Below, one piece after another: positions 1 to 64,000 of a DNA stretch of 64,000 nucleotides (position 1 is its first letter; every line of letters begins with the position of its first letter). Both the position numbers and the translations under genes were made by a program. The notes beneath the pieces were generated by a model that saw only the letters and a list, made by a program, of their open reading frames with translations, searched no databases and was not told where the DNA came from. This DNA is from Thermanaerothrix daxensis (lineage in GTDB: Bacteria; Chloroflexota; Anaerolineae; Anaerolineales; Anaerolineaceae): positions 992,001 to 1,056,000 of the forward strand of contig NZ_LGKO01000002.1 in NCBI RefSeq assembly GCF_001306145.1, given 5' to 3'.

Positions 1-1
1 G

Positions 2-1378
2 ATGAAAAAGGCAGTAAGCCATCTTGAAAACTATTTAGAACGCAAGGAGGGGGTAAGTAAAGGGCGTCTGGTGCTAGCAACGGTATATGGTGATGTGCAT
101 GATATTGGGAAAAACCTGGTCAAAACCATTCTCTCCAACAATGGTTACGAGGTTATTGATCTGGGTAAGCAAGTGCCAGCCGAAACCATCATTTCTAAGG
201 CTGTGGAGGTCCAGGCTGATGCGATTGGCCTGAGTGCTTTGCTGGTCTCAACCAGCCGACAGATGCCCCTTATTGTCAATGAACTGCACCGACGGGGGTT
301 TAAATTCCCGGTGCTGATTGGTGGTGCGGCAATTAACCCCCGCTTTGGGCGGCGGATTTTGCTCACAGAAAGCGGTGAATTCTACGAGCCGGGGGTTTTC
401 TACTGCAAAGACGCGTTTGAGGGGTTGGAGACCATGGATGCGCTCATGGACCCCGAAGCGCGACAACGCTTGCTAGCCCGTATTCGGGCCGAAGCGGAGA
501 TGGAACTAGGGCGGCAGGCGTCGCAACTTCCCAGTTCCTCAGGTCGTCGTTCCAGCGTCCCGTTGGCCGAACGCATTCCTCGGCCACCTGTCTGGGGGAT
601 TCATGTCGTCAGGCAAATGCCTTTGGAAAGCGTCTTTCAGTGCCTGGCCAAGAATGAACTGTTTCGTCTCTCTTGGGGGGCCAAAAACACCCATGGGGAA
701 GCCTGGGAACGGCTTCAGGCGGACTATGAGGCCCGTCTGGATGCCATGCGGCGGGAAGCCCTCCGGGAAGGCTGGCTCAGGCCGCAAGGAATTTATGGGT
801 ATTGGCCAGCCCAATCTGAGGGAGATGATCTCATCATTTACGATCCGGCCAGCGTGCAGGCAGGTTCGCCAGTGGAAATTATGCGTTTCACCTTCCCGCG
901 CCAGAACGGGAGCGAATTTCTCTGCTTAGCCGACTACTTCGCCCCGGTGGATTCGGGGCTAATGGATGTGGTGGCTTTCCAGGTTGTGACGGTTGGACAA
1001 GCGGCCAGCGAACGGGTGGAACGCCTTCAGGCTCAGGGATTATACACCGAGGCCTATTTCACCCATGGGCTGGCAGTACAAATGGCGGAAGCAGCCGCTG
1101 AGTACCTTCATCGCCACATTCGTCGGGAACTGGGGCTGGCCCCCGATCAGGGCAAGCGGTATTCTTGGGGATACCCCGCCATTCCGGATTTGGCTGATCA
1201 TCGGAAAGTTTTCGATCTGCTTCCCGCTGAGACGGAATTGGGGATGAGCCTGACCTCTGCTTTTCAGCTAGTGCCCGAGCAATCTACCGCAGCGATTATT
1301 GTCCATCATCCCCTGGCCAAATATTTCAATATTGGTGAGAGCCGCATTGAGCAGTTAATGCGGGCAAAAGAAGGATAG
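2..1378 (+). CDS. metH: Methionine synthase, cobalamin-binding and AdoMet-activation domains (5' truncated by window edge)
   Basis: This is the C-terminal part of cobalamin-dependent methionine synthase, which methylates homocysteine using methyl-tetrahydrofolate. The visible start at base 2 is probably internal, because the first residues (MKKAVSHLE) match the helical cap that precedes the B12 domain in MetH. The B12-binding Rossmann domain carries DVHDIGKN at residues 31-38, which includes the histidine that ligates cobalt. The AdoMet-binding reactivation domain covers roughly residues 195-440, with RYSWGYPAIPDL near 386 and a conserved HHPLAKYF end. The homocysteine-binding domain is not here; it is supplied by the next gene, 6 bp downstream, so the enzyme is split into two polypeptides. 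Whether a pterin-binding domain precedes this part cannot be seen. Confidence 0.92.
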   Translation: MKKAVSHLENYLERKEGVSKGRLVLATVYGDVHDIGKNLVKTILSNNGYEVIDLGKQVPAETIISKAVEVQADAIGLSALLVSTSRQMPLIVNELHRRGFKFPVLIGGAAINPRFGRRILLTESGEFYEPGVFYCKDAFEGLETMDALMDPEARQRLLARIRAEAEMELGRQASQLPSSSGRRSSVPLAERIPRPPVWGIHVVRQMPLESVFQCLAKNELFRLSWGAKNTHGEAWERLQADYEARLDAMRREALREGWLRPQGIYGYWPAQSEGDDLIIYDPASVQAGSPVEIMRFTFPRQNGSEFLCLADYFAPVDSGLMDVVAFQVVTVGQAASERVERLQAQGLYTEAYFTHGLAVQMAEAAAEYLHRHIRRELGLAPDQGKRYSWGYPAIPDLADHRKVFDLLPAETELGMSLTSAFQLVPEQSTAAIIVHHPLAKYFNIGESRIEQLMRAKEG

Positions 1379-1384
1379 GGCAGG

Positions 1385-3256
1385 ATGAAACGAGAGGCCT
1401 TTTTAACCTGGCTTGCTTCTCAGGACCGCCCCGTGGTAGCCGATGGGGCGATGGGTACCTTGCTTAATCAACGAGGGGTGAAGTTTGAAGAATGTTTCGA
1501 TCTGCTGAATCTGCAAAAGCCAAATCTGGTAATGGATATTCACCGCGAGTATTTGGATGCAGGGGCACAGATTATCCTGACCAACACTTTTGGGGCGAAT
1601 CGGTTTAAACTGATGCAACATGGCCTCGAAGATCAAGTGAGAGTGCTCAACCAAATGGCCGTTGAGGTGGCTCGTCAAGCAGTGGCTGCATCTCCGAATG
1701 GGGCGCTGGTTGCGGGTGACGTAGGTCCATTGGGTGTGCGCCTGGCGCCTTTCGGTCGCGTGCAGCCGGAGCAGGCGCGAGCCGCATTTCGTGAACAAAT
1801 TGAAGCCCTGGTTGCGAAGGGAGTGGATTTACTGGTCATTGAAACAATGGCCGACCTTTATGAGGTCCGTGAGGCAGTACTGGCCGCCAGGGAGGTGGAC
1901 CCTGATTTACCCGTCGTGGCTTCCGTAACTTTTACCCGGGATGACCGAACGCTTCTGGGAGATGATCCTGTTAGAGTGGCGCGAAGCATTTTTGAGATGG
2001 GAGCAGATCTCATCGGGATTAACTGCTCTGGGGGGCCCAATCAGTTATTGCGCATTCTTAAACAGATGCGGGCTGCTGTACCAGAGGGACGCTATTGGGT
2101 CAAGCCAAATGCGGGGTGGCCAGAACGCATGGGCGACCGTATTATGTACCCTGCTGCCCCCGATTACTTTGGGGATTACGCAGTGGCGTTTTGGAAAGCG
2201 GGCGCCCTCGTTGTGGGGGGGTGTTGTGGAACTACTCCCGAACACATTGCAGCCATGCACCGGAAACTCCAGGATACTGATCTGGCCCAATACGAAAATG
2301 GGCTAAGCATTACCCTGGTGGAACGGGAAGAGGGGATCGCAGGAACACAGCAACCAACGGCGCTGGCCCAGCGCTTGGCAGAGGGAAGGTTTGTCATTGC
2401 GGCTGAGGTGGATCCGCCGCGCGGCCTTTCAACCCAAAAGTTACTGGCAGGTGTGCACCTTCTGAAAGAGGCGGGGGTGGATGTCATCAATGTTGCCGAT
2501 AGTCCCATGGCACGCATGCGAATGAGCCCTTGGGCGGTTTGTCGTCTCATTCAGGAAGAGGTGGGTGTGGAGACGGTGCTTCACTTTCCGACGCGAGGAC
2601 GGAATCTGCTACGTGTTCAAGGGGATCTTCTGGCGGCTCATGCGCTTGGTGTGCGTAATGTGTTTGTAGTCATGGGAGATCCTACGGCGATTGGGGATTA
2701 TCCCAATGCAATGGATAATTATGATCTGGTGCCATCGGGGTTAATCAAACTCATCAAGCAAGGGTTCAACACCGGTGTGGATCATGCCGGAATGGATATT
2801 GGACAGCCCACTTCATTTTTTGTGGGTTGTGCACTCAACCTTAATTCACCTGATCCGGAGAATGAAATTAAGAATCTGCGACGAAAATTACGAGCCGGCG
2901 CAGATTTTGTCATGACGCAACCCGTTTTTGACCCGGTGACAGCGCGTGCCTTCCTGGATCGCGTTCATGAAGCGCTTGGGGGGCTTAATGTTCCGGTTCT
3001 GGTGGGCATTCTTCCCCTGGTTAGTGAACGACATGCTGCCTTTCTGCACCATGAGGTGCCAGGAATTACCATTCCCCCTGCAGTCCGCCAGCGCATTGCG
3101 GCAGGGGGCGAAAAAGCGGCTCGTGTAGGGATTGAAATTGCGATAGAATTAGCCCTGGCAGCGAAATCTTTCGCACAGGGCATTTACTTGATGCCGGCAT
3201 TTAGCCGTTACGATTACGCTGCCGAAATCATCGAGAACGTGCGGAAAGGCGGTTGA
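1385..3256 (+). CDS. Bifunctional homocysteine S-methyltransferase / 5,10-methylenetetrahydrofolate reductase
   Basis: The 623-residue protein has the YitJ-type architecture. The homocysteine methyltransferase barrel (about residues 1-300) has all three zinc-ligand cysteines: C213 in GINCSGG and C280-C281 in GGCCGT. The MTHFR TIM barrel (about 335-620) has the typical AAEVDPPRG start and VMGDPT and MTQPVFD motifs. The first domain binds and activates homocysteine and the second makes methyl-THF with FAD. It lies 6 bp after the MetH-type gene, with AGGGCAGG as a likely ribosome-binding site. Together the two genes would provide methyl-THF synthesis and methionine formation. This pairing is an inference from domain complementarity; YitJ-like proteins are known as fused enzymes in other phyla. 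Confidence 0.9.
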   Translation: MKREAFLTWLASQDRPVVADGAMGTLLNQRGVKFEECFDLLNLQKPNLVMDIHREYLDAGAQIILTNTFGANRFKLMQHGLEDQVRVLNQMAVEVARQAVAASPNGALVAGDVGPLGVRLAPFGRVQPEQARAAFREQIEALVAKGVDLLVIETMADLYEVREAVLAAREVDPDLPVVASVTFTRDDRTLLGDDPVRVARSIFEMGADLIGINCSGGPNQLLRILKQMRAAVPEGRYWVKPNAGWPERMGDRIMYPAAPDYFGDYAVAFWKAGALVVGGCCGTTPEHIAAMHRKLQDTDLAQYENGLSITLVEREEGIAGTQQPTALAQRLAEGRFVIAAEVDPPRGLSTQKLLAGVHLLKEAGVDVINVADSPMARMRMSPWAVCRLIQEEVGVETVLHFPTRGRNLLRVQGDLLAAHALGVRNVFVVMGDPTAIGDYPNAMDNYDLVPSGLIKLIKQGFNTGVDHAGMDIGQPTSFFVGCALNLNSPDPENEIKNLRRKLRAGADFVMTQPVFDPVTARAFLDRVHEALGGLNVPVLVGILPLVSERHAAFLHHEVPGITIPPAVRQRIAAGGEKAARVGIEIAIELALAAKSFAQGIYLMPAFSRYDYAAEIIENVRKGG

Positions 3257-3266
3257 TTTTTTTGGC

Positions 3267-4043
3267 ATGCTCTTAACCATTGATGTGGGGAATACCAATC
3301 TGACCATTGGTCTTTTTGAAGGCTCCAAACTGGGGGCGCGTTGGCGTCTGGCGACCGATCACGAGCGCATGCCAGATGAATATGGGCTTCAAATGTTGGG
3401 GCTTTTGCAGCATGGTGGGTGTTCGCCGGCCCAACTGGATGGCATTTGTGTGGCCTCCGTGGTGCCTCCGCTGACCCCACGTATTTTGCAGGCGTGCCGT
3501 AATTATCTTAGCGATAATATCTTGGTGGTGGATGATACGATTGAGACGGGGATCAAGATCCTCTATGAGGACCCCCGTGCAGTTGGGGCCGATCGTATTG
3601 CAGATGCAGTTGCCGTGTGTGCTCTCTATGGCGGACCGGCTTGCGTGGTAGACTTCGGAACGGCTACCACTTTTGATGCGATTACGGCAGCAGGCGAGTA
3701 CCTGGGGGGTGCCATTGCCCCCGGAATCGGCATTGCGGCGGAAGCCTTGTTTGCGCGTACAGCGAAGTTGCCGCGAGTAGACTTGCAAGCCCCACCTTCA
3801 GTGATCGGGCGTAATACCATTCACGCGATCCAGGCGGGCCTATTGTATGGGTACGTGGCCCTGGTAGAAGGGATGGTGGAACGTTTTCGACGTGAGTTGG
3901 ATGCAGAAATGAAGGTGATCGCAACCGGTGGGTTGGCCGAAGTGGTAGCACACCATACCTCTGTGATCCAGTATCTGGCTCCCTGGCTGACCCTGGAGGG
4001 GTTGCGAATTCTTTGGGAGAAAAACCGTCCTCGCCATGAGTAA
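3267..4043 (+). CDS. coaX: Type III pantothenate kinase
   Basis: This 258-residue protein phosphorylates pantothenate in the first step of coenzyme A synthesis. It belongs to the acetate-kinase/Hsp70-like (ASKHA) fold type III family. Visible motifs are the N-terminal phosphate loop LLTIDVGNTN, the GADRIADAVA segment that carries a catalytic/pantothenate-binding aspartate, and VVDFGTATTFD. Length is normal for CoaX. It follows the MTHFR fusion by 10 bp and overlaps coaBC by 8 bp, so two successive parts of the CoA pathway are translationally linked. Confidence 0.95.
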   Translation: MLLTIDVGNTNLTIGLFEGSKLGARWRLATDHERMPDEYGLQMLGLLQHGGCSPAQLDGICVASVVPPLTPRILQACRNYLSDNILVVDDTIETGIKILYEDPRAVGADRIADAVAVCALYGGPACVVDFGTATTFDAITAAGEYLGGAIAPGIGIAAEALFARTAKLPRVDLQAPPSVIGRNTIHAIQAGLLYGYVALVEGMVERFRRELDAEMKVIATGGLAEVVAHHTSVIQYLAPWLTLEGLRILWEKNRPRHE

Positions 4044-5250
4044 TCCAGTAACCAATCGTTGCATTGTTCTGGGGGTGACTGGCTCCATTGCTGCGTATAA
4101 AGCGGGAGAGGTTGCTTCCCGTCTGACTCAGTGGGGGGCTAAAGTAGATGTGGTCCTTACCGAAGGGGCCCAGCATTTCATTACTCCCCTCACTTTTCAA
4201 TCGCTTACTGGGCGGAAGGCTTATACTGACGCTGATTTGTGGGGTGGAGAAGGCCATGTCACTCATGTGGGGCTGGGGCGCAGTGCCGATTTGATTGTGA
4301 TTGCCCCTGCTACGGCCAACACGCTTTCAAAACTGGCTTATGGCATTGCCGATAATTTACTGGTGCTAACCGTGCTGGCTTCCCAATGCCCGCTGGTGGT
4401 AGCGCCGGCCATGGATGCGGGAATGTTCCAGCACCCGGCAACGCAGGCAGCGGTTAGAATTTTAGAAGAGCGAGGGGCGTACTTCGTCGGCCCGGCAGAG
4501 GGGCGATTAGCCTCCGGTTTGGTGGGGCGAGGGCGGATGGTTGAGGCGGCTGAAGTGCTGGCAGCGGTGCGCTGGCTATCAGGCCGAAACGGACCTTTGG
4601 CAAAGCGCAAGGTGGTCATCACGGCGGGCGGCACCCAGGAACCCATTGATGCTGTACGGGTGATTACCAATCGCTCTTCGGGCAAACAAGGATACGCGTT
4701 AGCCCAGGCTGCGCTAGATGTGGGCGCAGATGTGGTTCTGATCACGGCCCCCACGTCTCTTATTCCTCCATATGGAGCAAAGGTGATCAAAGTGCGTACT
4801 GCTGCTGAGATGTTAGATGCCGTACTTCAGGAAACTCAGGATGCGGATGTCCTGATTATGGCTGCTGCAGTTGCTGATTTCCGCCCCCGGGTCGCTCAAT
4901 CACAAAAAATAAAAAAGGAAAGAGAGATCCCCTCTTTGGAACTGGAAGCCACCCCGGACATCCTGGTGGAAGTTGCCGAGCGCCGGGCGCATCTGGGCTA
5001 CCCGCGCCGGGTGATTGGTTTTGCAGCAGAGAGCGAAGATTTGCTGGCTAATGCCCAGAGTAAACTGCAGCGCAAACGGCTGGATATGATTGTGGCAAAC
5101 GACATCTCAGCACAGGATGCTGGTTTCGAGGTGGATACCAATCGAGTTACCTTATTGTTCGCAGATGGGCGAATGGAAACTTTGCCTCTGATGGAAAAAG
5201 ACAAAGTGGCTGAAGCCGTGATTGGGCATTTGATCACGATGCTGATCTGA
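4036..5250 (+). CDS. coaBC: Phosphopantothenoylcysteine decarboxylase / phosphopantothenate-cysteine ligase
   Basis: The 404-residue bifunctional flavoprotein performs the second and third steps of CoA synthesis. The N-terminal CoaC half has the FMN-binding start GVTGSIAAYK and the catalytic His in GHVTHV. The C-terminal CoaB half has ITAGGTQEPID, NRSSGKQG and AAVADFRP. Two CoaC residues differ from the E. coli pattern: the substrate-binding Asn of PAMNxxMW is Asp (PAMDAGMF), and the Cys of LACGxxGxGRM is Ser (LASGLVGRGRM). Variants at these positions are known in other phyla (actinobacteria, for example), so loss of activity is not implied. It overlaps coaX by 8 bp. Confidence 0.93.
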   Translation: MSNPVTNRCIVLGVTGSIAAYKAGEVASRLTQWGAKVDVVLTEGAQHFITPLTFQSLTGRKAYTDADLWGGEGHVTHVGLGRSADLIVIAPATANTLSKLAYGIADNLLVLTVLASQCPLVVAPAMDAGMFQHPATQAAVRILEERGAYFVGPAEGRLASGLVGRGRMVEAAEVLAAVRWLSGRNGPLAKRKVVITAGGTQEPIDAVRVITNRSSGKQGYALAQAALDVGADVVLITAPTSLIPPYGAKVIKVRTAAEMLDAVLQETQDADVLIMAAAVADFRPRVAQSQKIKKEREIPSLELEATPDILVEVAERRAHLGYPRRVIGFAAESEDLLANAQSKLQRKRLDMIVANDISAQDAGFEVDTNRVTLLFADGRMETLPLMEKDKVAEAVIGHLITMLI

Positions 5251-5280
5251 TCAATATAGCGAGTTTGGGGATTATTTTAG

Positions 5281-6003
5281 ATGCGCATACTGATAATCTC
5301 AGACATTCATGCCAATCTCCCTGCTCTTGAAGCAGTCTTGCAAGACGCTGGTACTGTAGATGCAGTCTGGTGCCTGGGTGACCTGGTGGATTATGGCCCC
5401 GACCCCAACGAATGTGTGGATTTGATCCGACAACAACCCAATCTGATCTGCTTGTTGGGAAATCACGATGCGGCAGTTTTGGGACGTCTGGATCTTTCTT
5501 ATTTCAACCGCGAGGCTTCGCTCTCGGTGCGTTGGACTCAACAAGCCTTGCGAGAGGATACGCGTCAATTCCTGGAAGGTCTACCTGAGCGTATTGAGGT
5601 AGGCACAAGCACTTTGGTCCATGGTAGTCCGCGCAATCCCCTGTGGGAGTACATGTTGGACCTGAGCGTAGTGGCATCAAACTTTGCCTACTTTGATACT
5701 TCCTATTGTCTGGTGGGGCATACTCACATCCCGGTGGTTTTTTACTTCAATGGCGAATGGATTGAGTGGGTTATTCCCAAAGATGGCGACACAATAGCCT
5801 TGAAAACCCCGGTTATTGCCAACCCCGGTTCAGTTGGGCAGCCGCGCGATCGTGATCCCCGGGCTGCGTATGCTATTTTCGACCCAGAAGCGGGAACCTG
5901 GGAATTTCATCGGGTTGTGTACCCGGTTGAGGCTGTTCAGGAGCGCATTTTAAAGGCTGGGCTGCCCACTTATCATGCTCGCCGATTGAGTGAGGGGGTT
6001 TAA
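5281..6003 (+). CDS. Metallophosphoesterase, YfcE/MJ0936-like
   Basis: This 240-residue cytoplasmic protein of the calcineurin-like phosphoesterase superfamily has the metal-ligand motifs in order: ISDIHAN at the N terminus, GDLVDYGPDP, GNHDAAV, and GHTHIPV in the second half, plus NPGSVGQPRD near the end. Small single-domain members of this group hydrolyse phosphodiesters or phosphomonoesters in vitro. The natural substrate cannot be inferred. It starts 30 bp after coaBC with no clear Shine-Dalgarno sequence. Confidence 0.85.
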   Translation: MRILIISDIHANLPALEAVLQDAGTVDAVWCLGDLVDYGPDPNECVDLIRQQPNLICLLGNHDAAVLGRLDLSYFNREASLSVRWTQQALREDTRQFLEGLPERIEVGTSTLVHGSPRNPLWEYMLDLSVVASNFAYFDTSYCLVGHTHIPVVFYFNGEWIEWVIPKDGDTIALKTPVIANPGSVGQPRDRDPRAAYAIFDPEAGTWEFHRVVYPVEAVQERILKAGLPTYHARRLSEGV

Positions 6004-6076
6004 TTTGTATGGGTGGGGAACTTTGGGCGTTCGCTAACGTCTAGAAGATAGAACCTACCAGAGAGGAGAAGATGCC

Positions 6077-7045
6077 ATGCAAAAAAGAAAAGGACGCCCA
6101 TTCCTGGCGGGAATCGTGCTATTGGGTACGCTATTTTTGGGGGCTTGTGCGCCTAAAAGCATCTCGCCGACCTCAGGGGGAACAGAGGCTTACCCCAAGG
6201 ACATAATGGCACAGCCCACCATGGCGCCATTACCCGCGGAGAGGATGGCCTATCAAGGTGTCTCAAATGTTTATCAGGAGAGTCTCGCCACCGAGACGGA
6301 ACGCATGGTCATCCGTTCAGCCGATTTATCAATTGTAGTGGCCAACCCTGGCCAGGCCATGGATGCCATTATTCGTCTGGCGGATGAGATGAAGGGGTTT
6401 GTGGTCAGTTCCAGCCTGTATCAAACTCAAACCCCCGAGGGTACCCAGGTGCAGGAGGGAACGATAACGATTCGTGTACCGGCTGAGCGGCTAGAAGAAG
6501 CCCTCTCTCGTATTCGGGCCTTAGTCGAAAACCCAGCCACGGATATCCTTTCTCAGAACATTTACGGCAAGGATGTCACGAAGGAATACACCGATTTGCA
6601 ATCTCGGTTGCGCAATTTGGAAGATGCAGCCGAGCAACTGCAGAAGATCATGGACACGGCTACGAAACCCGAAGAGGTCCTTCAGGTTTACAATGAGTTG
6701 CGCCAGGTTAATGAGCAGATTGAGGTTCTAAAGGGGCAAATTAAGTATTATCAAGAATCCGCGGCCATGTCGGCTATTACTGTCACCCTACGGGCGAAGG
6801 AGGCGGTTGCGCCAATAACAATTGGGACCTGGAAACCTGAAGGGGTGGCGAGGGATGCCATTCGGGCGTTGATCCGCGCGTACCAGACGCTAGCCAATGC
6901 GGTGATTTGGTTAGTCCTATTCTGCTTGCCAGTAGCGTTGCCAATTGGCATCGTCGTCTGGCTGATCTGGATGGGGTTCCGCCGCTGGCGTCGGGGGCGC
7001 AGAACTGCTACTAACACTGAAACCACCCCACCTGAGGCCTCATAA
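6077..7045 (+). CDS. DUF4349 domain lipoprotein with C-terminal membrane segment
   Basis: This 322-residue protein has a lipoprotein signal peptide ending in LGACAPK. A Ser/Thr/Pro-rich linker leads to a DUF4349 domain (about residues 75-245), recognisable by the start MVIRSADLSIVV, the central RIRALVENPATDI and a long coiled-coil region (LQSRLRNLEDAAEQLQ). A hydrophobic segment near residues 275-300 and a basic tail (RRWRRGRR) anchor the C terminus. So both ends may be membrane attached. The function is unknown; such proteins are common in Chloroflexota and Firmicutes envelopes. A strong GAGAGGAGA ribosome-binding site precedes the ATG. Confidence 0.82.
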   Translation: MQKRKGRPFLAGIVLLGTLFLGACAPKSISPTSGGTEAYPKDIMAQPTMAPLPAERMAYQGVSNVYQESLATETERMVIRSADLSIVVANPGQAMDAIIRLADEMKGFVVSSSLYQTQTPEGTQVQEGTITIRVPAERLEEALSRIRALVENPATDILSQNIYGKDVTKEYTDLQSRLRNLEDAAEQLQKIMDTATKPEEVLQVYNELRQVNEQIEVLKGQIKYYQESAAMSAITVTLRAKEAVAPITIGTWKPEGVARDAIRALIRAYQTLANAVIWLVLFCLPVALPIGIVVWLIWMGFRRWRRGRRTATNTETTPPEAS

Positions 7046-7068
7046 TTTCAACAAAGCGACCTTATCCC

Positions 7069-7100
7069 CCTTGCCCGGCAAATCCGCTTGTCGGGCAAGG
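7069..7100. terminator. Bidirectional hairpin terminator between convergent genes
   Basis: A 9-bp perfect stem, CCTTGCCCG pairing with CGGGCAAGG, surrounds a 14-nt loop. It lies in the 56-bp gap between the DUF4349 gene (+) and the alpha-galactosidase gene (-). There is no long T run on either strand, so termination efficiency is uncertain. Confidence 0.6.
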
Positions 7101-7101
7101 T

Positions 7102-9462
7102 TCATTTCCAGGCGACATTGAGCGTAGCGGCTTGAGTGAGGTACACCGGAAAGCGATAGAGGCTGGGGGAGACGGTGCTCCACTGGATTGTTTCTCCTTC
7201 CAACCAGGCAGACCGGGGGAATTCGGGTAGATACAGGTATACAGAGCCTGTAGCGGCATGTTGCAAATCCAGACGACAGGTCAGATGTGTCTCTTCGATG
7301 TGCCAGGTTCGCGCTTCCAGCCCTTGACTGATGTGGAGGGTACTTCCAACCCAGGCTGGCTGTTCATCGGGAAGGGGAAATGCGGCGAGTAGGGAGATGC
7401 CATGCGGGGCCAGGGGGGGAAGTTCCAGTGTTGTGTCATCCTCCCATATATGATGACGATCGGTCCAGAAATCATGTAGCAAATAGGGCTTGGAGGCAGG
7501 TAAACGGTAGCGTGAGCGGGTGAGATGGGGCGTAACCGCTTCGTCGCTCCAATTGATAAAAGCAAGGAGATGCCATTCTCCAATGGCCCCGGTCAGATCC
7601 AGGCGGATGTGTGCCGGATGATCAGTTTCGAGAAGGTCTAGGACCTCAGGGCGTTCCTCGATTAATGGAAGCAGCACCTGGGCGATCCTTATCCTCTCAA
7701 TTGGCAAGGTAGTCAAATTATCGGATAGGAGCAGCGACCCTCCACTCAGGGCAATGACACTGGCCAGGGTTTGTACCTCAGGTAGAGTCAGTCGTGTGTC
7801 GGGGCGAAGGAGCAAGCAATCGGGGTCGTTGATCCACCAGCGGCGATGCAAAGGCGCTCGGGTGAGCGTGTTGCGAATGGCGTTATGCGCCGCGGGCATG
7901 TGGGGCTCGCCCTTGAAAAACCACCGATGCCCCAGGTATTCAGGTTGCCACGAACCACTGATATCGGCCCCGATACGCATTGCGTTAACCAACCCTAGGA
8001 CGGACCCAAGAGGGGCGCCGCATCCCAGCAAAAACGTCTCAGTTCCGGCGGCTTGCCGTAAGGTTTCCATTCCCCGACGTAGCACCTGTGCCCGCGTCAG
8101 GGTGGGCTGGTGGTACCTGCCTGGAAGGGCTGCTGCGTAGAGAAAATCCAATTTCAAGTATGGGAATCCCCAGTCATAAACTGCCGTGTGGACAACCTGA
8201 GCCGCATATTCGAGGGCTTGCGGGACGGTAAGATCAAGCGCGGTTGCAAAGGTGTTCCAGACAAAACCGGCATTGACCGGGCGGCCGGAGGGTTTGCGGA
8301 GTAGCCATTCGGGATGCTGGCGGGCCAGTTGAGATTGGGGGTGAACGATGAAAGGCGCCAGCCACAAACCGGCTTGCAAGCCTGCCTCTCTGATTTCTTG
8401 CGCAAGCGGGGCCACTCCATGGGGGAAAGAGGATTTGAAGGTCAACCAATCTCCGACCTGAGACTCAAAGCCATCGTCAATCTGCACAAGGTCCAGCGGG
8501 ACCTCAGAGCGCCAGGATTGAACCCGGAGTAGATTTTCGCGGATGTCTTCCTCAGAGATATTCGTGTAGTAGTAATACCATGAGCACCATCCACGAGGAC
8601 TGGGGGGGAATTCGTCTATCCCATGAACGGCTGCCACAGCCTTCAGGTAGGATTCCAATGGGAATTCAGAGTCGGTGGCGGCAAATGGATAGGCCGCCAA
8701 CCAGTCAGTTTCCATGCTCTTTCCGGGGGCCAAGCGAGTGTGGTCTCCATTTGCCCAGACCCGGAGATGGGGTTGGGGAGTCGTTGAAAAAACCAGACTA
8801 CCAAAGTGTTGCTGCTGAGAGAGAAATCCGACTACCAGCCCCACGTTTTCGAAGGGATTTAGCAACATGGTGAAGAAGTCACTGCTAAATTGGCCTCGGC
8901 GGTGAAATATTGGGGTCCCCGCATTGAGCACCATGGGATTCTGAAAAGGCCCCAGGCGTGAGCGGGGCATACTTTGTTCGGTGTTCAATGTGCCGGTGTA
9001 CGACCAGGATTGCCAACCATTGAGATAAAACCTCAATGGTAGTGGCGACGAACCCAACACCAAGGGGTGGGAGGTAACAGGATTACTGCCATCCAAAAGA
9101 TCAATTTGAGCGATCCAAACCGGGTCTGAGCCTTCGTTGTATAGGCTGAGTTTCCAAAGCCCCCATCTGTGATTATGGGCATTGGCCAGGGTAAGGTTGA
9201 CCCGCAGTCCGGATTCAGATTGTGAAGCGGTCAGCACTTCAACTGTTTCATTCTCAATTGGAAGTGAGGAATCGCTGGAGATTGCTCTGACAGGCTGAAA
9301 ATGATCCGGCCTCCAGTGGTAGCGCTTTCCACGGCAATGGAAGTGGATGCCTAAGCAGAAATGGTTTAACTGGACCTGAGAGGGGGCCTCAGTTTGCAGG
9401 GAGAAGCGCCCCTCCACAGGGTAGAATTGCCATTTGAAAGGTCCTGGGTAAAACCCCGCCAT
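7102..9462 (-). CDS. Alpha-galactosidase-like glycoside hydrolase, GH36 type
   Basis: The 786-residue protein has the layout of a GH36/GH-D clan enzyme: an N-terminal beta-sandwich (about 1-280), a TIM barrel starting near GWCSWYYYY, and a C-terminal beta domain. The barrel shows LVQIDDGFE, the nucleophile motif LKLDF and the presumed acid/base region RIGADISGSW. There is no signal peptide, so it should act in the cytoplasm on imported alpha-galactosides. It is the last gene of a minus-strand cluster, 21 bp after dcd, with no sugar transporter nearby. The exact substrate specificity cannot be read from the sequence. Confidence 0.85.
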   Translation of the reverse strand: MAGFYPGPFKWQFYPVEGRFSLQTEAPSQVQLNHFCLGIHFHCRGKRYHWRPDHFQPVRAISSDSSLPIENETVEVLTASQSESGLRVNLTLANAHNHRWGLWKLSLYNEGSDPVWIAQIDLLDGSNPVTSHPLVLGSSPLPLRFYLNGWQSWSYTGTLNTEQSMPRSRLGPFQNPMVLNAGTPIFHRRGQFSSDFFTMLLNPFENVGLVVGFLSQQQHFGSLVFSTTPQPHLRVWANGDHTRLAPGKSMETDWLAAYPFAATDSEFPLESYLKAVAAVHGIDEFPPSPRGWCSWYYYYTNISEEDIRENLLRVQSWRSEVPLDLVQIDDGFESQVGDWLTFKSSFPHGVAPLAQEIREAGLQAGLWLAPFIVHPQSQLARQHPEWLLRKPSGRPVNAGFVWNTFATALDLTVPQALEYAAQVVHTAVYDWGFPYLKLDFLYAAALPGRYHQPTLTRAQVLRRGMETLRQAAGTETFLLGCGAPLGSVLGLVNAMRIGADISGSWQPEYLGHRWFFKGEPHMPAAHNAIRNTLTRAPLHRRWWINDPDCLLLRPDTRLTLPEVQTLASVIALSGGSLLLSDNLTTLPIERIRIAQVLLPLIEERPEVLDLLETDHPAHIRLDLTGAIGEWHLLAFINWSDEAVTPHLTRSRYRLPASKPYLLHDFWTDRHHIWEDDTTLELPPLAPHGISLLAAFPLPDEQPAWVGSTLHISQGLEARTWHIEETHLTCRLDLQHAATGSVYLYLPEFPRSAWLEGETIQWSTVSPSLYRFPVYLTQAATLNVAWK

Positions 9463-9483
9463 CGGCCATTTCCCTGGGTCAAA

Positions 9484-10038
9484 TTACAAACGGGGAAGGT
9501 AGATCCCGCTTTGCTTCTGATATTTCCCTTTTTTGTCGGCGTAAGACACTTCGCAGACCTCATCGGCCTCAAAGAAGAGCACCTGTGCGATTCCCTCATT
9601 GGCGTAGATTTTAGCCGGGAGAGGGGTTGTGTTAGAGATTTCCAGTGTAACGTAGCCTTCCCATTCAGGTTCGAAAGGGGTAACGTTGACGATGATACCA
9701 CAGCGTGCATAGGTGCTTTTACCAAGGCACACGGTCAAGACATTGCGGGGGATACGGAAATATTCCACTGTACGCCCTAATGCAAAGGAGTTGGGTGGTA
9801 TCACACACACGTCCCCCTTAAAATCCACCATGGACTTGGGATCGAAATCCTTAGGATCAACCATAGCGCTAAATACGTTGGTAAAGATCTTAAATTCGTC
9901 GGCCACACGAATGTCATATCCGTAGGAAGATAAGCCATATGAGATGACCCCCGTGCGCACCTGGTGGTCCACAAACGGCTCAATCATGCCGTGCTCGAGC
10001 GCCATCTTGCGAATCCAATGATCCGGTTTCAGACCCAT
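9484..10038 (-). CDS. dcd: dCTP deaminase
   Basis: This 184-residue enzyme deaminates dCTP to dUTP, supplying dTTP synthesis. Conserved features are [28 protein letters not shown] and the catalytic glutamate in VTLEISN; the C terminus QSGIYLPRL fits over the active site in the family. Length is as expected. It could be a monofunctional deaminase or a bifunctional deaminase/dUTPase; motifs alone do not decide this here. It lies between ftcD (67 bp upstream) and the GH36 gene (21 bp downstream) on the same strand. Confidence 0.93.
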
Positions 10039-10105
10039 AAATGAGACTCCTCTCAGCAGAAATGATTTTTGCCTGGATTGGCTCCGTGTTCTCTAACTTG
10101 AAGAC

Positions 10106-11656
10106 TCAGGTGTTTAGTTGTAGACCTCCACGCTCGCGGAGCAAGAGGCGAACCTCTTGAAATAAGTGCTCGGCCTGCTGTTCTGTGGTATTCAGCCGGT
10201 CCAACAAGGGTTGAGCCACGGAGGGTTCCAGAGAGCTGATATTGATTCGCACGTTGTAACCCGCACAGGTGATGGCACTATGGGCCAGCGTAGCGGCTGA
10301 GGCGGCATCGGTGATGGCATTCAGGTTACCTAGCGCAACGGTTTGTTGAGCCAGAGACATTACCATAAGGGTTGTTTGGGCTACCTTGAGTGGCACTTCC
10401 GCAGCATGGAGGTAGGCGTTTTGAAGGGCTTCCCGTCGGATCATTTCTTGTTCAGGGGTATCTTTGGGAAGCTTAGAGGCAGCCATGACGGCTTCAAACG
10501 CTTGTGCGTCCTCCTCAACGGCACTCAACAAAGCGCTGCGCAGTTTTTCGGCTTCTTCCAGGATTTGCCACATTTGAGATTTAACGGATTCATATTTCTT
10601 CTTACTGATGGTCAGACGTGCTACCATCGCTACCAGTGCAGCAGCCATTGCACCCGTAAATGCGGCGGCTGAACCCCCACCGGGGGTTGGGGTGGGGGAG
10701 GCTAAAGCCTCGAGAAAACTGGTTTCTCTGGGAGGGAGGGGTTCGGTAACCCGAGAACGCATGATCTCACTCAGGCGATTTTCCAGAATTTGGGTGGGTT
10801 CAAAGCCATCCAATTGGAGGTACCAGATCGCCGAGTCGTTTAAGGCCTCCTGGGGGATGAGCCCCACTACTTCGCTGTGATGCACGGTCACCCCGTAGTG
10901 CTCACTTTCGCGTCGGATCATTTCCATCACCCGAAAAATCGGGGTTTGGCGAAAGTTGGTAAGGTTCATCGAAACCTGGGCCTTGCCCTCAACCAGCACA
11001 CCCATGGCTTTGACGTAGCGCAGTCCACCGTTTGAAAAACGAATGGCCTTGGCTATTTTTTGAGCGATGGAGGTATCGCTGGTGTTTAGGTACACGTTGA
11101 AGGCGATTAGGGGATGGCGAGCGCCAATTACAGTTGCACCTGCTGGACCAACCCGTTGGGGACCAAAGTCGGGCTCACGCTCGGGGTTAGTCTTGATCTC
11201 CTCTTTTAGCGCCTCGTATTGGCCTCGACGGATATTTTCCAGGTTGACTCGTTCAGGGCGGGTGGCGGCTTCCTCATAAAGATAAACCGGGATTTGCAGT
11301 TCTTCTCCCACTCGCTTGCCCAAACGGCGGGCCATTTCGACGCATTCCTGCATGGTGATGTCTTGAATTGGGACGAAGGGAACGACGTCGGTGGCACCAA
11401 TACGGGGATGGGCTCCTGTGTGTTGATTCAGGTCAATCAATTCAGCGGCTCGTGCAATAGCACGAAAGGCGGCTTCTTCCACGGCCTGTGGGGGGCCTAC
11501 AAAGGTGATGACCGTGCGATTGTGGTCATGATCCGAATGGCGATCCAGGATATAAACGTGCGGGACCGATTGAATGGCCTGAACGATAGCTTCAACGACT
11601 TCGGGACGGCGAGCCTCGGAAAAATTGGGGATGCACTCGACCAGGGGTTGGGACAT
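10106..11656 (-). CDS. ftcD: Bifunctional glutamate formimidoyltransferase / formimidotetrahydrofolate cyclodeaminase
   Basis: The 516-residue protein matches the two-domain FTCD. The formiminotransferase half (1-300) begins PLVECIPNFSEARR and has the catalytic-His region HTGAHPRIGATDVVPFVP. The cyclodeaminase half (about 310-510) has the glycine-rich TPTPGGGSAAAFTGAMAAALV signature. It passes the formimino group from formiminoglutamate to tetrahydrofolate and releases ammonia, giving 5,10-methenyl-THF, so it feeds the folate pool used by the MTHFR fusion upstream in the window. No other histidine-degradation gene is in view. It is the first gene of the ftcD-dcd-GH36 cluster. Confidence 0.93.
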   Translation of the reverse strand: MSQPLVECIPNFSEARRPEVVEAIVQAIQSVPHVYILDRHSDHDHNRTVITFVGPPQAVEEAAFRAIARAAELIDLNQHTGAHPRIGATDVVPFVPIQDITMQECVEMARRLGKRVGEELQIPVYLYEEAATRPERVNLENIRRGQYEALKEEIKTNPEREPDFGPQRVGPAGATVIGARHPLIAFNVYLNTSDTSIAQKIAKAIRFSNGGLRYVKAMGVLVEGKAQVSMNLTNFRQTPIFRVMEMIRRESEHYGVTVHHSEVVGLIPQEALNDSAIWYLQLDGFEPTQILENRLSEIMRSRVTEPLPPRETSFLEALASPTPTPGGGSAAAFTGAMAAALVAMVARLTISKKKYESVKSQMWQILEEAEKLRSALLSAVEEDAQAFEAVMAASKLPKDTPEQEMIRREALQNAYLHAAEVPLKVAQTTLMVMSLAQQTVALGNLNAITDAASAATLAHSAITCAGYNVRINISSLEPSVAQPLLDRLNTTEQQAEHLFQEVRLLLRERGGLQLNT

Positions 11657-11689
11657 AGGTTGCCTCAGCTAATCAGGGATTGCGTATAT

Positions 11690-11695
11690 TATAAT
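11690..11695 (+). promoter_or_regulatory. Probable -10 element upstream of the SRAP gene
   Basis: TATAAT lies 39 bp before the SRAP ATG in the divergent gap with ftcD. The surrounding AT-rich stretch TATATTATAAT also reads as a -10 box on the minus strand, so it may serve both genes. No good -35 box is seen at 16-18 bp. Confidence 0.4.
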
Positions 11696-11734
11696 CATCG
11701 TTAGGCGAGTGGCTTAGCGAAAGGAAGGTGGAAA

Positions 11735-12397
11735 ATGTGCGGTCGTTTTACTTTAACGGTGGATGCTGAACAGCTGGCATTGGCATTTGGTCTGGTTGAA
11801 ATCCCAAACGGTTGGCAGCCACGCTATAACATTGCTCCTACACAGCCTGTGTTAGGGGTGCGAGAAGTTGAAAATCGCAAGGGGGAATGGATGCGATGGG
11901 GTTTAATTCCCTCATGGGCGAAGGATTCAACCATTGGAAATCGCCTGATTAATGCGCGGGCAGAAACATTGGCCGTAAGACCGACTTTTCGTTCTGCTTT
12001 CGCCTCCCGGCGTTGCCTGGTTCTAGCCGATGGATTTTATGAATGGCAGAGCACTGGAGGAAAATCACCTTCACAGCCTTTTCTTTTTCGGTTAAAGGAC
12101 GGAGCGCCGTTTGCATTTGCCGGGTTGTGGGATGTTTGGCGTGCTAGTACAGGTGAGACGGTACTTTCATGCACACTCATTACCTGTCCTGCTAACCCGT
12201 TGGTGGGGGAAATTCACGAGCGTATGCCTGTCATTTTAGATCGTGAGGAATGCTGGGAATGGCTGGAGGCCCATACGCTTTCTCACCTGATGAATTTCCT
12301 GCGTCCCTACCCGCCCGAAAAGATGGAGGTGATTCCTGTGAGTCGCGCTGTTAACGATCCGACGCTGGATGCTCCTATCTGTATTCAGCCTGTATGA
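11735..12397 (+). CDS. SOS response-associated peptidase (SRAP / YedK / HMCES family)
   Basis: The 220-residue SRAP protein shields abasic sites in single-stranded DNA by forming a thiazolidine crosslink through Cys2. The start MCGRF leaves Cys2 at the N terminus after Met removal, which fixes the start codon. Other family residues are present: N in PRYNIAPTQ, WGLIPSWAKD, INARAET, and E/H in HERMPVIL. A good ribosome-binding site (AAGGAAGG) precedes the ATG. It is divergent from ftcD and ends 65 bp before tRNA-Glu. Confidence 0.93.
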   Translation: MCGRFTLTVDAEQLALAFGLVEIPNGWQPRYNIAPTQPVLGVREVENRKGEWMRWGLIPSWAKDSTIGNRLINARAETLAVRPTFRSAFASRRCLVLADGFYEWQSTGGKSPSQPFLFRLKDGAPFAFAGLWDVWRASTGETVLSCTLITCPANPLVGEIHERMPVILDREECWEWLEAHTLSHLMNFLRPYPPEKMEVIPVSRAVNDPTLDAPICIQPV

Positions 12398-12421
12398 CAG
12401 GATTTTAAGGCATTCATTGGC

Positions 12422-12451
12422 TTGACCCGTTGATCTCCTTTGTGGTAGAAT
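12422..12451 (+). promoter_or_regulatory. Sigma-70-type promoter of tRNA-Glu
   Basis: The -35 box TTGACC (12422-12427) and -10 box TAGAAT (12446-12451) are separated by 18 bp. They lie directly upstream of the tRNA, whose first base is at 12463. Confidence 0.7.
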
Positions 12452-12462
12452 TTGGGCGCACT

Positions 12463-12535
12463 GCCCCCATCGTCTAGGGGACTAGGACGCAGCCCTTTCA
12501 AGGCTAAAACGGGGGTTCGAATCCCCCTGGGGGCA
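12463..12535 (+). tRNA. tRNA-Glu (anticodon TTC)
   Basis: A complete 73-nt cloverleaf is present. The acceptor stem GCCCCCA/TGGGGGC is followed by discriminator A. The anticodon loop is CTTTCAA with TTC at 12497-12499, and the T arm has GGTTCGAATCC. The first pair of the anticodon stem is a C-A mismatch. CCA is not encoded. Confidence 0.97.
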
Positions 12536-12570
12536 CAAAATAATCGCCGGTTGGGCGGTTATTTTGCTTT
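12536..12570. terminator. Terminator of tRNA-Glu, overlapping the rsmI 3' end
   Basis: A 13-bp stem starts at the base after the tRNA: 12536-12548 pairs with 12554-12566 with one G-T wobble and a 5-nt loop, followed by CTTT. The rsmI stop codon (12559-12561, minus strand) lies inside the stem. The arms are A/T rich at their base, so it may work for both strands. Confidence 0.75.
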
Positions 12571-13245
12571 AAAGTGGTGGATGACAAGTATAAACTCTGC
12601 TTTCTTAGTTTTTAATGTACTCATAACAGTGCGGAGAGTACCGCGCAGGATGGTTTCCTGAGGCAGAGTGAGATCAAGTGCCAGGGTAATGGGGATTTCA
12701 CTTCCAAACAAGCGCTCCACCTCTTGAAGTAACGTCATTAGACGGTAAGGGGCGTCCATGAGCACGATTGGCAAGCCAAGGGTTTTGAGTTTTAGGAGAG
12801 CCTGCCGGCGCTCTTCTGGCTTTCGAGGTAAAAATCCTCCAAATACGAACTGCTCAATGGGCGTATCAAGCACCGACAAAGCCGCCATGAGCGAGGAGGG
12901 GCCTGGGATGGGTTTGACCGTGGCCCCTATGGACACAGCCTGGTGAATCAAAAGCGCACCAGGATCTGAGAAGACCGGAGTTCCACAGTCTGAAATCAAG
13001 GCCAGCTGTTGGCCATTTTGTAGTAAAGACACCAGAAATGGAGCCTGTTGCATTTCGTTATGTTCATTAAGAGGGTAAAGGGGCTTGTCGGGAAGGTTAA
13101 GGAGGTGCAGCAATCGTTTAGCCTGACGGATTTCCTCACAAACGATCCCATCCACCTGGGTAAGAATCTCAATAGCGCGTAGAGTGATGTCTTTGGGGTG
13201 CCCCAGTGGAGTAGCCACAACATAGAGTGTGCCCGGTGATTTCAT
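12559..13245 (-). CDS. rsmI: RsmI-like 16S rRNA 2'-O-methyltransferase (short, divergent)
   Basis: This 228-residue protein has the tetrapyrrole-methylase fold of RsmI, which methylates C1402 of 16S rRNA. Family marks are GTLYVVATPLG at the start, LISDCGTPVFSDPG and KPIPGPSSLMAALS. The start at 13245 (MKSPGTLY) is preferred because the family begins there. It is shorter than the E. coli enzyme (about 285 residues) and lacks the C-terminal extension. The usual EDTRHT motif reads EEIRQA and TPIGNLED reads TPLGHPKD, so it is a divergent member. The stop codon lies in the tRNA-Glu terminator hairpin. Confidence 0.7.
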   Translation of the reverse strand: MKSPGTLYVVATPLGHPKDITLRAIEILTQVDGIVCEEIRQAKRLLHLLNLPDKPLYPLNEHNEMQQAPFLVSLLQNGQQLALISDCGTPVFSDPGALLIHQAVSIGATVKPIPGPSSLMAALSVLDTPIEQFVFGGFLPRKPEERRQALLKLKTLGLPIVLMDAPYRLMTLLQEVERLFGSEIPITLALDLTLPQETILRGTLRTVMSTLKTKKAEFILVIHHFKAK

Positions 13246-13321
13246 CGCTTTGATTATACCCATCCTATCGTTGGAAAGGACGGACAATTCATGATATATT
13301 AGGTGACGTCATTTGTGACCA

Positions 13322-13327
13322 TATAAT
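13322..13327 (+). promoter_or_regulatory. Probable -10 element of the ZIP transporter gene
   Basis: TATAAT lies 21 bp before the ATG at 13349. Upstream there are two direct GTGAC copies and a TGACGTCA palindrome (13304-13311). No convincing -35 box is present. Confidence 0.35.
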
Positions 13328-13348
13328 TGGTAATGCGAGGGCATAACC

Positions 13349-14164
13349 ATGGCACTGGCAGTCTTAGAGGGTATGAATCCGGTCTTGCAAGCCTTGCTGG
13401 CAACTTTGTTCACCTGGGGGGTAACGGCTCTGGGGGCAGCCGGTGTGTTCTTAAAGCGTGAATTGAGCCGCAGAATGCTGGATGGCATGTTGGGGTTTGC
13501 TTCTGGGGTTATGATTGCGGCCAGTTTCTTTTCTTTGCTAGGCCCGGCCATTGAGATGTCTCGCGATATAGGGGTGCCGGGCTGGTTACCAGCGGTCTCC
13601 GGTTTTCTGATGGGAGGTGTGTTCCTCTTCCTGGTGGATCGGCTGCTTCCTCATCTTCATGTAGGAATGGCTCCCGATGCGGCGGAGGGTTTGAAAACCT
13701 CCTGGCAGCGCAGTGTGCTTCTGGTATTGGCCATTACCCTGCACAATTTTCCCGAAGGGTTAGCAGTTGGAGTGGCGTTCGGTGCGGCTGCGGCAGGAAT
13801 ACAGGAAGCCACTCTAGCAGGTGCAGTGGCGCTGGCCATAGGCATAGGATTGCAGAACTTTCCAGAAGGATTGGCCGTTTCGGCTCCTTTACGCCGGGAA
13901 GGAATCTCCCAATGGAAAAGTTTTTTTCTGGGTCAACTCTCTGGGGTAGTGGAACCTCTGGCGGGGGTTTTGGGGGCACTGGCCGTTTTTTTGGTGCGAC
14001 CACTACTTCCCTATGCCCTGGCGTTTGCTGCGGGAGCCATGATTTATGTGTGCGTGGAAGAACTGATTCCGGAAGTCCACTCTGGGAACCATTCAGATGT
14101 GGCAACCATCGGGGTTATGCTTGGTTTTGCACTAATGATGTTCTTGGACGTGGCGTTAGGGTAG
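13349..14164 (+). CDS. ZIP family metal transporter
   Basis: The 271-residue inner-membrane protein has about eight hydrophobic segments and the ZIP metal-site motifs HNFPEGLAVG in transmembrane segment 4 and NFPEGLAVS in segment 5, as in ZupT. The long segment between segments 3 and 4 carries the histidines of LLPHLHVG. ZIP proteins import zinc or other divalent metals into the cytoplasm. The C-terminal segment includes EELIPEVH. It is followed after 10 bp by murJ on the same strand, with no metal-dependent regulator nearby. Confidence 0.9.
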   Translation: MALAVLEGMNPVLQALLATLFTWGVTALGAAGVFLKRELSRRMLDGMLGFASGVMIAASFFSLLGPAIEMSRDIGVPGWLPAVSGFLMGGVFLFLVDRLLPHLHVGMAPDAAEGLKTSWQRSVLLVLAITLHNFPEGLAVGVAFGAAAAGIQEATLAGAVALAIGIGLQNFPEGLAVSAPLRREGISQWKSFFLGQLSGVVEPLAGVLGALAVFLVRPLLPYALAFAAGAMIYVCVEELIPEVHSGNHSDVATIGVMLGFALMMFLDVALG

Positions 14165-14174
14165 AAGGACGTCC

Positions 14175-15710
14175 ATGCATTTAACCCGGGTAACCCGAAA
14201 TGCGCTTTTAGTGGGGGTTTTCTTTGCATTGGATAAGGGGGTTGGGTTTATCCGTCAGGTGATCATTGCGCGGCAGTTTGGTCTTTCGGATGCACTGGAC
14301 GCCTTCAACGTGGCAAACAATGTGCCCGATTTACTCTTTGCCCTTATCTCGGGGGGAGCCTTGGCCATGGCGTTTATCCCGGTGTTAACCGAAAGCCTGA
14401 CCCAGCGCGGGGAGCGGGCAACCTGGCAACTCTTTAGCCACGTGGCCAATCTGGCTTTCCTGGTTACGGGCATCCTTGGCATCCTGGTGGGAATTTTTGC
14501 CCAACCGCTGGTAACCTGGGAATTGGGGGTTGCGCCGGGATTCGGTCATGAGCAACAACAATTAGTGGTTGATCTCATGCGCCTTAACCTGATAGCAACA
14601 ATAATCTTTTCACTCAGCGGTTTGGTAATGGCTGCCTTGCAGGCCCACCAGCATTTTCTTCTGCCGGCAATGGCGCCTCTTTTTTACAACTTGGGACAAA
14701 TTTTTGGGGCCGTAGTGCTGGCACCCGAGCAGGGGGTAAGCCTGGGAGGCATAACTCTACCCGCGTTTGGCTTGGGGGTGCACGGATTGGTATACGGGGT
14801 CATCCTTGGGGCAGTTCTCCACCTGGGCATTCAAGTCCCCGGCCTGATTCGTTATGGATTTCAGTGGCAGGCTGGTCTTGGGCTGCATCAGCCGGATGTG
14901 CGCAAGGTGCTGCGGCTGATGGGACCACGCTTGCTAACCGTACTGTGCATTCAATTGATTTTTATAGTGCGTGACAATCTGGCCTCACGATTGGTGACAG
15001 GGGCTGTAACTGCATTGACTTATGGTTGGATGATCTTCCAGGTGCCGGAAACATTGATTGGAACTGCGCTGGGAACGGCACTCCTGCCGGCGCTTTCTGA
15101 GCAAATCGCACGGAGTCAAGGTGATGCATTTCATGAAAGCATTCAGCGGGCGATGCAAGTGTTGGTGGCTCTCACCCTTCCCCTGACTGTCATCTTGGGT
15201 TTGGGAATGCGTCCGTTTTTGGAGGTGGTATTCGGTTTTGGTGTGGAAGGTACCGACTTGCTGTGGCGAGTTTCCCAGGCTTATCTTTTGGGGTTATTAG
15301 GACAGTGCCTTGTGGAGGTAATGGTAAGGGCTTTCTATGCCCGGCAGAACGCCTGGGTTCCACTCTTGGGGGCTGGAGTGACCTTAGGATTTTATGTCCT
15401 GACAGGCACACAACTCTACCGCTGGCTGGGGGCGCCGGGAATTAGCCTGGCGGATGCTCTATCTTTCTCTGCCGAAGCCCTTTTGTTAGCTTTATTACTC
15501 GCGCGGACCTTAAAACGAGGATTTCGGATATGGCCTGTATTTGCACGGGCCGGATTGGCAGCAGGAATAAGCGGGGGAGTGATTTGGCTTGGTCAATCAG
15601 GCATTCCCTGGGGGCATTCACTCCTGATGGCAGGAGGATTAATGGGATTGGGGGGGATGTTAAGCCTGCCCTGGATATGGCAGGAAATACGGTTATTAAT
15701 CCGTCTGTAA
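14175..15710 (+). CDS. murJ: MurJ-type lipid II flippase (MOP superfamily)
   Basis: The 511-residue polytopic membrane protein has about 14 predicted transmembrane segments. The N-terminal MurJ signature is clear: GFIRQVIIARQFG, then DAFNVANNVPDLLFAL and GGALAMAFIPVL. MurJ moves lipid-linked peptidoglycan precursor across the membrane. Its presence agrees with the other wall-related genes here (ftsB-like, rodZ-like, LCP, LysM). It lies 10 bp after the ZIP gene. The assignment to MurJ rather than another polysaccharide exporter of the superfamily rests on the N-terminal motif. Confidence 0.88.
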   Translation: MHLTRVTRNALLVGVFFALDKGVGFIRQVIIARQFGLSDALDAFNVANNVPDLLFALISGGALAMAFIPVLTESLTQRGERATWQLFSHVANLAFLVTGILGILVGIFAQPLVTWELGVAPGFGHEQQQLVVDLMRLNLIATIIFSLSGLVMAALQAHQHFLLPAMAPLFYNLGQIFGAVVLAPEQGVSLGGITLPAFGLGVHGLVYGVILGAVLHLGIQVPGLIRYGFQWQAGLGLHQPDVRKVLRLMGPRLLTVLCIQLIFIVRDNLASRLVTGAVTALTYGWMIFQVPETLIGTALGTALLPALSEQIARSQGDAFHESIQRAMQVLVALTLPLTVILGLGMRPFLEVVFGFGVEGTDLLWRVSQAYLLGLLGQCLVEVMVRAFYARQNAWVPLLGAGVTLGFYVLTGTQLYRWLGAPGISLADALSFSAEALLLALLLARTLKRGFRIWPVFARAGLAAGISGGVIWLGQSGIPWGHSLLMAGGLMGLGGMLSLPWIWQEIRLLIRL

Positions 15711-15728
15711 ACCCCTCGCGACCTTGGG

Positions 15729-15742
15729 TATAATTGGGAGCA
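15729..15742 (+). promoter_or_regulatory. -10 element placed for leaderless transcription of the TPR gene
   Basis: TATAAT (15729-15734) ends 7 bp before the ATG at 15742, so a transcript starting at the normal distance would begin at the start codon. No usable -35 box is seen. Confidence 0.4.
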
Positions 15743-16821
15743 TGATGCCGGCGAACCATGATGACGCTCTAATCTCGACTTCAAATCAAACGTTGGAAGC
15801 CCCTGAACCAACAGCGAAAACTCGTAGGATACGCCTGGAATTTCTTATTCTGGGAGCAGTGGGAGTAATCCTGATTTCTGGTTTATTGGGCAGTTGGCTG
15901 GGATATCAGGCCGGCCTGCGCGACCGATTGGTGGAGGAAGAAAATCAGAAGGCCATTGTAGCCGCTACCCAATATCAGCTGGGTTTGGTAGATTTAGCCG
16001 CTGGGCGTTACGATGCAGCGCGCAAGCGTTTTGAGTATGTGCTGACGCTCAAACCCGACTTCCCAGGGGGCATGGATGGCCTGGCGCAGGCCATGATGGG
16101 GCTTACTCTCCAGCAAACCCCAACAGTTACTCCTTCCCCTACTACGCAGCCCACCCCTGATACCCGGAAAGAAGAAGAACTCTTTGCACAGATCCAGCAG
16201 GCCCTTTTGAATCAAGATTGGCAGTTGGCCATTGATACCATTGAGGTACTGCGTAAGTTAAACCTGACTTATCGGGCGGTGGACGTGGACGGTATGTACT
16301 ACCTTGCCCTGCGAAATCTGGGGGTTAAAAACATCCTGGAGCAGGGTCTGCTAGAGGTGGGGATTTATAACCTGACCCTGGCCGAGCGGTTTGCCCCTCT
16401 GGATGTGGACGCGCAGAATTACCGTATTTGGGCTCGTCAGTACCTATCGGCGGCAAGTTTTTGGGGGGTGGATTGGCAGCGCGTGGTGAATTATTTTGCC
16501 CAGATTTACCCGGCGTTGCCCAACCTGCGCGACGGCTCTGGCATGACAGCCACCCAACGCTTCCGAATCGCCTCGATCAAATACGCGGACCAATTGGCGG
16601 CGCAAGGGCAGTACTGTGAAGCACAGCTTCATTACGAAAATGCTCTTTCCATCGCTCCTGATCCCCAGGTTCAGCCTACTCTTGAGGCTGTGAGAGAATG
16701 GTGTGCTAATCCCCCGGCTTCCGAAGCCCCACCGACCGAAACGCCAACCCCTGGAAGCGAGATGACGCCCATTCCATCAGAAACCCTTACGCCTACGCCC
16801 GAGGATACTCCGACGCCATGA
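15742..16821 (+). CDS. Membrane-anchored TPR-like protein with Thr/Pro-rich tail
   Basis: The 359-residue protein has a single transmembrane helix near residues 30-55. A TPR-like segment follows (QYQLGLVDLAAGRYDAARKR, then PDFPGGMDGLAQAM), a Thr/Pro linker, a second helical repeat region (about 150-300) and a C-terminal Thr/Pro-rich tail. The domain after the helix should face outside. No catalytic motif is seen, so it may be a scaffold. The ATG at 15742 is chosen because TTG at 15724 lies upstream of a -10-like TATAAT. It overlaps the next gene by 4 bp. Confidence 0.75.
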   Translation: MMPANHDDALISTSNQTLEAPEPTAKTRRIRLEFLILGAVGVILISGLLGSWLGYQAGLRDRLVEEENQKAIVAATQYQLGLVDLAAGRYDAARKRFEYVLTLKPDFPGGMDGLAQAMMGLTLQQTPTVTPSPTTQPTPDTRKEEELFAQIQQALLNQDWQLAIDTIEVLRKLNLTYRAVDVDGMYYLALRNLGVKNILEQGLLEVGIYNLTLAERFAPLDVDAQNYRIWARQYLSAASFWGVDWQRVVNYFAQIYPALPNLRDGSGMTATQRFRIASIKYADQLAAQGQYCEAQLHYENALSIAPDPQVQPTLEAVREWCANPPASEAPPTETPTPGSEMTPIPSETLTPTPEDTPTP

Positions 16822-17336
16822 ACCCGTTCGTCCCTAGCTGGCTGCTTGCCCTTACCTATTGGCTGCACATGCTGGCTACGGTGATTTGGATTGGGGGATT
16901 GACGGCTTCTAACTTTATCGTCGTTCCCCTGGCTCGCAGCACTCTAACTGAGCACACCTATTTTGTTTTCTTTGAGCGTTTACAACAACGTTTGCAGGGA
17001 ATTGGCTGGGTGGCTTTGGCCGTTTTAGTGGGTACCGGGCTTTTTCAGATGAGTGCGCATCCGGCTTACCAGGGCTTTCTCAGAATTGATAATGCGTGGG
17101 CAATGGCAATTTTGCTAAAGCATGGTGTGATTGGAGGAATGATTCTGGTGAGTGCCTGGATGACGTGGGGGATTATGCCGCAGTTGCGGCGCATCAATTA
17201 CATGCTGAGTGCGGGTGTTGCAGTGGATGAGCCCCACAGATCCAGGCTTCAGCGCCGTCAAGCCTGGCTTTTGCGTTTGAATCTGGGCCTTTCGGTGGTA
17301 GTGCTGTTGCTGACGGCCTGGGCGCGGGTATCCTGA
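16818..17336 (+). CDS. CopD-like four-helix membrane protein
   Basis: This 172-residue integral membrane protein has four predicted transmembrane helices and resembles the CopD/DUF2269-type family. The start YWLHMLATVIWIGGL carries a conserved His, and LLKHGVIGG carries a second one. Members are linked to copper uptake or of unknown role. The ATG overlaps the TPR gene stop (ATGA), so the two are translationally coupled. It ends 4 bp from the convergent GT39-like gene. Confidence 0.65.
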   Translation: MNPFVPSWLLALTYWLHMLATVIWIGGLTASNFIVVPLARSTLTEHTYFVFFERLQQRLQGIGWVALAVLVGTGLFQMSAHPAYQGFLRIDNAWAMAILLKHGVIGGMILVSAWMTWGIMPQLRRINYMLSAGVAVDEPHRSRLQRRQAWLLRLNLGLSVVVLLLTAWARVS

Positions 17337-17340
17337 TTGC

Positions 17341-18879
17341 TCATGGAGATTCTGAAACCCGTGGCGCTGTGTAGAAGACATAAGGGGTATCAGGATAATA
17401 GTGCCAGGTTTTGCGCTGGGAAAACTCTTGAGAGAGAGCGGCATCTGTTTCAAAGCCACGGCTTATGGTGAACAAGAATGGGCTATCCATGAAAGGGCTG
17501 CTCAGGGTTGAGAGTGTGCCGTACTCGCGCCACGACTTGCCAATGTGTACAATCACCAGGGCAGGAGTGAGCGTTTGAGCCTGTGGCGATTCAAATGGAG
17601 TGAGTTGTGCTCGCGTGGCGCCGTATAACCCATGGAGTTGCCCCAGACGAGCGGGCAGGTAAAACCACACATTTGCCAGGATCAGCCCCATGCTGATCCC
17701 AGATACGAACCCAAATCGAAGGTAGCCCATTAAGCGTTGTTTGAAGGGAAGCGTGAAACTGGGTAACCTGCCTGCAAGACTGATTATGCCAACAGAAGTC
17801 AAGAATGTGGCGCTGATAAGGCCTTCATAATAGTATCGAGGACCAAAAACCCAGGCGCCAATCCAGTAGAAGCCGTAAGCCAGAATCAGGCTGGCACCCA
17901 GCGCAATCACCAGCCAGGCGGGGCGGTTTTTACGCGCTGCTACCAGTCCAACGGGTATAAAGAGCCAAGAGGTTTGTCCCCAGCCGAAAAGATCACTGCT
18001 GCCTGCTCTTAGGCTGAACAAGGTATTCACCCAAGCATGATGGGGTTGGTGCCCGTCAGAGTGCAAACCAATCCCTGGGCCGAATCCCACCCGATCGTAA
18101 GGCCACCACAGCGTGTAGGGATTGAGCCAAGGATTACCTGTGAGCGCATATTGCCAGAGAACCAAGAGAGAAGCCACGCTGCCTGCTATGGTCCCGATTA
18201 TAAGGATACGCTGGCGTGCCAGGGCAGGGCCGTGTAGAAGGATCAGAATTCCGTGCACGAAAAATGGAGCGGCTATGCCGAGCGCGGTCAGAGGTCGGGT
18301 GAGAGCCAGCAAGCCCAGGCTGAGTCCGGCCAAAAGAATCTTCAAACCCGAATAGCGTGATGATGATGAGGCAGTGGTAACATCCAGCCATGCCAGCGCA
18401 AAAGCCAGCGTGAGAAAGAAAGAGAAAGTGTGGGAGAGTAATGAGCCGGCGTTCATTAGGAAAAAGGGGGAAATAGCGGTTAGAAGTGCTGCCAATACGC
18501 CGTGGACGGGGGTCGTTAATTTACTGACCAGCCGAAAGGTAAGCCAGGTGCACCAGGCTGCCAGCAGGATATTCAAACCACCAGGATTGCCTAGGCGTAC
18601 GGCCAGCGAAAGAGCGGCTGGCCATCCTGGGGGATATTTACCGAAGCGGAACCCCTGATAATCTACTACGAAGGGCACCAAAAAGCATCGAGGACAAGAT
18701 GGGGAGGGGACCTTAATCTCTCCGCGCGCCATTACACGGGCTTCCCAGAGGTAGGCATATTCATCTTCAAGATGGGGAATGCCCTCAAATATATTTTGGG
18801 TGACTGCCAGGGTTAACCCACCAGAAAGCAGGGAGATGCCCAATGCCAGGATGAAAGCCAACCGGGAATCTGCTTTCAT
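17341..18879 (-). CDS. GT39/ArnT-like polytopic glycosyltransferase
   Basis: This 512-residue membrane protein has at least ten hydrophobic segments. It resembles lipid-phosphate-sugar-dependent GT-C enzymes (PMT/ArnT clan). The first extracytoplasmic loop has the acidic HLEDEYAYLW motif expected for the catalytic Asp/Glu pair, followed by FGKYPPGWP. The acceptor could be a protein, lipid or polysaccharide. It starts 12 bp after rimO on the same strand. Several exported proteins in the window have Thr/Pro-rich stretches that could be O-glycosylation targets, but nothing ties this enzyme to them. Confidence 0.7.
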   Translation of the reverse strand: MKADSRLAFILALGISLLSGGLTLAVTQNIFEGIPHLEDEYAYLWEARVMARGEIKVPSPSCPRCFLVPFVVDYQGFRFGKYPPGWPAALSLAVRLGNPGGLNILLAAWCTWLTFRLVSKLTTPVHGVLAALLTAISPFFLMNAGSLLSHTFSFFLTLAFALAWLDVTTASSSSRYSGLKILLAGLSLGLLALTRPLTALGIAAPFFVHGILILLHGPALARQRILIIGTIAGSVASLLVLWQYALTGNPWLNPYTLWWPYDRVGFGPGIGLHSDGHQPHHAWVNTLFSLRAGSSDLFGWGQTSWLFIPVGLVAARKNRPAWLVIALGASLILAYGFYWIGAWVFGPRYYYEGLISATFLTSVGIISLAGRLPSFTLPFKQRLMGYLRFGFVSGISMGLILANVWFYLPARLGQLHGLYGATRAQLTPFESPQAQTLTPALVIVHIGKSWREYGTLSTLSSPFMDSPFLFTISRGFETDAALSQEFSQRKTWHYYPDTPYVFYTAPRVSESP

Positions 18880-18891
18880 TTCGAATTCAGA

Positions 18892-20220
18892 TCATGGCGC
18901 GGGATGAGCAATCAGGTCGTTAGGCAAAGCGCTGTCTACGGTGACGGTGAGCATTTCGCCGGGGCTGTGCTGCCCGGGAATTAACACCAGACCATCCACT
19001 TCGGGAGCATCACGGTACGAGCGGCCAACAGATAGATCACGATTAGCACCTTCAATCAGCACAGTCAGGTTTTTACCGATCAGAGACTGATGAATTTGAA
19101 GTGAGATTTTGGATTGCAGTTCCATCAAGCGGTTATACCGCTCCTGTTTAATTTCAGGGGGTACGGGGTCGCCCAGGGGTTCGCTAGCAGTTCCAGGTTC
19201 AAAGGAGTAGGTAAAGGCGCCAACCCGGTCCAGTCGTACTTCAGTCAGAAAGTCGAGCAGTGTTTGGAATTCGGTTTCTGTTTCTCCTGGATACCCGACG
19301 ATAAACGTACTCCGAATTGCCAGGTCAGGCATTGCCCGGCGCATTTTCTCAATTGTCCGATAAACCCATTCCATATTAGCCGGGCGGCGCATCCTGCGCA
19401 GGATCTCGGGATGGGCATGTTGAAGGGGAATGTCCAGATAATGCAGAATTTGGGGATGGGAAGCCATCAAGTCAATCAACCGATCGGTGATGGCGCCAGG
19501 ATAAGTGTAGAGGAGGCGAATCCACGGAATTTCGGGGACTACTTTGACAAGATTTTCCAGCAAGGTAGCCAGCCCATCTTGCATTCCGAGATCATGACCG
19601 TAGTCGGTCGTGTCCTGGGCGATCAAAATCAATTCTTTAACCCCCGCCGCCTGAAGCTGGCGGGCTTCTTCGAGAATGACATCCATGGGGCGGCTGACCA
19701 ATGTGCCTTTGATGAGAGGAATTGCACAGAAGGCGCATGGACGCCGGCAGCCATCGGCGATCTTGAGGTAAGCGCTGACTCCCTCTACAGCAGCCCGGAG
19801 CACCCCCCGTTCGTCGCGCCCGACGGTTGCGTCGTTGGGGAGGTGGTAAAGCGGTTGAGGAGGATGGTTGTTCAAGCGTTCGACCAATTCGAGAATATCC
19901 ATCCAGCGACGGGTGCCGAGCATCCCGTCAATACCGGGGACCTCTTGGGCAACTTGTTCACGATAACGCTGCGTTAAGCAGCCTGTGGCGATCAACATTT
20001 GGCCTTTGCGTTTTTTGCGGGCCAGCTTAGCCAGTGTATTTAGGGATTCTTCACGCGCGGGCTGGATGAAGCCACAAGTGTTGACAATAAGAAATTTTGC
20101 CTCGCGAGGATTATCTATGGCTTCATATCCTGCGCGCTGGAGCAGGGCAGCCATTGAGTGCGAATCCACCGTGTTTTTAGCGCAGCCTAACGATACCAGG
20201 TAAAAGGTTTTCTCACTCAT
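18892..20220 (-). CDS. rimO: Ribosomal protein S12 methylthiotransferase
   Basis: The 442-residue radical-SAM enzyme adds a methylthio group to an Asp of ribosomal protein S12. Three domains are visible. The N-terminal UPF0004 domain has the auxiliary-cluster cysteines (SLGCAKN, NTCGF, ATGCLTQR). The radical SAM domain has CRRPCAFC. The C-terminal TRAM domain starts near residue 375. RimO is preferred over MiaB because of GRSYRDAPEVDG near the C terminus and the S-L-G-C-A-K-N start. Its ATG overlaps the stop of the upstream RodZ-like gene by 4 bp. Confidence 0.93.
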   Translation of the reverse strand: MSEKTFYLVSLGCAKNTVDSHSMAALLQRAGYEAIDNPREAKFLIVNTCGFIQPAREESLNTLAKLARKKRKGQMLIATGCLTQRYREQVAQEVPGIDGMLGTRRWMDILELVERLNNHPPQPLYHLPNDATVGRDERGVLRAAVEGVSAYLKIADGCRRPCAFCAIPLIKGTLVSRPMDVILEEARQLQAAGVKELILIAQDTTDYGHDLGMQDGLATLLENLVKVVPEIPWIRLLYTYPGAITDRLIDLMASHPQILHYLDIPLQHAHPEILRRMRRPANMEWVYRTIEKMRRAMPDLAIRSTFIVGYPGETETEFQTLLDFLTEVRLDRVGAFTYSFEPGTASEPLGDPVPPEIKQERYNRLMELQSKISLQIHQSLIGKNLTVLIEGANRDLSVGRSYRDAPEVDGLVLIPGQHSPGEMLTVTVDSALPNDLIAHPAP

Positions 20221-21587
20221 GGGATCAGGGGGGTAATGGTGGGAGTCGGTTGGGTTGGGGTAGGAGTGGGAGTTAACGTGGGCGGGGGTGTAATTGTTGG
20301 TGTGGTCGTTGTTTGTGGCGTAGGGGTGAGAAGTCCCTCTGCGGTGAAAATTCGATACACAGGTTCCCCCATGGCTCCGGGGACACCCAGATCGGATTGA
20401 TTGAAAACAAGGCGCAGACCAGCGCCGTTTCCGGTGCTGAATTCAATCCGCTGTCTGGCTCCGAATGCATAGACCTGACCGGGGGTTGTGCGACCCTCAA
20501 ATGCAACTTTATCATCTGTGACGACCCGCATCCAGACGCGTAATTGAGCCACCACGTTGAGTTGCAATGGGGCATTGATTGGTGCCGGCGTGAGGGTTTC
20601 GGTTGGGGTCTCCTCAAGAAGTGCTCCTGGTGCCTCTGGGCTGCTACCGGAGGCCTCGAGGGAGATTTCTGATGTGGGGGTGAATGACTGGACTGGGGCA
20701 GAGGGAGCCAGGGCGAGCACCTCGGCAATGGAAGGAGGGGTGGGTTGATTCTTGGCGCTCTGAGCGGCGGAGATGCGGATGGCTCCCCATACTGTAAAGC
20801 CTAAAAGGGCGACAATAAAACCAATTGCAATGATCAAATCGGGTGAGAGAATTCGCCGCCAGGAGAGCGTAGGGGCTGAAACTGGGGCGGCTGATTGAGT
20901 AGTCCCAGACCGCCCAGGTCCTTTTTGCGCGAGGGTACGTTCTAAACGGCGTTGCTGGAGCGCTTCGGCAAAGCGCAGAAGTACCTGATCCTTATCCAGT
21001 CCAAGAAAAGCAGCATAATTTTGCAGCATGCCGCGTGCATGAACCAGAGAGGGCAATTGATCCATCTGAGCGGCTTCAAGAGCGGCAAGGTGGTGGGAGC
21101 GAATGTGTGTGGCCGAAGCGGCTTCTTGTAAGGTAAGTCCCAGGCGTTCGCGTTGTTGCCGTAAGGTGAGACCAATTTCCTGGAAAAGTTGCTCAGAAGA
21201 TGAAGTAGTGGAAGGGCTTTTGGGTTGGGAGGTGGCCCAATAATCTATCACCTGTTCGTCCGGTTCTGGGGTCGGGGGTTCTTGGGTTGAGGATGAGGCA
21301 ATGGCAACGACAGAGTTTTCCCCTTGAGTGGGTGTGCCGGTATCTTCTGCGCCTCCCTTCTTCCCTTCCCAGAGGTCAAGCAAGGGCTGACTTGGGATTT
21401 TCAAGAACCCCGCATAAAGTCGTAGAAAGCCCCGCGCCTGAACCATTGAAGGAAGAAGGTCCAGGCGATCATCTTCCAACGCTTCCAGGTAGGCCACCCG
21501 AATATGGGTGGCCTGCGCAACCTGCTCTAGCGAAATGTTGCGCTCTAGGCGGGCTTTTCTGAGAACTGATCCGACCGTTTCGGTCAT
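20217..21587 (-). CDS. RodZ-like protein with two N-terminal helix-turn-helix domains
   Basis: The 456-residue protein has two RodZ-type HTH domains in tandem (about 1-68 and 135-205), each with the pattern LxxARxxRxxSLEQ/TLQExAxATHIRxxxLxALE and a similar second half (PSMVQARGFL, PSLVHARGML). One transmembrane helix follows near residue 265, then a periplasmic linker, a DUF4115-like beta domain and a Thr/Pro-rich tail. RodZ usually has a single HTH and links MreB to the membrane. The ATG at 21587 matches the family start (MTETVGSVLRKAR). It is translationally coupled to rimO. No mreB is in view. Confidence 0.8.
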   Translation of the reverse strand: MTETVGSVLRKARLERNISLEQVAQATHIRVAYLEALEDDRLDLLPSMVQARGFLRLYAGFLKIPSQPLLDLWEGKKGGAEDTGTPTQGENSVVAIASSSTQEPPTPEPDEQVIDYWATSQPKSPSTTSSSEQLFQEIGLTLRQQRERLGLTLQEAASATHIRSHHLAALEAAQMDQLPSLVHARGMLQNYAAFLGLDKDQVLLRFAEALQQRRLERTLAQKGPGRSGTTQSAAPVSAPTLSWRRILSPDLIIAIGFIVALLGFTVWGAIRISAAQSAKNQPTPPSIAEVLALAPSAPVQSFTPTSEISLEASGSSPEAPGALLEETPTETLTPAPINAPLQLNVVAQLRVWMRVVTDDKVAFEGRTTPGQVYAFGARQRIEFSTGNGAGLRLVFNQSDLGVPGAMGEPVYRIFTAEGLLTPTPQTTTTPTITPPPTLTPTPTPTQPTPTITPLIP

Positions 21588-21606
21588 GGTCTTTGGCTTC
21601 TGGTTC

Positions 21607-21649
21607 AAAAAAAGACCGGCCTATCAGCACATGGCTGGGTCTGGCCGGT
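21607..21649 (-). terminator. Rho-independent terminator after rplI
   Basis: On the minus strand a 7-bp stem ACCGGCC/GGCCGGT, with an inner CAGC/GCTG stem, is followed by seven T residues (A run at 21607-21613 on the plus strand). It lies 26 bp after the rplI stop and 20 bp before the RodZ-like ATG, so rplI is probably a separate transcript. Confidence 0.85.
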
Positions 21650-21675
21650 TAGGATGACTGGTAAAATCACAGGCT

Positions 21676-22197
21676 TCAATGGGTCGCTTCTTCAACGGAT
21701 TGAGAGGTGACTTCTTCGCCAGAGGTTGCTTCTTCCTCAAGGACTACAACTTCTCCTTCGCGATGCACGATAATACGCACCTCGGGAAGAAGGTCCACGG
21801 TTAGGCGCACACGGGCGTGATGTTCCCCCAGTGTGCGGATGGGCTCGGTTTCAACCTGATGCCGGTTGATCTGTGTACCTAATTTTTGATTGATGGACTC
21901 AGCAATCATTTGGGGGGTGACTGAGCCGTAGAGCTTCCCCGTTTCACTAGCACGAGCCGGGAAGGTGAGCACCAATCCATTGATGCGCTGAGCCAAACCG
22001 GACAACTCGTTGTTCAGCGCCGCTCGGCGCGCTGCAGCCTGCGCACGGATGGCTTCTGCGCGCTTGAGCGCACCCGGAGTTGCCAGGATTGCCAGCCCCT
22101 GGGGAATAAGGTAGTTTCGCGCGTAACCGTCAGCAACCTTCTTGACGTCTCCAGCACGCCCTAACTTATACACATCCTTGATCAATAACACCTTCAT
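21676..22197 (-). CDS. rplI: 50S ribosomal protein L9
   Basis: The 173-residue protein has the L9 N-terminal domain ([36 protein letters not shown]), the long connecting helix rich in Ala/Arg, and the C-terminal RNA-binding domain. It is about 25 residues longer than usual because of an acidic Glu/Thr/Ser tail ([14 protein letters not shown] and on). rpsR and ssb, frequent neighbours, are absent. It is divergent from the phasin-like gene and ends in its own terminator. Confidence 0.95.
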
Positions 22198-22319
22198 GGT
22201 TTCAAGCCCTTTCTTTGTCTAGAGTTTAGTTGCCATTCTGGCAGCACTACGATGAAGGGTACAACATCGCATGCAGGCGGATTGTACCAAAAGGTTGCAA
22301 ATTCGTCAAATTTTTGGTC

Positions 22320-22348
22320 TTGACTTTTATGACGCGTTGCGTTATAGT
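22320..22348 (+). promoter_or_regulatory. Promoter of the phasin-phaR operon
   Basis: The -35 box TTGACT (22320-22325) and -10 box TATAGT (22343-22348) have an optimal 17-bp spacer. The start of transcription is predicted near 22355. Both palindromic operator candidates overlap it. Confidence 0.75.
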
Positions 22349-22369
22349 GTAAATAACGCGTTGCGTTAT
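22329..22369. promoter_or_regulatory. Two tandem 17-bp palindromic operator candidates
   Basis: The second copy (22353-22369) is a perfect inverted repeat, ATAACGC-GTT-GCGTTAT. The first (22329-22345) is ATGACGC-GTT-GCGTTAT with one mismatch. Centres are 24 bp apart. Copy one covers the spacer and edge of the -10 box, and copy two covers the transcription start, as expected for a repressor. PhaR is the obvious candidate binder because it is encoded in this operon and PhaR-type proteins repress phasin genes elsewhere. Confidence 0.7.
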
Positions 22370-22386
22370 TAGAACGGAGGTGTGAA

Positions 22387-22749
22387 ATGGCACGTACAAA
22401 ACCCGAGGCCCAACCCGAACCTGAGCGTGAGGCTCCACCATCATGGTATGAACTCTCGCGAAAAATCCTATTGGCGAGTATTGGGGCGGCCGCTCTGGCT
22501 AAGGATGAAATTGTCCAGTTTATTGAGCGGCTGGTTGAAAAAGGGGAAATTGTGGAGCGTGACGCTCGCCGTCTGATCCAGGAAGTGCTTGAGGAGCGCG
22601 AACGTCTGGAACAGGAGCGTAAGGCTAAACAAACCCAAGTGGGTACTGCGTCCCCGGCTACAAAGGCAGATATCGAAGCCTTAAGTGCCCGCATAGCGGA
22701 GTTACAGAAACGGATTGAAGAACTTCGCAAACAACAGCAACAAGGTTAG
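22387..22749 (+). CDS. Phasin-family protein (polyhydroxyalkanoate granule-associated type)
   Basis: This 120-residue protein has a short Pro/Glu-rich start, a hydrophobic-amphipathic segment (SRKILLASIGAAALAKDE) and a long charged coiled coil to the C terminus, which is the layout of the PhaF/PhaI-like phasin group. Phasins coat polyester granules. The next gene is a PhaR-type regulator, which supports the call. No PHA synthase is in the window, so binding another surface cannot be excluded. A strong GGAGGTG ribosome-binding site precedes the ATG. Confidence 0.75.
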   Translation: MARTKPEAQPEPEREAPPSWYELSRKILLASIGAAALAKDEIVQFIERLVEKGEIVERDARRLIQEVLEERERLEQERKAKQTQVGTASPATKADIEALSARIAELQKRIEELRKQQQQG

Positions 22750-22759
22750 GTTCATCTGA

Positions 22760-23305
22760 ATGGTGGAGATTCTTATCAAACGTTACAACAACCGCAAGTT
22801 ATACAATACTGCACAACGGTGCTATGTAACGCTTGAGGATATCGCGAATTACATTGCATTGGGACACACTGTAAAAGTGGTGGATCATGAAAGTGGGCAG
22901 GATTTTACCACCACGATTTTAGCCCAGGTCATTGTGGATCAGGAACGGCGCTTGGGTGGCTTGCTACCCCGATCTCTGCTATCACGCTTGATTCGTATTG
23001 GCGAATCTCATGTGAACGAGTTGAGCGAGAGTCTTCAGGCGTTTCTGGCTCCTCAAGAATTTGTCAATCGTCATATTCGTCTCCGCCTCGAACGCCTAAA
23101 GAGACGAGGTGACCTGGACGAGAGCGAATTTGAGCGCCTGATAATGGGATTGCTTGACCCTGAAATTCAGATTGAAGGGGCAAAATCCTGCCAGGACTCT
23201 GAAGACGAATCCAAAGAGGTACACTCCGAAATTGAGCAGCTCTGGCAGGACCTCGAGGCTTTGGAGAGGGCGGTAGATGCTCTCGCCCGCCCTCCCAAGT
23301 CTTGA
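22760..23305 (+). CDS. PhaR-type polyhydroxyalkanoate synthesis regulator
   Basis: This 181-residue protein starts with the PHB/PHA accumulation regulator DNA-binding domain (about residues 3-64), with the signature IKRYNNRKLYNT, YVTLEDIANYI and GQDFTTTILAQVI. The remainder is helical and charged, with a coiled-coil end. PhaR is a repressor that binds DNA and PHA granules in proteobacteria. It lies 10 bp after the phasin gene in one operon, so it probably controls both through the palindromes at 22329-22369. Ligand sensing here is inferred only. Confidence 0.85.
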   Translation: MVEILIKRYNNRKLYNTAQRCYVTLEDIANYIALGHTVKVVDHESGQDFTTTILAQVIVDQERRLGGLLPRSLLSRLIRIGESHVNELSESLQAFLAPQEFVNRHIRLRLERLKRRGDLDESEFERLIMGLLDPEIQIEGAKSCQDSEDESKEVHSEIEQLWQDLEALERAVDALARPPKS

Positions 23306-23317
23306 GGTTGTGACTTT

Positions 23318-25003
23318 TTAATGCAGCGCCTGAGGGATAAAGGCTCCAAAGAAGCGCTTGAAAATCTCAAATCGGCCGGTGCGTCCAACGTGATTAGGAT
23401 GGTTTTCCTCCCAGAGCGCACTTAAGGTGGCTACGACATCATTGGCATCCAGGGTGGAGCCATCTACGAATCGAACACCTGGGCGCAAGTGGAATGTCCA
23501 TTCTGTGGCCTCCGAATTAGCCTCCCAGGCCTCGGCCAGGCCAGGGCGGATCGTGGTGCCGCCAGGTTCGTATTCTACCAGCGTGCTGTAGAGCAACCGG
23601 GTCACGCGCAAGGTGTTGGGGTCACTTTCGTCGGCTGGCCAGAGCGATTCGGGTTCACGGCTTTGGGTGATGCGAATCTGTCCGTCGGCGGAGCGCATTT
23701 CTTCGAAATTTTCATTAACAGGCCCAATGCGCTGGCCTTGAATTGTGGTACGAAAGGCGTAAATCCCATTTGTATGGGCAATGGGGATGGCTGGGACCAA
23801 CTTTATAATGCTTTCATTAATCCGGTCGTAAATCCTCTGGCGTTCCTGTGGGTCGGATGTTTGGGCTGCACGTTGAATGAGACTAACCAATTCGGGGTAG
23901 GGGGAGCCCAGAGGTGTTGACTCATTGATGAAGACTCGAGAGAAGAAATCATCGGGATCGGCGTAGGTGGCGCTCCAGGTGGCTAAGAATAGAGGAGCGC
24001 TGCCGGTGCGGAGGACTTGATTATAAGCCGCCGAATCCAGCGGTCTGAGCGTGACCTTTAGCCCCAGTGAGTTGAGTTGTAATTTGATCTGCTGGGCGAG
24101 CATTTCTATATAGGGGGCATCCAGGGGCGGGTTGGAGGGATAGACAATAACCAGTTCTTGGCTCCAATCGAACCCGCTCTGCCTTAATAGGTCCTGGGCT
24201 TCCTTAGGGTTGTAATCCAGCCAGTTTAATCCCGGTGTGTACCCCAGGTTCATGGCTGGTGGGAGGAATTGATTGGCCAGAACTGAGTCGGAGGCTAATC
24301 CATAAGCAATCAAGCGAGGGCGGTTCAGCGCCATGGCGATGGCGGTACGTACGCGCACATCGTCAAAGGGCTTGATCTGATTGTTGAATCCCAGATAAGT
24401 AACATTCAACGCAGTTTGATAAACCGGGGCTACCCCCACAAAAGTCTCGAGTGTGGGTAAGAAGTTCGCACTCAGACCGTCAATCGCATCCGTTTGCGCA
24501 TTGCGCAGGAGGACGATTCGTGAGATGACCGAGCCTTGCCAGTTGATGATAATTTTCTGACTCTTGGGAGGTACTCCCCAATAATCGGGATTGCGCTCCA
24601 GCACAATCTGTTGACCAGGGTCATAACGTAGCAGGCGATAGGGCCCACTGGCGTTAGGAACCCGACTCAGTTCTACTGAATTTCCACCATGCCGGTTCAA
24701 GTAATCGCTATCCTGGATGGCAAAGACCGGGTAAGCCAGTTTGGCCGGGAGAGCGGCGTCGGGACGACAGAGGGTGAGACGCACCGTGTTCAAGTCAACC
24801 GCCTCAATGGCTTTGATAAGCCCCCCATAGGAACAATCATTCGTATAGGCTCGAGAGAGCTCAGGTGGAGCAGCCCCACGGACAATTTGAAAACCTTCGC
24901 TCTGGCAGGCTGTAAGCGAGAACACAAGCAGTAGAAGAGCCAGCCAGATCGGAATCGAGGCTAGAGATGGAAATGAGGGAGAGAATAGAGAATCTCGCTT
25001 CAT
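23318..25003 (-). CDS. Circularly permuted family 5 extracellular solute-binding lipoprotein
   Basis: The 561-residue protein has a lipoprotein signal ending in LTAC (Cys33) and belongs to SBP_bac_5 (oligopeptide/nickel type). The segment order is rotated. Residues 58-450 start with SYGGLIKAIEAVDL and run through GPYRLLRYDPGQQIVLERNPDYWG, LGFNNQIKPFDDVRVR and the DPQERQRIYD helix, normally the middle and end of the family. Residues 451-561 then supply what is normally the mature N terminus: GQIRITQSREPESL, LLYSTLVEYEPGG, RPGLAEAWE, WTFHLRPGVRFVDGS and ANDVVATLS. All parts are present once. No permease or ATPase gene is adjacent. The ligand is unknown. Confidence 0.88.
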   Translation of the reverse strand: MKRDSLFSPSFPSLASIPIWLALLLLVFSLTACQSEGFQIVRGAAPPELSRAYTNDCSYGGLIKAIEAVDLNTVRLTLCRPDAALPAKLAYPVFAIQDSDYLNRHGGNSVELSRVPNASGPYRLLRYDPGQQIVLERNPDYWGVPPKSQKIIINWQGSVISRIVLLRNAQTDAIDGLSANFLPTLETFVGVAPVYQTALNVTYLGFNNQIKPFDDVRVRTAIAMALNRPRLIAYGLASDSVLANQFLPPAMNLGYTPGLNWLDYNPKEAQDLLRQSGFDWSQELVIVYPSNPPLDAPYIEMLAQQIKLQLNSLGLKVTLRPLDSAAYNQVLRTGSAPLFLATWSATYADPDDFFSRVFINESTPLGSPYPELVSLIQRAAQTSDPQERQRIYDRINESIIKLVPAIPIAHTNGIYAFRTTIQGQRIGPVNENFEEMRSADGQIRITQSREPESLWPADESDPNTLRVTRLLYSTLVEYEPGGTTIRPGLAEAWEANSEATEWTFHLRPGVRFVDGSTLDANDVVATLSALWEENHPNHVGRTGRFEIFKRFFGAFIPQALH

Positions 25004-25152
25004 GAGGGCATATCCTGCCGTGGAGAAGGGTTGAGAGGAAAGGTCTTTTTGATTATAAGAGATTGAAGGAAATTTGCACCTGACAGATTGGTAAGGTGGG
25101 CGGTCGCGGGCTCTTGTTTTCGTAAGGAGAATGTGGAATAATCACGACCGTT

Positions 25153-25722
25153 ATGCGAGGTTTCAAGAATGTCACATACTATCTAAGGCGTATTCTTGCC
25201 TTCGACGCACAGTTGAGCTATGCGCTGGGACGGTGGTCCAGACGTAGCCATGTGAGGAAAGTGGCTCGCCTACTTTCACACTCGGCGGATTCCTGGGTGT
25301 GGCTCATTGGATTCCTTGGAGTGGGGCTTTTGGACCCTGCACGGCGTTGCTCGGCATGGATAGGGTGGGGGATCGTTTTTTCGTTGGCGGTTTTTATCTA
25401 TGTGCTAAAGATTCTGATCCGCCGTCAGCGTCCTCGCCCGGAGAGCGGTTGGATTTACCTGCTGACTGATGGGCATTCGTTTCCTTCTGGTCATGCGGCG
25501 AGGGTTATGTTGTTGGTGGTTTTGTCTATACCAATTGGGCAACCCGTGCTGGTTCTGGGGCTTGTTCTCTGGGCTGTTCTGGTGGCTCTCTCGCGATTGG
25601 TTCTTGGAGTACATTTTGTTTCAGATGTCCTTGTGGGCATGATCCTGGGGGGTGGTTGGGGTGGGGTAGCGTTGACCCTTTACCCAGGCATGCATTCCAT
25701 TTGTAAGGCATGGGGTTTTTAA
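25153..25722 (+). CDS. PAP2-family membrane phosphatase
   Basis: The 189-residue membrane protein has the three phosphatase motifs of the PAP2/lipid phosphatase family: KILIRRQRPRP, PSGHAAR and SRLVLGVHFVSDVLVG, with the catalytic histidines in motifs two and three. About five transmembrane helices are predicted. Likely substrates are undecaprenyl pyrophosphate or phosphatidic acid derivatives, which cannot be separated from sequence. It is divergent from the permuted solute-binding gene and ends in a strong terminator. Confidence 0.88.
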   Translation: MRGFKNVTYYLRRILAFDAQLSYALGRWSRRSHVRKVARLLSHSADSWVWLIGFLGVGLLDPARRCSAWIGWGIVFSLAVFIYVLKILIRRQRPRPESGWIYLLTDGHSFPSGHAARVMLLVVLSIPIGQPVLVLGLVLWAVLVALSRLVLGVHFVSDVLVGMILGGGWGGVALTLYPGMHSICKAWGF

Positions 25723-25728
25723 CGAGAA

Positions 25729-25762
25729 ACGAGGTGCGATAGGCAAAACGCACCTCGTCATT
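25729..25762. terminator. Bidirectional terminator between PAP2 and ATP-grasp genes
   Basis: A perfect 10-bp stem, ACGAGGTGCG (25729-25738) with CGCACCTCGT (25749-25758), has a 10-nt loop and is followed by CATTTT. It lies in the 68-bp gap between convergent genes. Confidence 0.8.
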
Positions 25763-25790
25763 TTATGAGTTGGGTGAGAAGCTAAAGACC

Positions 25791-26993
25791 CTACTTGATC
25801 AGGCTGGTTGTAATTGCAGTGGGACGGATCGAAGCCCGTTGGCTGATGCGGACCTGGCGAAGGGGTTGAGTGCTGAGCAGTCCGAATCGCGCAGCACCTA
25901 GGTAGAGAATTTCCAGGATCAAGTCGCGGTATGTTATGCCATCAGCCTCGGCGATCATACATAAATCGCTATAACCCGGCGAGAGGCCCGGCAAGGTGTT
26001 GATTTCCATCAGGTAGGGTTTGCCATCAGCGCCCAGGCGGATATCCACGCGTGAAATATCCAGGGCTCCAATGGCTTTGTGAGCGAGGATAGCCAGATCA
26101 TTCAACCGGGTAGCGAGAGATTCATCAACAGTAGCGGGGCAAAGATAGAGGGGAGCCCCCTCCTCACCCGGCTGACGCAGCTTGGCTTCATGGCTGTAAA
26201 TACCCGGTGTGATTGAGGTGTTGTGGTAAATTTCCATAATTGGAAAGCGGTGAAAGTCGTCTTCCGCATACCACTCTGGGTGGCGGCTGTACTGCCGGGC
26301 ATGCGGGCCTCCCATCACGGCTACAGTAAACTCGCGGCCTGATAGGTAAGTCTCTACCAAAGCCGGCTGATGATAGGTTTCGATGATCCACTTAACGCGC
26401 TGACGGAGTTGGATCTCATCAAAAACCACAGAATTCTCGTCAGTGCCCATCCCCGTTCCTTCTCGTACCGGCTTAACGAACAGGGGATAACGCAGATCCG
26501 GTGAGATGGGGTCATCAGGTGTTTCAAATTCTTGGAATGCAGCCGTAGGTAGATGATGATCATGCCAGATCCGTTTGGTGACCGTTTTCTCCAATGAGAT
26601 AGCACTGGTCACCACACGTGAAGCCGTGTATGGGATCTTGAGCATCTCAAGTAGCGCCGGCACCTGGGCTTCGCGCCCATCTCCCCCAAGACCTTCGGCG
26701 ATATTAAAACAAATATCTGGACAGTAGTCGCGGAGGGCCTGGGGTAGGTTGCTATCGGCTTGTAAAAAGATGGTGGTGTGACCGTCAGATTCGATGGCCG
26801 TTCGGATGGCCTGGATGGTCTTGGGGCTGTCGAACTCCGCGCCGGCATCGGGTGGCGCATCTTCGGGTATCGGTGTTTCCCCCTTGATATTTGCGATCAC
26901 CGCTACGCGCCACGGACGCGCTGGGCGCGGACGAATATCAGGAGGTTTGTCGTCCTCTGGACTTTCCTGGGTATAATGCTTGATGGTTGTCAT
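25791..26993 (-). CDS. D-alanine-D-alanine ligase family ATP-grasp protein
   Basis: The 400-residue protein has the N-terminal, central and ATP-grasp domains of the Ddl family. Visible are FNIAEGLGGDGREAQVPALLE, YPLFVKPVREGTGMG (ATP lysine and glycine loop), VETYLSGREFTVAVMG and the Mg-binding LMEINTLPGLSPG. It is longer than typical Ddl (about 310-360 residues), with an N-terminal extension. It could make D-Ala-D-Ala or ligate another pair of small acids. The ATG at 26993 has an AGAGGAAAG ribosome-binding site. It is divergent from the uracil-DNA glycosylase gene. Confidence 0.8.
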   Translation of the reverse strand: MTTIKHYTQESPEDDKPPDIRPRPARPWRVAVIANIKGETPIPEDAPPDAGAEFDSPKTIQAIRTAIESDGHTTIFLQADSNLPQALRDYCPDICFNIAEGLGGDGREAQVPALLEMLKIPYTASRVVTSAISLEKTVTKRIWHDHHLPTAAFQEFETPDDPISPDLRYPLFVKPVREGTGMGTDENSVVFDEIQLRQRVKWIIETYHQPALVETYLSGREFTVAVMGGPHARQYSRHPEWYAEDDFHRFPIMEIYHNTSITPGIYSHEAKLRQPGEEGAPLYLCPATVDESLATRLNDLAILAHKAIGALDISRVDIRLGADGKPYLMEINTLPGLSPGYSDLCMIAEADGITYRDLILEILYLGAARFGLLSTQPLRQVRISQRASIRPTAITTSLIK

Positions 26994-27004
26994 GGTCTTT
27001 CCTC

Positions 27005-27020
27005 TAAAAATATATTTTTA
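27005..27020. promoter_or_regulatory. AT palindrome in the divergent Ddl-like / UDG gap
   Basis: The perfect 16-bp palindrome TAAAAATATATTTTTA lies 12 bp upstream of the minus-strand ATG and about 36 bp before the UDG ATG. It may be promoter DNA for either gene or just an AT-rich spacer. Confidence 0.3.
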
Positions 27021-27055
27021 TATTGCGGTGGAGAGTATATCGCACTTGCCCAGAA

Positions 27056-27790
27056 ATGCAAGAGGTATTTTTTGAGGTTAGGAGGAGATCAGAGTTGGGA
27101 GATAATGCTTGCCCAGAGAGTTGGGAGGCTTTTGAAAATCTTATAATCCAATGCCGTCGCTGTGAGCGCCTGGTGGCCTGGCGGGAACAGGTGGCTCTGG
27201 AAAAGCGCCGGGCATATCGAGACTGGGAGTATTGGGGTCGCCCGGTTCCCGGTTTTGGGGATCGCAAGGCAAGGGTCTGGGTAGTCGGGCTGGCGCCGGG
27301 TGCCCATGGTGCCAATCGCACCGGGCGAATGTTTACCGGGGACGGATCTGGAGATTTTTTATACGCGGCACTTTACCGGGCTGGCTTTGCTAATCAACCT
27401 GAGTCTGTGCGCCGTGGCGATGGGTTGATATTAACGGATATCTACATTTCTGCAGTTTGTCGCTGTGCCCCACCTCAAAACCGCCCCACTGAGGAGGAAC
27501 TTCTGAATTGCCAACCTTATCTGGCGTGGGAATATCATCATCTGGATAATCTGCAAGGTATTGTGGCTCTTGGGCAGATTGCCCTCAATGGGGTATTGCG
27601 TTTACTTCGCACTTCGGGGTATCCGGATAGCCACTTTTCGTTTGGGCACGGTGCGTTCTTGCCAGCTGATTCCAATCGTCCCTGGGTGTTGGCTTCTTAC
27701 CATCCAAGTCGCCAAAACACACAGACAGGGCGTCTTACCCAGGAAATGTTTGATGATATTTGGCATCGAGTTCGCGAGTTGTTAAGGTAA
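27056..27790 (+). CDS. Family 5 uracil-DNA glycosylase (UDGb type)
   Basis: This protein of about 244 residues removes uracil and other deaminated bases from DNA. The type-5 signature is strong: CRRCERLVAWREQVA near the N terminus, YWGRPVPGFGD, then motif A in GLAPGAHGANRTGRMFTGDGSGDFLY, and motif B SYHPSRQNTQTGRLT near the C terminus. Iron-sulfur ligands are the cysteines of CRRC plus later ones near TDIYISAVCRC and LLNCQPYL. The ATG at 27056 is the first in frame. A start further downstream is possible because the family begins closer to the first Cys pair. Confidence 0.88.
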   Translation: MQEVFFEVRRRSELGDNACPESWEAFENLIIQCRRCERLVAWREQVALEKRRAYRDWEYWGRPVPGFGDRKARVWVVGLAPGAHGANRTGRMFTGDGSGDFLYAALYRAGFANQPESVRRGDGLILTDIYISAVCRCAPPQNRPTEEELLNCQPYLAWEYHHLDNLQGIVALGQIALNGVLRLLRTSGYPDSHFSFGHGAFLPADSNRPWVLASYHPSRQNTQTGRLTQEMFDDIWHRVRELLR

Positions 27791-27887
27791 CCGTTAAGTG
27801 TATATCCTTTATGGGACTAGATGCTTGTAAGGGGGAGAGAAGAGTAAGTAGAATTAGATATTGATAGATATTGAGGGTCTCAAGCAA

Positions 27888-28640
27888 ATGAAACGCGGAT
27901 TGCGGATTTTCTTGGTAATACTCCTTGTAGGAGTTGTCGGAGTAGGGGCTTTCTTAACCTGGGCCTCGACGCCCCTGGGCCCGATGCCAGAAGCGCAGGC
28001 GGCACTTGAATCGGACGCCCAGGTTGAAGTTCAGCAAGGGCCATGGTTGGCTTTTTTGCCTCGTGCGCAGGAAGCCCGCCTTGGCGTGATCTTTTATCCG
28101 GGAGGGCGGGTGGATTATCGCAGTTATGCGCCGATAGCACGAGCCATTGCGGAACAGGGATATTTGGTAGTTATTAAGCCCATGCCTCTCAACCTGGCTG
28201 TGCTGTCCCCTGAGGCAGCGCGAGAAGTTTTGCGTTCCTACCCGCAAATTGAGACCTGGGTAATTGGTGGACATTCCCTGGGGGGTGCAATGGCGGCCGC
28301 TTTTGTTTACCGGCATCCTCAAGAGGTTCAAGGATTGATTTTATTGGCCGCCTACCCGGCGAACAACTTTTCTTTGCGCTCTTTGGCGATCCCGGTTTTA
28401 TCAATTTCTGCTTCTGAAGATGGGCTTGCCACACCCCAGAAGATTTTCGCCTCACGTTCTTTACTTCCTGAGACGACTCAATGGGTGGTTATCGAGGGAG
28501 GAAATCATGCTGGTTTTGGCTGGTACGGGGATCAGCCGGGAGATGGGCAAGCAAGAATATCTCGTGAAACTCAACAACGGCAGGTTGTAGAGGTCATCAC
28601 TCGCTTCTTAAGGCTGATAGAAGGAGAACAGGGGTCGTGA
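27888..28640 (+). CDS. Alpha/beta hydrolase with N-terminal membrane anchor
   Basis: The 250-residue protein has an N-terminal signal/anchor helix (LRIFLVILLVGVVGVGAFL) and a compact alpha/beta hydrolase domain. The nucleophile elbow is GGHSLGGA, the acid is in ASEDGL and the histidine is in GGNHAGF. The catalytic domain should face outside. The substrate is unknown. The ATG at 27888 (MKRGLRIF) fits a signal start. It is coupled to the next hydrolase by a 4-bp overlap. Confidence 0.82.
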   Translation: MKRGLRIFLVILLVGVVGVGAFLTWASTPLGPMPEAQAALESDAQVEVQQGPWLAFLPRAQEARLGVIFYPGGRVDYRSYAPIARAIAEQGYLVVIKPMPLNLAVLSPEAAREVLRSYPQIETWVIGGHSLGGAMAAAFVYRHPQEVQGLILLAAYPANNFSLRSLAIPVLSISASEDGLATPQKIFASRSLLPETTQWVVIEGGNHAGFGWYGDQPGDGQARISRETQQRQVVEVITRFLRLIEGEQGS

Positions 28641-29635
28641 AATTAGTAAAAGCGTTTGTGATCATTCTAATCGCACTGATATTGGTCGTTGTTGTGGGCC
28701 CTCTCGTTGTTCCCGTTCCGCCTCTGCCGGACGGAATGGATGAAGAGAGTCTGGCCTGGCCTGATAGCCAGTTTATTGAATTGAATGGGTTGAAGATCCA
28801 CTATCAGCGCTACGGTGAAGGTCAGCCGGTAATGATTCTGCTACACGGTTATGGGGCCAGTACATTTTCGTGGCGTGAGGTACTAAAGCCGCTAGGAGCC
28901 CATGGCACGGCGATTGCTTTTGACCGCCCGGGATTTGGATTAACTGAACGTCCCTTGCCGGAAGAGTGGGAGGGGCCAAACCCCTATACGTTGGATTTTC
29001 AAGTCGATCTGGTGATCGCGCTGATGGATGCTATTCAGGCACCTCAGGCCATTCTGATCGGCAATTCTGCTGGTGGCACGGTGGCGTTATACACAGCGCT
29101 GAAGTATCCCGAGCGGGTACAGGGACTGGTATTGGTGGATGCTGCCATTTACAGAGGAGGTGGCGCGCCGGCCTGGATACGCCCTTTATTGAATACCCCT
29201 CAAATGAACCGGTTGGGTCCGCTGATGGTTCGTTCGTTGGCGGGTGAACGAGGCATGCAGTTCTTACGCTCCGCCTGGCATGATCCTAGCAAAATCACGG
29301 ATGAGATCATTGCGGGTTATCGTCGCCCTTTGCAGGCAAAGAATTGGGATCGCGCCTTATGGGAACTGACGAAAGTCAGCAGTTCCTCTAATCTCTACCA
29401 GAGACTGGGGGAGGTGATGCAGCCCGTTTTGGTCATCAGTGGTGATGATGATCGCATTGTGCCCACAGAGGAGAGTATTCGCCTGGCGCGGGAACTGTCC
29501 AATGCGCATCTTTTTATTATCCCTAATTGTGGACATGTGCCGCAGGAGGAGTGTCCTGAGGCGTTTCTGCATGCTCTCTTAACTTTTGTCATGAGCATTG
29601 ATAATCTTAAGAATCCAAAGGAGATACGGGGATGA
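28637..29635 (+). CDS. Alpha/beta hydrolase, extracytoplasmic
   Basis: The 332-residue protein starts at GTG, overlapping the upstream stop (GTGA), with an AAGGAG ribosome-binding site. An N-terminal hydrophobic helix (residues 5-30) is followed by an alpha/beta hydrolase fold: oxyanion segment LHGYGAS, nucleophile GNSAGG, acid in ISGDDDRIVP and histidine in PNCGHVPQEE. It looks like an epoxide-hydrolase/esterase type enzyme acting outside the membrane. Its stop overlaps the start of the peroxiredoxin-like gene (ATGA), so three genes form a coupled operon. Confidence 0.85.
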   Translation: MKLVKAFVIILIALILVVVVGPLVVPVPPLPDGMDEESLAWPDSQFIELNGLKIHYQRYGEGQPVMILLHGYGASTFSWREVLKPLGAHGTAIAFDRPGFGLTERPLPEEWEGPNPYTLDFQVDLVIALMDAIQAPQAILIGNSAGGTVALYTALKYPERVQGLVLVDAAIYRGGGAPAWIRPLLNTPQMNRLGPLMVRSLAGERGMQFLRSAWHDPSKITDEIIAGYRRPLQAKNWDRALWELTKVSSSSNLYQRLGEVMQPVLVISGDDDRIVPTEESIRLARELSNAHLFIIPNCGHVPQEECPEAFLHALLTFVMSIDNLKNPKEIRG

Positions 29636-30108
29636 GCAAACGCTTGAGCGTTGGGGATAAAGCACCCGATTTTGAGTTAAAAGATACGCGGGGAAATACT
29701 GTCAGGTTATCAAATCTGCGCGGGCAACCTGTGGTCCTTGTTTTTAACCGTGGGTTTGCCTGACCGTATTGCGTAAAGCATATGGCGCAGTTGCGCCAGG
29801 ATCATGAAGCATTTGCACAGCGAGGTGCACAGGTTCTTATTGTAGGTCCAGATGGTCCACGGGCTTTCCAACGCTTTTGGGAGGAGCAGGCAATGCCATT
29901 TATTGGTCTCTCGGATGTTGGGTCTGTGGTGAGTCAGCATTATCAACAAGAAGTTAACTTGCTTAAATTGGGCCGGGTGCCCGCGGTATTTATCATAGAT
30001 CCGAATGGGATCATTCGCTATGCCCATTACGCCCAAAATATGGCCGATATCCCACACAACACACAGCTCTTTGAGGTATTAGACGCAATAAACGTAAAAA
30101 AGGATTAA
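29632..30108 (+). CDS. Peroxiredoxin-like selenoprotein (in-frame UGA read as selenocysteine)
   Basis: The frame from the ATG at 29632, behind AAAGGAG, encodes 158 residues if the TGA at 29761-29763 is read through. The protein is an AhpC/TSA-type thioredoxin fold: VGDKAPDFELKDTRGN at the N terminus, VVLVFNRGFA-U-PYC at the active site, RVPAVFIIDPNG with the cis-proline, and a normal C terminus. The TGA is codon 44, exactly where the family has the peroxidatic Cys of the CxxC motif, so it reads as U-x-x-C. Both flanks stay in one frame with strong homology. A 6-bp stem with tetraloop AGTT follows 19 bases after the TGA. Selenocysteine genes (selA, selB, selC, selD) are outside the window. Conventional gene calling would start at ATG 29782 and lose the N terminus. 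Confidence 0.85.
29783..29798 (+). promoter_or_regulatory. Candidate bacterial SECIS hairpin
   Basis: TGGCGC (29783-29788) pairs with GCGCCA (29793-29798) around the loop AGTT (29789-29792), a perfect 6-bp stem. The loop starts 26 bases after the last base of the TGA, inside the 16-37 nt range reported for bacterial SECIS elements, and has G as its second base as expected for SelB binding. An overlapping alternative stem uses bases 29768-29773 and 29786-29791. Confidence 0.65.
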
Positions 30109-30133
30109 AGTCACATTGGTTTTTCTCAATCAT

Positions 30134-30175
30134 ACTGAAAGCCATTACCTATGAACTGAAAGCCATTACCTATGA
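30134..30175. repeat. Tandem direct repeat, 2 x 21 bp
   Basis: Two identical 21-bp units (30134-30154 and 30155-30175) begin ACTGAAAGCC and are followed by ACTG of a third. They lie in the 148-bp gap after the selenoprotein gene. Nothing else of note is seen in that gap. Confidence 0.85.
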
Positions 30176-30256
30176 ACTGTGGGATGCAGGAAGATGCAGG
30201 CCTCCCAGGAGAGTTAAGGGGCTTTAGATGGGCTGTTCAATTAAAGGGGCGCTAAT

Positions 30257-32913
<2,657 letters not shown>

Positions 32914-32919
32914 ATTAAC

Positions 32920-34560
32920 TTAAACTGCCTCCATTTCAAAAGGCTGGATGGGTACTCTCGCATACTCGCATGCGGCTTTCACGAAGGCTTTAAAGAGCGG
33001 GTGAGGTCGCGTGGGGCGCGAGAGGAACTCGGGATGAAACTGGGTACCCAGCATGAAGGGATGATCGGCCAATTCCGCAATTTCTACCAGGCGCCCATCC
33101 GGGGAGAGCCCGGAGAATATCATTCCGGCCTCTTCAAACACCTGGCGGTAAGTATTGTTAAATTCAAAGCGGTGACGATGGCGCTCCTGTACCAGGCTCT
33201 CCTGATAGGCTTGTGCCGCTTTGGTACCGGGTTTCAGTTGGCAGGGATACAACCCCAGGCGCATTGTGCCCCCCATTTCAGTAATTTGTTGTTGCTCAGG
33301 GAGCAGATCAATGACCGGGTAGGGTGTGGTTCTATCAAATTCGGTTGAATTTGCTCGCTCATCATTGAAGATGTAACGGGCAAATTCTACTACCATCAAT
33401 TGCATACCCAGACACAAGCCGAGATAAGGAACTTTATGGGTGCGGGCGTAGCGAGCAGCCAAAATCTTGCCCTCGATCCCGCGTGAGCCAAAACCTCCTG
33501 GCACTAAGATGCCGTGGGCTTCTTCGAGCATTTCCAGGGATCGTCCGCGCTCCAAATCGGTCGCATGGATCCATAAGATCTCCACCTCTACGCCTAAATG
33601 AAGAGCTGCGTGCTTGAGCGCCTCCCGCACGCTCATATAGGCATCGTGCAGTTCAACGTATTTGCCAACCAGTGCAATTTTTACTTTAGGTTTTTCGCGG
33701 CGTACTTGTGCAACCAACCTCCGCCATAAGTTCCAATCGGGTTGGCGACGGGTTTCCAGCCCCAAACGTTCTAAGATGAAATCTGCTACCCCTGCCTCTT
33801 CTAACAGCAGCGGCACTTCGTACAAAACAGATGTGGTTGTCATGGGGACGACAGCCCGGCGATCCACATCACAATAGAGGGAGATTTTGTCTAGAAGACT
33901 GCGCTCTACCGGGTAGTCGGAGCGAGCAATGATCATATCGGGGTTGATACCAATCGAACGCAGTTCACTTACCGAATGCTGAGTAGGTTTGGTTTTAAGT
34001 TCGCCAGTGGCACCAATGTAGGGCAGCCATGTCACGTGAATATACATGGTATTTTCACGCCCTAGTTCCCGGCGCAACTGACGCAGGGACTCAAGGAATG
34101 GTTGGCTTTCGATATCTCCAACGGTCCCCCCAACCTCCACCAGGACGATCTCGGCGTTGGTTGTCTTGGCAACCAGCGTAATTCGGCGCTTAATTTCGTT
34201 AGTAATATGCGGGATCACCTGAATTGTGCCACCGAGGAAGTCTCCTCGCCGCTCTTTGCTGATGATCTCGGCGTAAATCTGGCCGGTAGTGGTGTTGCAG
34301 ACGCGGTTGAGGCGTACATCCATGAAACGTTCATAATGACCGAGATCTAAATCCGTTTCTGCTCCATCATCCAGTACGTAAACTTCGCCGTGCTGATAGG
34401 GACTCATGGTGCCAGGGTCAACGTTGAGGTAAGGGTCTAGTTTTTGGGCAGTTACAGCGAAGCCGCGCTCTTTAAGTGTGCGCCCAATGGCTGCTGCGGT
34501 CACTCCTTTCCCAACGGAAGAAACCACACCTCCGGTGAAGAAGATATATTTAGTCGCCAC
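32920..34560 (-). CDS. pyrG: CTP synthase
   Basis: The 546-residue enzyme aminates UTP to CTP. The synthase domain starts KYIFFTGGVVSSVGKG and carries the P-loop, GTVGDIESQPFLE and KTKPTQHSV. The glutaminase domain has the nucleophile Cys in PYLGLCLGMQ and the His/Glu pair in GTQFHPEF. The start is GTG with a GGAGG ribosome-binding site. It is transcribed toward eno. The long leader contains a strong hairpin. Confidence 0.97.
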   Translation of the reverse strand: MATKYIFFTGGVVSSVGKGVTAAAIGRTLKERGFAVTAQKLDPYLNVDPGTMSPYQHGEVYVLDDGAETDLDLGHYERFMDVRLNRVCNTTTGQIYAEIISKERRGDFLGGTIQVIPHITNEIKRRITLVAKTTNAEIVLVEVGGTVGDIESQPFLESLRQLRRELGRENTMYIHVTWLPYIGATGELKTKPTQHSVSELRSIGINPDMIIARSDYPVERSLLDKISLYCDVDRRAVVPMTTTSVLYEVPLLLEEAGVADFILERLGLETRRQPDWNLWRRLVAQVRREKPKVKIALVGKYVELHDAYMSVREALKHAALHLGVEVEILWIHATDLERGRSLEMLEEAHGILVPGGFGSRGIEGKILAARYARTHKVPYLGLCLGMQLMVVEFARYIFNDERANSTEFDRTTPYPVIDLLPEQQQITEMGGTMRLGLYPCQLKPGTKAAQAYQESLVQERHRHRFEFNNTYRQVFEEAGMIFSGLSPDGRLVEIAELADHPFMLGTQFHPEFLSRPTRPHPLFKAFVKAACEYARVPIQPFEMEAV

Positions 34561-34876
34561 AGATTGTTTGCCTCCTGCACATTAAGTTTGCTTATACGGA
34601 ATCGTTGGTTATAAGGAATAATCTCGACATAGAGAGAGGGAGGGTCGGTGATCCGACGCCTCCCTCTGTGCGGGCTTGGATAGACTCTCTGGGCATGACC
34701 ACATGGTTGAAAACCAGCGTATCCCGGATAGACAATTTTGGACATTCATTGGCCTTAAGTTTACCATAATCTGAATGGGCATTGGCTTTTTGGTACTGAT
34801 CTCTCCTCTCGACGGCTGAAACACATGCGAAGAGGCGGGACACCGTCCCGCCTCTTTATGAGTGCCGAATGTGGCT
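34561..34876. other. 316-bp gene-free region with two strong hairpins
   Basis: This gap separates the S1-domain gene from pyrG, both on the minus strand. Near the S1 stop is a perfect 11-bp stem (34831-34841 with 34845-34855, loop ACC), probably a weak terminator. Nearer pyrG is a longer hairpin at about 34636-34667: nine pairs AGAGGGAGG/CCTCCCTCT, one bulged C, then GTCGG/CCGAC around ATCA. There is no T run after it on the minus strand. No open reading frame or known RNA family is recognised. Confidence 0.6.
34831..34855 (-). terminator. Hairpin downstream of the S1-domain gene
   Basis: AGAGGCGGGAC pairs perfectly with GTCCCGCCTCT, loop of 3. It lies 22 bp after the S1 gene stop. The following bases are TCGC on the minus strand, so termination is plausible but not canonical. 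Confidence 0.45.
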
Positions 34877-35776
34877 TTATGACTGGCTGACGTTAGAACG
34901 ATGTTCAAGGGTGCGGCTTAGAATAGCCTCCTGCTCCGGGGAAAGCGTTTTGGCTTTTTTCGCTTTGGCTTCTTCTTTGCGTTGTTTGGCACGCTCCATG
35001 GCTTCACGAAGCGCCAGTTCCATGACTGTTGGCTCGGATTCAGTAGGTTGGACTTCTTCCATGGAATTGATCAGGTCATCCAGATTGAGGGCCTCTTCGT
35101 CAGCTTTGCTCCGGGCGCGCTTGCGCCGTTTCTCGCGTTCCTTGTCACGCGTTTTTTCTTTGCTGACCGTCTGATCGTGTGCCTGGGCTTCCTTCTTTTC
35201 AACGGGAGTGCGCTTCTTTTCCTCCGCTGGCTTGGGATGGACTTCCTGAACGGGTTCGGGTTGCAGGGCTTTCAAACTGAGTTTTATCTGCTTCTTCTTG
35301 CGGATGACCTCGATGACTTTGACCTCAACCTCATCACCTTCCTGAACCACCTCGGTGGGGGTTTTCACATATCCGTGGGAAAGTTCACTAATATGAATCA
35401 GCCCTGGTCGTTCAGCCCCGATGTCCACAAAAGCACCAAAGGGCTCAATGCGGACAACCTTGCCCTTGACAACCATCTCGGGTTTTATGTCTTTCCACTC
35501 GAGGTCGAGGGGCTTCTTTAGGGTGAGTTCAATGCGTTCACCCTTCACCCGGCGCACCCACACGTCCAGAGTTTGCCCTTCTTCCAGTACCTCTTTGATG
35601 TGTTTGATGGGCTGCCCTGGTGTAGGGGAAGGGATTTGTGAGATGTGCAAAACCCCTTTTGCCACGCCAAGATCAATCACGGCCCCTGCCAGATTAAGTT
35701 TGATGACCCTGCCAGTAAACTTCATTTTAGGTTTGATTTCTACCTTGTCGGCTTCCACGGCCACCATGTTTTCCAT
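34877..35776 (-). CDS. S1 RNA-binding domain protein (two S1 domains, charged tail)
   Basis: The 299-residue protein has two S1/OB domains: about residues 12-80 (FTGRVIKLNLAGAVIDLG, GVLHISQI) and 90-165 (VKGKVVRIEPFGAFVDIG, GLIHISELSHG). A highly charged tail of about 130 residues, rich in Lys/Glu/Arg (KEKTRDKEREKRRKR and similar), ends the protein. It resembles shortened ribosomal protein S1 or general stress protein 13 relatives; a role in mRNA binding or translation is likely. The ATG at 35776 is preferred because GGGAG lies at the right distance. A near-perfect promoter lies upstream. Confidence 0.82.
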   Translation of the reverse strand: MENMVAVEADKVEIKPKMKFTGRVIKLNLAGAVIDLGVAKGVLHISQIPSPTPGQPIKHIKEVLEEGQTLDVWVRRVKGERIELTLKKPLDLEWKDIKPEMVVKGKVVRIEPFGAFVDIGAERPGLIHISELSHGYVKTPTEVVQEGDEVEVKVIEVIRKKKQIKLSLKALQPEPVQEVHPKPAEEKKRTPVEKKEAQAHDQTVSKEKTRDKEREKRRKRARSKADEEALNLDDLINSMEEVQPTESEPTVMELALREAMERAKQRKEEAKAKKAKTLSPEQEAILSRTLEHRSNVSQS

Positions 35777-35816
35777 AAACCACACTCCCGTTTCCAATCT
35801 CAGTCAGCGAACAGGG

Positions 35817-35845
35817 ATTATACCCCCGCTGGTAACAACTGTCAA
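35817..35845 (-). promoter_or_regulatory. Consensus sigma-70 promoter of the S1-domain gene
   Basis: On the minus strand, TTGACA (35840-35845) and TATAAT (35817-35822) both match consensus with a 17-bp spacer. Transcription would start near 35810, giving a leader of about 34 nt. Confidence 0.85.
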
Positions 35846-35898
35846 ATTGTGCGCGGGTGAAATTTGGCACAAGGGGCCAGTATGAAATGTTTTGAGAC

Positions 35899-37044
35899 TC
35901 AGCGTGACTCACCCAGAGTCAGGGTGACTTGAAGAGTTTTTGAGCGCCGTACCAGTTCAACGGTTACCTCGTCCCCTGGCTTAAAACTGAAGAGTACGTT
36001 GATGAAGGGGTGGTTGGCATCAATGGCCAAATTGCCGATGCGTGTAATAATATCACCGGGGCGGATACCGGCGGTCTCAGCAGGGCTCCCCTCAATTACC
36101 TCAGAGACGTAAATTCCCCACTCAACCGGCAGATTGTACTGCTGGGCCAGAGTGGGATTGATCGGCTGCCAACGGACCCCCAGGAAGGGGCGGGATACAT
36201 ATCCCTTTTCGATAATCTGAGTGGCAACGGCCTGGACAGTGTTAGAGGGGATGGCAAACCCTAAACCTTCTACGGTAACTCCGCTACTGGATGTACGGAC
36301 AATAAGGGTGTTTACACCGATGACCTCGCCTGCCAGGTTCACCAAGGGGCCACCTGAATTTCCCTGGTTAATGGCGGCATCGGTTTGCAGCAGTCCTTCC
36401 AGGTAGTAACCTTCGCCCGTGTCAATTGCACGCCCGGTGGCACTAATCACTCCCACAGTGACCGAGTTTTTAAAATCTCCCAAGGGAGATCCGATGGCAA
36501 TGACGGTTTCGCCGGGGCGCAGTTCATCGGAGTTTCCCAATGTAACAACGGCAGGTACATCCCCATCCATCTTCAGGACAGCCAAATCGGAGAAACGATC
36601 ACGCCCGATCACTTGAGCCGGGCGCTCTTCCCCGGAAAGCAAGACGATGTGGACCGACTCGGCGCCTTCTACCACGTGGTTATTGGTAATGACATAGCCT
36701 TCCTGGGAAATGATGAAGCCACTGCCGCTGGAGGTTCCCCCGGGAATCACCCCGAAAAAGCCTAGTTGGTCGGGCATTTTGGCCACCACAGTAACAACGG
36801 CCGGGCTGACCTTTTCTACTACCTGTGTAATGGTGGTCTCGATTTGCGTGGTTTGGACGAAGAGATGGGCCACGGGAGTGGGGCTGGGTTGGAGGGTGGG
36901 TTCGATAAAGGGGGTGGAGGGAGCGGACACAAGCCTCTGATTTTGGAAGAGGTAGTAAGCAACCAGGCCACCTCCTAATCCCCCACAAAGTGCTGCTGCA
37001 ATGAGCAGCCCAAATAAGATAAGGAACAGGACTGGGCGCTTCAT
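35899..37044 (-). CDS. HtrA/DegP-type serine protease with PDZ domain
   Basis: The 381-residue envelope protease has an N-terminal membrane anchor (VLFLILFGLLIAAALCGG), a Ser/Pro/Thr linker, a trypsin-like domain with the triad His in VITNNHVV, Asp in SDLAVLKMD and Ser in NQGNSGGPLV, and one PDZ domain near the C terminus (about 285-375: WGIYVSEVIEGSPAETAGIRPGD). It degrades or refolds misfolded exported proteins. It starts 6 bp after the CtpA-type gene, so both protease genes form one operon. Confidence 0.93.
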   Translation of the reverse strand: MKRPVLFLILFGLLIAAALCGGLGGGLVAYYLFQNQRLVSAPSTPFIEPTLQPSPTPVAHLFVQTTQIETTITQVVEKVSPAVVTVVAKMPDQLGFFGVIPGGTSSGSGFIISQEGYVITNNHVVEGAESVHIVLLSGEERPAQVIGRDRFSDLAVLKMDGDVPAVVTLGNSDELRPGETVIAIGSPLGDFKNSVTVGVISATGRAIDTGEGYYLEGLLQTDAAINQGNSGGPLVNLAGEVIGVNTLIVRTSSSGVTVEGLGFAIPSNTVQAVATQIIEKGYVSRPFLGVRWQPINPTLAQQYNLPVEWGIYVSEVIEGSPAETAGIRPGDIITRIGNLAIDANHPFINVLFSFKPGDEVTVELVRRSKTLQVTLTLGESR

Positions 37045-37050
37045 AGTTTC

Positions 37051-38295
37051 CTACTGCTGAAGTAATATTTGAACTGCGGCCTCTAACTGAGGATCTTTCC
37101 CGGCTTTGAGATCTTCCTCTGTCATGGGAACCTCAAGGTCGGGTGTTAATCCAACGCCGTTTATTTGCCGTTCTTTAGGGGTTAACCAGCGCGCCACGGT
37201 AATGCGCACGGCCCCCTGATTATTAACTAAGGGGGTCCAGGATTGAACAGACCCCTTGCCAAAGGTCTTTGTGCCAACCAGTTTCCCGCGCTGATAATCC
37301 TGAATGGCACCTGCTGTGATCTCCGATGCAGAAGCCGTGCCCTCATTAACCAACACCACAAGCGGAATATCGGTGGCAATGCCTCGGCCTTTGGCTTCGA
37401 AGGTGATTTTTCGCCCGTCACCATAGACCTCATACATGATTACCCCCTGTTTGATAAATTCCGAACTAACGTCAATGGCTGCGTTTAAGAACCCACCACC
37501 ATTATTGCGTAAATCCAGGATGATCCCCACTGGTTTTTGTTCTAGCAGGCTGGTTAGTGTGCGTCGAAGTTCAGAAGCCGTCTTCTCACCAAACGTGAAC
37601 AGGCGCACGTAGGCTATGTTTTGGTCCAGGATTTTGCCCTCTACCGAGGGGATGGTAATTTTCTGACGGGTGATTTGAACTTCAAACGGAGCCGGTTCAC
37701 CTTCGCGCTGAATGGTCAGGGTGACAGAGGTACCTGCCGGCCCCAGGACTCGTCGTAGGACCAGACTTGGGTCAACACCTGTCATGTCCTCACCATCTAC
37801 AGCAATGATTTTATCACCAGGCTTGAGACCGGCTTTCTCGGCTGGCGAATCGGGCATGGGGCTGATGACGGTTAGGAATTCGCCGCTGGTATCTACCCAG
37901 GCCCCTATGCCCTCGTACTCACCTTCAAGCGGCGCATTGGCTTGCTGGTACTCGAAGGGATCCATGTAACCAGTGTGAGGGTCATTGAGGGCTTCCAGCA
38001 TGCCTCGGATGGCCCCTCGCATCAAAGCCTCGTCATTGACTGGTTGGTCCACATATTGCTCGTGAACCAGGTCCCATGCCTGCCAGAATGGTTTGAAGAG
38101 GGTTTCAACCGATGACGAGGCGGGGCTGGAAGCCGGGGTGGGCAGGAATGGGAAGCGGCTTAGAAACTGGTTGATGACCGAGGAGGTTGTGGTAGGAGCC
38201 TGTATGGTAACCGCCACGCCAGCAGCAAAGCAACTGATGGCGATTCCGAGGATAAGGGCGATGAGCAACGCGATGCGCACAAATTTTGAACCCAT
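37051..38295 (-). CDS. C-terminal processing peptidase, S41 family
   Basis: The 414-residue protease has an N-terminal signal/anchor, a PDZ domain (about 115-200: EGEYEGIGAWVDT, SPAEKAGLKPGDKI) and the S41 catalytic core with Ser in NEGTASASEI and Lys in GTKTFGKGSVQ. It acts outside the membrane. The ATG at 38295 is chosen over 38307 because GGAGCG lies 8 bp before it. It is the first gene of a protease pair with the HtrA-type gene. Confidence 0.92.
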   Translation of the reverse strand: MGSKFVRIALLIALILGIAISCFAAGVAVTIQAPTTTSSVINQFLSRFPFLPTPASSPASSSVETLFKPFWQAWDLVHEQYVDQPVNDEALMRGAIRGMLEALNDPHTGYMDPFEYQQANAPLEGEYEGIGAWVDTSGEFLTVISPMPDSPAEKAGLKPGDKIIAVDGEDMTGVDPSLVLRRVLGPAGTSVTLTIQREGEPAPFEVQITRQKITIPSVEGKILDQNIAYVRLFTFGEKTASELRRTLTSLLEQKPVGIILDLRNNGGGFLNAAIDVSSEFIKQGVIMYEVYGDGRKITFEAKGRGIATDIPLVVLVNEGTASASEITAGAIQDYQRGKLVGTKTFGKGSVQSWTPLVNNQGAVRITVARWLTPKERQINGVGLTPDLEVPMTEEDLKAGKDPQLEAAVQILLQQ

Positions 38296-38345
38296 AAAAC
38301 GCTCCATTTTTTAAAAAGAAATTTTCAGAGTTATTTGGCTCGGCT

Positions 38346-38603
38346 TCATTCCCTGTTGTCCACAGATTCTTGGGGCAGTTGGGATGACGGTAATTGGCGC
38401 ACAGCCTGGGAAAGCCGTTCCCAATCAGCCTCTTCGTTTCGACGTAATTCTACTTGCTGGAAGGGGAAGTTAAGCTCCGGTTTGCGACGCGGAGGCGGCT
38501 GATGACGATGGCGCCACAAGGAAACCAGAGTCAGGTTAATCATCAGCATGAAGATACAGAGCAGGAGGATGATTGCCCAGGCCCCAGGCGATTCGGTGTT
38601 CAT
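38346..38603 (-). CDS. Small single-pass membrane protein
   Basis: This 85-residue protein has one transmembrane helix (GAWAIILLLCIFMLMINLTLVSL trimmed, about residues 7-30) and a basic then mixed-charge cytoplasmic tail. No family is recognised. Its ATG overlaps the stop of the HAD gene (TAATG) with GGAG upstream, which supports translation. The CtpA-type gene begins 50 bp downstream. Confidence 0.6.
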   Translation of the reverse strand: MNTESPGAWAIILLLCIFMLMINLTLVSLWRHRHQPPPRRKPELNFPFQQVELRRNEEADWERLSQAVRQLPSSQLPQESVDNRE

Positions 38604-39268
38604 TAGTTCCACTCCGTTTCATCCTCAAACAAACCACCCTGCGCCAGTACCCGAGGAAGTTCTTCGATTCTGCGGATGTGAAAATGTCCTGCGTGTTGGC
38701 GCCCGTTTTCACTGACTTGAACGGTCCAGAACCCTAATCTCCGGGCAGTGCGCAGGTTGGCGGGTAGGTCATCAATTAGAAGACATTGGCTGGTGTCGGG
38801 ATATTCGAGTTTTTGCAGCATTTTCTGGAAGGCCTCGGGAAAAGGCTTGCAGAAGGGCAACATGTCCCAAATATCAATGATTTGCCTGAAACATCCCTCA
38901 AGGCCCAGCCTTGCTAGAACCCGATTGGCATGGTTTTTATCGGCGTTAGTAAAAATTACCTTGGGGTATGGGAGCACCTTCAGCAGCGTTCGTAATTCGG
39001 GATTGGGCTGTAGATAATCCTCCAAGGGAACATCGTGCACAAAGGCGAGGTACTCTGTTGGGTCAATATGATATTGCAGATAAAGACCTCGGAGCGTAGT
39101 CCCATAGGAGTGGAACAGGTTTTTCCGAAATGCCTCAACGTTCTCTAGGGGAAGACTTAACTTCTGGTGAATAAATAAGTCAATTCGCTTGGCGATGGCT
39201 TCCCAAACGCCCAAAGAGGCTGGGTAAAGGGTATCATCAAGGTCGAAGATTAAGATTTTGGGCTTCAT
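38603..39268 (-). CDS. HAD hydrolase, pyrimidine 5'-nucleotidase type
   Basis: The 221-residue HAD phosphatase has motif I FDLDDTLYP, motif II Thr in VIFTNADK, motif III Lys in FCKPFPEAF and motif IV LLIDDLPANL. The helical cap between motifs I and II and the ending YPASLGVWEAI match the SDT1/YjjG-like pyrimidine nucleotidase group. It probably dephosphorylates UMP/CMP or related nucleotides. TATACT ends 7 bp before the ATG, indicating a leaderless transcript. It is divergent from mutL. Confidence 0.82.
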   Translation of the reverse strand: MKPKILIFDLDDTLYPASLGVWEAIAKRIDLFIHQKLSLPLENVEAFRKNLFHSYGTTLRGLYLQYHIDPTEYLAFVHDVPLEDYLQPNPELRTLLKVLPYPKVIFTNADKNHANRVLARLGLEGCFRQIIDIWDMLPFCKPFPEAFQKMLQKLEYPDTSQCLLIDDLPANLRTARRLGFWTVQVSENGRQHAGHFHIRRIEELPRVLAQGGLFEDETEWN

Positions 39269-39275
39269 CCTTTGC

Positions 39276-39281
39276 AGTATA
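39276..39281 (-). promoter_or_regulatory. -10 element placed for leaderless transcription of the HAD gene
   Basis: TATACT on the minus strand lies 7 bp before the ATG at 39268. TTCTCA at 39299-39304 is a four-of-six match to the -35 box with a 17-bp spacer. Confidence 0.5.
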
Positions 39282-39367
39282 ACGATTTTGTGGAGAGATG
39301 AGAAGAGGGCAACTCGGCTGTAATTTGTTGAACAATCAATCTACCGTTTCAGGGTGATGAGAGTGGA

Positions 39368-39373
39368 TATAAT
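39368..39373 (+). promoter_or_regulatory. Probable -10 element of mutL
   Basis: TATAAT lies 36 bp before the mutL ATG. No clear -35 box is present. Confidence 0.45.
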
Positions 39374-39409
39374 TAGAACAACCTGGTGATATTTATTTTC
39401 AGGTGAGTG

Positions 39410-41179
39410 ATGCCTATCCAAGTTTTAAGGGAAGAAGTTGCTGCTAAAATTGCCGCCGGTGAAGTGGTTGAGCGTCCGGTCTCGGTTGTCAAGGAATTGA
39501 TCGAGAATGCACTGGATGCGGGGGCAACCGAGATCACAATCGAGACCCGGGAGGCAGGGAAGCGTTTGATCGAAGTGGCTGATAATGGGAGTGGTATCCT
39601 ATTTGAGGAACTGCCCCTGGCCATTGCCCGTTTTGCTACCAGTAAGTTGAGCACGGCAGAAGATTTGTTCAATATCCGCACATTGGGTTTTCGAGGTGAG
39701 GCTCTGGCCTCTATTGCCGCTGTGTCGCGAATGACATTGTTTTCTTGCCCGGCCGGGGCGAAGCAAGGTGGGAAGATTGTAGTCCATGGAAGCAAGATTG
39801 AGACCTATGAGCCGGTGGGTTTGCCTCCCGGGACGGTTGTTCGGGTTGAAGATCTTTTCTATAATGTGCCAGCCCGGCTTAAGTTTCTGAAGCAGGATAC
39901 CACCGAGCGCAACCTGATTAACGCCCTGGTAAGCCGATACGCCATGGCCTACCCTGACGTGCGCTTTCGCTTAATTCACGATGGCAAAGTATTCTTACAA
40001 ACGTATGGGCGAGGCGAAGCGAGGGAGATCCTGGCAACTTACTATGGGGTCGAGGTGGCTCGGCAAATGCTTGAGGTGGATCTGGAGGACGCGGATATTA
40101 GCGTTCGTGGGTTTATCAGCCCCATCTCACTAACGCGAGCCAATCGTAAGGAGATCACCTTTTTTGTCAACGGGCGTTGGGCCCAGGATGTTGCGCTGAC
40201 CTCGGCACTTCTTCAAGCCTACCACACGCTACTCATGGTAGGGCGTTACCCGATGGCTGTTTTGTTTATTCATATTGCACCCGAAGCAGTGGATGTTAAT
40301 GTGCATCCAGCGAAGGCTGAAGTGCGGTTTCGCCAACCCGATCGCGTATTTTCGGCAGTGCAGCGCGCCGTGCGTCGGGCTTTACTGGCTCAGCCCTCGG
40401 TGGTGCCAGTTGAGTGGTCAAATTGGGCTGGCGAGCGTTCACGACAGGTCATAGATCCGGCCTGGCAAATGGCTGCTGATCTTAAGGCGTCTCCAACGGA
40501 GGAGAAAGAAAGGCTAAATCCCTCTATAGCGTCGGAGGCCAGTGCACTAGGGTCAGGCGTGGTTCAGCCTCAACAGAACTCTTTACCGGGGCATCATTTG
40601 CCCTTGCTGCGCCTGGTTGGCCAGGTAAGAGCCACCTACCTCGTTGCTGAAGGGCCTGATGGGCTTTATCTGATTGATCAACACGCAGCCCATGAACGGA
40701 TTCTGTTTGAGCGCTTGATGCGAGAACGGGAGAAAGGACTGGTCGTGCAGCCCTTGCTAAACCCTCAACCCTTTCGCGTACCAGTGACCAAGGTCGAGGA
40801 GTTCCAGCAGTATGTAGGTTTATTACATCAATGGGGGTTTGAGGTTGAGCCGTTTGGTCAAGATACCTTTCTCATACGGGCTTTCCCGGCCCTTCTGAGT
40901 GGGAGTGATCCGGTAGCGGCTTTGCAGGCGCTGGTAGATGCGTTTGAGGAGGATGAGTCGCTCTTGGAAAAAGAGGTGGAGGCGCGCTTAATCGCCCGAA
41001 TTTGTAAACGCGCGGCGGTTAAGGGCGGGCAGGTTTTGTCTCGTGAGGAACAAGAAGCACTATTGCGTGATTTAGAGGCGTGTGAATCGCCACGAACCTG
41101 TCCCCATGGCCGCCCCACTATGATTCATCTGGCCGCTGAAGTGTTGGAACGTCAATTTGGGCGGCGTGGTAGTCGTTGA
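39410..41179 (+). CDS. mutL: DNA mismatch repair protein MutL
   Basis: The 589-residue protein has the GHKL ATPase domain (IAAGEVVERP, ENALDAGAT, DNGSGI, TLGFRGEALASI) and a C-terminal dimerisation/endonuclease domain from about residue 400. The endonuclease metal motif DQHA-x2-E-x4-E is intact (DQHAAHERILFE), as are ICKRAAVKGG and CPHGRP, so it should nick the strand as in MutH-less bacteria. The ATG at 39410 is preferred over an adjacent GTG. mutS is not in the window. Confidence 0.95.
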   Translation: MPIQVLREEVAAKIAAGEVVERPVSVVKELIENALDAGATEITIETREAGKRLIEVADNGSGILFEELPLAIARFATSKLSTAEDLFNIRTLGFRGEALASIAAVSRMTLFSCPAGAKQGGKIVVHGSKIETYEPVGLPPGTVVRVEDLFYNVPARLKFLKQDTTERNLINALVSRYAMAYPDVRFRLIHDGKVFLQTYGRGEAREILATYYGVEVARQMLEVDLEDADISVRGFISPISLTRANRKEITFFVNGRWAQDVALTSALLQAYHTLLMVGRYPMAVLFIHIAPEAVDVNVHPAKAEVRFRQPDRVFSAVQRAVRRALLAQPSVVPVEWSNWAGERSRQVIDPAWQMAADLKASPTEEKERLNPSIASEASALGSGVVQPQQNSLPGHHLPLLRLVGQVRATYLVAEGPDGLYLIDQHAAHERILFERLMREREKGLVVQPLLNPQPFRVPVTKVEEFQQYVGLLHQWGFEVEPFGQDTFLIRAFPALLSGSDPVAALQALVDAFEEDESLLEKEVEARLIARICKRAAVKGGQVLSREEQEALLRDLEACESPRTCPHGRPTMIHLAAEVLERQFGRRGSR

Positions 41180-41206
41180 TCTTATTTTTTGGAGGACTGA
41201 AGATTT

Positions 41207-42067
41207 ATGCTGGTAGTAACGGATAGCTCAGCCGATTTTGCCCCAGGACAAGTTGAAGGGCTGGATATTCAGGTGGTACCTCTGTATGTGATATTTGGCG
41301 AGGTTACCTATCGTAGTGGCATGGATATTGATCACGAAACTTTTTATGATCGTTTGAAATCAGGCCAGATGCCGAGAACCTCGCAGCCCTCCGTTGGCGA
41401 GTTCGTTTCTATTTATCGTGCGCTGGCTAAGCAAAATACGGAGATCCTTTCTATTCATCTATCCTCGGCACTTAGTGGTACGCTCAGTGCTGCCAAGATG
41501 GCGGCCACGATGGTGCCAGAAGCCAGGGTTACTTTCTTTGATACCGGGGGCGTTTCTGTGATTGTAGGGTGGTGTGCTGAAATGGCTGCCAGGGCTGTTC
41601 GGGCCGGATGGCCGTTGCAGCGAATCCTTCAATTGCTGGAACGGATTCGGGAAGCAATGATGGGCATTTTTATGTTGCCCACACTGAAATACATTGTTGC
41701 TGGAGGGCGAGTAGGGCACTTAAAGGGATTAGTGGGTTCCCTCATGAATATTAAACCAATTATGGGGTTTGATCTCAAACAGGGCACCATCATTGAGCTG
41801 GGTAAAGAGTTCTCGGTTCGACGAGCCATTTTAGCCCAGGCTGATTTCATCGCCAGACGATTTCCACCGGGGACGCGCCTGAGAGTCCAGGTTGCTCATA
41901 GCCGCAATCCTGAAGGCGCGGAGCTCCTGATGGAACGTCTCAAGGCTCTATTTGAGTGTCATTTTTTGCCCCCAGCCACCATTGGTCCGGTGTTGGGCGC
42001 TCACGGCGGAGAGGGGATTGTGGGAGTTGGGCTGGCGCCAATGGATATATTTGAGGGCCTGGCTTAG
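41207..42067 (+). CDS. DegV family fatty-acid-binding protein
   Basis: The 286-residue protein has the DegV fold: VVTDSSADF at the start, VVPLYVIFGEVTYRSG, the lipid-contact motif MPRTSQPSVGEF, SIHLSSALSGT, and the C-terminal IGPVLGAHGGEGIVGVG. DegV/FakB proteins carry fatty acids to the FakA kinase in Firmicutes. No fakA is in the window. It follows mutL by 27 bp and overlaps the sirtuin gene end by 4 bp. Confidence 0.9.
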   Translation: MLVVTDSSADFAPGQVEGLDIQVVPLYVIFGEVTYRSGMDIDHETFYDRLKSGQMPRTSQPSVGEFVSIYRALAKQNTEILSIHLSSALSGTLSAAKMAATMVPEARVTFFDTGGVSVIVGWCAEMAARAVRAGWPLQRILQLLERIREAMMGIFMLPTLKYIVAGGRVGHLKGLVGSLMNIKPIMGFDLKQGTIIELGKEFSVRRAILAQADFIARRFPPGTRLRVQVAHSRNPEGAELLMERLKALFECHFLPPATIGPVLGAHGGEGIVGVGLAPMDIFEGLA

Positions 42068-42843
42068 GTACTTCTGTGACCAAGGAGGCGTGCGGCAATT
42101 GGGGGAATGACTTTCAGCACATCTTGGCGTAAGATAAGCGCAGCTTCACGATCCAGATAGGTTGGGGATAAAGTATTGATGACAATCCGCCCACCATGCT
42201 CTAGAGTGTAAAGGGGGATTTGGGCTGCGGGCATTACTTCAAGAGAACTACCGATTACAAATAAAAGATCAGCCTTTTTGCAATGGGCAAGTGCTTCTTC
42301 CCAGGCTTCGGTGGGAAGCATTTCCTCGAAGAGCACAATATCGGGTTTTAAGAAAGCCCGGCAATTAGGACAGCAGGGGAGGGTCCCCTCCGTTACAAAG
42401 GGCTCAATAAAAGCCTCTGTCTCGTATTGGCGCTGGCAATTCAGGCAGGTTAGCGTGCGGAGGGAACCGTGCAGTTCGACCACCCGGGTGGCTCCGGCGC
42501 GCTGGTGCAGATTATCAATGTTTTGCGTAATAATGGCTTTGAGGTATCCGGCTTTTTGGAGATCGGCCAGGGCGATATGGGCTGGATTGGGAGAAGCCCG
42601 CCAGGATTTTGCTGCTAGCGGTCGCAGCCATTCAAAGAAGCGGTGGGGGTAGTGACGAAACGCCCGCCATGAAGCCACTTCAAGGGGATTGTGGCGCTCC
42701 CAAAGACCAGTGCCAGGAGAGCGGAAATCGGGGATGCCAGAAGGGGTTGAGATTCCTGCTCCGGTGAGCGCTACGGCGTAATGTGCCGTTCGAATCCACT
42801 CGGTTACTTTTTGGATGCCTTCTTCGATATCGTTTATCTGCAT
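42064..42843 (-). CDS. NAD-dependent protein deacylase (sirtuin)
   Basis: The 259-residue Sir2 enzyme removes acyl groups from lysines using NAD. The motifs GAGISTPSGIPDFRS, TQNIDNLH, the catalytic His in ELHGS, and the four zinc cysteines (CLNC and CCPNC) are all present, as are GSSLEV and INTLSP. It is a standard CobB-like bacterial sirtuin. The start is 6 bp after the stop of the response-regulator/ATPase gene, so they may be co-transcribed. Confidence 0.94.
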   Translation of the reverse strand: MQINDIEEGIQKVTEWIRTAHYAVALTGAGISTPSGIPDFRSPGTGLWERHNPLEVASWRAFRHYPHRFFEWLRPLAAKSWRASPNPAHIALADLQKAGYLKAIITQNIDNLHQRAGATRVVELHGSLRTLTCLNCQRQYETEAFIEPFVTEGTLPCCPNCRAFLKPDIVLFEEMLPTEAWEEALAHCKKADLLFVIGSSLEVMPAAQIPLYTLEHGGRIVINTLSPTYLDREAALILRQDVLKVIPPIAARLLGHRST

Positions 42844-42849
42844 GAGAAT

Positions 42850-44001
42850 TTAGGGGCGTGTGCGTTCGACAAACTGAGAAGCCAGTTGCATCACCTGCTG
42901 AGCATAAAGCCCTTCAGGTTGTATGTGCAGGAGAGGCACAGAGCGCATTGCCGCATGATAGGCGAGTTCCGGGACAGGCGGAATGGTGATGCTGACTGAA
43001 TGTTCTAGCGTATCCTGGACCTGGGTGATCGTATATTGCAGGTCTGCACGCATACGATTGTTCAGTACCACTGTGAGCAACTTGGATTTGCCAAAACCAT
43101 AGCCTTCCAGATCAGTCAGCAGTCGGCGGGTCAGTTTAAGGGTAAAGGGTTGTGACTCGGCAACGACCATGACTTCGTCGCATTGATTAAGAAGATCCAG
43201 ATATCCAGGAAGAAAGGGTGTGCCAATATCCAGGATTACCAGGGTGGCGAGAGTAGCTAGGTGGCGGGTGATGAGGGTTAATTTTTCGGCCATACCCGAA
43301 AACAGTGGGTTGTACCCTTCAATGCGCCGAGGGGCAAGGAGTAAGCGCACGCCAAGCGTGGTACGTAGCAGGTTGTTTTCAACCGTGGAGCGAGTTATTT
43401 CTGTGGGTGGAAGACTTAGCAAATTCTTCAGGGCTTGATCATCATGCAGGTTAAGGGTCTCTGCCCAAGTGCCCTCTCCAAGGCGCAGTTCAGCTAGAAT
43501 CACCTCGCTTTTGCTCCGTTGGTGGCAGGCCAGCCCAAGGTTCAAAGCCAGCGTCGAAAGCCCTACACCCCCTTTGGCTGCTATGAGCCCCAAAACATAC
43601 CCTCGAGGCAGGGCAGCTTCGCGACGGGCGCGGCTTCTTCCTAGCAAGGCCTTGATGTGGGCAATCAACTCCGCAGGGTGGATAGGTTTGGTGAGGTAAT
43701 CGTCGGCTCCTGCTTCGTATCCTTCCACCTTATCTTCCACCTGGGATTTAGCGGTAAAGATCAAGATCGGGATCGAACTGGTCTCGGGATTTTGGCGCAA
43801 TCTGCGAGTAACCTCAAACCCATCTAGCCCTGGCATCATGATATCCAGGAGGATCAGGTCGGGTTGTTCGCGCACGGCGACCTGAAGCCCTTCTTCTCCT
43901 GAGGCAGCGGTGACCACATGGTAGCCTTGTTTTTGAAGCATCAGGCCGACCAGGCGCAGGGTTTCCAGATCATCATCCACGACCAGGATCTTTTCTGCCA
44001 T
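42850..44001 (-). CDS. Response regulator fused to MinD/CpaE-like ATPase
   Basis: The 383-residue protein has an intact receiver domain (1-120): VVDDDLETL, phosphorylation Asp in LILLDIMMPG, T in IFTAKS and K in YLTKPI. A ParA/MinD-type ATPase follows (about 135-380) with deviant Walker A KGGVGLST and Walker B LVILDIG. CpaE/TadZ proteins have this order and place pilus machinery. Unlike many, the receiver here keeps every key residue, so phosphorylation is plausible. The Walker A' region reads AELRLGEG instead of the usual D-x-D. No pilus genes are near. Confidence 0.85.
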   Translation of the reverse strand: MAEKILVVDDDLETLRLVGLMLQKQGYHVVTAASGEEGLQVAVREQPDLILLDIMMPGLDGFEVTRRLRQNPETSSIPILIFTAKSQVEDKVEGYEAGADDYLTKPIHPAELIAHIKALLGRSRARREAALPRGYVLGLIAAKGGVGLSTLALNLGLACHQRSKSEVILAELRLGEGTWAETLNLHDDQALKNLLSLPPTEITRSTVENNLLRTTLGVRLLLAPRRIEGYNPLFSGMAEKLTLITRHLATLATLVILDIGTPFLPGYLDLLNQCDEVMVVAESQPFTLKLTRRLLTDLEGYGFGKSKLLTVVLNNRMRADLQYTITQVQDTLEHSVSITIPPVPELAYHAAMRSVPLLHIQPEGLYAQQVMQLASQFVERTRP

Positions 44002-44123
44002 TGTTCAACTATGCTCCTTGCTCAAGGTTCTTTAGCAGTCTAGCACAATCTTCGGGCCGAGACAAGCCCTAGGATATTAGAAGCGTTTTCCGATACTGAC
44101 GGGCGAGGTAAGCGAAAAGCAAG

Positions 44124-44152
44124 TTGGGAAATGGGGAAGGAAAATGTATAAT
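44124..44152 (+). promoter_or_regulatory. Promoter of tilS
   Basis: TTGGGA (44124-44129) and TATAAT (44147-44152) are 17 bp apart. Transcription would start near 44159, leaving a leader of about 13 nt before the ATG at 44172. Confidence 0.65.
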
Positions 44153-44171
44153 CCTGGTAGAGGGAATCCGT

Positions 44172-45587
44172 ATGAGACCACTTGACGAGTCGTTGCTTTT
44201 TGAGACTTGTGAATTGAACAAAACAGCCCCAATTCTGGTTGGGGTTTCAGGAGGGCCAGATAGCGTCTATTTGTGGTTGCGACTGCTTGAAATGGGGTTC
44301 ACGATAGTGGTGGCGCACTTCGATCATGGCTTGCGTCCTGACTCGGCGGCGGATGCTGCTTGGGTAGGTGAACAAGCCCATCGCTTGAATTGCCGCTTTG
44401 TTTTAGGACGTGCAGAGGTGGGGGTTATTGCTGAGCGGGAAGGACTTTCTCTCGAAGAGGCTGCCCGTCGGATGCGTTATCGGTTCCTATTCGAAACGGC
44501 GCAGGCTTATGCATGTCAAGCCGTAGCGGTTGGCCATACCGCGGATGATCAAGTTGAAACGGTGCTCATGCATTTGCTGCGAGGGAGTGGGCTAGGAGGG
44601 TTGTGCGGAATGCGCTTCCGCACTTTTCTTGCAGAGTATTCCACGACTATTCCGCTTGTACGGCCTATCCTGGGAGAGTGGCGCAAGGACATCGAACGCT
44701 ATTTGGAAGAGAAGGGAATCATTTGTTGTCAGGATGTAACTAATCGTGATCTGCGCTTCCTGCGCAATCGAGTGCGCCACAGGCTTCTCCCAATTCTGGA
44801 AACCTATAACTCTCAAATTCGCCGCCATTTGTGGCAAATGGCATACAGTCTGCAGGCAGATTATCAAATCATTGAACAGGAGGTGGGGGCTGCCTGGCAA
44901 CGATGTTTGGTTGATGAGGGGCCAAATTACGTGGGATTAAATCGCGCTGGATTTTGTGCTGAACATGAAGGTATACAGGCTCGCCTTATCAGACGGGCCG
45001 CAGAGCGCTTCACGCGTGAGCAGCGTGGAAGTGACTTCGCCTCTATTGATCGCGTGGTGCGGTTTATTCGGATGGGTTGTCCAGGGCAGATTGACATGGA
45101 AGGAGGGGTTCAGGTTGTACTCGATGGCGTCCATATCTATGTTCTTCGCCAGGGTGAGTGGCCGATCAATCCCCTTTGGCCACTTATTCCACCCGATGCG
45201 GTTTTCCAAATCGGCGTTCCAGGGCAACTGACGCTGGGGGAGGGCTGGGTTTTAGAGGCTTTTTTATCTTCTCCACAGGAAATGTCGGCCTTGGGGGGAC
45301 ATGATGCCTTCACTGCCTGCCTGGATGCCGACACTGTTCAGATGCCGCTGAGGCTAAGAACCCGGCGTTCGGGAGATCGCTTTTGGCCTTACGGGATGGA
45401 AGGTCCGATGCGTCTTTCGGACTTTCTGGTCAATGTTCGTTTACCGCGGTGGGTCAGAGATCGCTGGCCGCTTGTGTTTTCGGGTGATACGCTTGTATGG
45501 GTACCAGGGTATCGAATTGCTCACCCGTACCGTGTGACCCCTTCTACACAGAAGATTGTGGTGCTTAAGTTTTATCGCTCCACCTGA
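44172..45587 (+). CDS. tilS: tRNA(Ile)-lysidine synthetase
   Basis: The 471-residue enzyme modifies C34 of the AUA-reading tRNA-Ile to lysidine. The PP-loop GVSGGPDSVYL near the N terminus, the HFDHGLR segment and VGHTADDQVETVLMHLLRGSGL are diagnostic. The TilS C-terminal domain is seen at LRTRRSGDRFWPYGM. The ATG at 44172 is chosen from the promoter position and family start. The last 16 bp overlap the recombinase-like gene on the other strand. Confidence 0.94.
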   Translation: MRPLDESLLFETCELNKTAPILVGVSGGPDSVYLWLRLLEMGFTIVVAHFDHGLRPDSAADAAWVGEQAHRLNCRFVLGRAEVGVIAEREGLSLEEAARRMRYRFLFETAQAYACQAVAVGHTADDQVETVLMHLLRGSGLGGLCGMRFRTFLAEYSTTIPLVRPILGEWRKDIERYLEEKGIICCQDVTNRDLRFLRNRVRHRLLPILETYNSQIRRHLWQMAYSLQADYQIIEQEVGAAWQRCLVDEGPNYVGLNRAGFCAEHEGIQARLIRRAAERFTREQRGSDFASIDRVVRFIRMGCPGQIDMEGGVQVVLDGVHIYVLRQGEWPINPLWPLIPPDAVFQIGVPGQLTLGEGWVLEAFLSSPQEMSALGGHDAFTACLDADTVQMPLRLRTRRSGDRFWPYGMEGPMRLSDFLVNVRLPRWVRDRWPLVFSGDTLVWVPGYRIAHPYRVTPSTQKIVVLKFYRST

Positions 45588-46513
45588 CTATCCTGAGGCG
45601 TTTGTTCTAAAGTAGTACTCTCAGCAAGGCGCTGTAGTTTCATCCCAATTTCGCGCCATTGGATTTTTGAAATGCCCAGTTTTTGACGGATTTGTTCTCG
45701 CTCCGTGCCTGACTGCCAATCCCGCAGGGCACATGTCCAGCGGCACATGTCAAATGAAAGATGTTTGGTAAGCCCTGCTTCTTCGCCAATGTCTTCAAGC
45801 AGGTACTCTAGGCGACGTGCCGACCATGGGAATATCACATCACGAGGTTGATACTGTTCCAGATATTCTTGATAGGCCTCCATCCATGCTTGAGATAAGG
45901 GGAGCTTACGCTCTTTATATCGATTGCGGGGGTTGCTGTAACGGATAAATAGAAAGGGGGCTTCGGGATTGGAATTGTCAATATGATTGCGATGGATGTT
46001 GAGGCACTCGCCTTTTTTGATGCCCGTGTGCAAAAGCAAACTAAGGAGCGTGTAGGGACGAGCATCGGGCTTACGGCCGCGGCGATGGGCTTCGGCTACT
46101 TCCAGGACCTTTTGCTCTTCCTCTGGGGTCAATACTTGAGGTAGAGGGCTGATAACAGAGTATTGAATCACTTTTTCAGCGGGATCGGCCGCAATGCGCC
46201 CGTTCTGGTGCAGCCAGCGGAAAAATGCTTTGATGGCAGTGATGCGTCGAGCCAGACTTTTGGGGCTACAGGGAACGCCGCGTCCGTGCTGCAACCAGCC
46301 CAAAAAATTGTTCAATTCACGAGTTGTAACGTCTCCAACTGCCCGATCGGGGGGGAGATAGCCTGCCAGGAGCGAAAGGTCGCTAATGAAAGATTTTATG
46401 GTATAGGGTGATTTTCCTTGATCCCGAAGGTAGATTTCCCACGCGCGGATGATTGGGGCTAAGGGGGTTTGGGCATTAATATGAGGAGGAATATCTGAAT
46501 AATCGCTCATCAC
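45572..46513 (-). CDS. Degenerate tyrosine recombinase-like protein
   Basis: The 313-residue protein has the XerC/D layout: an N-terminal SAM-like core-binding domain (about 20-105) and a C-terminal catalytic fold (from 130). Catalytic residues are largely missing. Box I arginine is Lys (TGIKKGE), the box II His is Asp (SFDMCRW keeps only the Arg), the third-position His is Ile (LGISKIQW), and the nucleophilic Tyr has no counterpart (EIGMKLQRL). The fold may be kept for DNA binding. No inverted repeats or attachment sites flank it. It overlaps the tilS end by 16 bp. Confidence 0.75.
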   Translation of the reverse strand: MMSDYSDIPPHINAQTPLAPIIRAWEIYLRDQGKSPYTIKSFISDLSLLAGYLPPDRAVGDVTTRELNNFLGWLQHGRGVPCSPKSLARRITAIKAFFRWLHQNGRIAADPAEKVIQYSVISPLPQVLTPEEEQKVLEVAEAHRRGRKPDARPYTLLSLLLHTGIKKGECLNIHRNHIDNSNPEAPFLFIRYSNPRNRYKERKLPLSQAWMEAYQEYLEQYQPRDVIFPWSARRLEYLLEDIGEEAGLTKHLSFDMCRWTCALRDWQSGTEREQIRQKLGISKIQWREIGMKLQRLAESTTLEQTPQDSQVER

Positions 46514-46572
46514 TGGCCTCTGCGTGATTTTCGTATAGGTATAACCAATTATAGGCCAAAATATTTAAATTG

Positions 46573-46606
46573 CCCATACCCTCTTTTTGTCAAGGGGTAT
46601 GGGGTA
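46573..46606 (-). terminator. Terminator after the LCP gene
   Basis: On the minus strand, CCCATACCC (46595-46603) pairs with GGGTATGGG (46573-46581) around a 13-nt loop, followed by an AT-rich stretch (CAATTTAAATATTTT). It lies 21 bp after the LCP stop. Confidence 0.7.
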
Positions 46607-46626
46607 CGTATTTCGAGCGCGTTTAC

Positions 46627-47655
46627 TTACTGCGCGTTCAAAGCCTGACGCAGGATTTCGCGGATGGCTTCAACATTGGGGATAAGGACGCTGGCTCCGC
46701 TTTCAGTCCTCGTGGGGGTGACTTGTCCAGGACCGATGGCGTATCGCTGAATGCGGGAGGGGTCAGCGAGCAGTTGAGGTGCAAGAGGTGCCAAAGAGAT
46801 CGCTACATCCAGAGGAAGATTGGTCTCTACACTGGACCGATAGTACTGGTAGAGTTCGGGGATTCGAGCCAGTGCATTGAGGCTCATAAGCTTGTTGAAC
46901 AATGCAATCAGAACCTCTTGCTCGCGACGTGTGCGGTCGAAATCGCTGGTGCTGTATCGGGAGCGCACGTACCATAACGCTGTTTGCCCATCCATATGGA
47001 CCAGGCCTGGTCCAACAGAACAATATCCATTTTGAGCCTGGGGCAACTTGCACTGGTCGGTCAGGTTTTTGGCTGCATAGACATCAATGCCCCCTAAACT
47101 ATCCACGATATTCACGAAGCCCTGGAAGTTGGTGAGCACATAATAATCTATGGTGACTCCGAAGTTCTGCTGGAAAGTAGCCACAGTGAGTGGAAATCCC
47201 CCCATTGGGTGGGCAGTATTAATGCGGTTCTTGCCGCGTCCCGGAATGTCCACATATAAATCGCGGGGGAATGAAACCAGGCTGGCTGTACCCAGATTGG
47301 GGTTGAGCGAAACTAGCAGAATAACATCGGTGCGATACCCTGACCCTGGGCGCCAATCGGACCCCAAGACCAGGATGTTAACTTGACCCTCGGCAGGGAT
47401 AATGTCCCAAGCAGGTGTGGGGGTGGCTTGAGGGGTGGTTTCAATGGTGGGGAAAGGACTAGGGGTTGAAACTTGAATTTCTACCGGCAAGAAGGGCGTT
47501 GGCGTTGCAGTGGCGTTGGGCGCCACGGTTACCCAGTGTTGGGCCAGTGGAACTGAACCGCCCTGACCGCCAATCTGAGCCGGCAAATTACATGCTACCG
47601 TCACGAGGACAAGGAGAATGGGCAAACCCAAAAGTATTAAATGCTTTTTCATCAT
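46627..47655 (-). CDS. LytR-CpsA-Psr family protein
   Basis: The 342-residue protein has a lipoprotein-like signal (LVLVTVACNLP), a Thr/Pro-rich linker and an LCP domain (about 95-300). Family residues are seen in VLGSDWRPGSGYRTDVILLVSL, SFPRDLYVDIPG, RINTAHPMGG and SRYSTSDFDRTRREQEVL. LCP enzymes attach polymers to peptidoglycan or related acceptors outside the membrane. The start at 47655 (MMKKHLIL) is chosen for the signal peptide. It is the last gene of an operon with a LysM protein and a kinase-like protein. Confidence 0.9.
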   Translation of the reverse strand: MMKKHLILLGLPILLVLVTVACNLPAQIGGQGGSVPLAQHWVTVAPNATATPTPFLPVEIQVSTPSPFPTIETTPQATPTPAWDIIPAEGQVNILVLGSDWRPGSGYRTDVILLVSLNPNLGTASLVSFPRDLYVDIPGRGKNRINTAHPMGGFPLTVATFQQNFGVTIDYYVLTNFQGFVNIVDSLGGIDVYAAKNLTDQCKLPQAQNGYCSVGPGLVHMDGQTALWYVRSRYSTSDFDRTRREQEVLIALFNKLMSLNALARIPELYQYYRSSVETNLPLDVAISLAPLAPQLLADPSRIQRYAIGPGQVTPTRTESGASVLIPNVEAIREILRQALNAQ

Positions 47656-47696
47656 CTCTACGCTTTGGTCATGATTTCGGTCCAATTATAAGACGA

Positions 47697-48527
47697 TTAT
47701 GGGGCTGGGAAAGTTTCAGTTTGTGAGACAGTCGGGGTCTCGGTAAATGAGTTTATTGGGGTAGGAGTAGGGCTCTCAGTTGGGGATGGGGTGAAAACAG
47801 GGGTGGGTGTAGGTGTAGATGTCGGTTCCAGCGTTGGTGTTGAAGAAGGTATTACAGGGGTAGGGGAGGCAGGAATTGGGGTTACCGTGGGTCGAGGCGC
47901 CTCAGGTTGTGGGGTAGAGGTGGGCGTGTATGTACGGGTCGCCACGTTGGGAACCCAGAGATACTGTCCTGTGACGATTACATCACTTTCTAAGCAGTTA
48001 GTTTGCTTGAGCAACCATGCGGTGACCCCGTACAAGCCGCCAATTCGTGTCAGAGTGTCACCCCGTTGGATTCGGTAAAGGATCCAGCCCGGTGGAGGTG
48101 CGCACCCCGTGGGGGTTGGGCTGGTAAAATAAGGGGCTGGCACGGTGGCTGTCGGGGCTGGCAGGTAAAGGATGGTCTCTGGCAAGAGACCAGGACTGAC
48201 CATACAATTGGCAGCCATAATCTGTTCGGCGGATATTCCTGTTAGGCCTGCTAGATTGTTGAGCGTCTCGCCGGGTTGCACGATGTGTGGCTGCCATCCC
48301 GGTGGAATTGGGCAAGTGTGCTTATTGCCAAAAGTTGGGGATGGGGAGGACAGGGTAGGGTCATTGGGGAGGATAATGGGGGTTAGGTTGGGAGTTGGGA
48401 GCACAGGAGCAGGGGTAGGGGTATTGGCGTAGAGTTCGATTCCTGCGGACAGAAAAGCCCCTGTTACTAGCAAGGCGGTAAGGGCCCCCCATCCAATTCC
48501 CGGCAAAATGGCTTTCCATGCTTTCAT
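47697..48527 (-). CDS. Exported protein with two LysM domains and Thr/Pro-rich tail
   Basis: The 276-residue protein has an N-terminal membrane anchor (GIGWGALTALLVTGAFLSAG), two LysM domains (about 80-125, HIVQPGETLNNLAGLTGIS, and 150-200, YRIQRGDTLTRIGGLYGV) and a 70-residue Thr/Pro-rich C terminus. LysM domains bind N-acetylglucosamine polymers, so it probably contacts the wall. Each LysM begins with a Cys-Pro-Pro-Gly-Trp motif. It overlaps the kinase-like gene by 4 bp and precedes the LCP gene by 41 bp. Confidence 0.85.
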   Translation of the reverse strand: MKAWKAILPGIGWGALTALLVTGAFLSAGIELYANTPTPAPVLPTPNLTPIILPNDPTLSSPSPTFGNKHTCPIPPGWQPHIVQPGETLNNLAGLTGISAEQIMAANCMVSPGLLPETILYLPAPTATVPAPYFTSPTPTGCAPPPGWILYRIQRGDTLTRIGGLYGVTAWLLKQTNCLESDVIVTGQYLWVPNVATRTYTPTSTPQPEAPRPTVTPIPASPTPVIPSSTPTLEPTSTPTPTPVFTPSPTESPTPTPINSFTETPTVSQTETFPAP

Positions 48528-50875
48528 AAGGCTGCGTTCGCTATCCCCAATGCTTCGATGGGAAGGAGCAGATTTACAGTTATCGCATGGGAAGAGTCAA
48601 TATCCACATAAACCCTTCCCCCATTGGTTTCAATAAGGGCCTTTATTAGTCCGATATTCAATCTCTCTTTGCTCGCTTCCTGGAACGAGGATTCTCCGGT
48701 TATGGTTTCATGCAGTAACTGACGAGGCGGGATTTCAATTCTTTCCCATGGGGTATTGGAGATTTGAAGCAGCAGAAATGGTGGTGAGGATAAAGCAGTT
48801 TCGTTCAGGAGACGCAGGGTAAGATCGCTCTCGGTGGTAGCGTTAGTGACCAGTTGCTGGAGAAGATGCACAAGAATCTGGTAGAGATTATCGGGGTTCA
48901 ATCTTACCCTTGGAATTTCTGCAGGGAAGTCAAGATGAACATTGATCTGACGTTGTTGAATTTGCGGGGCAAGATCGTTGAGAGCCTGATCAATAATAGG
49001 CCCAACCTCTGCTAAAACTTCCTCGTTTGTGGTAGATTGCATAGTGAGGGCTGAAACTTCTTCTAACAGTTGCTCAAGTAGATCACGGGTTTTCACGGTT
49101 GCCACGCGTGTGCGTTCAAGAAACTTGCGCTGAAGGGCGCTCAGAATACCAACCGTTTCCCCCATGAGCAGATCCACATATCCCAAGATGGAGGATAAGG
49201 GCTGGCGCATCTCTTGAACGAGGGAGATGAGTACTTCTTGCTGAGCAGGTGGTAAATTGGAAGGTTGCTTAGCACTTTGCTGTAACTTAAGAATTTGGAT
49301 GTTGGCTTCGGCTAATGCATTTTGCAGGCGCGCGATCTCCTCCAGTGTGGAACGTAGTTCATTCTCAAGATGTTCCACTTCTGCACTGGGGGTGGATTTT
49401 TGTCGGCTCTCGGCCAGCATCTCTTTCAATGCCCGGTTTTCGGCTTGGAGAGCCTCGATGGTATCTTGAGCCTCGCGCTGCAAGGCAAGAAGAGCCTCAA
49501 AGTCCCCTGAGGGTGTGGAGGATGAGGACTCAAGGGTTTGGCGAAGGGAGCGGTTCTCGTTTTGCACTCTTTCAAAGTCTGTTCGAAGGGATTGAAGTGC
49601 CTGTTCCAGTTGGAAAACCTGGGATTGGAGATGATGGAACGCTTCGCCCTGTTTCAGAAGAAGCGCCGTTTTTTGATTTAGTACTTGTAGTCGTGTTAAT
49701 TCCTCGGGTGTCCAGGCGCGGTTGGAATAAGGCGTCAATAAGACCATTAATGCGGGTTTAGAAACCGGGAATTGGATGGGGGCTGCTATCAAGGAACCAA
49801 TGTGTTCCAACCCGAGCACGCTGGCCAGATTGTGACTCTCCTCTCCCAAAGCAGATTCGTCTTCGACAAGCAGGGTTTTTTGGTGACGGAGCGCATTGAG
49901 CAATTTCGGAAAACGCGTGATGCGGATGTGACTTTGTACAATGGGTTCGTCTCGCACTAAATCATAGCCCGTCTGTACCACAAGCGTTTCGGCATCGGTT
50001 TCACTCTGCTGCAGCATAAGACAGAGGTCGGCTCGGAGAGTGTGAGCGATGGCCCGTGTTAACGCCTCCAGGAGATTATCCTTACCAATACTACTGGCTA
50101 CATCACTCCAGTGGAAGATGGCTTGCATAGAGGCAGTGGTTATGGCCTTGGAAGGGGATGCTGAGGATTCTGGAGACATGGAAGCCGAGACTGACGTGTT
50201 TAGGCGCAAAATGTGTTGTACCATGGCCGGCAGGAGTGGATAGGTACATAACTGGGCCATACGCAAGGTCGCTGAAATGTCGGATTGAGGAGCATCGAGA
50301 GCGTAGTGGAGCAATCCTCCTGCTAATATAAAGCCCATTACACCGAAGCCCTCTCCGGCAACCGGAGAGGAGCGGGTAAGGGCGATTATCAGCCCCGTGA
50401 TAGAAAGAGTGATTATGATGACGGTCCAAATCTGATCAAAAAGGCTTGTATTATACCCAAGATTTTGTCCAGAAGCCGGGGCGTATAGCAGTTCGAAAAG
50501 GAAAATTAGAGGAAATGAAAAAGTAAGCACCATACTCAGGCGGTCAATTCGTACGTTGGGGGCTGGAAAGAGCCAGAGTCGCCCCAGCCAGAAAAGAGTG
50601 AGGCTTAAAACCATACGTTCCAGTGCGGGGAGAAAAGAAGGTAAAACCAGCAGGTTTTGCCACGCCAGTCCTGCGCTAATAAACAGCAGAATTTGCCCCG
50701 CGAGGGCTACACTGAGCCCTACTATAAGAGTACGCCGTATTGGTGAGGACAGATCGAGAGGCCAGAGGATTACATTCTGGAGAGCGAAAAGCACCGAGAA
50801 TGCAAGCACCAAATGAAAGAGGAGATTCCCTGGGGGTGAGATGATGAGAGACAACAACTGGTTTATCGGGGTCAT
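48524..50875 (-). CDS. Histidine-kinase-like protein with degenerate catalytic core
   Basis: The 783-residue protein has about seven transmembrane helices (1-230), a GAF domain (about 255-415), a long coiled coil (415-545), and a HisKA/HATPase-like end. The phosphoacceptor His is Gln (LVQEMRQPLSSILGYVDLL), the N-box Asn is replaced (ILVHLLQQLV), and the DxGxG box is absent (LLQISNTPWERI). It is therefore unlikely to autophosphorylate and may be a sensor that works by conformation or dimerises with a true kinase. Its stop overlaps the LysM gene, tying it to envelope genes. Confidence 0.8.
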   Translation of the reverse strand: MTPINQLLSLIISPPGNLLFHLVLAFSVLFALQNVILWPLDLSSPIRRTLIVGLSVALAGQILLFISAGLAWQNLLVLPSFLPALERMVLSLTLFWLGRLWLFPAPNVRIDRLSMVLTFSFPLIFLFELLYAPASGQNLGYNTSLFDQIWTVIIITLSITGLIIALTRSSPVAGEGFGVMGFILAGGLLHYALDAPQSDISATLRMAQLCTYPLLPAMVQHILRLNTSVSASMSPESSASPSKAITTASMQAIFHWSDVASSIGKDNLLEALTRAIAHTLRADLCLMLQQSETDAETLVVQTGYDLVRDEPIVQSHIRITRFPKLLNALRHQKTLLVEDESALGEESHNLASVLGLEHIGSLIAAPIQFPVSKPALMVLLTPYSNRAWTPEELTRLQVLNQKTALLLKQGEAFHHLQSQVFQLEQALQSLRTDFERVQNENRSLRQTLESSSSTPSGDFEALLALQREAQDTIEALQAENRALKEMLAESRQKSTPSAEVEHLENELRSTLEEIARLQNALAEANIQILKLQQSAKQPSNLPPAQQEVLISLVQEMRQPLSSILGYVDLLMGETVGILSALQRKFLERTRVATVKTRDLLEQLLEEVSALTMQSTTNEEVLAEVGPIIDQALNDLAPQIQQRQINVHLDFPAEIPRVRLNPDNLYQILVHLLQQLVTNATTESDLTLRLLNETALSSPPFLLLQISNTPWERIEIPPRQLLHETITGESSFQEASKERLNIGLIKALIETNGGRVYVDIDSSHAITVNLLLPIEALGIANAAL

Positions 50876-50978
50876 GGGTTAAAAGGTTTCCGGAAACGGT
50901 ATCTCAGAAAAGTGGTATGGGATTGGGTGCAATAATTGTGCCCGAGGATGTATTAATGCTATTTTACTATGGGCTTCT

Positions 50979-50997
50979 CAGGATATCATTTATCCTG
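50979..50997. repeat. Inverted repeat upstream of the kinase-like gene
   Basis: CAGGATA and TATCCTG flank TCATT, a perfect 7-bp inverted repeat about 105 bp upstream of the minus-strand ATG. It may be an operator; nothing identifies the regulator. The rest of the 208-bp gap has only the tRNA-Leu promoter. Confidence 0.4.
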
Positions 50998-51033
50998 GGG
51001 GAATAAGGGAAGATTTTTTACGTTTGCGCTGGG

Positions 51034-51062
51034 TTGACAAATTCAAAGGGCTGACTTAAAAT
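51034..51062 (+). promoter_or_regulatory. Promoter of tRNA-Leu
   Basis: TTGACA (51034-51039) and TAAAAT (51057-51062) are 17 bp apart, 22 bp before the tRNA. Confidence 0.8.
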
Positions 51063-51083
51063 TTTGACCAGACCGAGAACCAA

Positions 51084-51168
<85 letters not shown>

Positions 51169-51173
51169 CACTC

Positions 51174-51206
51174 AACAGCCCAACTCAAAGTGGGCTGTTT
51201 TGTCTT
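51174..51206 (+). terminator. Terminator of tRNA-Leu
   Basis: AACAGCCCA (51174-51182) pairs with TGGGCTGTT (51191-51199) around an 8-nt loop, followed by TTGTCTT. Confidence 0.85.
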
Positions 51207-51227
51207 GTGGGCCCCTACGCTTTGATG

Positions 51228-51240
51228 TAAGATATAAGCA
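51228..51240 (+). promoter_or_regulatory. Possible promoter for leaderless ftsB-like transcript
   Basis: TTGTGG (51205-51210) and TAAGAT (51228-51233) are 17 bp apart. The -10 box ends 6 bp before the ATG at 51240, so transcription would begin at the start codon. No Shine-Dalgarno sequence is present. Confidence 0.4.
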
Positions 51241-51617
51241 TGGAATCTTCTCGTTGGAAACCTCGTCAAATTATCCTCTTGGGTATATTGATCCTTCTTT
51301 TTCTGTTCCTGCTAGATCTAAATCAGCGGCTTGTGCAGTTGAATCGTTTGAGCCAGAAACGCGATCAGATGCAAACCGAAGTTGCGGGCTTGCAGCGCAC
51401 TATTGAGGCACTTGGCACGCAAAAAGCATATGCCACCTCTGAGAGCGCGGTTGAGGCCTATGCCCGTAACCAGGCGAATATGGTAAAACCCGGAGAAAAT
51501 CCAATCATTCTGGTCCCTGTTCATACCTCTCAACCTTCTTTGATGAGCACCCCGACACCTGTGGCTCAGTATGCGGAGCCATGGCAGGTTTGGTGGGCGT
51601 TATTCTTCGGACGTTAG
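51240..51617 (+). CDS. FtsB/DivIC-like septum formation protein
   Basis: This 125-residue bitopic protein has a short basic N terminus, one transmembrane helix (about residues 12-30) and an extracytoplasmic coiled coil (LVQLNRLSQKRDQMQTEVAG) followed by YARNQANMVKPGENPIILV, the typical end of FtsB/DivIC proteins. These form a complex with FtsL and FtsQ at the division site. A Pro-rich tail ending in WQVWWALFFGR is extra. It stands alone, convergent with the phosphatase gene. Confidence 0.75.
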   Translation: MESSRWKPRQIILLGILILLFLFLLDLNQRLVQLNRLSQKRDQMQTEVAGLQRTIEALGTQKAYATSESAVEAYARNQANMVKPGENPIILVPVHTSQPSLMSTPTPVAQYAEPWQVWWALFFGR

Positions 51618-51622
51618 AGCGG

Positions 51623-54600
51623 TTAGGTGAGTTTGCTTTTCCGATGCAAGACTATAAGGGTTAGATCGTCGGAGGCGGGGGCAATTCCTCTAAAATCATC
51701 TAAAGTTGTTTTGATGTAATCTGCAAGCTCAATAGCACTGGTACGAGGGGCTTCTTTTATGGTTCGGATAAGATTTCCCTCGCTAAAGGGCTCACCGCTT
51801 TCTGAAAACATTTCGGTCAATCCATCAGTATAGAGCAGTAGGAAGTCACCTGGGGAGAGGAACGCCGTTTGGTCCTGTAAGCGAATTTGGGTCAAAATAC
51901 CCAATGCCATGCCATTCGAAGGCAGGCTTTCAACTCTCCCATCTGCGCGGAGAATGAGCGGCCAGTTGTGGCCAGCATTGGCATATAGGATGCGCCCGTC
52001 ATCGAGATGGAGAATGGCATAAATGGCGGTTACAAATAACCCATCCGGCGAGTCAAACACCAGCGATCGGTTGACTCTTTGTAAAATCCGCGCTGGAGAG
52101 GGTTGCCCCGAGATGCCAAAGGCCCGAATCAACGTTCTTGAAACGGTCATATAAAGGGCAGCAGGTACTCCCTTGTCCGAAACATCCCCAATGACAATGC
52201 CCCAGCGGTTTTGAGGAAGGCGTATAACATCATAAAAGTCTCCGCCAACCTGACGCGCGGTCTCCCAGTAAACGCTAATCTCCCAATGAGGATGTTCTGG
52301 GAAGCGTGTAGGCAAAAACGTCTTTTGAATCTGCCGGGCCACCTGAACTTCGCGCTCCAGTCGCTCCCGTTTGAGCATCTCACGGTTCAGGTATTCATTT
52401 TGAATGGCTAAGGCGATTTGTTGAGCGATGCCGGTGATGATTTCCAGACGACGTTCCTGAGATGTAGTCGGGTAATGGGCGTCGCGAACCAAGAGGGCCC
52501 CGTAGCGCTCCCCCTTGACAGAAAGGGGGATGCCTAAAAGGCGGTATGAGGCATTGGCTTCGATTTCTTCGTCGGTGACTAAGGGGTGGGAAGCCCATTC
52601 TGCAATTGGCAGGTCCTCATGTTGCAATGGACATACAATCAGGGTATCGTAGTGATGGATGAAATCCAATAACGGCGCCTGACCTCGAGGATATCCGGTT
52701 CCCTCCAGGGCGGTTTGATGGTGGTGATTCTGGTCAAAGGCTTTAACTAGGCGATATTCTTTTTTTTCGTTGTCCCACAAGTAAATTGCGCATGCCTCTG
52801 CTCCCACCAGGATGGGGATAAGATGGACGGTGGTGTCCAACATGTCTTCTAGATTGGTCTGACTCACAATGGCTTGGGCTACCTGTAATAGGGCTGCTGT
52901 AACATAGGCCTCTTCTTGCCGGGCATCCAATAAGCGAATGTTCTCCAGGGCCATGGCGGCTTGTTGAGCAATTCCTTGGAGGATGGCCAGGAGTTGGGGG
53001 TCAAAGCGATAGCCCACGTGCGTGCGCTCAGGATGATAGCCAACCAGCAACGCTCCGAGCATCTCATCTCGACTTGTTAGGGGAAGAACTAAGTAGGTGC
53101 TATTGTTGGTGTGTAGATCAATTTCTAGAAGTGAGAGTTCTGCTGCCGGATCCTGGATGAAAACCGGGCTGCGAGTTTCTAACAAACGTGCAACGGCGGG
53201 TACCCGGCTATCAAATGGAATGTGGTGGGGCAAGAGGGTTGGAAGGCCGTGCTCGGCCAGCATGAAAAAGGCCTGTTGGGAATCATCCCATATAAAGAAA
53301 GCGCACTCTCTAATACCAACCAGTAAAGGAATGAGGCGAGTGAGGGTTTCGGCCAGTTCCTCTGCTGAACGCAGAGTCTGATTGGTTTCAGCGACCTGGA
53401 GCAGGATGGTTGAAATCCAGGCTTGTTCTTGGGCAGAGGCAAAGAGGCGATTATTTTGGATTGCCACAGCCGCATAGCTGGCCAGCGTGATCGCAATGAG
53501 AAGGGCCTCGCTGCCGTAACGTCCTGCTGTGTGATGAGCAAAGAGCAGCAAGCCTAAGATCTGCCCTCCGGCTCTTAAGGGGGCCAGGATGGCAGAGTAA
53601 TCGGTCGGGAAACCCAGCGCTTTCCCCAGGGGGTCATAGGGATCAAGGGGTTTTCGGATAGAGGCTTCGGTTTGTTGCAGAGCATATTCAAGCCACTGGC
53701 GTTCTTCTTCCTCTTCAACAGTGACCTGTTCGAGCCGGGCTGCTGAAACCCCGTGTACCGCGGCGAGGCGGAGGTTGGGTGGTTGTCGGGTTTCAGGACG
53801 ATAGGGTTCTTCAAGAAGCCAAATGGCAGCGGCTTCACATGGTAAATTGCGTTCCAACTCGGCCAGGATGCGTTCTAGCAAATCTCCGAGATTTATGTTC
53901 TCGGATATCAGACCAGCGATATCCCGAAATGAATCAGCCACCTGACGGCGCCAGGATTCGGTGCGATAAAGCATGGCGTTGCGCATCGCAATTGCAATGC
54001 TGGCACCCAGTGCTTCGAGGTAGGGTAAGTCTTCGGGATCGAAGGCATTGGGATGGTCTGATTGCAAATCCAGTACCCCCAGCACTTCCCCAGCATACGC
54101 CAGGGGAATGGCTAATTCTGATTGGGTGGTTTCAGGGGGTAGGGGCGAGGGACGGTAGAGGGGGTCGGATTCCACATCGTTGGTCAGGTAAATTTTGCCT
54201 TCCCGCGCGACCCAGGGGATAATGCCCATTGGATCATCCAGGTCGTAACTAATTTGATGCTCTTCAAAGGCTTTGCTGCGGGCACCACTACCCGCTTCGT
54301 AAAAAATCTTACGGCGCCCCTGATGGACGCTGAAGAGGTGAACATAGGGATAACCGAACCAGTGGTGGATGGCCTTGACGACCTCTTCTAGCAGGCGATC
54401 AAGGTCAAGAATAGAGGTCAGAGTATGGCTGATTTCAAGCAGGGCAGCGATACGGTCGGCGCGATGCGAAAGGGCTTGGTAGAGTTTTATGCTTTCAAAG
54501 GCTATTGCAATGGCGTCGGCCAGGGAGCGGAATAGAATCAGGTCATACTCATGAAAGGCATTGGGGCGTTCGCTTTGTAGATCTAAAACTCCCAAAAGGC

Positions 54601-55432
54601 GTTCGCCGTGCTTTATGGGAAATGCGGCTTCTGAAAGGGTTTCTGGCAATGCGAAACTAAAGCGATAGCGTGGCTCCTGCTGGACATTGCGGGCCACAAT
54701 CTCTTGTCCATTTTGAGCTACACTGCCTATGATGCCCTGCCCAAGACGGATGGCGTCAAAGTCCTCATGATAAGCAGGAATGCCCTTCCCGGCACCAGCA
54801 CAGAAGCGCAGTATGCCTTGGGTCTCGTCCATCTCAAAGAGACCTACGTAGTAGAAATCGAAAGTCTCCTGAATCTGTTGAGCAATCTGATGGCAAAGTG
54901 CTCTTACGTCTGTGAAGCGTGTGATCTGCGAAGTGATTGCACGGACCAATGTTAGTTGTTCGGTACGCCAAGTTTTTATGCGCTCCTGCCGAAAGGCTTG
55001 AAAGACTAACGCCAAATGGGAAGCCAGATCCCCAAGAAAGTGTATTTCCTGGTCGCTAAACACTGGACCCTTGGGACGGCTGATCAGGAGGACCCCCAGC
55101 AACAAATCGCGCAAGATCAGGGGAACAGCAATGGTCGGAGAAGTTACTGAGTGATTTAGAAGGGTGGCATCCGGTTCAAGAAGAGATGAGCGCTGTTGGG
55201 CACACTGCTTGACCAGGGCTGGGCAAGCAGGGTCGCTGAGAAGGGGAACCTCAGGTTCTCCCGGCAGGGGATATTGGGGCTCAGAGAACCAAAGCGCGGC
55301 TTGAACCCCTAACCACTCTCGGAGGCGCTGTTCAATGAGCACCATCTGAGAATGGGTGTCGGGGAGCCCTAAAAGATGTTCCCCGAGGCGAAAAATCTCA
55401 CTGAAGTCTGGAAAGGCCTTGTGCTCAGCCAT
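51623..55432 (-). CDS. PP2C (RsbU/SpoIIE-type) phosphatase with six GAF domains
   Basis: The 1269-residue cytoplasmic protein has six successive GAF-like domains at about 1-150, 165-320, 330-490, 505-670, 680-855 and 865-1045. GAF 2 and 3 are the most canonical, with GVLDLQS. A PP2C domain follows at 1060-1265 with VGGDFYDV, IGDVSDKGVPAAL, NAGHNWPLI, LLYTDGLTE and ASDDLTLIVL, all metal ligands intact. It should dephosphorylate the STAS protein encoded two genes upstream when its GAF domains sense ligands. It starts 16 bp after the RsbW-type gene. No transmembrane helix is seen. Confidence 0.92.
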   Translation of the reverse strand: MAEHKAFPDFSEIFRLGEHLLGLPDTHSQMVLIEQRLREWLGVQAALWFSEPQYPLPGEPEVPLLSDPACPALVKQCAQQRSSLLEPDATLLNHSVTSPTIAVPLILRDLLLGVLLISRPKGPVFSDQEIHFLGDLASHLALVFQAFRQERIKTWRTEQLTLVRAITSQITRFTDVRALCHQIAQQIQETFDFYYVGLFEMDETQGILRFCAGAGKGIPAYHEDFDAIRLGQGIIGSVAQNGQEIVARNVQQEPRYRFSFALPETLSEAAFPIKHGERLLGVLDLQSERPNAFHEYDLILFRSLADAIAIAFESIKLYQALSHRADRIAALLEISHTLTSILDLDRLLEEVVKAIHHWFGYPYVHLFSVHQGRRKIFYEAGSGARSKAFEEHQISYDLDDPMGIIPWVAREGKIYLTNDVESDPLYRPSPLPPETTQSELAIPLAYAGEVLGVLDLQSDHPNAFDPEDLPYLEALGASIAIAMRNAMLYRTESWRRQVADSFRDIAGLISENINLGDLLERILAELERNLPCEAAAIWLLEEPYRPETRQPPNLRLAAVHGVSAARLEQVTVEEEEERQWLEYALQQTEASIRKPLDPYDPLGKALGFPTDYSAILAPLRAGGQILGLLLFAHHTAGRYGSEALLIAITLASYAAVAIQNNRLFASAQEQAWISTILLQVAETNQTLRSAEELAETLTRLIPLLVGIRECAFFIWDDSQQAFFMLAEHGLPTLLPHHIPFDSRVPAVARLLETRSPVFIQDPAAELSLLEIDLHTNNSTYLVLPLTSRDEMLGALLVGYHPERTHVGYRFDPQLLAILQGIAQQAAMALENIRLLDARQEEAYVTAALLQVAQAIVSQTNLEDMLDTTVHLIPILVGAEACAIYLWDNEKKEYRLVKAFDQNHHHQTALEGTGYPRGQAPLLDFIHHYDTLIVCPLQHEDLPIAEWASHPLVTDEEIEANASYRLLGIPLSVKGERYGALLVRDAHYPTTSQERRLEIITGIAQQIALAIQNEYLNREMLKRERLEREVQVARQIQKTFLPTRFPEHPHWEISVYWETARQVGGDFYDVIRLPQNRWGIVIGDVSDKGVPAALYMTVSRTLIRAFGISGQPSPARILQRVNRSLVFDSPDGLFVTAIYAILHLDDGRILYANAGHNWPLILRADGRVESLPSNGMALGILTQIRLQDQTAFLSPGDFLLLYTDGLTEMFSESGEPFSEGNLIRTIKEAPRTSAIELADYIKTTLDDFRGIAPASDDLTLIVLHRKSKLT

Positions 55433-55447
55433 GAGGGGCGAGCACTC

Positions 55448-55882
55448 CTATCTCTTGCGCTTAACCATGGTCAGCGTGTTGGTGCCTTCGCTGAAATCGA
55501 AGCGAACTTCATCCATCCACTGGTGGATAAAATAAAGCCCCAAACCGCGGTTACGGCGCCGTTTGAGAGGGACATCTCGCCTGGGGGGGCGTACCTTCTT
55601 GGGGTTAAAAGGTTTACCATGGTCGCGGAGTATGATGATGAGGGAATCGGCTTCAATTTTATACTCCAATTCGATCTCACCAAGCCCTTCTCCGCCATAG
55701 GCATGTTCAATGATATTGGTGCAGGCCTCGTCAACAGCCATCTCAACGGTGTAGGCATCCAGGGAACTGAGTCCCAGTTCTTGTGTGGCCTGGCGGATCA
55801 GGGCAGCGATTTGGGCAAGACTTTCATATTGCCCTGGGAATGTATATTTGGGCATCAGCGCATCAACATACGTTTCAAACAT
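55448..55882 (-). CDS. RsbW-type anti-sigma/serine kinase ATPase
   Basis: The 144-residue GHKL-fold protein has the N box EMAVDEACTNIIEHAY, the G1 box in IILRDHGKPFNP and the glycine-rich RNRGLGLYFI. In partner switching it phosphorylates the STAS antagonist and binds a sigma factor or another target. The ATG at 55882 is chosen because the family part begins there and it overlaps the STAS gene by 8 bp. No sigma factor gene is in the window, so the final target is unknown. Confidence 0.88.
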   Translation of the reverse strand: MFETYVDALMPKYTFPGQYESLAQIAALIRQATQELGLSSLDAYTVEMAVDEACTNIIEHAYGGEGLGEIELEYKIEADSLIIILRDHGKPFNPKKVRPPRRDVPLKRRRNRGLGLYFIHQWMDEVRFDFSEGTNTLTMVKRKR

Positions 55883-56210
55883 TCGCCACGGCCGAGACCA
55901 CGTCGGGAAAAATTTTGAACAGGGTGGTAAAACCCGCAAGGTCAAGAGCAGCTTTTATGTTTTCCGGAACATTTGCCAGCACAACCTCGCCACGATTGTA
56001 ACGGCGGCAAACTTTCTGAGTGCTGATCAACGCTCTTAGCCCTGCGCTGGAGATGAATTGCAGGTCTTCCAGGTCAATCACAATGCGGTAACGCCCGGAG
56101 TTGGTAATTTGTTTGAGCCGCTCCTCAAATTCGGGTACACTTGCGCTGTCCAATCGCCCTTTTACCTTGATGAGGTCGCAACGCTTATAGGCAGTATGTT
56201 CAATTTCCAT
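55875..56210 (-). CDS. STAS-domain anti-sigma factor antagonist
   Basis: The 111-residue STAS protein has the pattern VKGRLDSASVPEFEERL, IVIDLEDLQFISSAGLRALIS, where the Ser of the ISSAG motif is the expected phosphorylation site, and a C-terminal helix. It starts at 56210 behind a GGAGG ribosome-binding site. It would bind the RsbW-type kinase when unphosphorylated. Together with the next two genes it makes a complete three-part switch transcribed as one unit. Confidence 0.92.
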   Translation of the reverse strand: MEIEHTAYKRCDLIKVKGRLDSASVPEFEERLKQITNSGRYRIVIDLEDLQFISSAGLRALISTQKVCRRYNRGEVVLANVPENIKAALDLAGFTTLFKIFPDVVSAVANV

Positions 56211-56424
56211 ATTAGGGCCTCCGGAAACCTCTGAGTGAATTCCTTCAAGGATTATATCATGAGCCATTTTTGGACAAAGCAATTACTTTGGAGATGGAAA
56301 ATAAGAACAACTTGTGCCCGTGTATTTTTGGTAGAATTATCACAACCCTTGACAAGGGTAAGTGATCTACTTGGGTTTTTGAAGAAGCAACCGACTCACT
56401 CTATGGAGAGAAAAGGATATAACC

Positions 56425-57162
56425 ATGGCTGGAAAGCAATCTCCCCAAAATGTAATTGAGGCATATCGCCGGCGTCAGCAGATGATGCCTTTTATCATTT
56501 GGGGGCTGGCTATCGTTCTGGTGGTTGTAGGGGTGATCATTATAATTGTTTCGCTAACAGGACCTAATCGAGGCGGTCTTGCAGCGCTCTTTGCTTCACC
56601 AACCCCCTCTGCTACGGCAACCTTGACACCAACCCCTACGCAGCCCACTCCCACGCCTTCCAATACACCAACAGTTACCGAAACACCACTTCCTACTGAG
56701 ACCCCCACGCCGAATGCACCATTTGAGTACACTGTCCAAGAGGGGGACACTTGTTACGATTTAGCGATCAAATATAATGTGGATCTACTGGTCCTTTTAG
56801 CGATCAATAATTTCCCATTGGATCAGTGTCCAATACGAGTGGGGGACAAGATTCTTATTCCGATCCCAGGTCAGTCCCTACCCACAGCGACGCCTTTGCC
56901 TACAAACCTACCACGGGGCACCCGCATTGAGTACTATGTGGTTGCTAACGATACCCTCGACCTTATTGCCGCGCGATTTAATAGCACCGTAGATGCCATC
57001 ATGCGGGAGAACAAACTTGAGGATAAGAACAAGATTTTCATAGGGCAAAAGCTCATCATTCCGGTAAATATTGTTACCCCGACACCCACTCGCGCACCAA
57101 CCAGCACCCCTGTCGGAACGGCGGTTCCGACCCTCACCGTAACGGCTACAGCCACTCCATGA
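56425..57162 (+). CDS. Membrane-anchored LysM protein
   Basis: The 245-residue protein has one N-terminal transmembrane helix (FIIWGLAIVLVVVGVIIIIV), a Thr/Pro-rich spacer, two LysM domains (about 108-155, YTVQEGDTCYDLAIKYNV, and 170-215, YYVVANDTLDLIAARFNS) and another Thr/Pro-rich end. It resembles the exported LysM protein at 47697-48527 in design but with the spacer before the domains. It probably binds cell-wall glycans. AAAGGA precedes the ATG. Confidence 0.85.
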   Translation: MAGKQSPQNVIEAYRRRQQMMPFIIWGLAIVLVVVGVIIIIVSLTGPNRGGLAALFASPTPSATATLTPTPTQPTPTPSNTPTVTETPLPTETPTPNAPFEYTVQEGDTCYDLAIKYNVDLLVLLAINNFPLDQCPIRVGDKILIPIPGQSLPTATPLPTNLPRGTRIEYYVVANDTLDLIAARFNSTVDAIMRENKLEDKNKIFIGQKLIIPVNIVTPTPTRAPTSTPVGTAVPTLTVTATATP

Positions 57163-57339
57163 GCATGGGGAATTATCGGGGTTTCTTGAGTTGAAATTAT
57201 CGATTGTTGCCGTGGGACCTCCGGCATTCTGAACTTCTCCACTGTGCGGGGTGCACCCTGGTGTGGTTTAAAAATGTGGAGAGCACTTGGGCTGTTTAAC
57301 GCTTGTTTGTGCTCCTATCGTCTGAAGTGATTGACTTGC

Positions 57340-58728
57340 ATGGGTGTTGCGGAAAAGAGGTTGAACGTGCTGTTTCTCAATCGTCGAGCCAGGGTCTTTC
57401 TGGCCGTTCTGTTGGTGGTGGGGGGTGTAGTCTGGTTTTTTGTGAGTGGGTCTCGGTCCAAGGCGGTGCCGCAACTTCGCCTATCTGAAGAGGGAGAGAT
57501 TGGGCAGAAGGGACCTATCGTACTGGAATTTTCGGGGGTGGTTAATACTCTGAGCGTGGAATCGGCCTGGCACATGGAGCCCGCTACTCCGGGGCGTTTT
57601 GAGTGGCGGGGAAGAGAATTGTGGTTCTGGCCGGTCGCCGGTTTTGAACCCGGCCGAACTTATACACTGGAATTGAGAGCGGGGTGGAGTTATGCAGATG
57701 GCACTCGCGTAGACAAAACGCTGCATTTCACATTTTGGGTGCGGGAGCCGCTCCTTCTCTACTTGGGCAACCCCAATCAGGCCCCTGAGGTCTATAGCGT
57801 TGCCATGGAAGGCCGTACTCCCCAGCGCTTAACCGACACATCTGGACGCGTGGTGGAATTTGCGGCTTCACCCGATGGGGAATCCATTGCTTTTAGCGTT
57901 CGTAATAATCAAGGGGGTATTGACTTAGGGGTGGTAAAGCGCAACGGCCAGAAACAGCGTCTCCTGGTGGCTTGTGGTAAAGAGCGCTGTTACCAACCTG
58001 CCTGGACACCTGATGGCAGGTGGATCACTTTTGTGCGCTCTGGAGCCGACCAGGGAGGGCAGATTAATTACGCACTGTGGAGCTACGATTTTATTGGGGG
58101 ACGGGCAACTCAATTGGTGAATGTTGCCGACATGATACCAACTTTGCCCACTTGGTCACCTGATGGGAATTACCTGGCAATTTACGATGAGGTGGAGCGG
58201 GGAATTCGTATCATTGGGCGAGAAAATCGGGTCAATGCTTTCATCCCGACCAGCGTAAGCCAATCTCCTCGTTGGTCCTGGGATAGTCAGCATTTGTATT
58301 TTGTAGTAGAGCAGATGGGTGATCTCTTACCATATCATGCGGCCTATCAGGCTGACCTGGTGACGCAAACTACCCGCCCTCTCTTTTCGGCGACTGGGGA
58401 GACCTGGGATGTAAGCACGCCTGCTGAAGCTCCGGATGGCCAGTGGGTTGTTTTCGGAAAACGCGATCTAAATGGTCCGGTGGGTAAGCAACTTTGGATG
58501 GTCCCGACAGGGTCTCTAGATACTGGCGAAGGCGCAATTCCTATAGCCACAGAGGCGCTTTTCACCATAGCGGCTTACCAGTGGGAACCGGCCGGGCGTG
58601 GTTTGGTGTATCAGCGTTATGATCTGACTTCCTCGGATGCGGTGCCCCAGGTAGTGATCTGGTGGCGTGATAGGCAGCAGAACCAGGTGATAGCAACAGA
58701 TGGGGCTTTTCCGGAGTGGTTACCCTGA
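57340..58728 (+). CDS. Membrane-anchored beta-propeller protein (TolB-like repeats)
   Basis: The 462-residue protein has an N-terminal transmembrane helix, an Ig-like domain (about 55-140: IVLEFSGVVNTLSVES, FEPGRTYTLELRAGW) and a six-bladed-like propeller with PD40 repeats such as FAASPDGESIAFS, PAWTPDGRWITFV, PTWSPDGNYLAIY, PRWSWDSQHLYFV and AEAPDGQWVVFGK. It is probably an exported binding or scaffold protein. No Tol system is in view. The ATG at 57340 is preferred over an upstream TTG. It overlaps the MFS gene end by 9 bp. Confidence 0.8.
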   Translation: MGVAEKRLNVLFLNRRARVFLAVLLVVGGVVWFFVSGSRSKAVPQLRLSEEGEIGQKGPIVLEFSGVVNTLSVESAWHMEPATPGRFEWRGRELWFWPVAGFEPGRTYTLELRAGWSYADGTRVDKTLHFTFWVREPLLLYLGNPNQAPEVYSVAMEGRTPQRLTDTSGRVVEFAASPDGESIAFSVRNNQGGIDLGVVKRNGQKQRLLVACGKERCYQPAWTPDGRWITFVRSGADQGGQINYALWSYDFIGGRATQLVNVADMIPTLPTWSPDGNYLAIYDEVERGIRIIGRENRVNAFIPTSVSQSPRWSWDSQHLYFVVEQMGDLLPYHAAYQADLVTQTTRPLFSATGETWDVSTPAEAPDGQWVVFGKRDLNGPVGKQLWMVPTGSLDTGEGAIPIATEALFTIAAYQWEPAGRGLVYQRYDLTSSDAVPQVVIWWRDRQQNQVIATDGAFPEWLP

Positions 58729-59988
58729 GGTTGGGGTTGTAGATGCAGAATGCTCGCGTTCTGGCGAGCGAACGAAGAAATGAAGCACCCCCAGGGCAAT
58801 TAGCCCGAGAAACGCAGAGGCAGCGAATGTGGCCGGATAACCCCATTGATCGGCCAACCACCCACCGACCAGCGGGGATAAAGCCGCCGCTGGTGCGATC
58901 AGGGTGTTGGCCAGGCCGACATAGGTGGGGCGCTGAGATTCTGGCCCGAATTCCAGGGTAATGGCTAAACCAATAGCCCAGAAAACAGTGTTGGCGATGC
59001 CGGTTAAGATCATGACCAAATAAAACCAGTTCAGGGCAGGGGCGAGCCATGCCAGCAAGGCGCTCAAGACGACGGCAAAAGCACCGAATTCAAGCACCGG
59101 TTGGCGCTTCCAGCGGTCAGCCAGCCAACCCAAAAGAGGATTAGCGATCACCTGAGTGATAAACAGAACGCTGGTCATGATACCGGCTTCAAATTTTCCC
59201 ATTCCACGTTCCTGGACGGCATACACCGTGTAAAAAGCAAATGCCATCATCGAAAATTGAAAAATGATTCTTCCAACCAAGTACCAAGTGAAGGGTTTAT
59301 CCTGTGTGAGGATAATGCGTACCTCCGCCCAAAAGGCTTTGGAGTCTCCAACCCTGGTCTCAACCTGGTGTTCTGGCTCACGAGTCAGGCTGATAAAGAG
59401 AAAGGAAAGCCCCATCATCAGCGAAGCCAGAAGAAAGCATAGAGCGAAATTGCCGGGAAACGCCAGCCGTTCTAATATCAAGCCGGCCAACGCAGCTCCG
59501 GCGCTTCCCAACAAATTGGCGCCCGCGGACTGCACTCCGAAGAAAGTGGCACGGTACTCAGAAGGAATGATTTTGCCAATCATATTCTGCCAGGCGTTGG
59601 CAGTCAGTCCTCCTCCCAAGCCTTGCCAGGTCAGCAATACGAAAGTGAGCCATAAGGCGGTGGTCTTCTCCAGGGTAGGGCTGAGCCAAGCAATTAGACC
59701 GAGAAACAGAAAAGGGATGCGCTCATGGATGGTCATGGACAGCACCCAGGGTTTAAAGCGGTTTAGGGCTTGCACCCTTTGTGCAGTGAAGAGTTGAGGT
59801 AGTTGCCATCCTACAATATGTATGGCGGGGATCAAGCCAACCAGGACGGCCGAATCGCTCATGGTGGCGACGTAGAGTGGGAGTACTGTGGAAAAGGATG
59901 CAAAGCCGAGGGCGAAACCGAAAAACCCCCCGTCCAGCAGATTAACCCAAAAATTAAAGCGAAAATGCCTGCGGATTTCAGTGTCCAT
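58720..59988 (-). CDS. Major facilitator superfamily transporter
   Basis: The 422-residue protein has 12 predicted transmembrane helices and belongs to the MFS_1 group. It has a central cytoplasmic loop (SLTREPEHQVETRVGDSKAFWAE trimmed) between helices 6 and 7 and a MFS-like loop 8-9 motif (GWLADRWKRQPVLEFG). The substrate is unknown. The ATG at 59988 begins MDTEIRRHFRFNF. It is separated from the upstream operon by a terminator. Confidence 0.85.
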   Translation of the reverse strand: MDTEIRRHFRFNFWVNLLDGGFFGFALGFASFSTVLPLYVATMSDSAVLVGLIPAIHIVGWQLPQLFTAQRVQALNRFKPWVLSMTIHERIPFLFLGLIAWLSPTLEKTTALWLTFVLLTWQGLGGGLTANAWQNMIGKIIPSEYRATFFGVQSAGANLLGSAGAALAGLILERLAFPGNFALCFLLASLMMGLSFLFISLTREPEHQVETRVGDSKAFWAEVRIILTQDKPFTWYLVGRIIFQFSMMAFAFYTVYAVQERGMGKFEAGIMTSVLFITQVIANPLLGWLADRWKRQPVLEFGAFAVVLSALLAWLAPALNWFYLVMILTGIANTVFWAIGLAITLEFGPESQRPTYVGLANTLIAPAAALSPLVGGWLADQWGYPATFAASAFLGLIALGVLHFFVRSPEREHSASTTPTSG

Positions 59989-60013
59989 GTTGGCGCACTT
60001 AAGGTTATATACC

Positions 60014-60041
60014 AAAAACCCCGGCACAAGTCCCGGGGCTT
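60014..60041 (-). terminator. Terminator of the rel-moeA-VKOR-acidic protein operon
   Basis: On the minus strand AAGCCCCGG (60033-60041) pairs with CCGGGGTTT (60016-60024), loop of 8, followed by TT, giving a run of five T. It lies 44 bp after the acidic protein stop. Confidence 0.8.
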
Positions 60042-60085
60042 TGGAGGGGAGGAAATTTATCTACCTGTGAGTTTCCCGGAGCGGC

Positions 60086-60316
60086 TTAGAACTCTTCTTC
60101 CTCGTCGTCCAGCCACTCTTCTTCCTCTTCTTCCAGCTCTTCCAGATCCTCCCATTCTTCAACTTCTTCCTCTTCCCATTCCTCTTCAGCCGGGGTTTCG
60201 GCGGTGGGAGAGTAGGTCATGCATCCTGAATCGGGATCGAGTTCGATGAGAGCCGCGCTACAGTACCCTTCATCCAGGAATGCACAATCAATGTAATGGC
60301 AACGAATTTTGGGCAT
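60086..60316 (-). CDS. Small four-Cys protein with hyperacidic tail (DUF1540-like head)
   Basis: This 76-residue protein starts MPKIRCHYIDC at 60316 behind an AGGAGG site. The first 35 residues hold four cysteines (C6, C11, C19 and C32 by position), spaced as in DUF1540-type putative metal-binding proteins. The second half is almost entirely Glu, Asp and Trp (EEEWEEEEVEEWEDLEELEE and on). No function is known. It is the last gene of the rel-moeA-VKOR operon. Confidence 0.75.
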   Translation of the reverse strand: MPKIRCHYIDCAFLDEGYCSAALIELDPDSGCMTYSPTAETPAEEEWEEEEVEEWEDLEELEEEEEEWLDDEEEEF

Positions 60317-60344
60317 GTATTTTTCCTCCTCTTTAATGTTGCCC

Positions 60345-60764
60345 TCATGCCTTTGCCAGTCGAACGATGGCAATTACGAATAAAAGCCCCATGACAATCG
60401 CCGAAAGCAGGCAGAACGGGCAAATCGCTTTTATAATCGCAAATTCCAGGTAAGTCAAGTAGGCTGAATACCCTGTGCCGGCAAAAGTTATCCCAAAAAG
60501 GAGCAGGCTTGTGTTTTCCTGCCAGTGTGGCTTCCATTGTTCAACCAGAAGCAGCGCTAGAATCACCAGGTAGGCCGCCGCACCCAAAAGGGCGATGGGA
60601 ACGCCCATGATTTCTGAATAGCGGCTGTTGTTGACAATATCACAATTTCCGATCCCGGGCAGGCAAAGGGCTTCTGTGTGGCTGATTTTAATCCAGGTCA
60701 GGTAGAGAGAATCAACCAGCCCCACCAAACCAAGGATGAGAATGAAGAGCCGTGAGCGGTTCAA
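60345..60764 (-). CDS. Vitamin K epoxide reductase (VKOR) family membrane protein
   Basis: The 139-residue integral membrane enzyme has four helices, the loop cysteines in EALCLPGIGNCDIVNNS and the active-site CPFC in the last helix pair, as in bacterial VKOR. It oxidises exported DsbA-like partners and passes electrons to quinone. The thioredoxin domain often fused to bacterial VKOR is absent. It starts 10 bp after moeA. Confidence 0.92.
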   Translation of the reverse strand: MNRSRLFILILGLVGLVDSLYLTWIKISHTEALCLPGIGNCDIVNNSRYSEIMGVPIALLGAAAYLVILALLLVEQWKPHWQENTSLLLFGITFAGTGYSAYLTYLEFAIIKAICPFCLLSAIVMGLLFVIAIVRLAKA

Positions 60765-60774
60765 GATTGCCTCG

Positions 60775-62025
60775 TTATTCGGAGAAGTTTTCCAGAGGCC
60801 ATATATCCACCTCGCTCCCTTTGGCGAGAGATTTTACCCCAGCCGGGACAATCAGTAAAGCGTTGGCTTGTACAAGACCATAGAGGTTTCCAGATCCTTG
60901 ATGTCCGGCTAGACGGACCAAACGTTTGCCGGTTTCATGGCGCACAATGGCCCGCAAATAACTTTCGCGACCGTCTGATTCAACCGCATGCTCAAGGATG
61001 GCTTTAACTGTTGGAGTTGGTGAGGACGGGAGCCCAGCCAGTCGGTAGATTGCCGGGCGAATGAATACCAGAAAGCCCACAAAAGCAGAGACGGGATTGC
61101 CCGGTAAACCCAACACAGGTACTCCGTGGTACTTCCCAAACAGGAGCGGTTTGCCCGGTCGGACATTAACACGCCAAAGGTGCACGATCCCTTCCTGCTC
61201 CATGAGCCCTCGCACGTGATCGTAAGTCCCTACACTGACACCTCCAGAGGAAAGGATCAAATCGGCTCTTCCTTCCACTGCGGTATCCAAAGCGGTGCGA
61301 ATGGCATCCAGTGCGTCTGGCACGATGCCCAAGTCCAGCGCTTTGCCTCCAGCCTGGTCAATCAGAGCCCTTAACATGAGACGATTGGAGTCGTAGATCT
61401 TACCCGGAGTCAGCGGAGAGCTAGGAGGAAGGAGTTCATCCCCTGAGGAAAATAGGGCAATGCGCGGTTGGTCATGTACCTCTATCTCGGATATCCCCAA
61501 GGCAGCCAGCAATCCGAGGTCCTGGGGGCGCAAACGATGACCACTGGCGAACACAGGTTGACCTTTGGCAAGATCCTGTCCGGCAGGGCGTACATTCTCC
61601 CCCGGTCTTACGGGAATGAGCACGCGAACAGTGGTTGGGGGTTGAGAGGCGGCGCTTTGGAAAGAAAGATCCGTGTGCTCCACCGGCACGACGGCATCAG
61701 CATTTTCAGGTAAGGGAGCACCGGTCATAATCCGAGCCGCACAATTTGCAGGGAGGGGCATGTGAGGAGAAACACCGGCCGGGATGTCGGCTACGACAGG
61801 TAGTTCAACAGGGTGCTCTGGTGAGGCTGTGCTGACATCTGCTGACCTGACCGCAAAGCCATCTACACTACTGTTGGAAAAAGGGGGCAAATCAAGCGGG
61901 GCTGTAATGGGCTTGGCCAGAACACGCCGCAAGGCTAAATCAACAGGAATCGTTTGAGGGGGGAGCGGCTCGAATTGAGCAAGTATTCGCTCAAGGACTT
62001 CATCTACCGATAACAAAGGCGCCAA
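60775..62025 (-). CDS. moeA: Molybdopterin molybdenumtransferase
   Basis: The 416-residue enzyme inserts molybdate into the adenylylated pterin. The MoeA motifs are FSNSSVDGFAVR, GAPLPENADAVVPVE, the molybdopterin-binding SSGGVSVGTYDHV and the late LGLPGNPVSAFV. It implies that the organism makes molybdenum or tungsten enzymes. It lies 24 bp after rel. No other moa/moe gene is in the window. Confidence 0.94.
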   Translation of the reverse strand: MAPLLSVDEVLERILAQFEPLPPQTIPVDLALRRVLAKPITAPLDLPPFSNSSVDGFAVRSADVSTASPEHPVELPVVADIPAGVSPHMPLPANCAARIMTGAPLPENADAVVPVEHTDLSFQSAASQPPTTVRVLIPVRPGENVRPAGQDLAKGQPVFASGHRLRPQDLGLLAALGISEIEVHDQPRIALFSSGDELLPPSSPLTPGKIYDSNRLMLRALIDQAGGKALDLGIVPDALDAIRTALDTAVEGRADLILSSGGVSVGTYDHVRGLMEQEGIVHLWRVNVRPGKPLLFGKYHGVPVLGLPGNPVSAFVGFLVFIRPAIYRLAGLPSSPTPTVKAILEHAVESDGRESYLRAIVRHETGKRLVRLAGHQGSGNLYGLVQANALLIVPAGVKSLAKGSEVDIWPLENFSE

Positions 62026-62049
62026 TGCGATATGCCTCCGCTGAGGAAA

Positions 62050-64000
62050 TTATTCAATCAAGCGCCGGGCTTCCATGATATTGGGTAGGTTCTCAATTCG
62101 GTTAAGCACCCGGCTGAGGTGCACAATGTCTTTAATCTCAATAATCGCCCGAATCGAAGCCAGGTTATGAGTGACACGCGTGCTGAGGTTAAGCACGTTG
62201 GCTTTTTCGTCCCCGAAGATTTTGGAGATATCGCTCAATAAGCCTTGGCGATCGTAGGCTTTAATTTCAATGGTCACCGGGTAGGTACGCTGAGTTTCAC
62301 CCCAGGTAACTTTTACGATGCGTTCTCTTTCTTGAATGCGTAAAAAGTTTGGGCAATCGCGACGGTGTATGGTTACTCCACGCCCACGCGTAATATAGCC
62401 CATAATCTCGTCACCGGGCAGTGGCTTGCAACAACGGGCAAAATTGATTAACAGGCCTTTAACCCCTAATACCGAGATCTCGGCTCCCCCCTCTGTGGGT
62501 TTGGGCTCACGGGCGGGCGCCTGGACCAGTAAGGGGTCCTTTTTGGGTGAGATATCGCTGATGCGGTTGATCACTCGCCCGAGGGGGATATCCCCACACC
62601 CGATGGCTACATACAAATCGTCTGCACTGCGAAATTCAAAGGATTGGGCTAGTTTTTCAATATCCACATCCTTAATACCCAGGCGAGTGAGCTCCTTTTC
62701 AAGCATGGCTCGGCCCTGGTGGACATTTTGCTCACGATCCTGGTGCTTGAACCAGGCACGAATCTTTGAAATGGCACGCTGAGTCTTCACCAGACCTAAC
62801 GCGGGATTGAGCCAATCGCGGCTGGGCCCCCCTTGTTTAGCCGTCAAAATTTCAACCTGATCTCCCGTCTTTAGGGTGTAATCCAGCGAAACCAGTTTCC
62901 CATTGACTTTAGCGCCCCGGCAGCGGTGACCGATTTCAGTATGGATGTAGTAGGCAAAGTCAATCGGTGTGGACCCGGCCGGCAGATCTACAATATCCCC
63001 CCGGGGAGTAAATACATACACCCGATCCTGAAAAATATCACTCTTTAGCCCATCTACGAACTCCTGGGCATCCATGACTTCCTGGCGCCACTCGCTGAGC
63101 GTTTTGCGCAGCCAGTTAATCCGCTGTTCATAAAGTTCATCGCGAGGACTGCGTTCCTTGTATCGCCAGTGAGCGGCAATACCATATTCCGCATTTTGGT
63201 GCATTTCGTAGGTGCGAATCTGAACTTCAAGCGGTTTGCCATCGTCATAAATGACTGCCGTGTGAAGGGATTGGTAGAAATTGTCTTTGGGAGCCGCGAT
63301 GTAATCATCGAATTCTTGAGGAATGGGACGCCAGTGTCCATGGATGACCCCGAGGGCAGCGTAACAAGTGGCCTTGTCTTCGACTAACAGGCGCACCCCC
63401 CGCAGGTCGCGCACCATGTCAAAGGTTTTTCCGCGATCTACCATCTTGCGGTAAATAGAATAGATATGCTTGGGACGCCCAGTGACCTCGGCTTTGATGC
63501 CATTTTCTTCCAGGACTTTCTTAAGGCGGGCAATAATCTGCTGGATTTCACGTTCACGGTCTTCGCGTCGCTCCGCCAGTTTTTCGGCAATCTCGCGGTA
63601 CTTTTCGGGATTGACGTAGCGGAATGCAAGGTCTTCCAATTCCCACTTAATTTGCCAGATTCCCAAGCGGTTAGCCAGTGGTGCAAAGATATCCAGGGTC
63701 TGTTGAGCGATGCGCCGCCGTTCTTCCTCTGGGAGATACCCCAGAGTGCGCATGTTATGCAACCGATCTGCTAGTTTAATCAACACAATGCGGATGTCAT
63801 CCCCCATCGCCAGGAAGACTTTCCGCAGGGTTTCATTTGTCAGATCGGCGCGTTTGGGGCGGGGATATGTACTAATTTCTGCAGGGTTCTCACCCTCACG
63901 GGTGGGCTTTTCATCTGCTGAGATGCGAGGCAGATTCGAGAGTTTGGTCACCCCGTCCACCAAATGAGCGACCTCGTCGCCAAACTCTCTCCGCAAGTCA
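62050..64000 (-). CDS. rel: Bifunctional (p)ppGpp synthetase/hydrolase, N-terminally truncated by window edge
   Basis: The 649 visible residues cover most of a long RSH protein. The 3' half of the HD hydrolase domain (LIKLADRLHNMRTL), the synthetase domain (FDMVRDLRGVR, EVQIRTYEMHQNAEYGIAAHWRYKE), the TGS domain (VFTPRGDIVDLPAGSTPIDFAY), a zinc-finger/helical part (ARCCKPLPGDEI) and an ACT domain at the C terminus are present. An insertion of about 20 residues rich in Pro/Arg follows DGVTKLSNLP. The reading frame is open beyond base 64000. Confidence 0.95.
   Translation of the reverse strand, partial: DLRREFGDEVAHLVDGVTKLSNLPRISADEKPTREGENPAEISTYPRPKRADLTNETLRKVFLAMGDDIRIVLIKLADRLHNMRTLGYLPEEERRRIAQQTLDIFAPLANRLGIWQIKWELEDLAFRYVNPEKYREIAEKLAERREDREREIQQIIARLKKVLEENGIKAEVTGRPKHIYSIYRKMVDRGKTFDMVRDLRGVRLLVEDKATCYAALGVIHGHWRPIPQEFDDYIAAPKDNFYQSLHTAVIYDDGKPLEVQIRTYEMHQNAEYGIAAHWRYKERSPRDELYEQRINWLRKTLSEWRQEVMDAQEFVDGLKSDIFQDRVYVFTPRGDIVDLPAGSTPIDFAYYIHTEIGHRCRGAKVNGKLVSLDYTLKTGDQVEILTAKQGGPSRDWLNPALGLVKTQRAISKIRAWFKHQDREQNVHQGRAMLEKELTRLGIKDVDIEKLAQSFEFRSADDLYVAIGCGDIPLGRVINRISDISPKKDPLLVQAPAREPKPTEGGAEISVLGVKGLLINFARCCKPLPGDEIMGYITRGRGVTIHRRDCPNFLRIQERERIVKVTWGETQRTYPVTIEIKAYDRQGLLSDISKIFGDEKANVLNLSTRVTHNLASIRAIIEIKDIVHLSRVLNRIENLPNIMEARRLIE

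Follow-up and report, generated by a model that had tools for sequence, protein, structure and literature searches.

A gene in the stretch of Thermanaerothrix daxensis DNA analysed here (64 kb, referred to as the window) encodes a family 5 solute-binding protein (SBP) in which the order of the chain is circularly permuted, the canonical N-terminal segment following the canonical C-terminal end. On the whole evidence, it is likely that this protein, P0001, is a lipid-anchored, extracytoplasmic SBP representing an inherited and widespread rotation of the family. The ligand, purpose and origin of the rotation are inferred, and no expression, ligand or transport data are available.

The 561 aa P0001 sequence, translated from the window, scored 237.7 bits against the PF00496 (SBP_bac_5) profile, for which the curated cut-off is 32.4. 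Homology to this family is not in doubt, and it is the chain order that departs. Profile positions 62-361 matched residues 60-358 of P0001, and a second stretch (profile 2-54; G000:C1:1015393-1015551) was found downstream of the first, hence a single collinear N-to-C match was not obtained. Searches of PDB sequences with phmmer gave the same picture, with positions 145-530 of the DppA structure 5f1q corresponding to P0001 residues 56-435 and positions 60-144 to residues 471-549, and with 3m8u positions 119-491 corresponding to residues 56-423 and positions 10-118 to residues 448-549. The order is reversed and each part is present once. The sequence includes LTAC33, which we take to be the lipobox cysteine site of a bacterial lipoprotein (read from the sequence, without a predictor), and on this reading P0001 has the signal peptide with a lipobox cysteine that defines a bacterial lipoprotein. 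After this signal and a linker, the chain starts inside the canonical N-terminal third, and the old C-terminal end is joined to the old N-terminal start via only a few residues (Table 1).

Table 1. Location in the window of the P0001 gene and of the features it encodes
Feature	Coordinates	Strand	Basis
Whole gene, circularly permuted family 5 solute-binding lipoprotein P0001	23318..25003	-	Profile and PDB matches, paralog, model
Signal peptide and lipobox, residues 1-33 (LTAC33)	24905..25003	-	Sequence reading, no predictor
Linker ahead of the new N-terminus, residues 34-56	24836..24904	-	Model (mature 1-5 and 10-13 with pLDDT <50)
Main part, residues 57-436, from the middle of the canonical chain to its C-terminus	23696..24835	-	Equivalent to 5f1q 145-530
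Short junction of old C-end to old N-start, residues 437-439 (approximate)	23687..23695	-	Residues left over in ORF rows
Canonical N-terminal segment at the C-end, residues 440-556	23336..23686	-	3m8u 10-118, 5f1q 60-144
Cys57, next to the new N-terminus; inferred to form a disulfide with Cys79	24833..24835	-	Conservation
Cys79	24767..24769	-	Conservation
Thr346, at the place of the amino-end-binding DppA Asp408	23966..23968	-	Alignment to D436R mutant 8z1z_F; PMC8566422

The mature chain was modelled using AlphaFold2 with a 68-sequence alignment (67 homologs), giving a pLDDT of 90.0 and a pTM of 0.88. Only mature residues 1-5 and 10-13 were listed below a pLDDT of 50, and block means dropped to 66-81 over the last 30 residues. 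DppA-type proteins were the matches of the model in both Foldseek and VIA-align, the Z score for the main part being about 30; in the alignment with 3m8u (Z 31.0, 379 residues), model residues 28-408 were matched to positions 145-531. Model residues 409-529 were left unaligned in nearly all VIA-align rows, though mostly well predicted, which is the outcome expected when a sequential aligner meets a permuted chain. Foldseek sequential TM scores of about 0.5-0.68, in some cases with an rmsd near 10, are also what a permutation would give, but are not proof of one. When folded alone, the old N-terminal segment gave a poor model (pLDDT 70.6), and its best match, the N-terminal part of a dipeptide-binding protein (4qfl 62-150, Z 4.3), lay close to that of an unrelated chain (3.8), which is weak support. 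The mature protein is therefore predicted, on the model only, to retain a complete DppA-type fold with the three domains and two lobes of cluster C SBPs, the moved segment being backed by the confidence of the whole model and by the weak match of the segment alone.

These results bear on a sequence-only reading of the window, which had described P0001 as a permuted family 5 SBP with each part occurring once and with a lipoprotein signal at the new N-terminus. All three claims held. The proposal that residues 451-561 form the N-terminal segment held in part, as the segment begins at about residue 440 (GQIRI occupies 441-445). Of the checks suggested there, alignment to PF00496 gave the two partial matches in reversed order that were expected, structure prediction gave a confident DppA-type model, and the same order was found in other genomes, as described below. 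Neither of the two results that would have refuted it, a single collinear PF00496 alignment or an assembly rearrangement, occurred.

A second permuted gene was identified in the same genome on contig C2. Its product, P0002 (L006), is collinear with P0001 over 504 aa (35% identity) and is the first in an operon with the order SBP-permease-permease-ATPase-ATPase (Pfam BPD_transp_1, OppC_N, ABC_tran and oligo_HPY). The source genome has 11 PF00496 matches in nine genes, two of which are permuted. The permutation is thus supported by sequence, a collinear paralog, the model, the structural alignment and homologs elsewhere.

To describe chain order across loci, three profiles were made from proteins with the P0001 arrangement (rotation A), S1 and S2 covering the main part and S3 the old N-terminus. 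In the profile scan, the canonical order is S3-S1-S2, rotation A is S1-S2-S3, and a further arrangement, rotation B, is S2-S3-S1. A junction profile (A2) was also made, and a row was counted as spanning the junction if it ran from position 5 or lower to position 161 or higher. Of 61 relatives, 46 gave a match to this profile and 41 had a junction-spanning row, one of the 41 being rotation B. Full-span junction rows were present in 32 of 251 genomes drawn from the phylum, and the 30 loci returned from that draw were all in the S1-S2-S3 order (L182 in two pieces). Junction-spanning matches were also found in 11 of 100 genomes belonging to the same class as G573, a genome labelled Acidimicrobiia. 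A scan of genome contigs revealed at least 521 stretches encoding a relative, and in the best 80, which were kept, the main part was followed by the old N-terminus in every case. As the query included the junction, this search was built to find the rotation A order. A gene for a Dpp-type permease was within 600 bases downstream in 72 of the 80, an ATPase gene in one, and neither in seven.

How common the permuted order is was gauged in control genomes. In 31 genomes from the phylum of G573, visual inspection of 117 PF00496 matches revealed permuted pairs in just two genomes, G573 (two genes) and G677 (one), and in 23 Chloroflexota genomes at least six permuted genes (G000 twice, G047, G060, G357 and G361) were present among 150 rows, indicating that permuted forms are a minority among family 5 SBPs. 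An apparently permuted match at G360:C211 was rejected, as the gene is cut by the contig end. Among 167 rotation A ORF rows, which may include copies of one gene, the joint amounts to 3-9 residues in 161, hence there is no space for an internal signal peptide or linker in those 161. Two adjacent rotation A SBP genes were observed in G007 (L053; 4061-5800 and 6161-7927, minus strand). Divergent permuted SBPs resembling rotation A head full operons in L212 (3340-5061) and L213 (3372-5084), from two MAGs labelled Actinomycetota and Acidimicrobiia, and these may conceivably represent another, separate rotation.

An artefact of assembly or binning, in which a canonical gene was split and its pieces put together anew in the contig, has in its favour that the genomes are drafts and that rotation B comes from a single 9-kb contig. 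However, the same order is found in P0002, on another contig and collinear with P0001, in a syntenic genome of the same genus (L199), and in all 80 of the best scan loci, which include one from the named strain Bellilinea caldifistulae GOMI-1, and a cysteine pair is shared across rotation A proteins. This explanation is all but ruled out.

The cysteine pair consists of Cys57 and Cys79, the only cysteines in P0001 other than that of the lipobox. Both are present in 119 of 133 rotation A rows. The 14 rows without the full pair comprise four fragments that do not include that end (L050, L060, L087 and L182), eight that lack only Cys57 (with a nearby cysteine in L079 and L124), and L212 and L213, which lack both. 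No cysteine was found at either place in any of 10 canonical rows. In the model the two residues lie on either side of the hairpin that comes first in the rotated chain (strands at mature 31-38 and 41-46), and it is therefore proposed that they form a disulfide holding the freed N-terminus. This staple on the N-terminal strand is an inference, as no distance was taken from coordinates.

All 12 of the listed rotation A ORFs longer than 750 aa (L070, L074, L136, L081, L090, L112, L126, L122, L125, L119, L198 and L046) were found to have another SBP fused in front, belonging to family 3 in nine, to Peripla_BP_6 in two (one cut by the locus end) and to family 1 in one. The new N-terminus therefore serves as a fusion point. 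A haem-type CTKCH motif was observed ahead of the family 3 SBP in L119, L122 and L126, with a Pfam Dehyd-heme_bind match in L119 and L122.

The sequence-only reading concerned one protein, and the evidence extends not only to a widespread family but also to further rotations that arose separately. Rotation B is known from one protein in G009 (L045), encoded within an AtpD-AtpF-SBP-PermB gene run. In a second subfamily, a different arrangement (rotation C) was found in L047, L048 and L049, which align with canonical L054 as two blocks in exchanged order (57-68% identity), and also in L139, L140 (a fragment), L141 and L207. Rotation D was found in L151 and L152, and probably in the fragment L148. 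L211, at a contig start in Bellilinea caldifistulae, belongs to a third subfamily and is of the C type, residues 30-267 corresponding to canonical 387-626 and residues 286-603 to 50-365. A C-type rotation in another lineage is encoded by L225 of G677 (5637-7382, minus strand), which follows genes for a canonical SBP, two permeases and two ATPases; the rotated gene closes a gene run already opened by a canonical family 5 SBP.

To place the cuts, published domain limits of BbOppA4 (domain I, 30-62, 187-285 and 504-530; domain II, 63-186; domain III, 286-503; PMC5736914) were transferred by alignment offset and not by superposition. On this approximate mapping, it is inferred that cut A lies within domain II and cut B within domain III, that cut D is near the boundary from II to I, and that cut C is in a loop shortly past the crossing from I to III, so that rotation C would make each lobe nearly continuous along the chain. 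The old termini may be joinable because both belong to domain I.

The number of events was examined in trees built after each protein had been restored to the canonical order. Rotation labels were fixed by chain order before the trees were made, and the AU tests followed the first tree showing two C groups. Rotation A rows were thinned from 127 to 33, of which 29 entered a 67-row tree; L050 and L182, which look split, and the fragments A_L121, A_L084 and C_L140 were omitted. In this tree a single clade (SH-aLRT 99) holds A and B, with B nested in A. Among the canonical rows, C appears at two separate positions and D at one. The same placement of C and D was recovered in a careful 24-row tree of the second subfamily, from which four near-copy canonical rows and C_L140 were omitted. 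A 37-row tree that includes L211 and L225 requires seven changes when all site-C rows share one label, though its rows were picked by hand and only four are of rotation A. It is therefore likely that about seven rotations of family 5 SBPs are represented in the sample, with one loop near the lobe hinge reused. Seven is an estimate because L225 and some canonical rows have long branches and a return to the canonical order is not excluded. Two constrained topologies were rejected in AU tests, namely a single origin of all site-C rotations (p 0.00015; six C rows in the 24-row tree) and one clade of site-C rows including L211 and L225 (p 3e-83; eight rows, L225 being a long branch).

An alternative explanation for the order is that the segment at the C-end was captured from a different SBP gene and is not the protein's own N-terminus, a possibility that the authors of the TpMglB-2 study raised for their own protein (PMC4990184). 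Consistent with capture, the best canonical match is not the same for the two parts, being L196 for the main part and L193 for the N-terminal segment of P0001, and L194 and L051, respectively, for P0002. However, the canonical proteins matched by one part come from the same small set as those matched by the other, and the two blocks of rotation C share a single canonical counterpart, at 57-68% identity, making capture very unlikely.

In the preferred reading, that of rotation, each event probably began with an in-frame duplication of the mature part, and the outer pieces were then lost. The tandem duplication with loss of outer halves proposed in the sequence-only reading is a plausible origin, although the ORFs examined included no recognisable duplicated intermediate. 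ORFs longer than 750 aa were considered as intermediates and rejected, as no part occurs twice in them on the S profiles and the 12 of rotation A are SBP fusions. It is proposed that rotation is tolerated because both old termini are in domain I and the linker to the anchor is flexible.

The sequence-only reading had also stated that no ABC permease is adjacent to the P0001 gene, and this held across the whole 64-kb window. The P0002 operon encodes four transporter proteins, and no homolog of any of them was found in the window, in 18 kb around the counterparts in L199 (same genus), L201 and L202, or in L052. The position expected of the SBP of an ABC importer, beside permease genes, is therefore not met by P0001, but is met by P0002 and by 72 of the 80 best homologs. 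In AtpD-AtpF-SBP-PermB-PermC operons, the SBP slot is occupied by a canonical protein in L208 and L209 and by a rotation C protein in L206 and L210, suggesting that rotated forms are most likely ordinary importer receptors.

In DppA, Asp408 and Arg355 hold the ends of the dipeptide, Asp408 binding the amino end (PMC8566422). In a phmmer alignment with the DppA of 8z1z, in which the mutations D436R and R383D are taken to be at mature Asp408 and Arg355 (a 28-residue offset), these positions are occupied by Thr346 and Pro292 of P0001, and the residue pair of DppA-type dipeptide binders is thus not present. An Asp is found at position 346 in 128 of 133 rotation A rows, and the tree mates of P0001 have Asp (L052 and L058) or Glu (L057). 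P0001 also fell well below the cut-off of the DppA equivalog NF043070 (162.1 bits against 1005). As both charged end-binding positions have been lost, P0001 probably binds something other than a dipeptide; that it does not bind dipeptides in the manner of DppA is inferred, without ligand data.

As Thr346 and Pro292 replace the two charged residues, the window gene could encode a receptor for sensing or scavenging that has no transporter partner, or could be a paralog in decay. The loss of the dipeptide-binding charges, the absence of a permease from the 64-kb window and from 18 kb of L199, L201 and L202, and retention of a PAP2 neighbour in L199, L201 and L052 are in keeping with this. On the other hand, the open frame, lipobox, cysteine pair and confident model of P0001 are all intact, and the genome holds a full Dpp-type transporter. 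This alternative is no more than a possibility. In the preferred reading, P0001 would close on its ligand like other Venus-flytrap SBPs and deliver it to a Dpp-type importer whose genes lie elsewhere, such as in the C2 operon headed by P0002, though this partner is a guess; the Cys57-Cys79 pair would staple the N-terminal strand freed by the rotation.

Other genes near P0001 were also recorded. Genes for a phasin-like protein and a PHB/PHA accumulation regulator lie beside the SBP gene (22387-23305); the pair is conserved in L199 and is about 6 kb from the SBP gene in L201 and L202. A RodZ-like protein with two HTH_25 stretches is encoded at 20217-21608 (minus strand).

Rotation may have no function of its own, having been fixed since the fold and a flexible anchor tolerate it. 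That the same operon slot can hold a canonical or a rotated SBP and that there are several different cut points favour this neutral reading, whereas rotation A is widely kept, has its own cysteine pair, and has a new N-terminus used for SBP fusion. The neutral reading could as well be right as wrong, and the evidence does not separate it from an adaptive one. A bolder reading, which as a whole can be put forward only tentatively, is that rotation has been serial with the fold kept, B arising within A and site C being reopened, and that it is an adaptive re-siting of the tether that couples two ligands to one importer. In this scheme, the shift of the N-terminus would move the lipid anchor and create a fusion point, which rotation A would have used for two-receptor lipoproteins (family 3, family 1 or Peripla_BP_6 plus family 5).

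The E. coli DppA and other cluster C SBPs (PF00496) resemble P0001 in family and main-part fold, and in the Dpp-type operons of P0001 relatives. P0001 differs from DppA in its rotated chain, with a new N-terminus in the canonical N-terminal third, in the absence of Asp408 and Arg355, and in being lipid-anchored with no adjacent transporter. The closest precedent, TpMglB-2 (Tp0684) of Treponema pallidum, is a circularly permuted glucose-binding lipoprotein, termed 'Type Ic', with homologs in other bacteria, for which anchoring was suggested as a possible reason for the permutation (PMC4990184). Both are natural circular permutations of a lipid-anchored SBP. However, TpMglB-2 is a Type I (cluster B) sugar binder with another cut, for which PMC4990184 describes a single arrangement, whereas family 5 SBPs show several cut points, one of them reused, and fusions to SBPs in front. 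P0001 does not have the Type Ic fold, as it matches PF00496 and cluster C structures, though no direct comparison with TpMglB-2 was made. A literature search on SBPs and permutation returned mostly biosensor work; the circularly permuted proteins of such biosensors are laboratory constructs and not natural families. Importers of the GlnPQ type have tandem substrate-binding domains, with two SBPs in one chain; here, in contrast, the rotated family 5 SBP shares its ORF with an SBP of family 3, family 1 or Peripla_BP_6. No earlier permuted family 5 SBP was found in the open-access literature searched, which did not cover most subscription journals or bioRxiv preprints. Natural SBP permutation was thus already known from TpMglB-2, but its repeated occurrence, the reuse of one site and the fusion of two receptors in one chain appear to be new.

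Such permuted proteins are hidden when only the single best profile match is considered. Natural circular permutation is usually met as a single old event in a family, whereas family 5 SBPs provide several cases, some with a canonical relative of up to 68% identity and some in the same operon slot. The origin of permutations, their cost to folding and secretion, and the effect of the anchor on the feeding of an importer are therefore open to test. These nutrient-catching surface proteins have been rotated on several separate occasions, apparently with their shape and their transporter partners kept.
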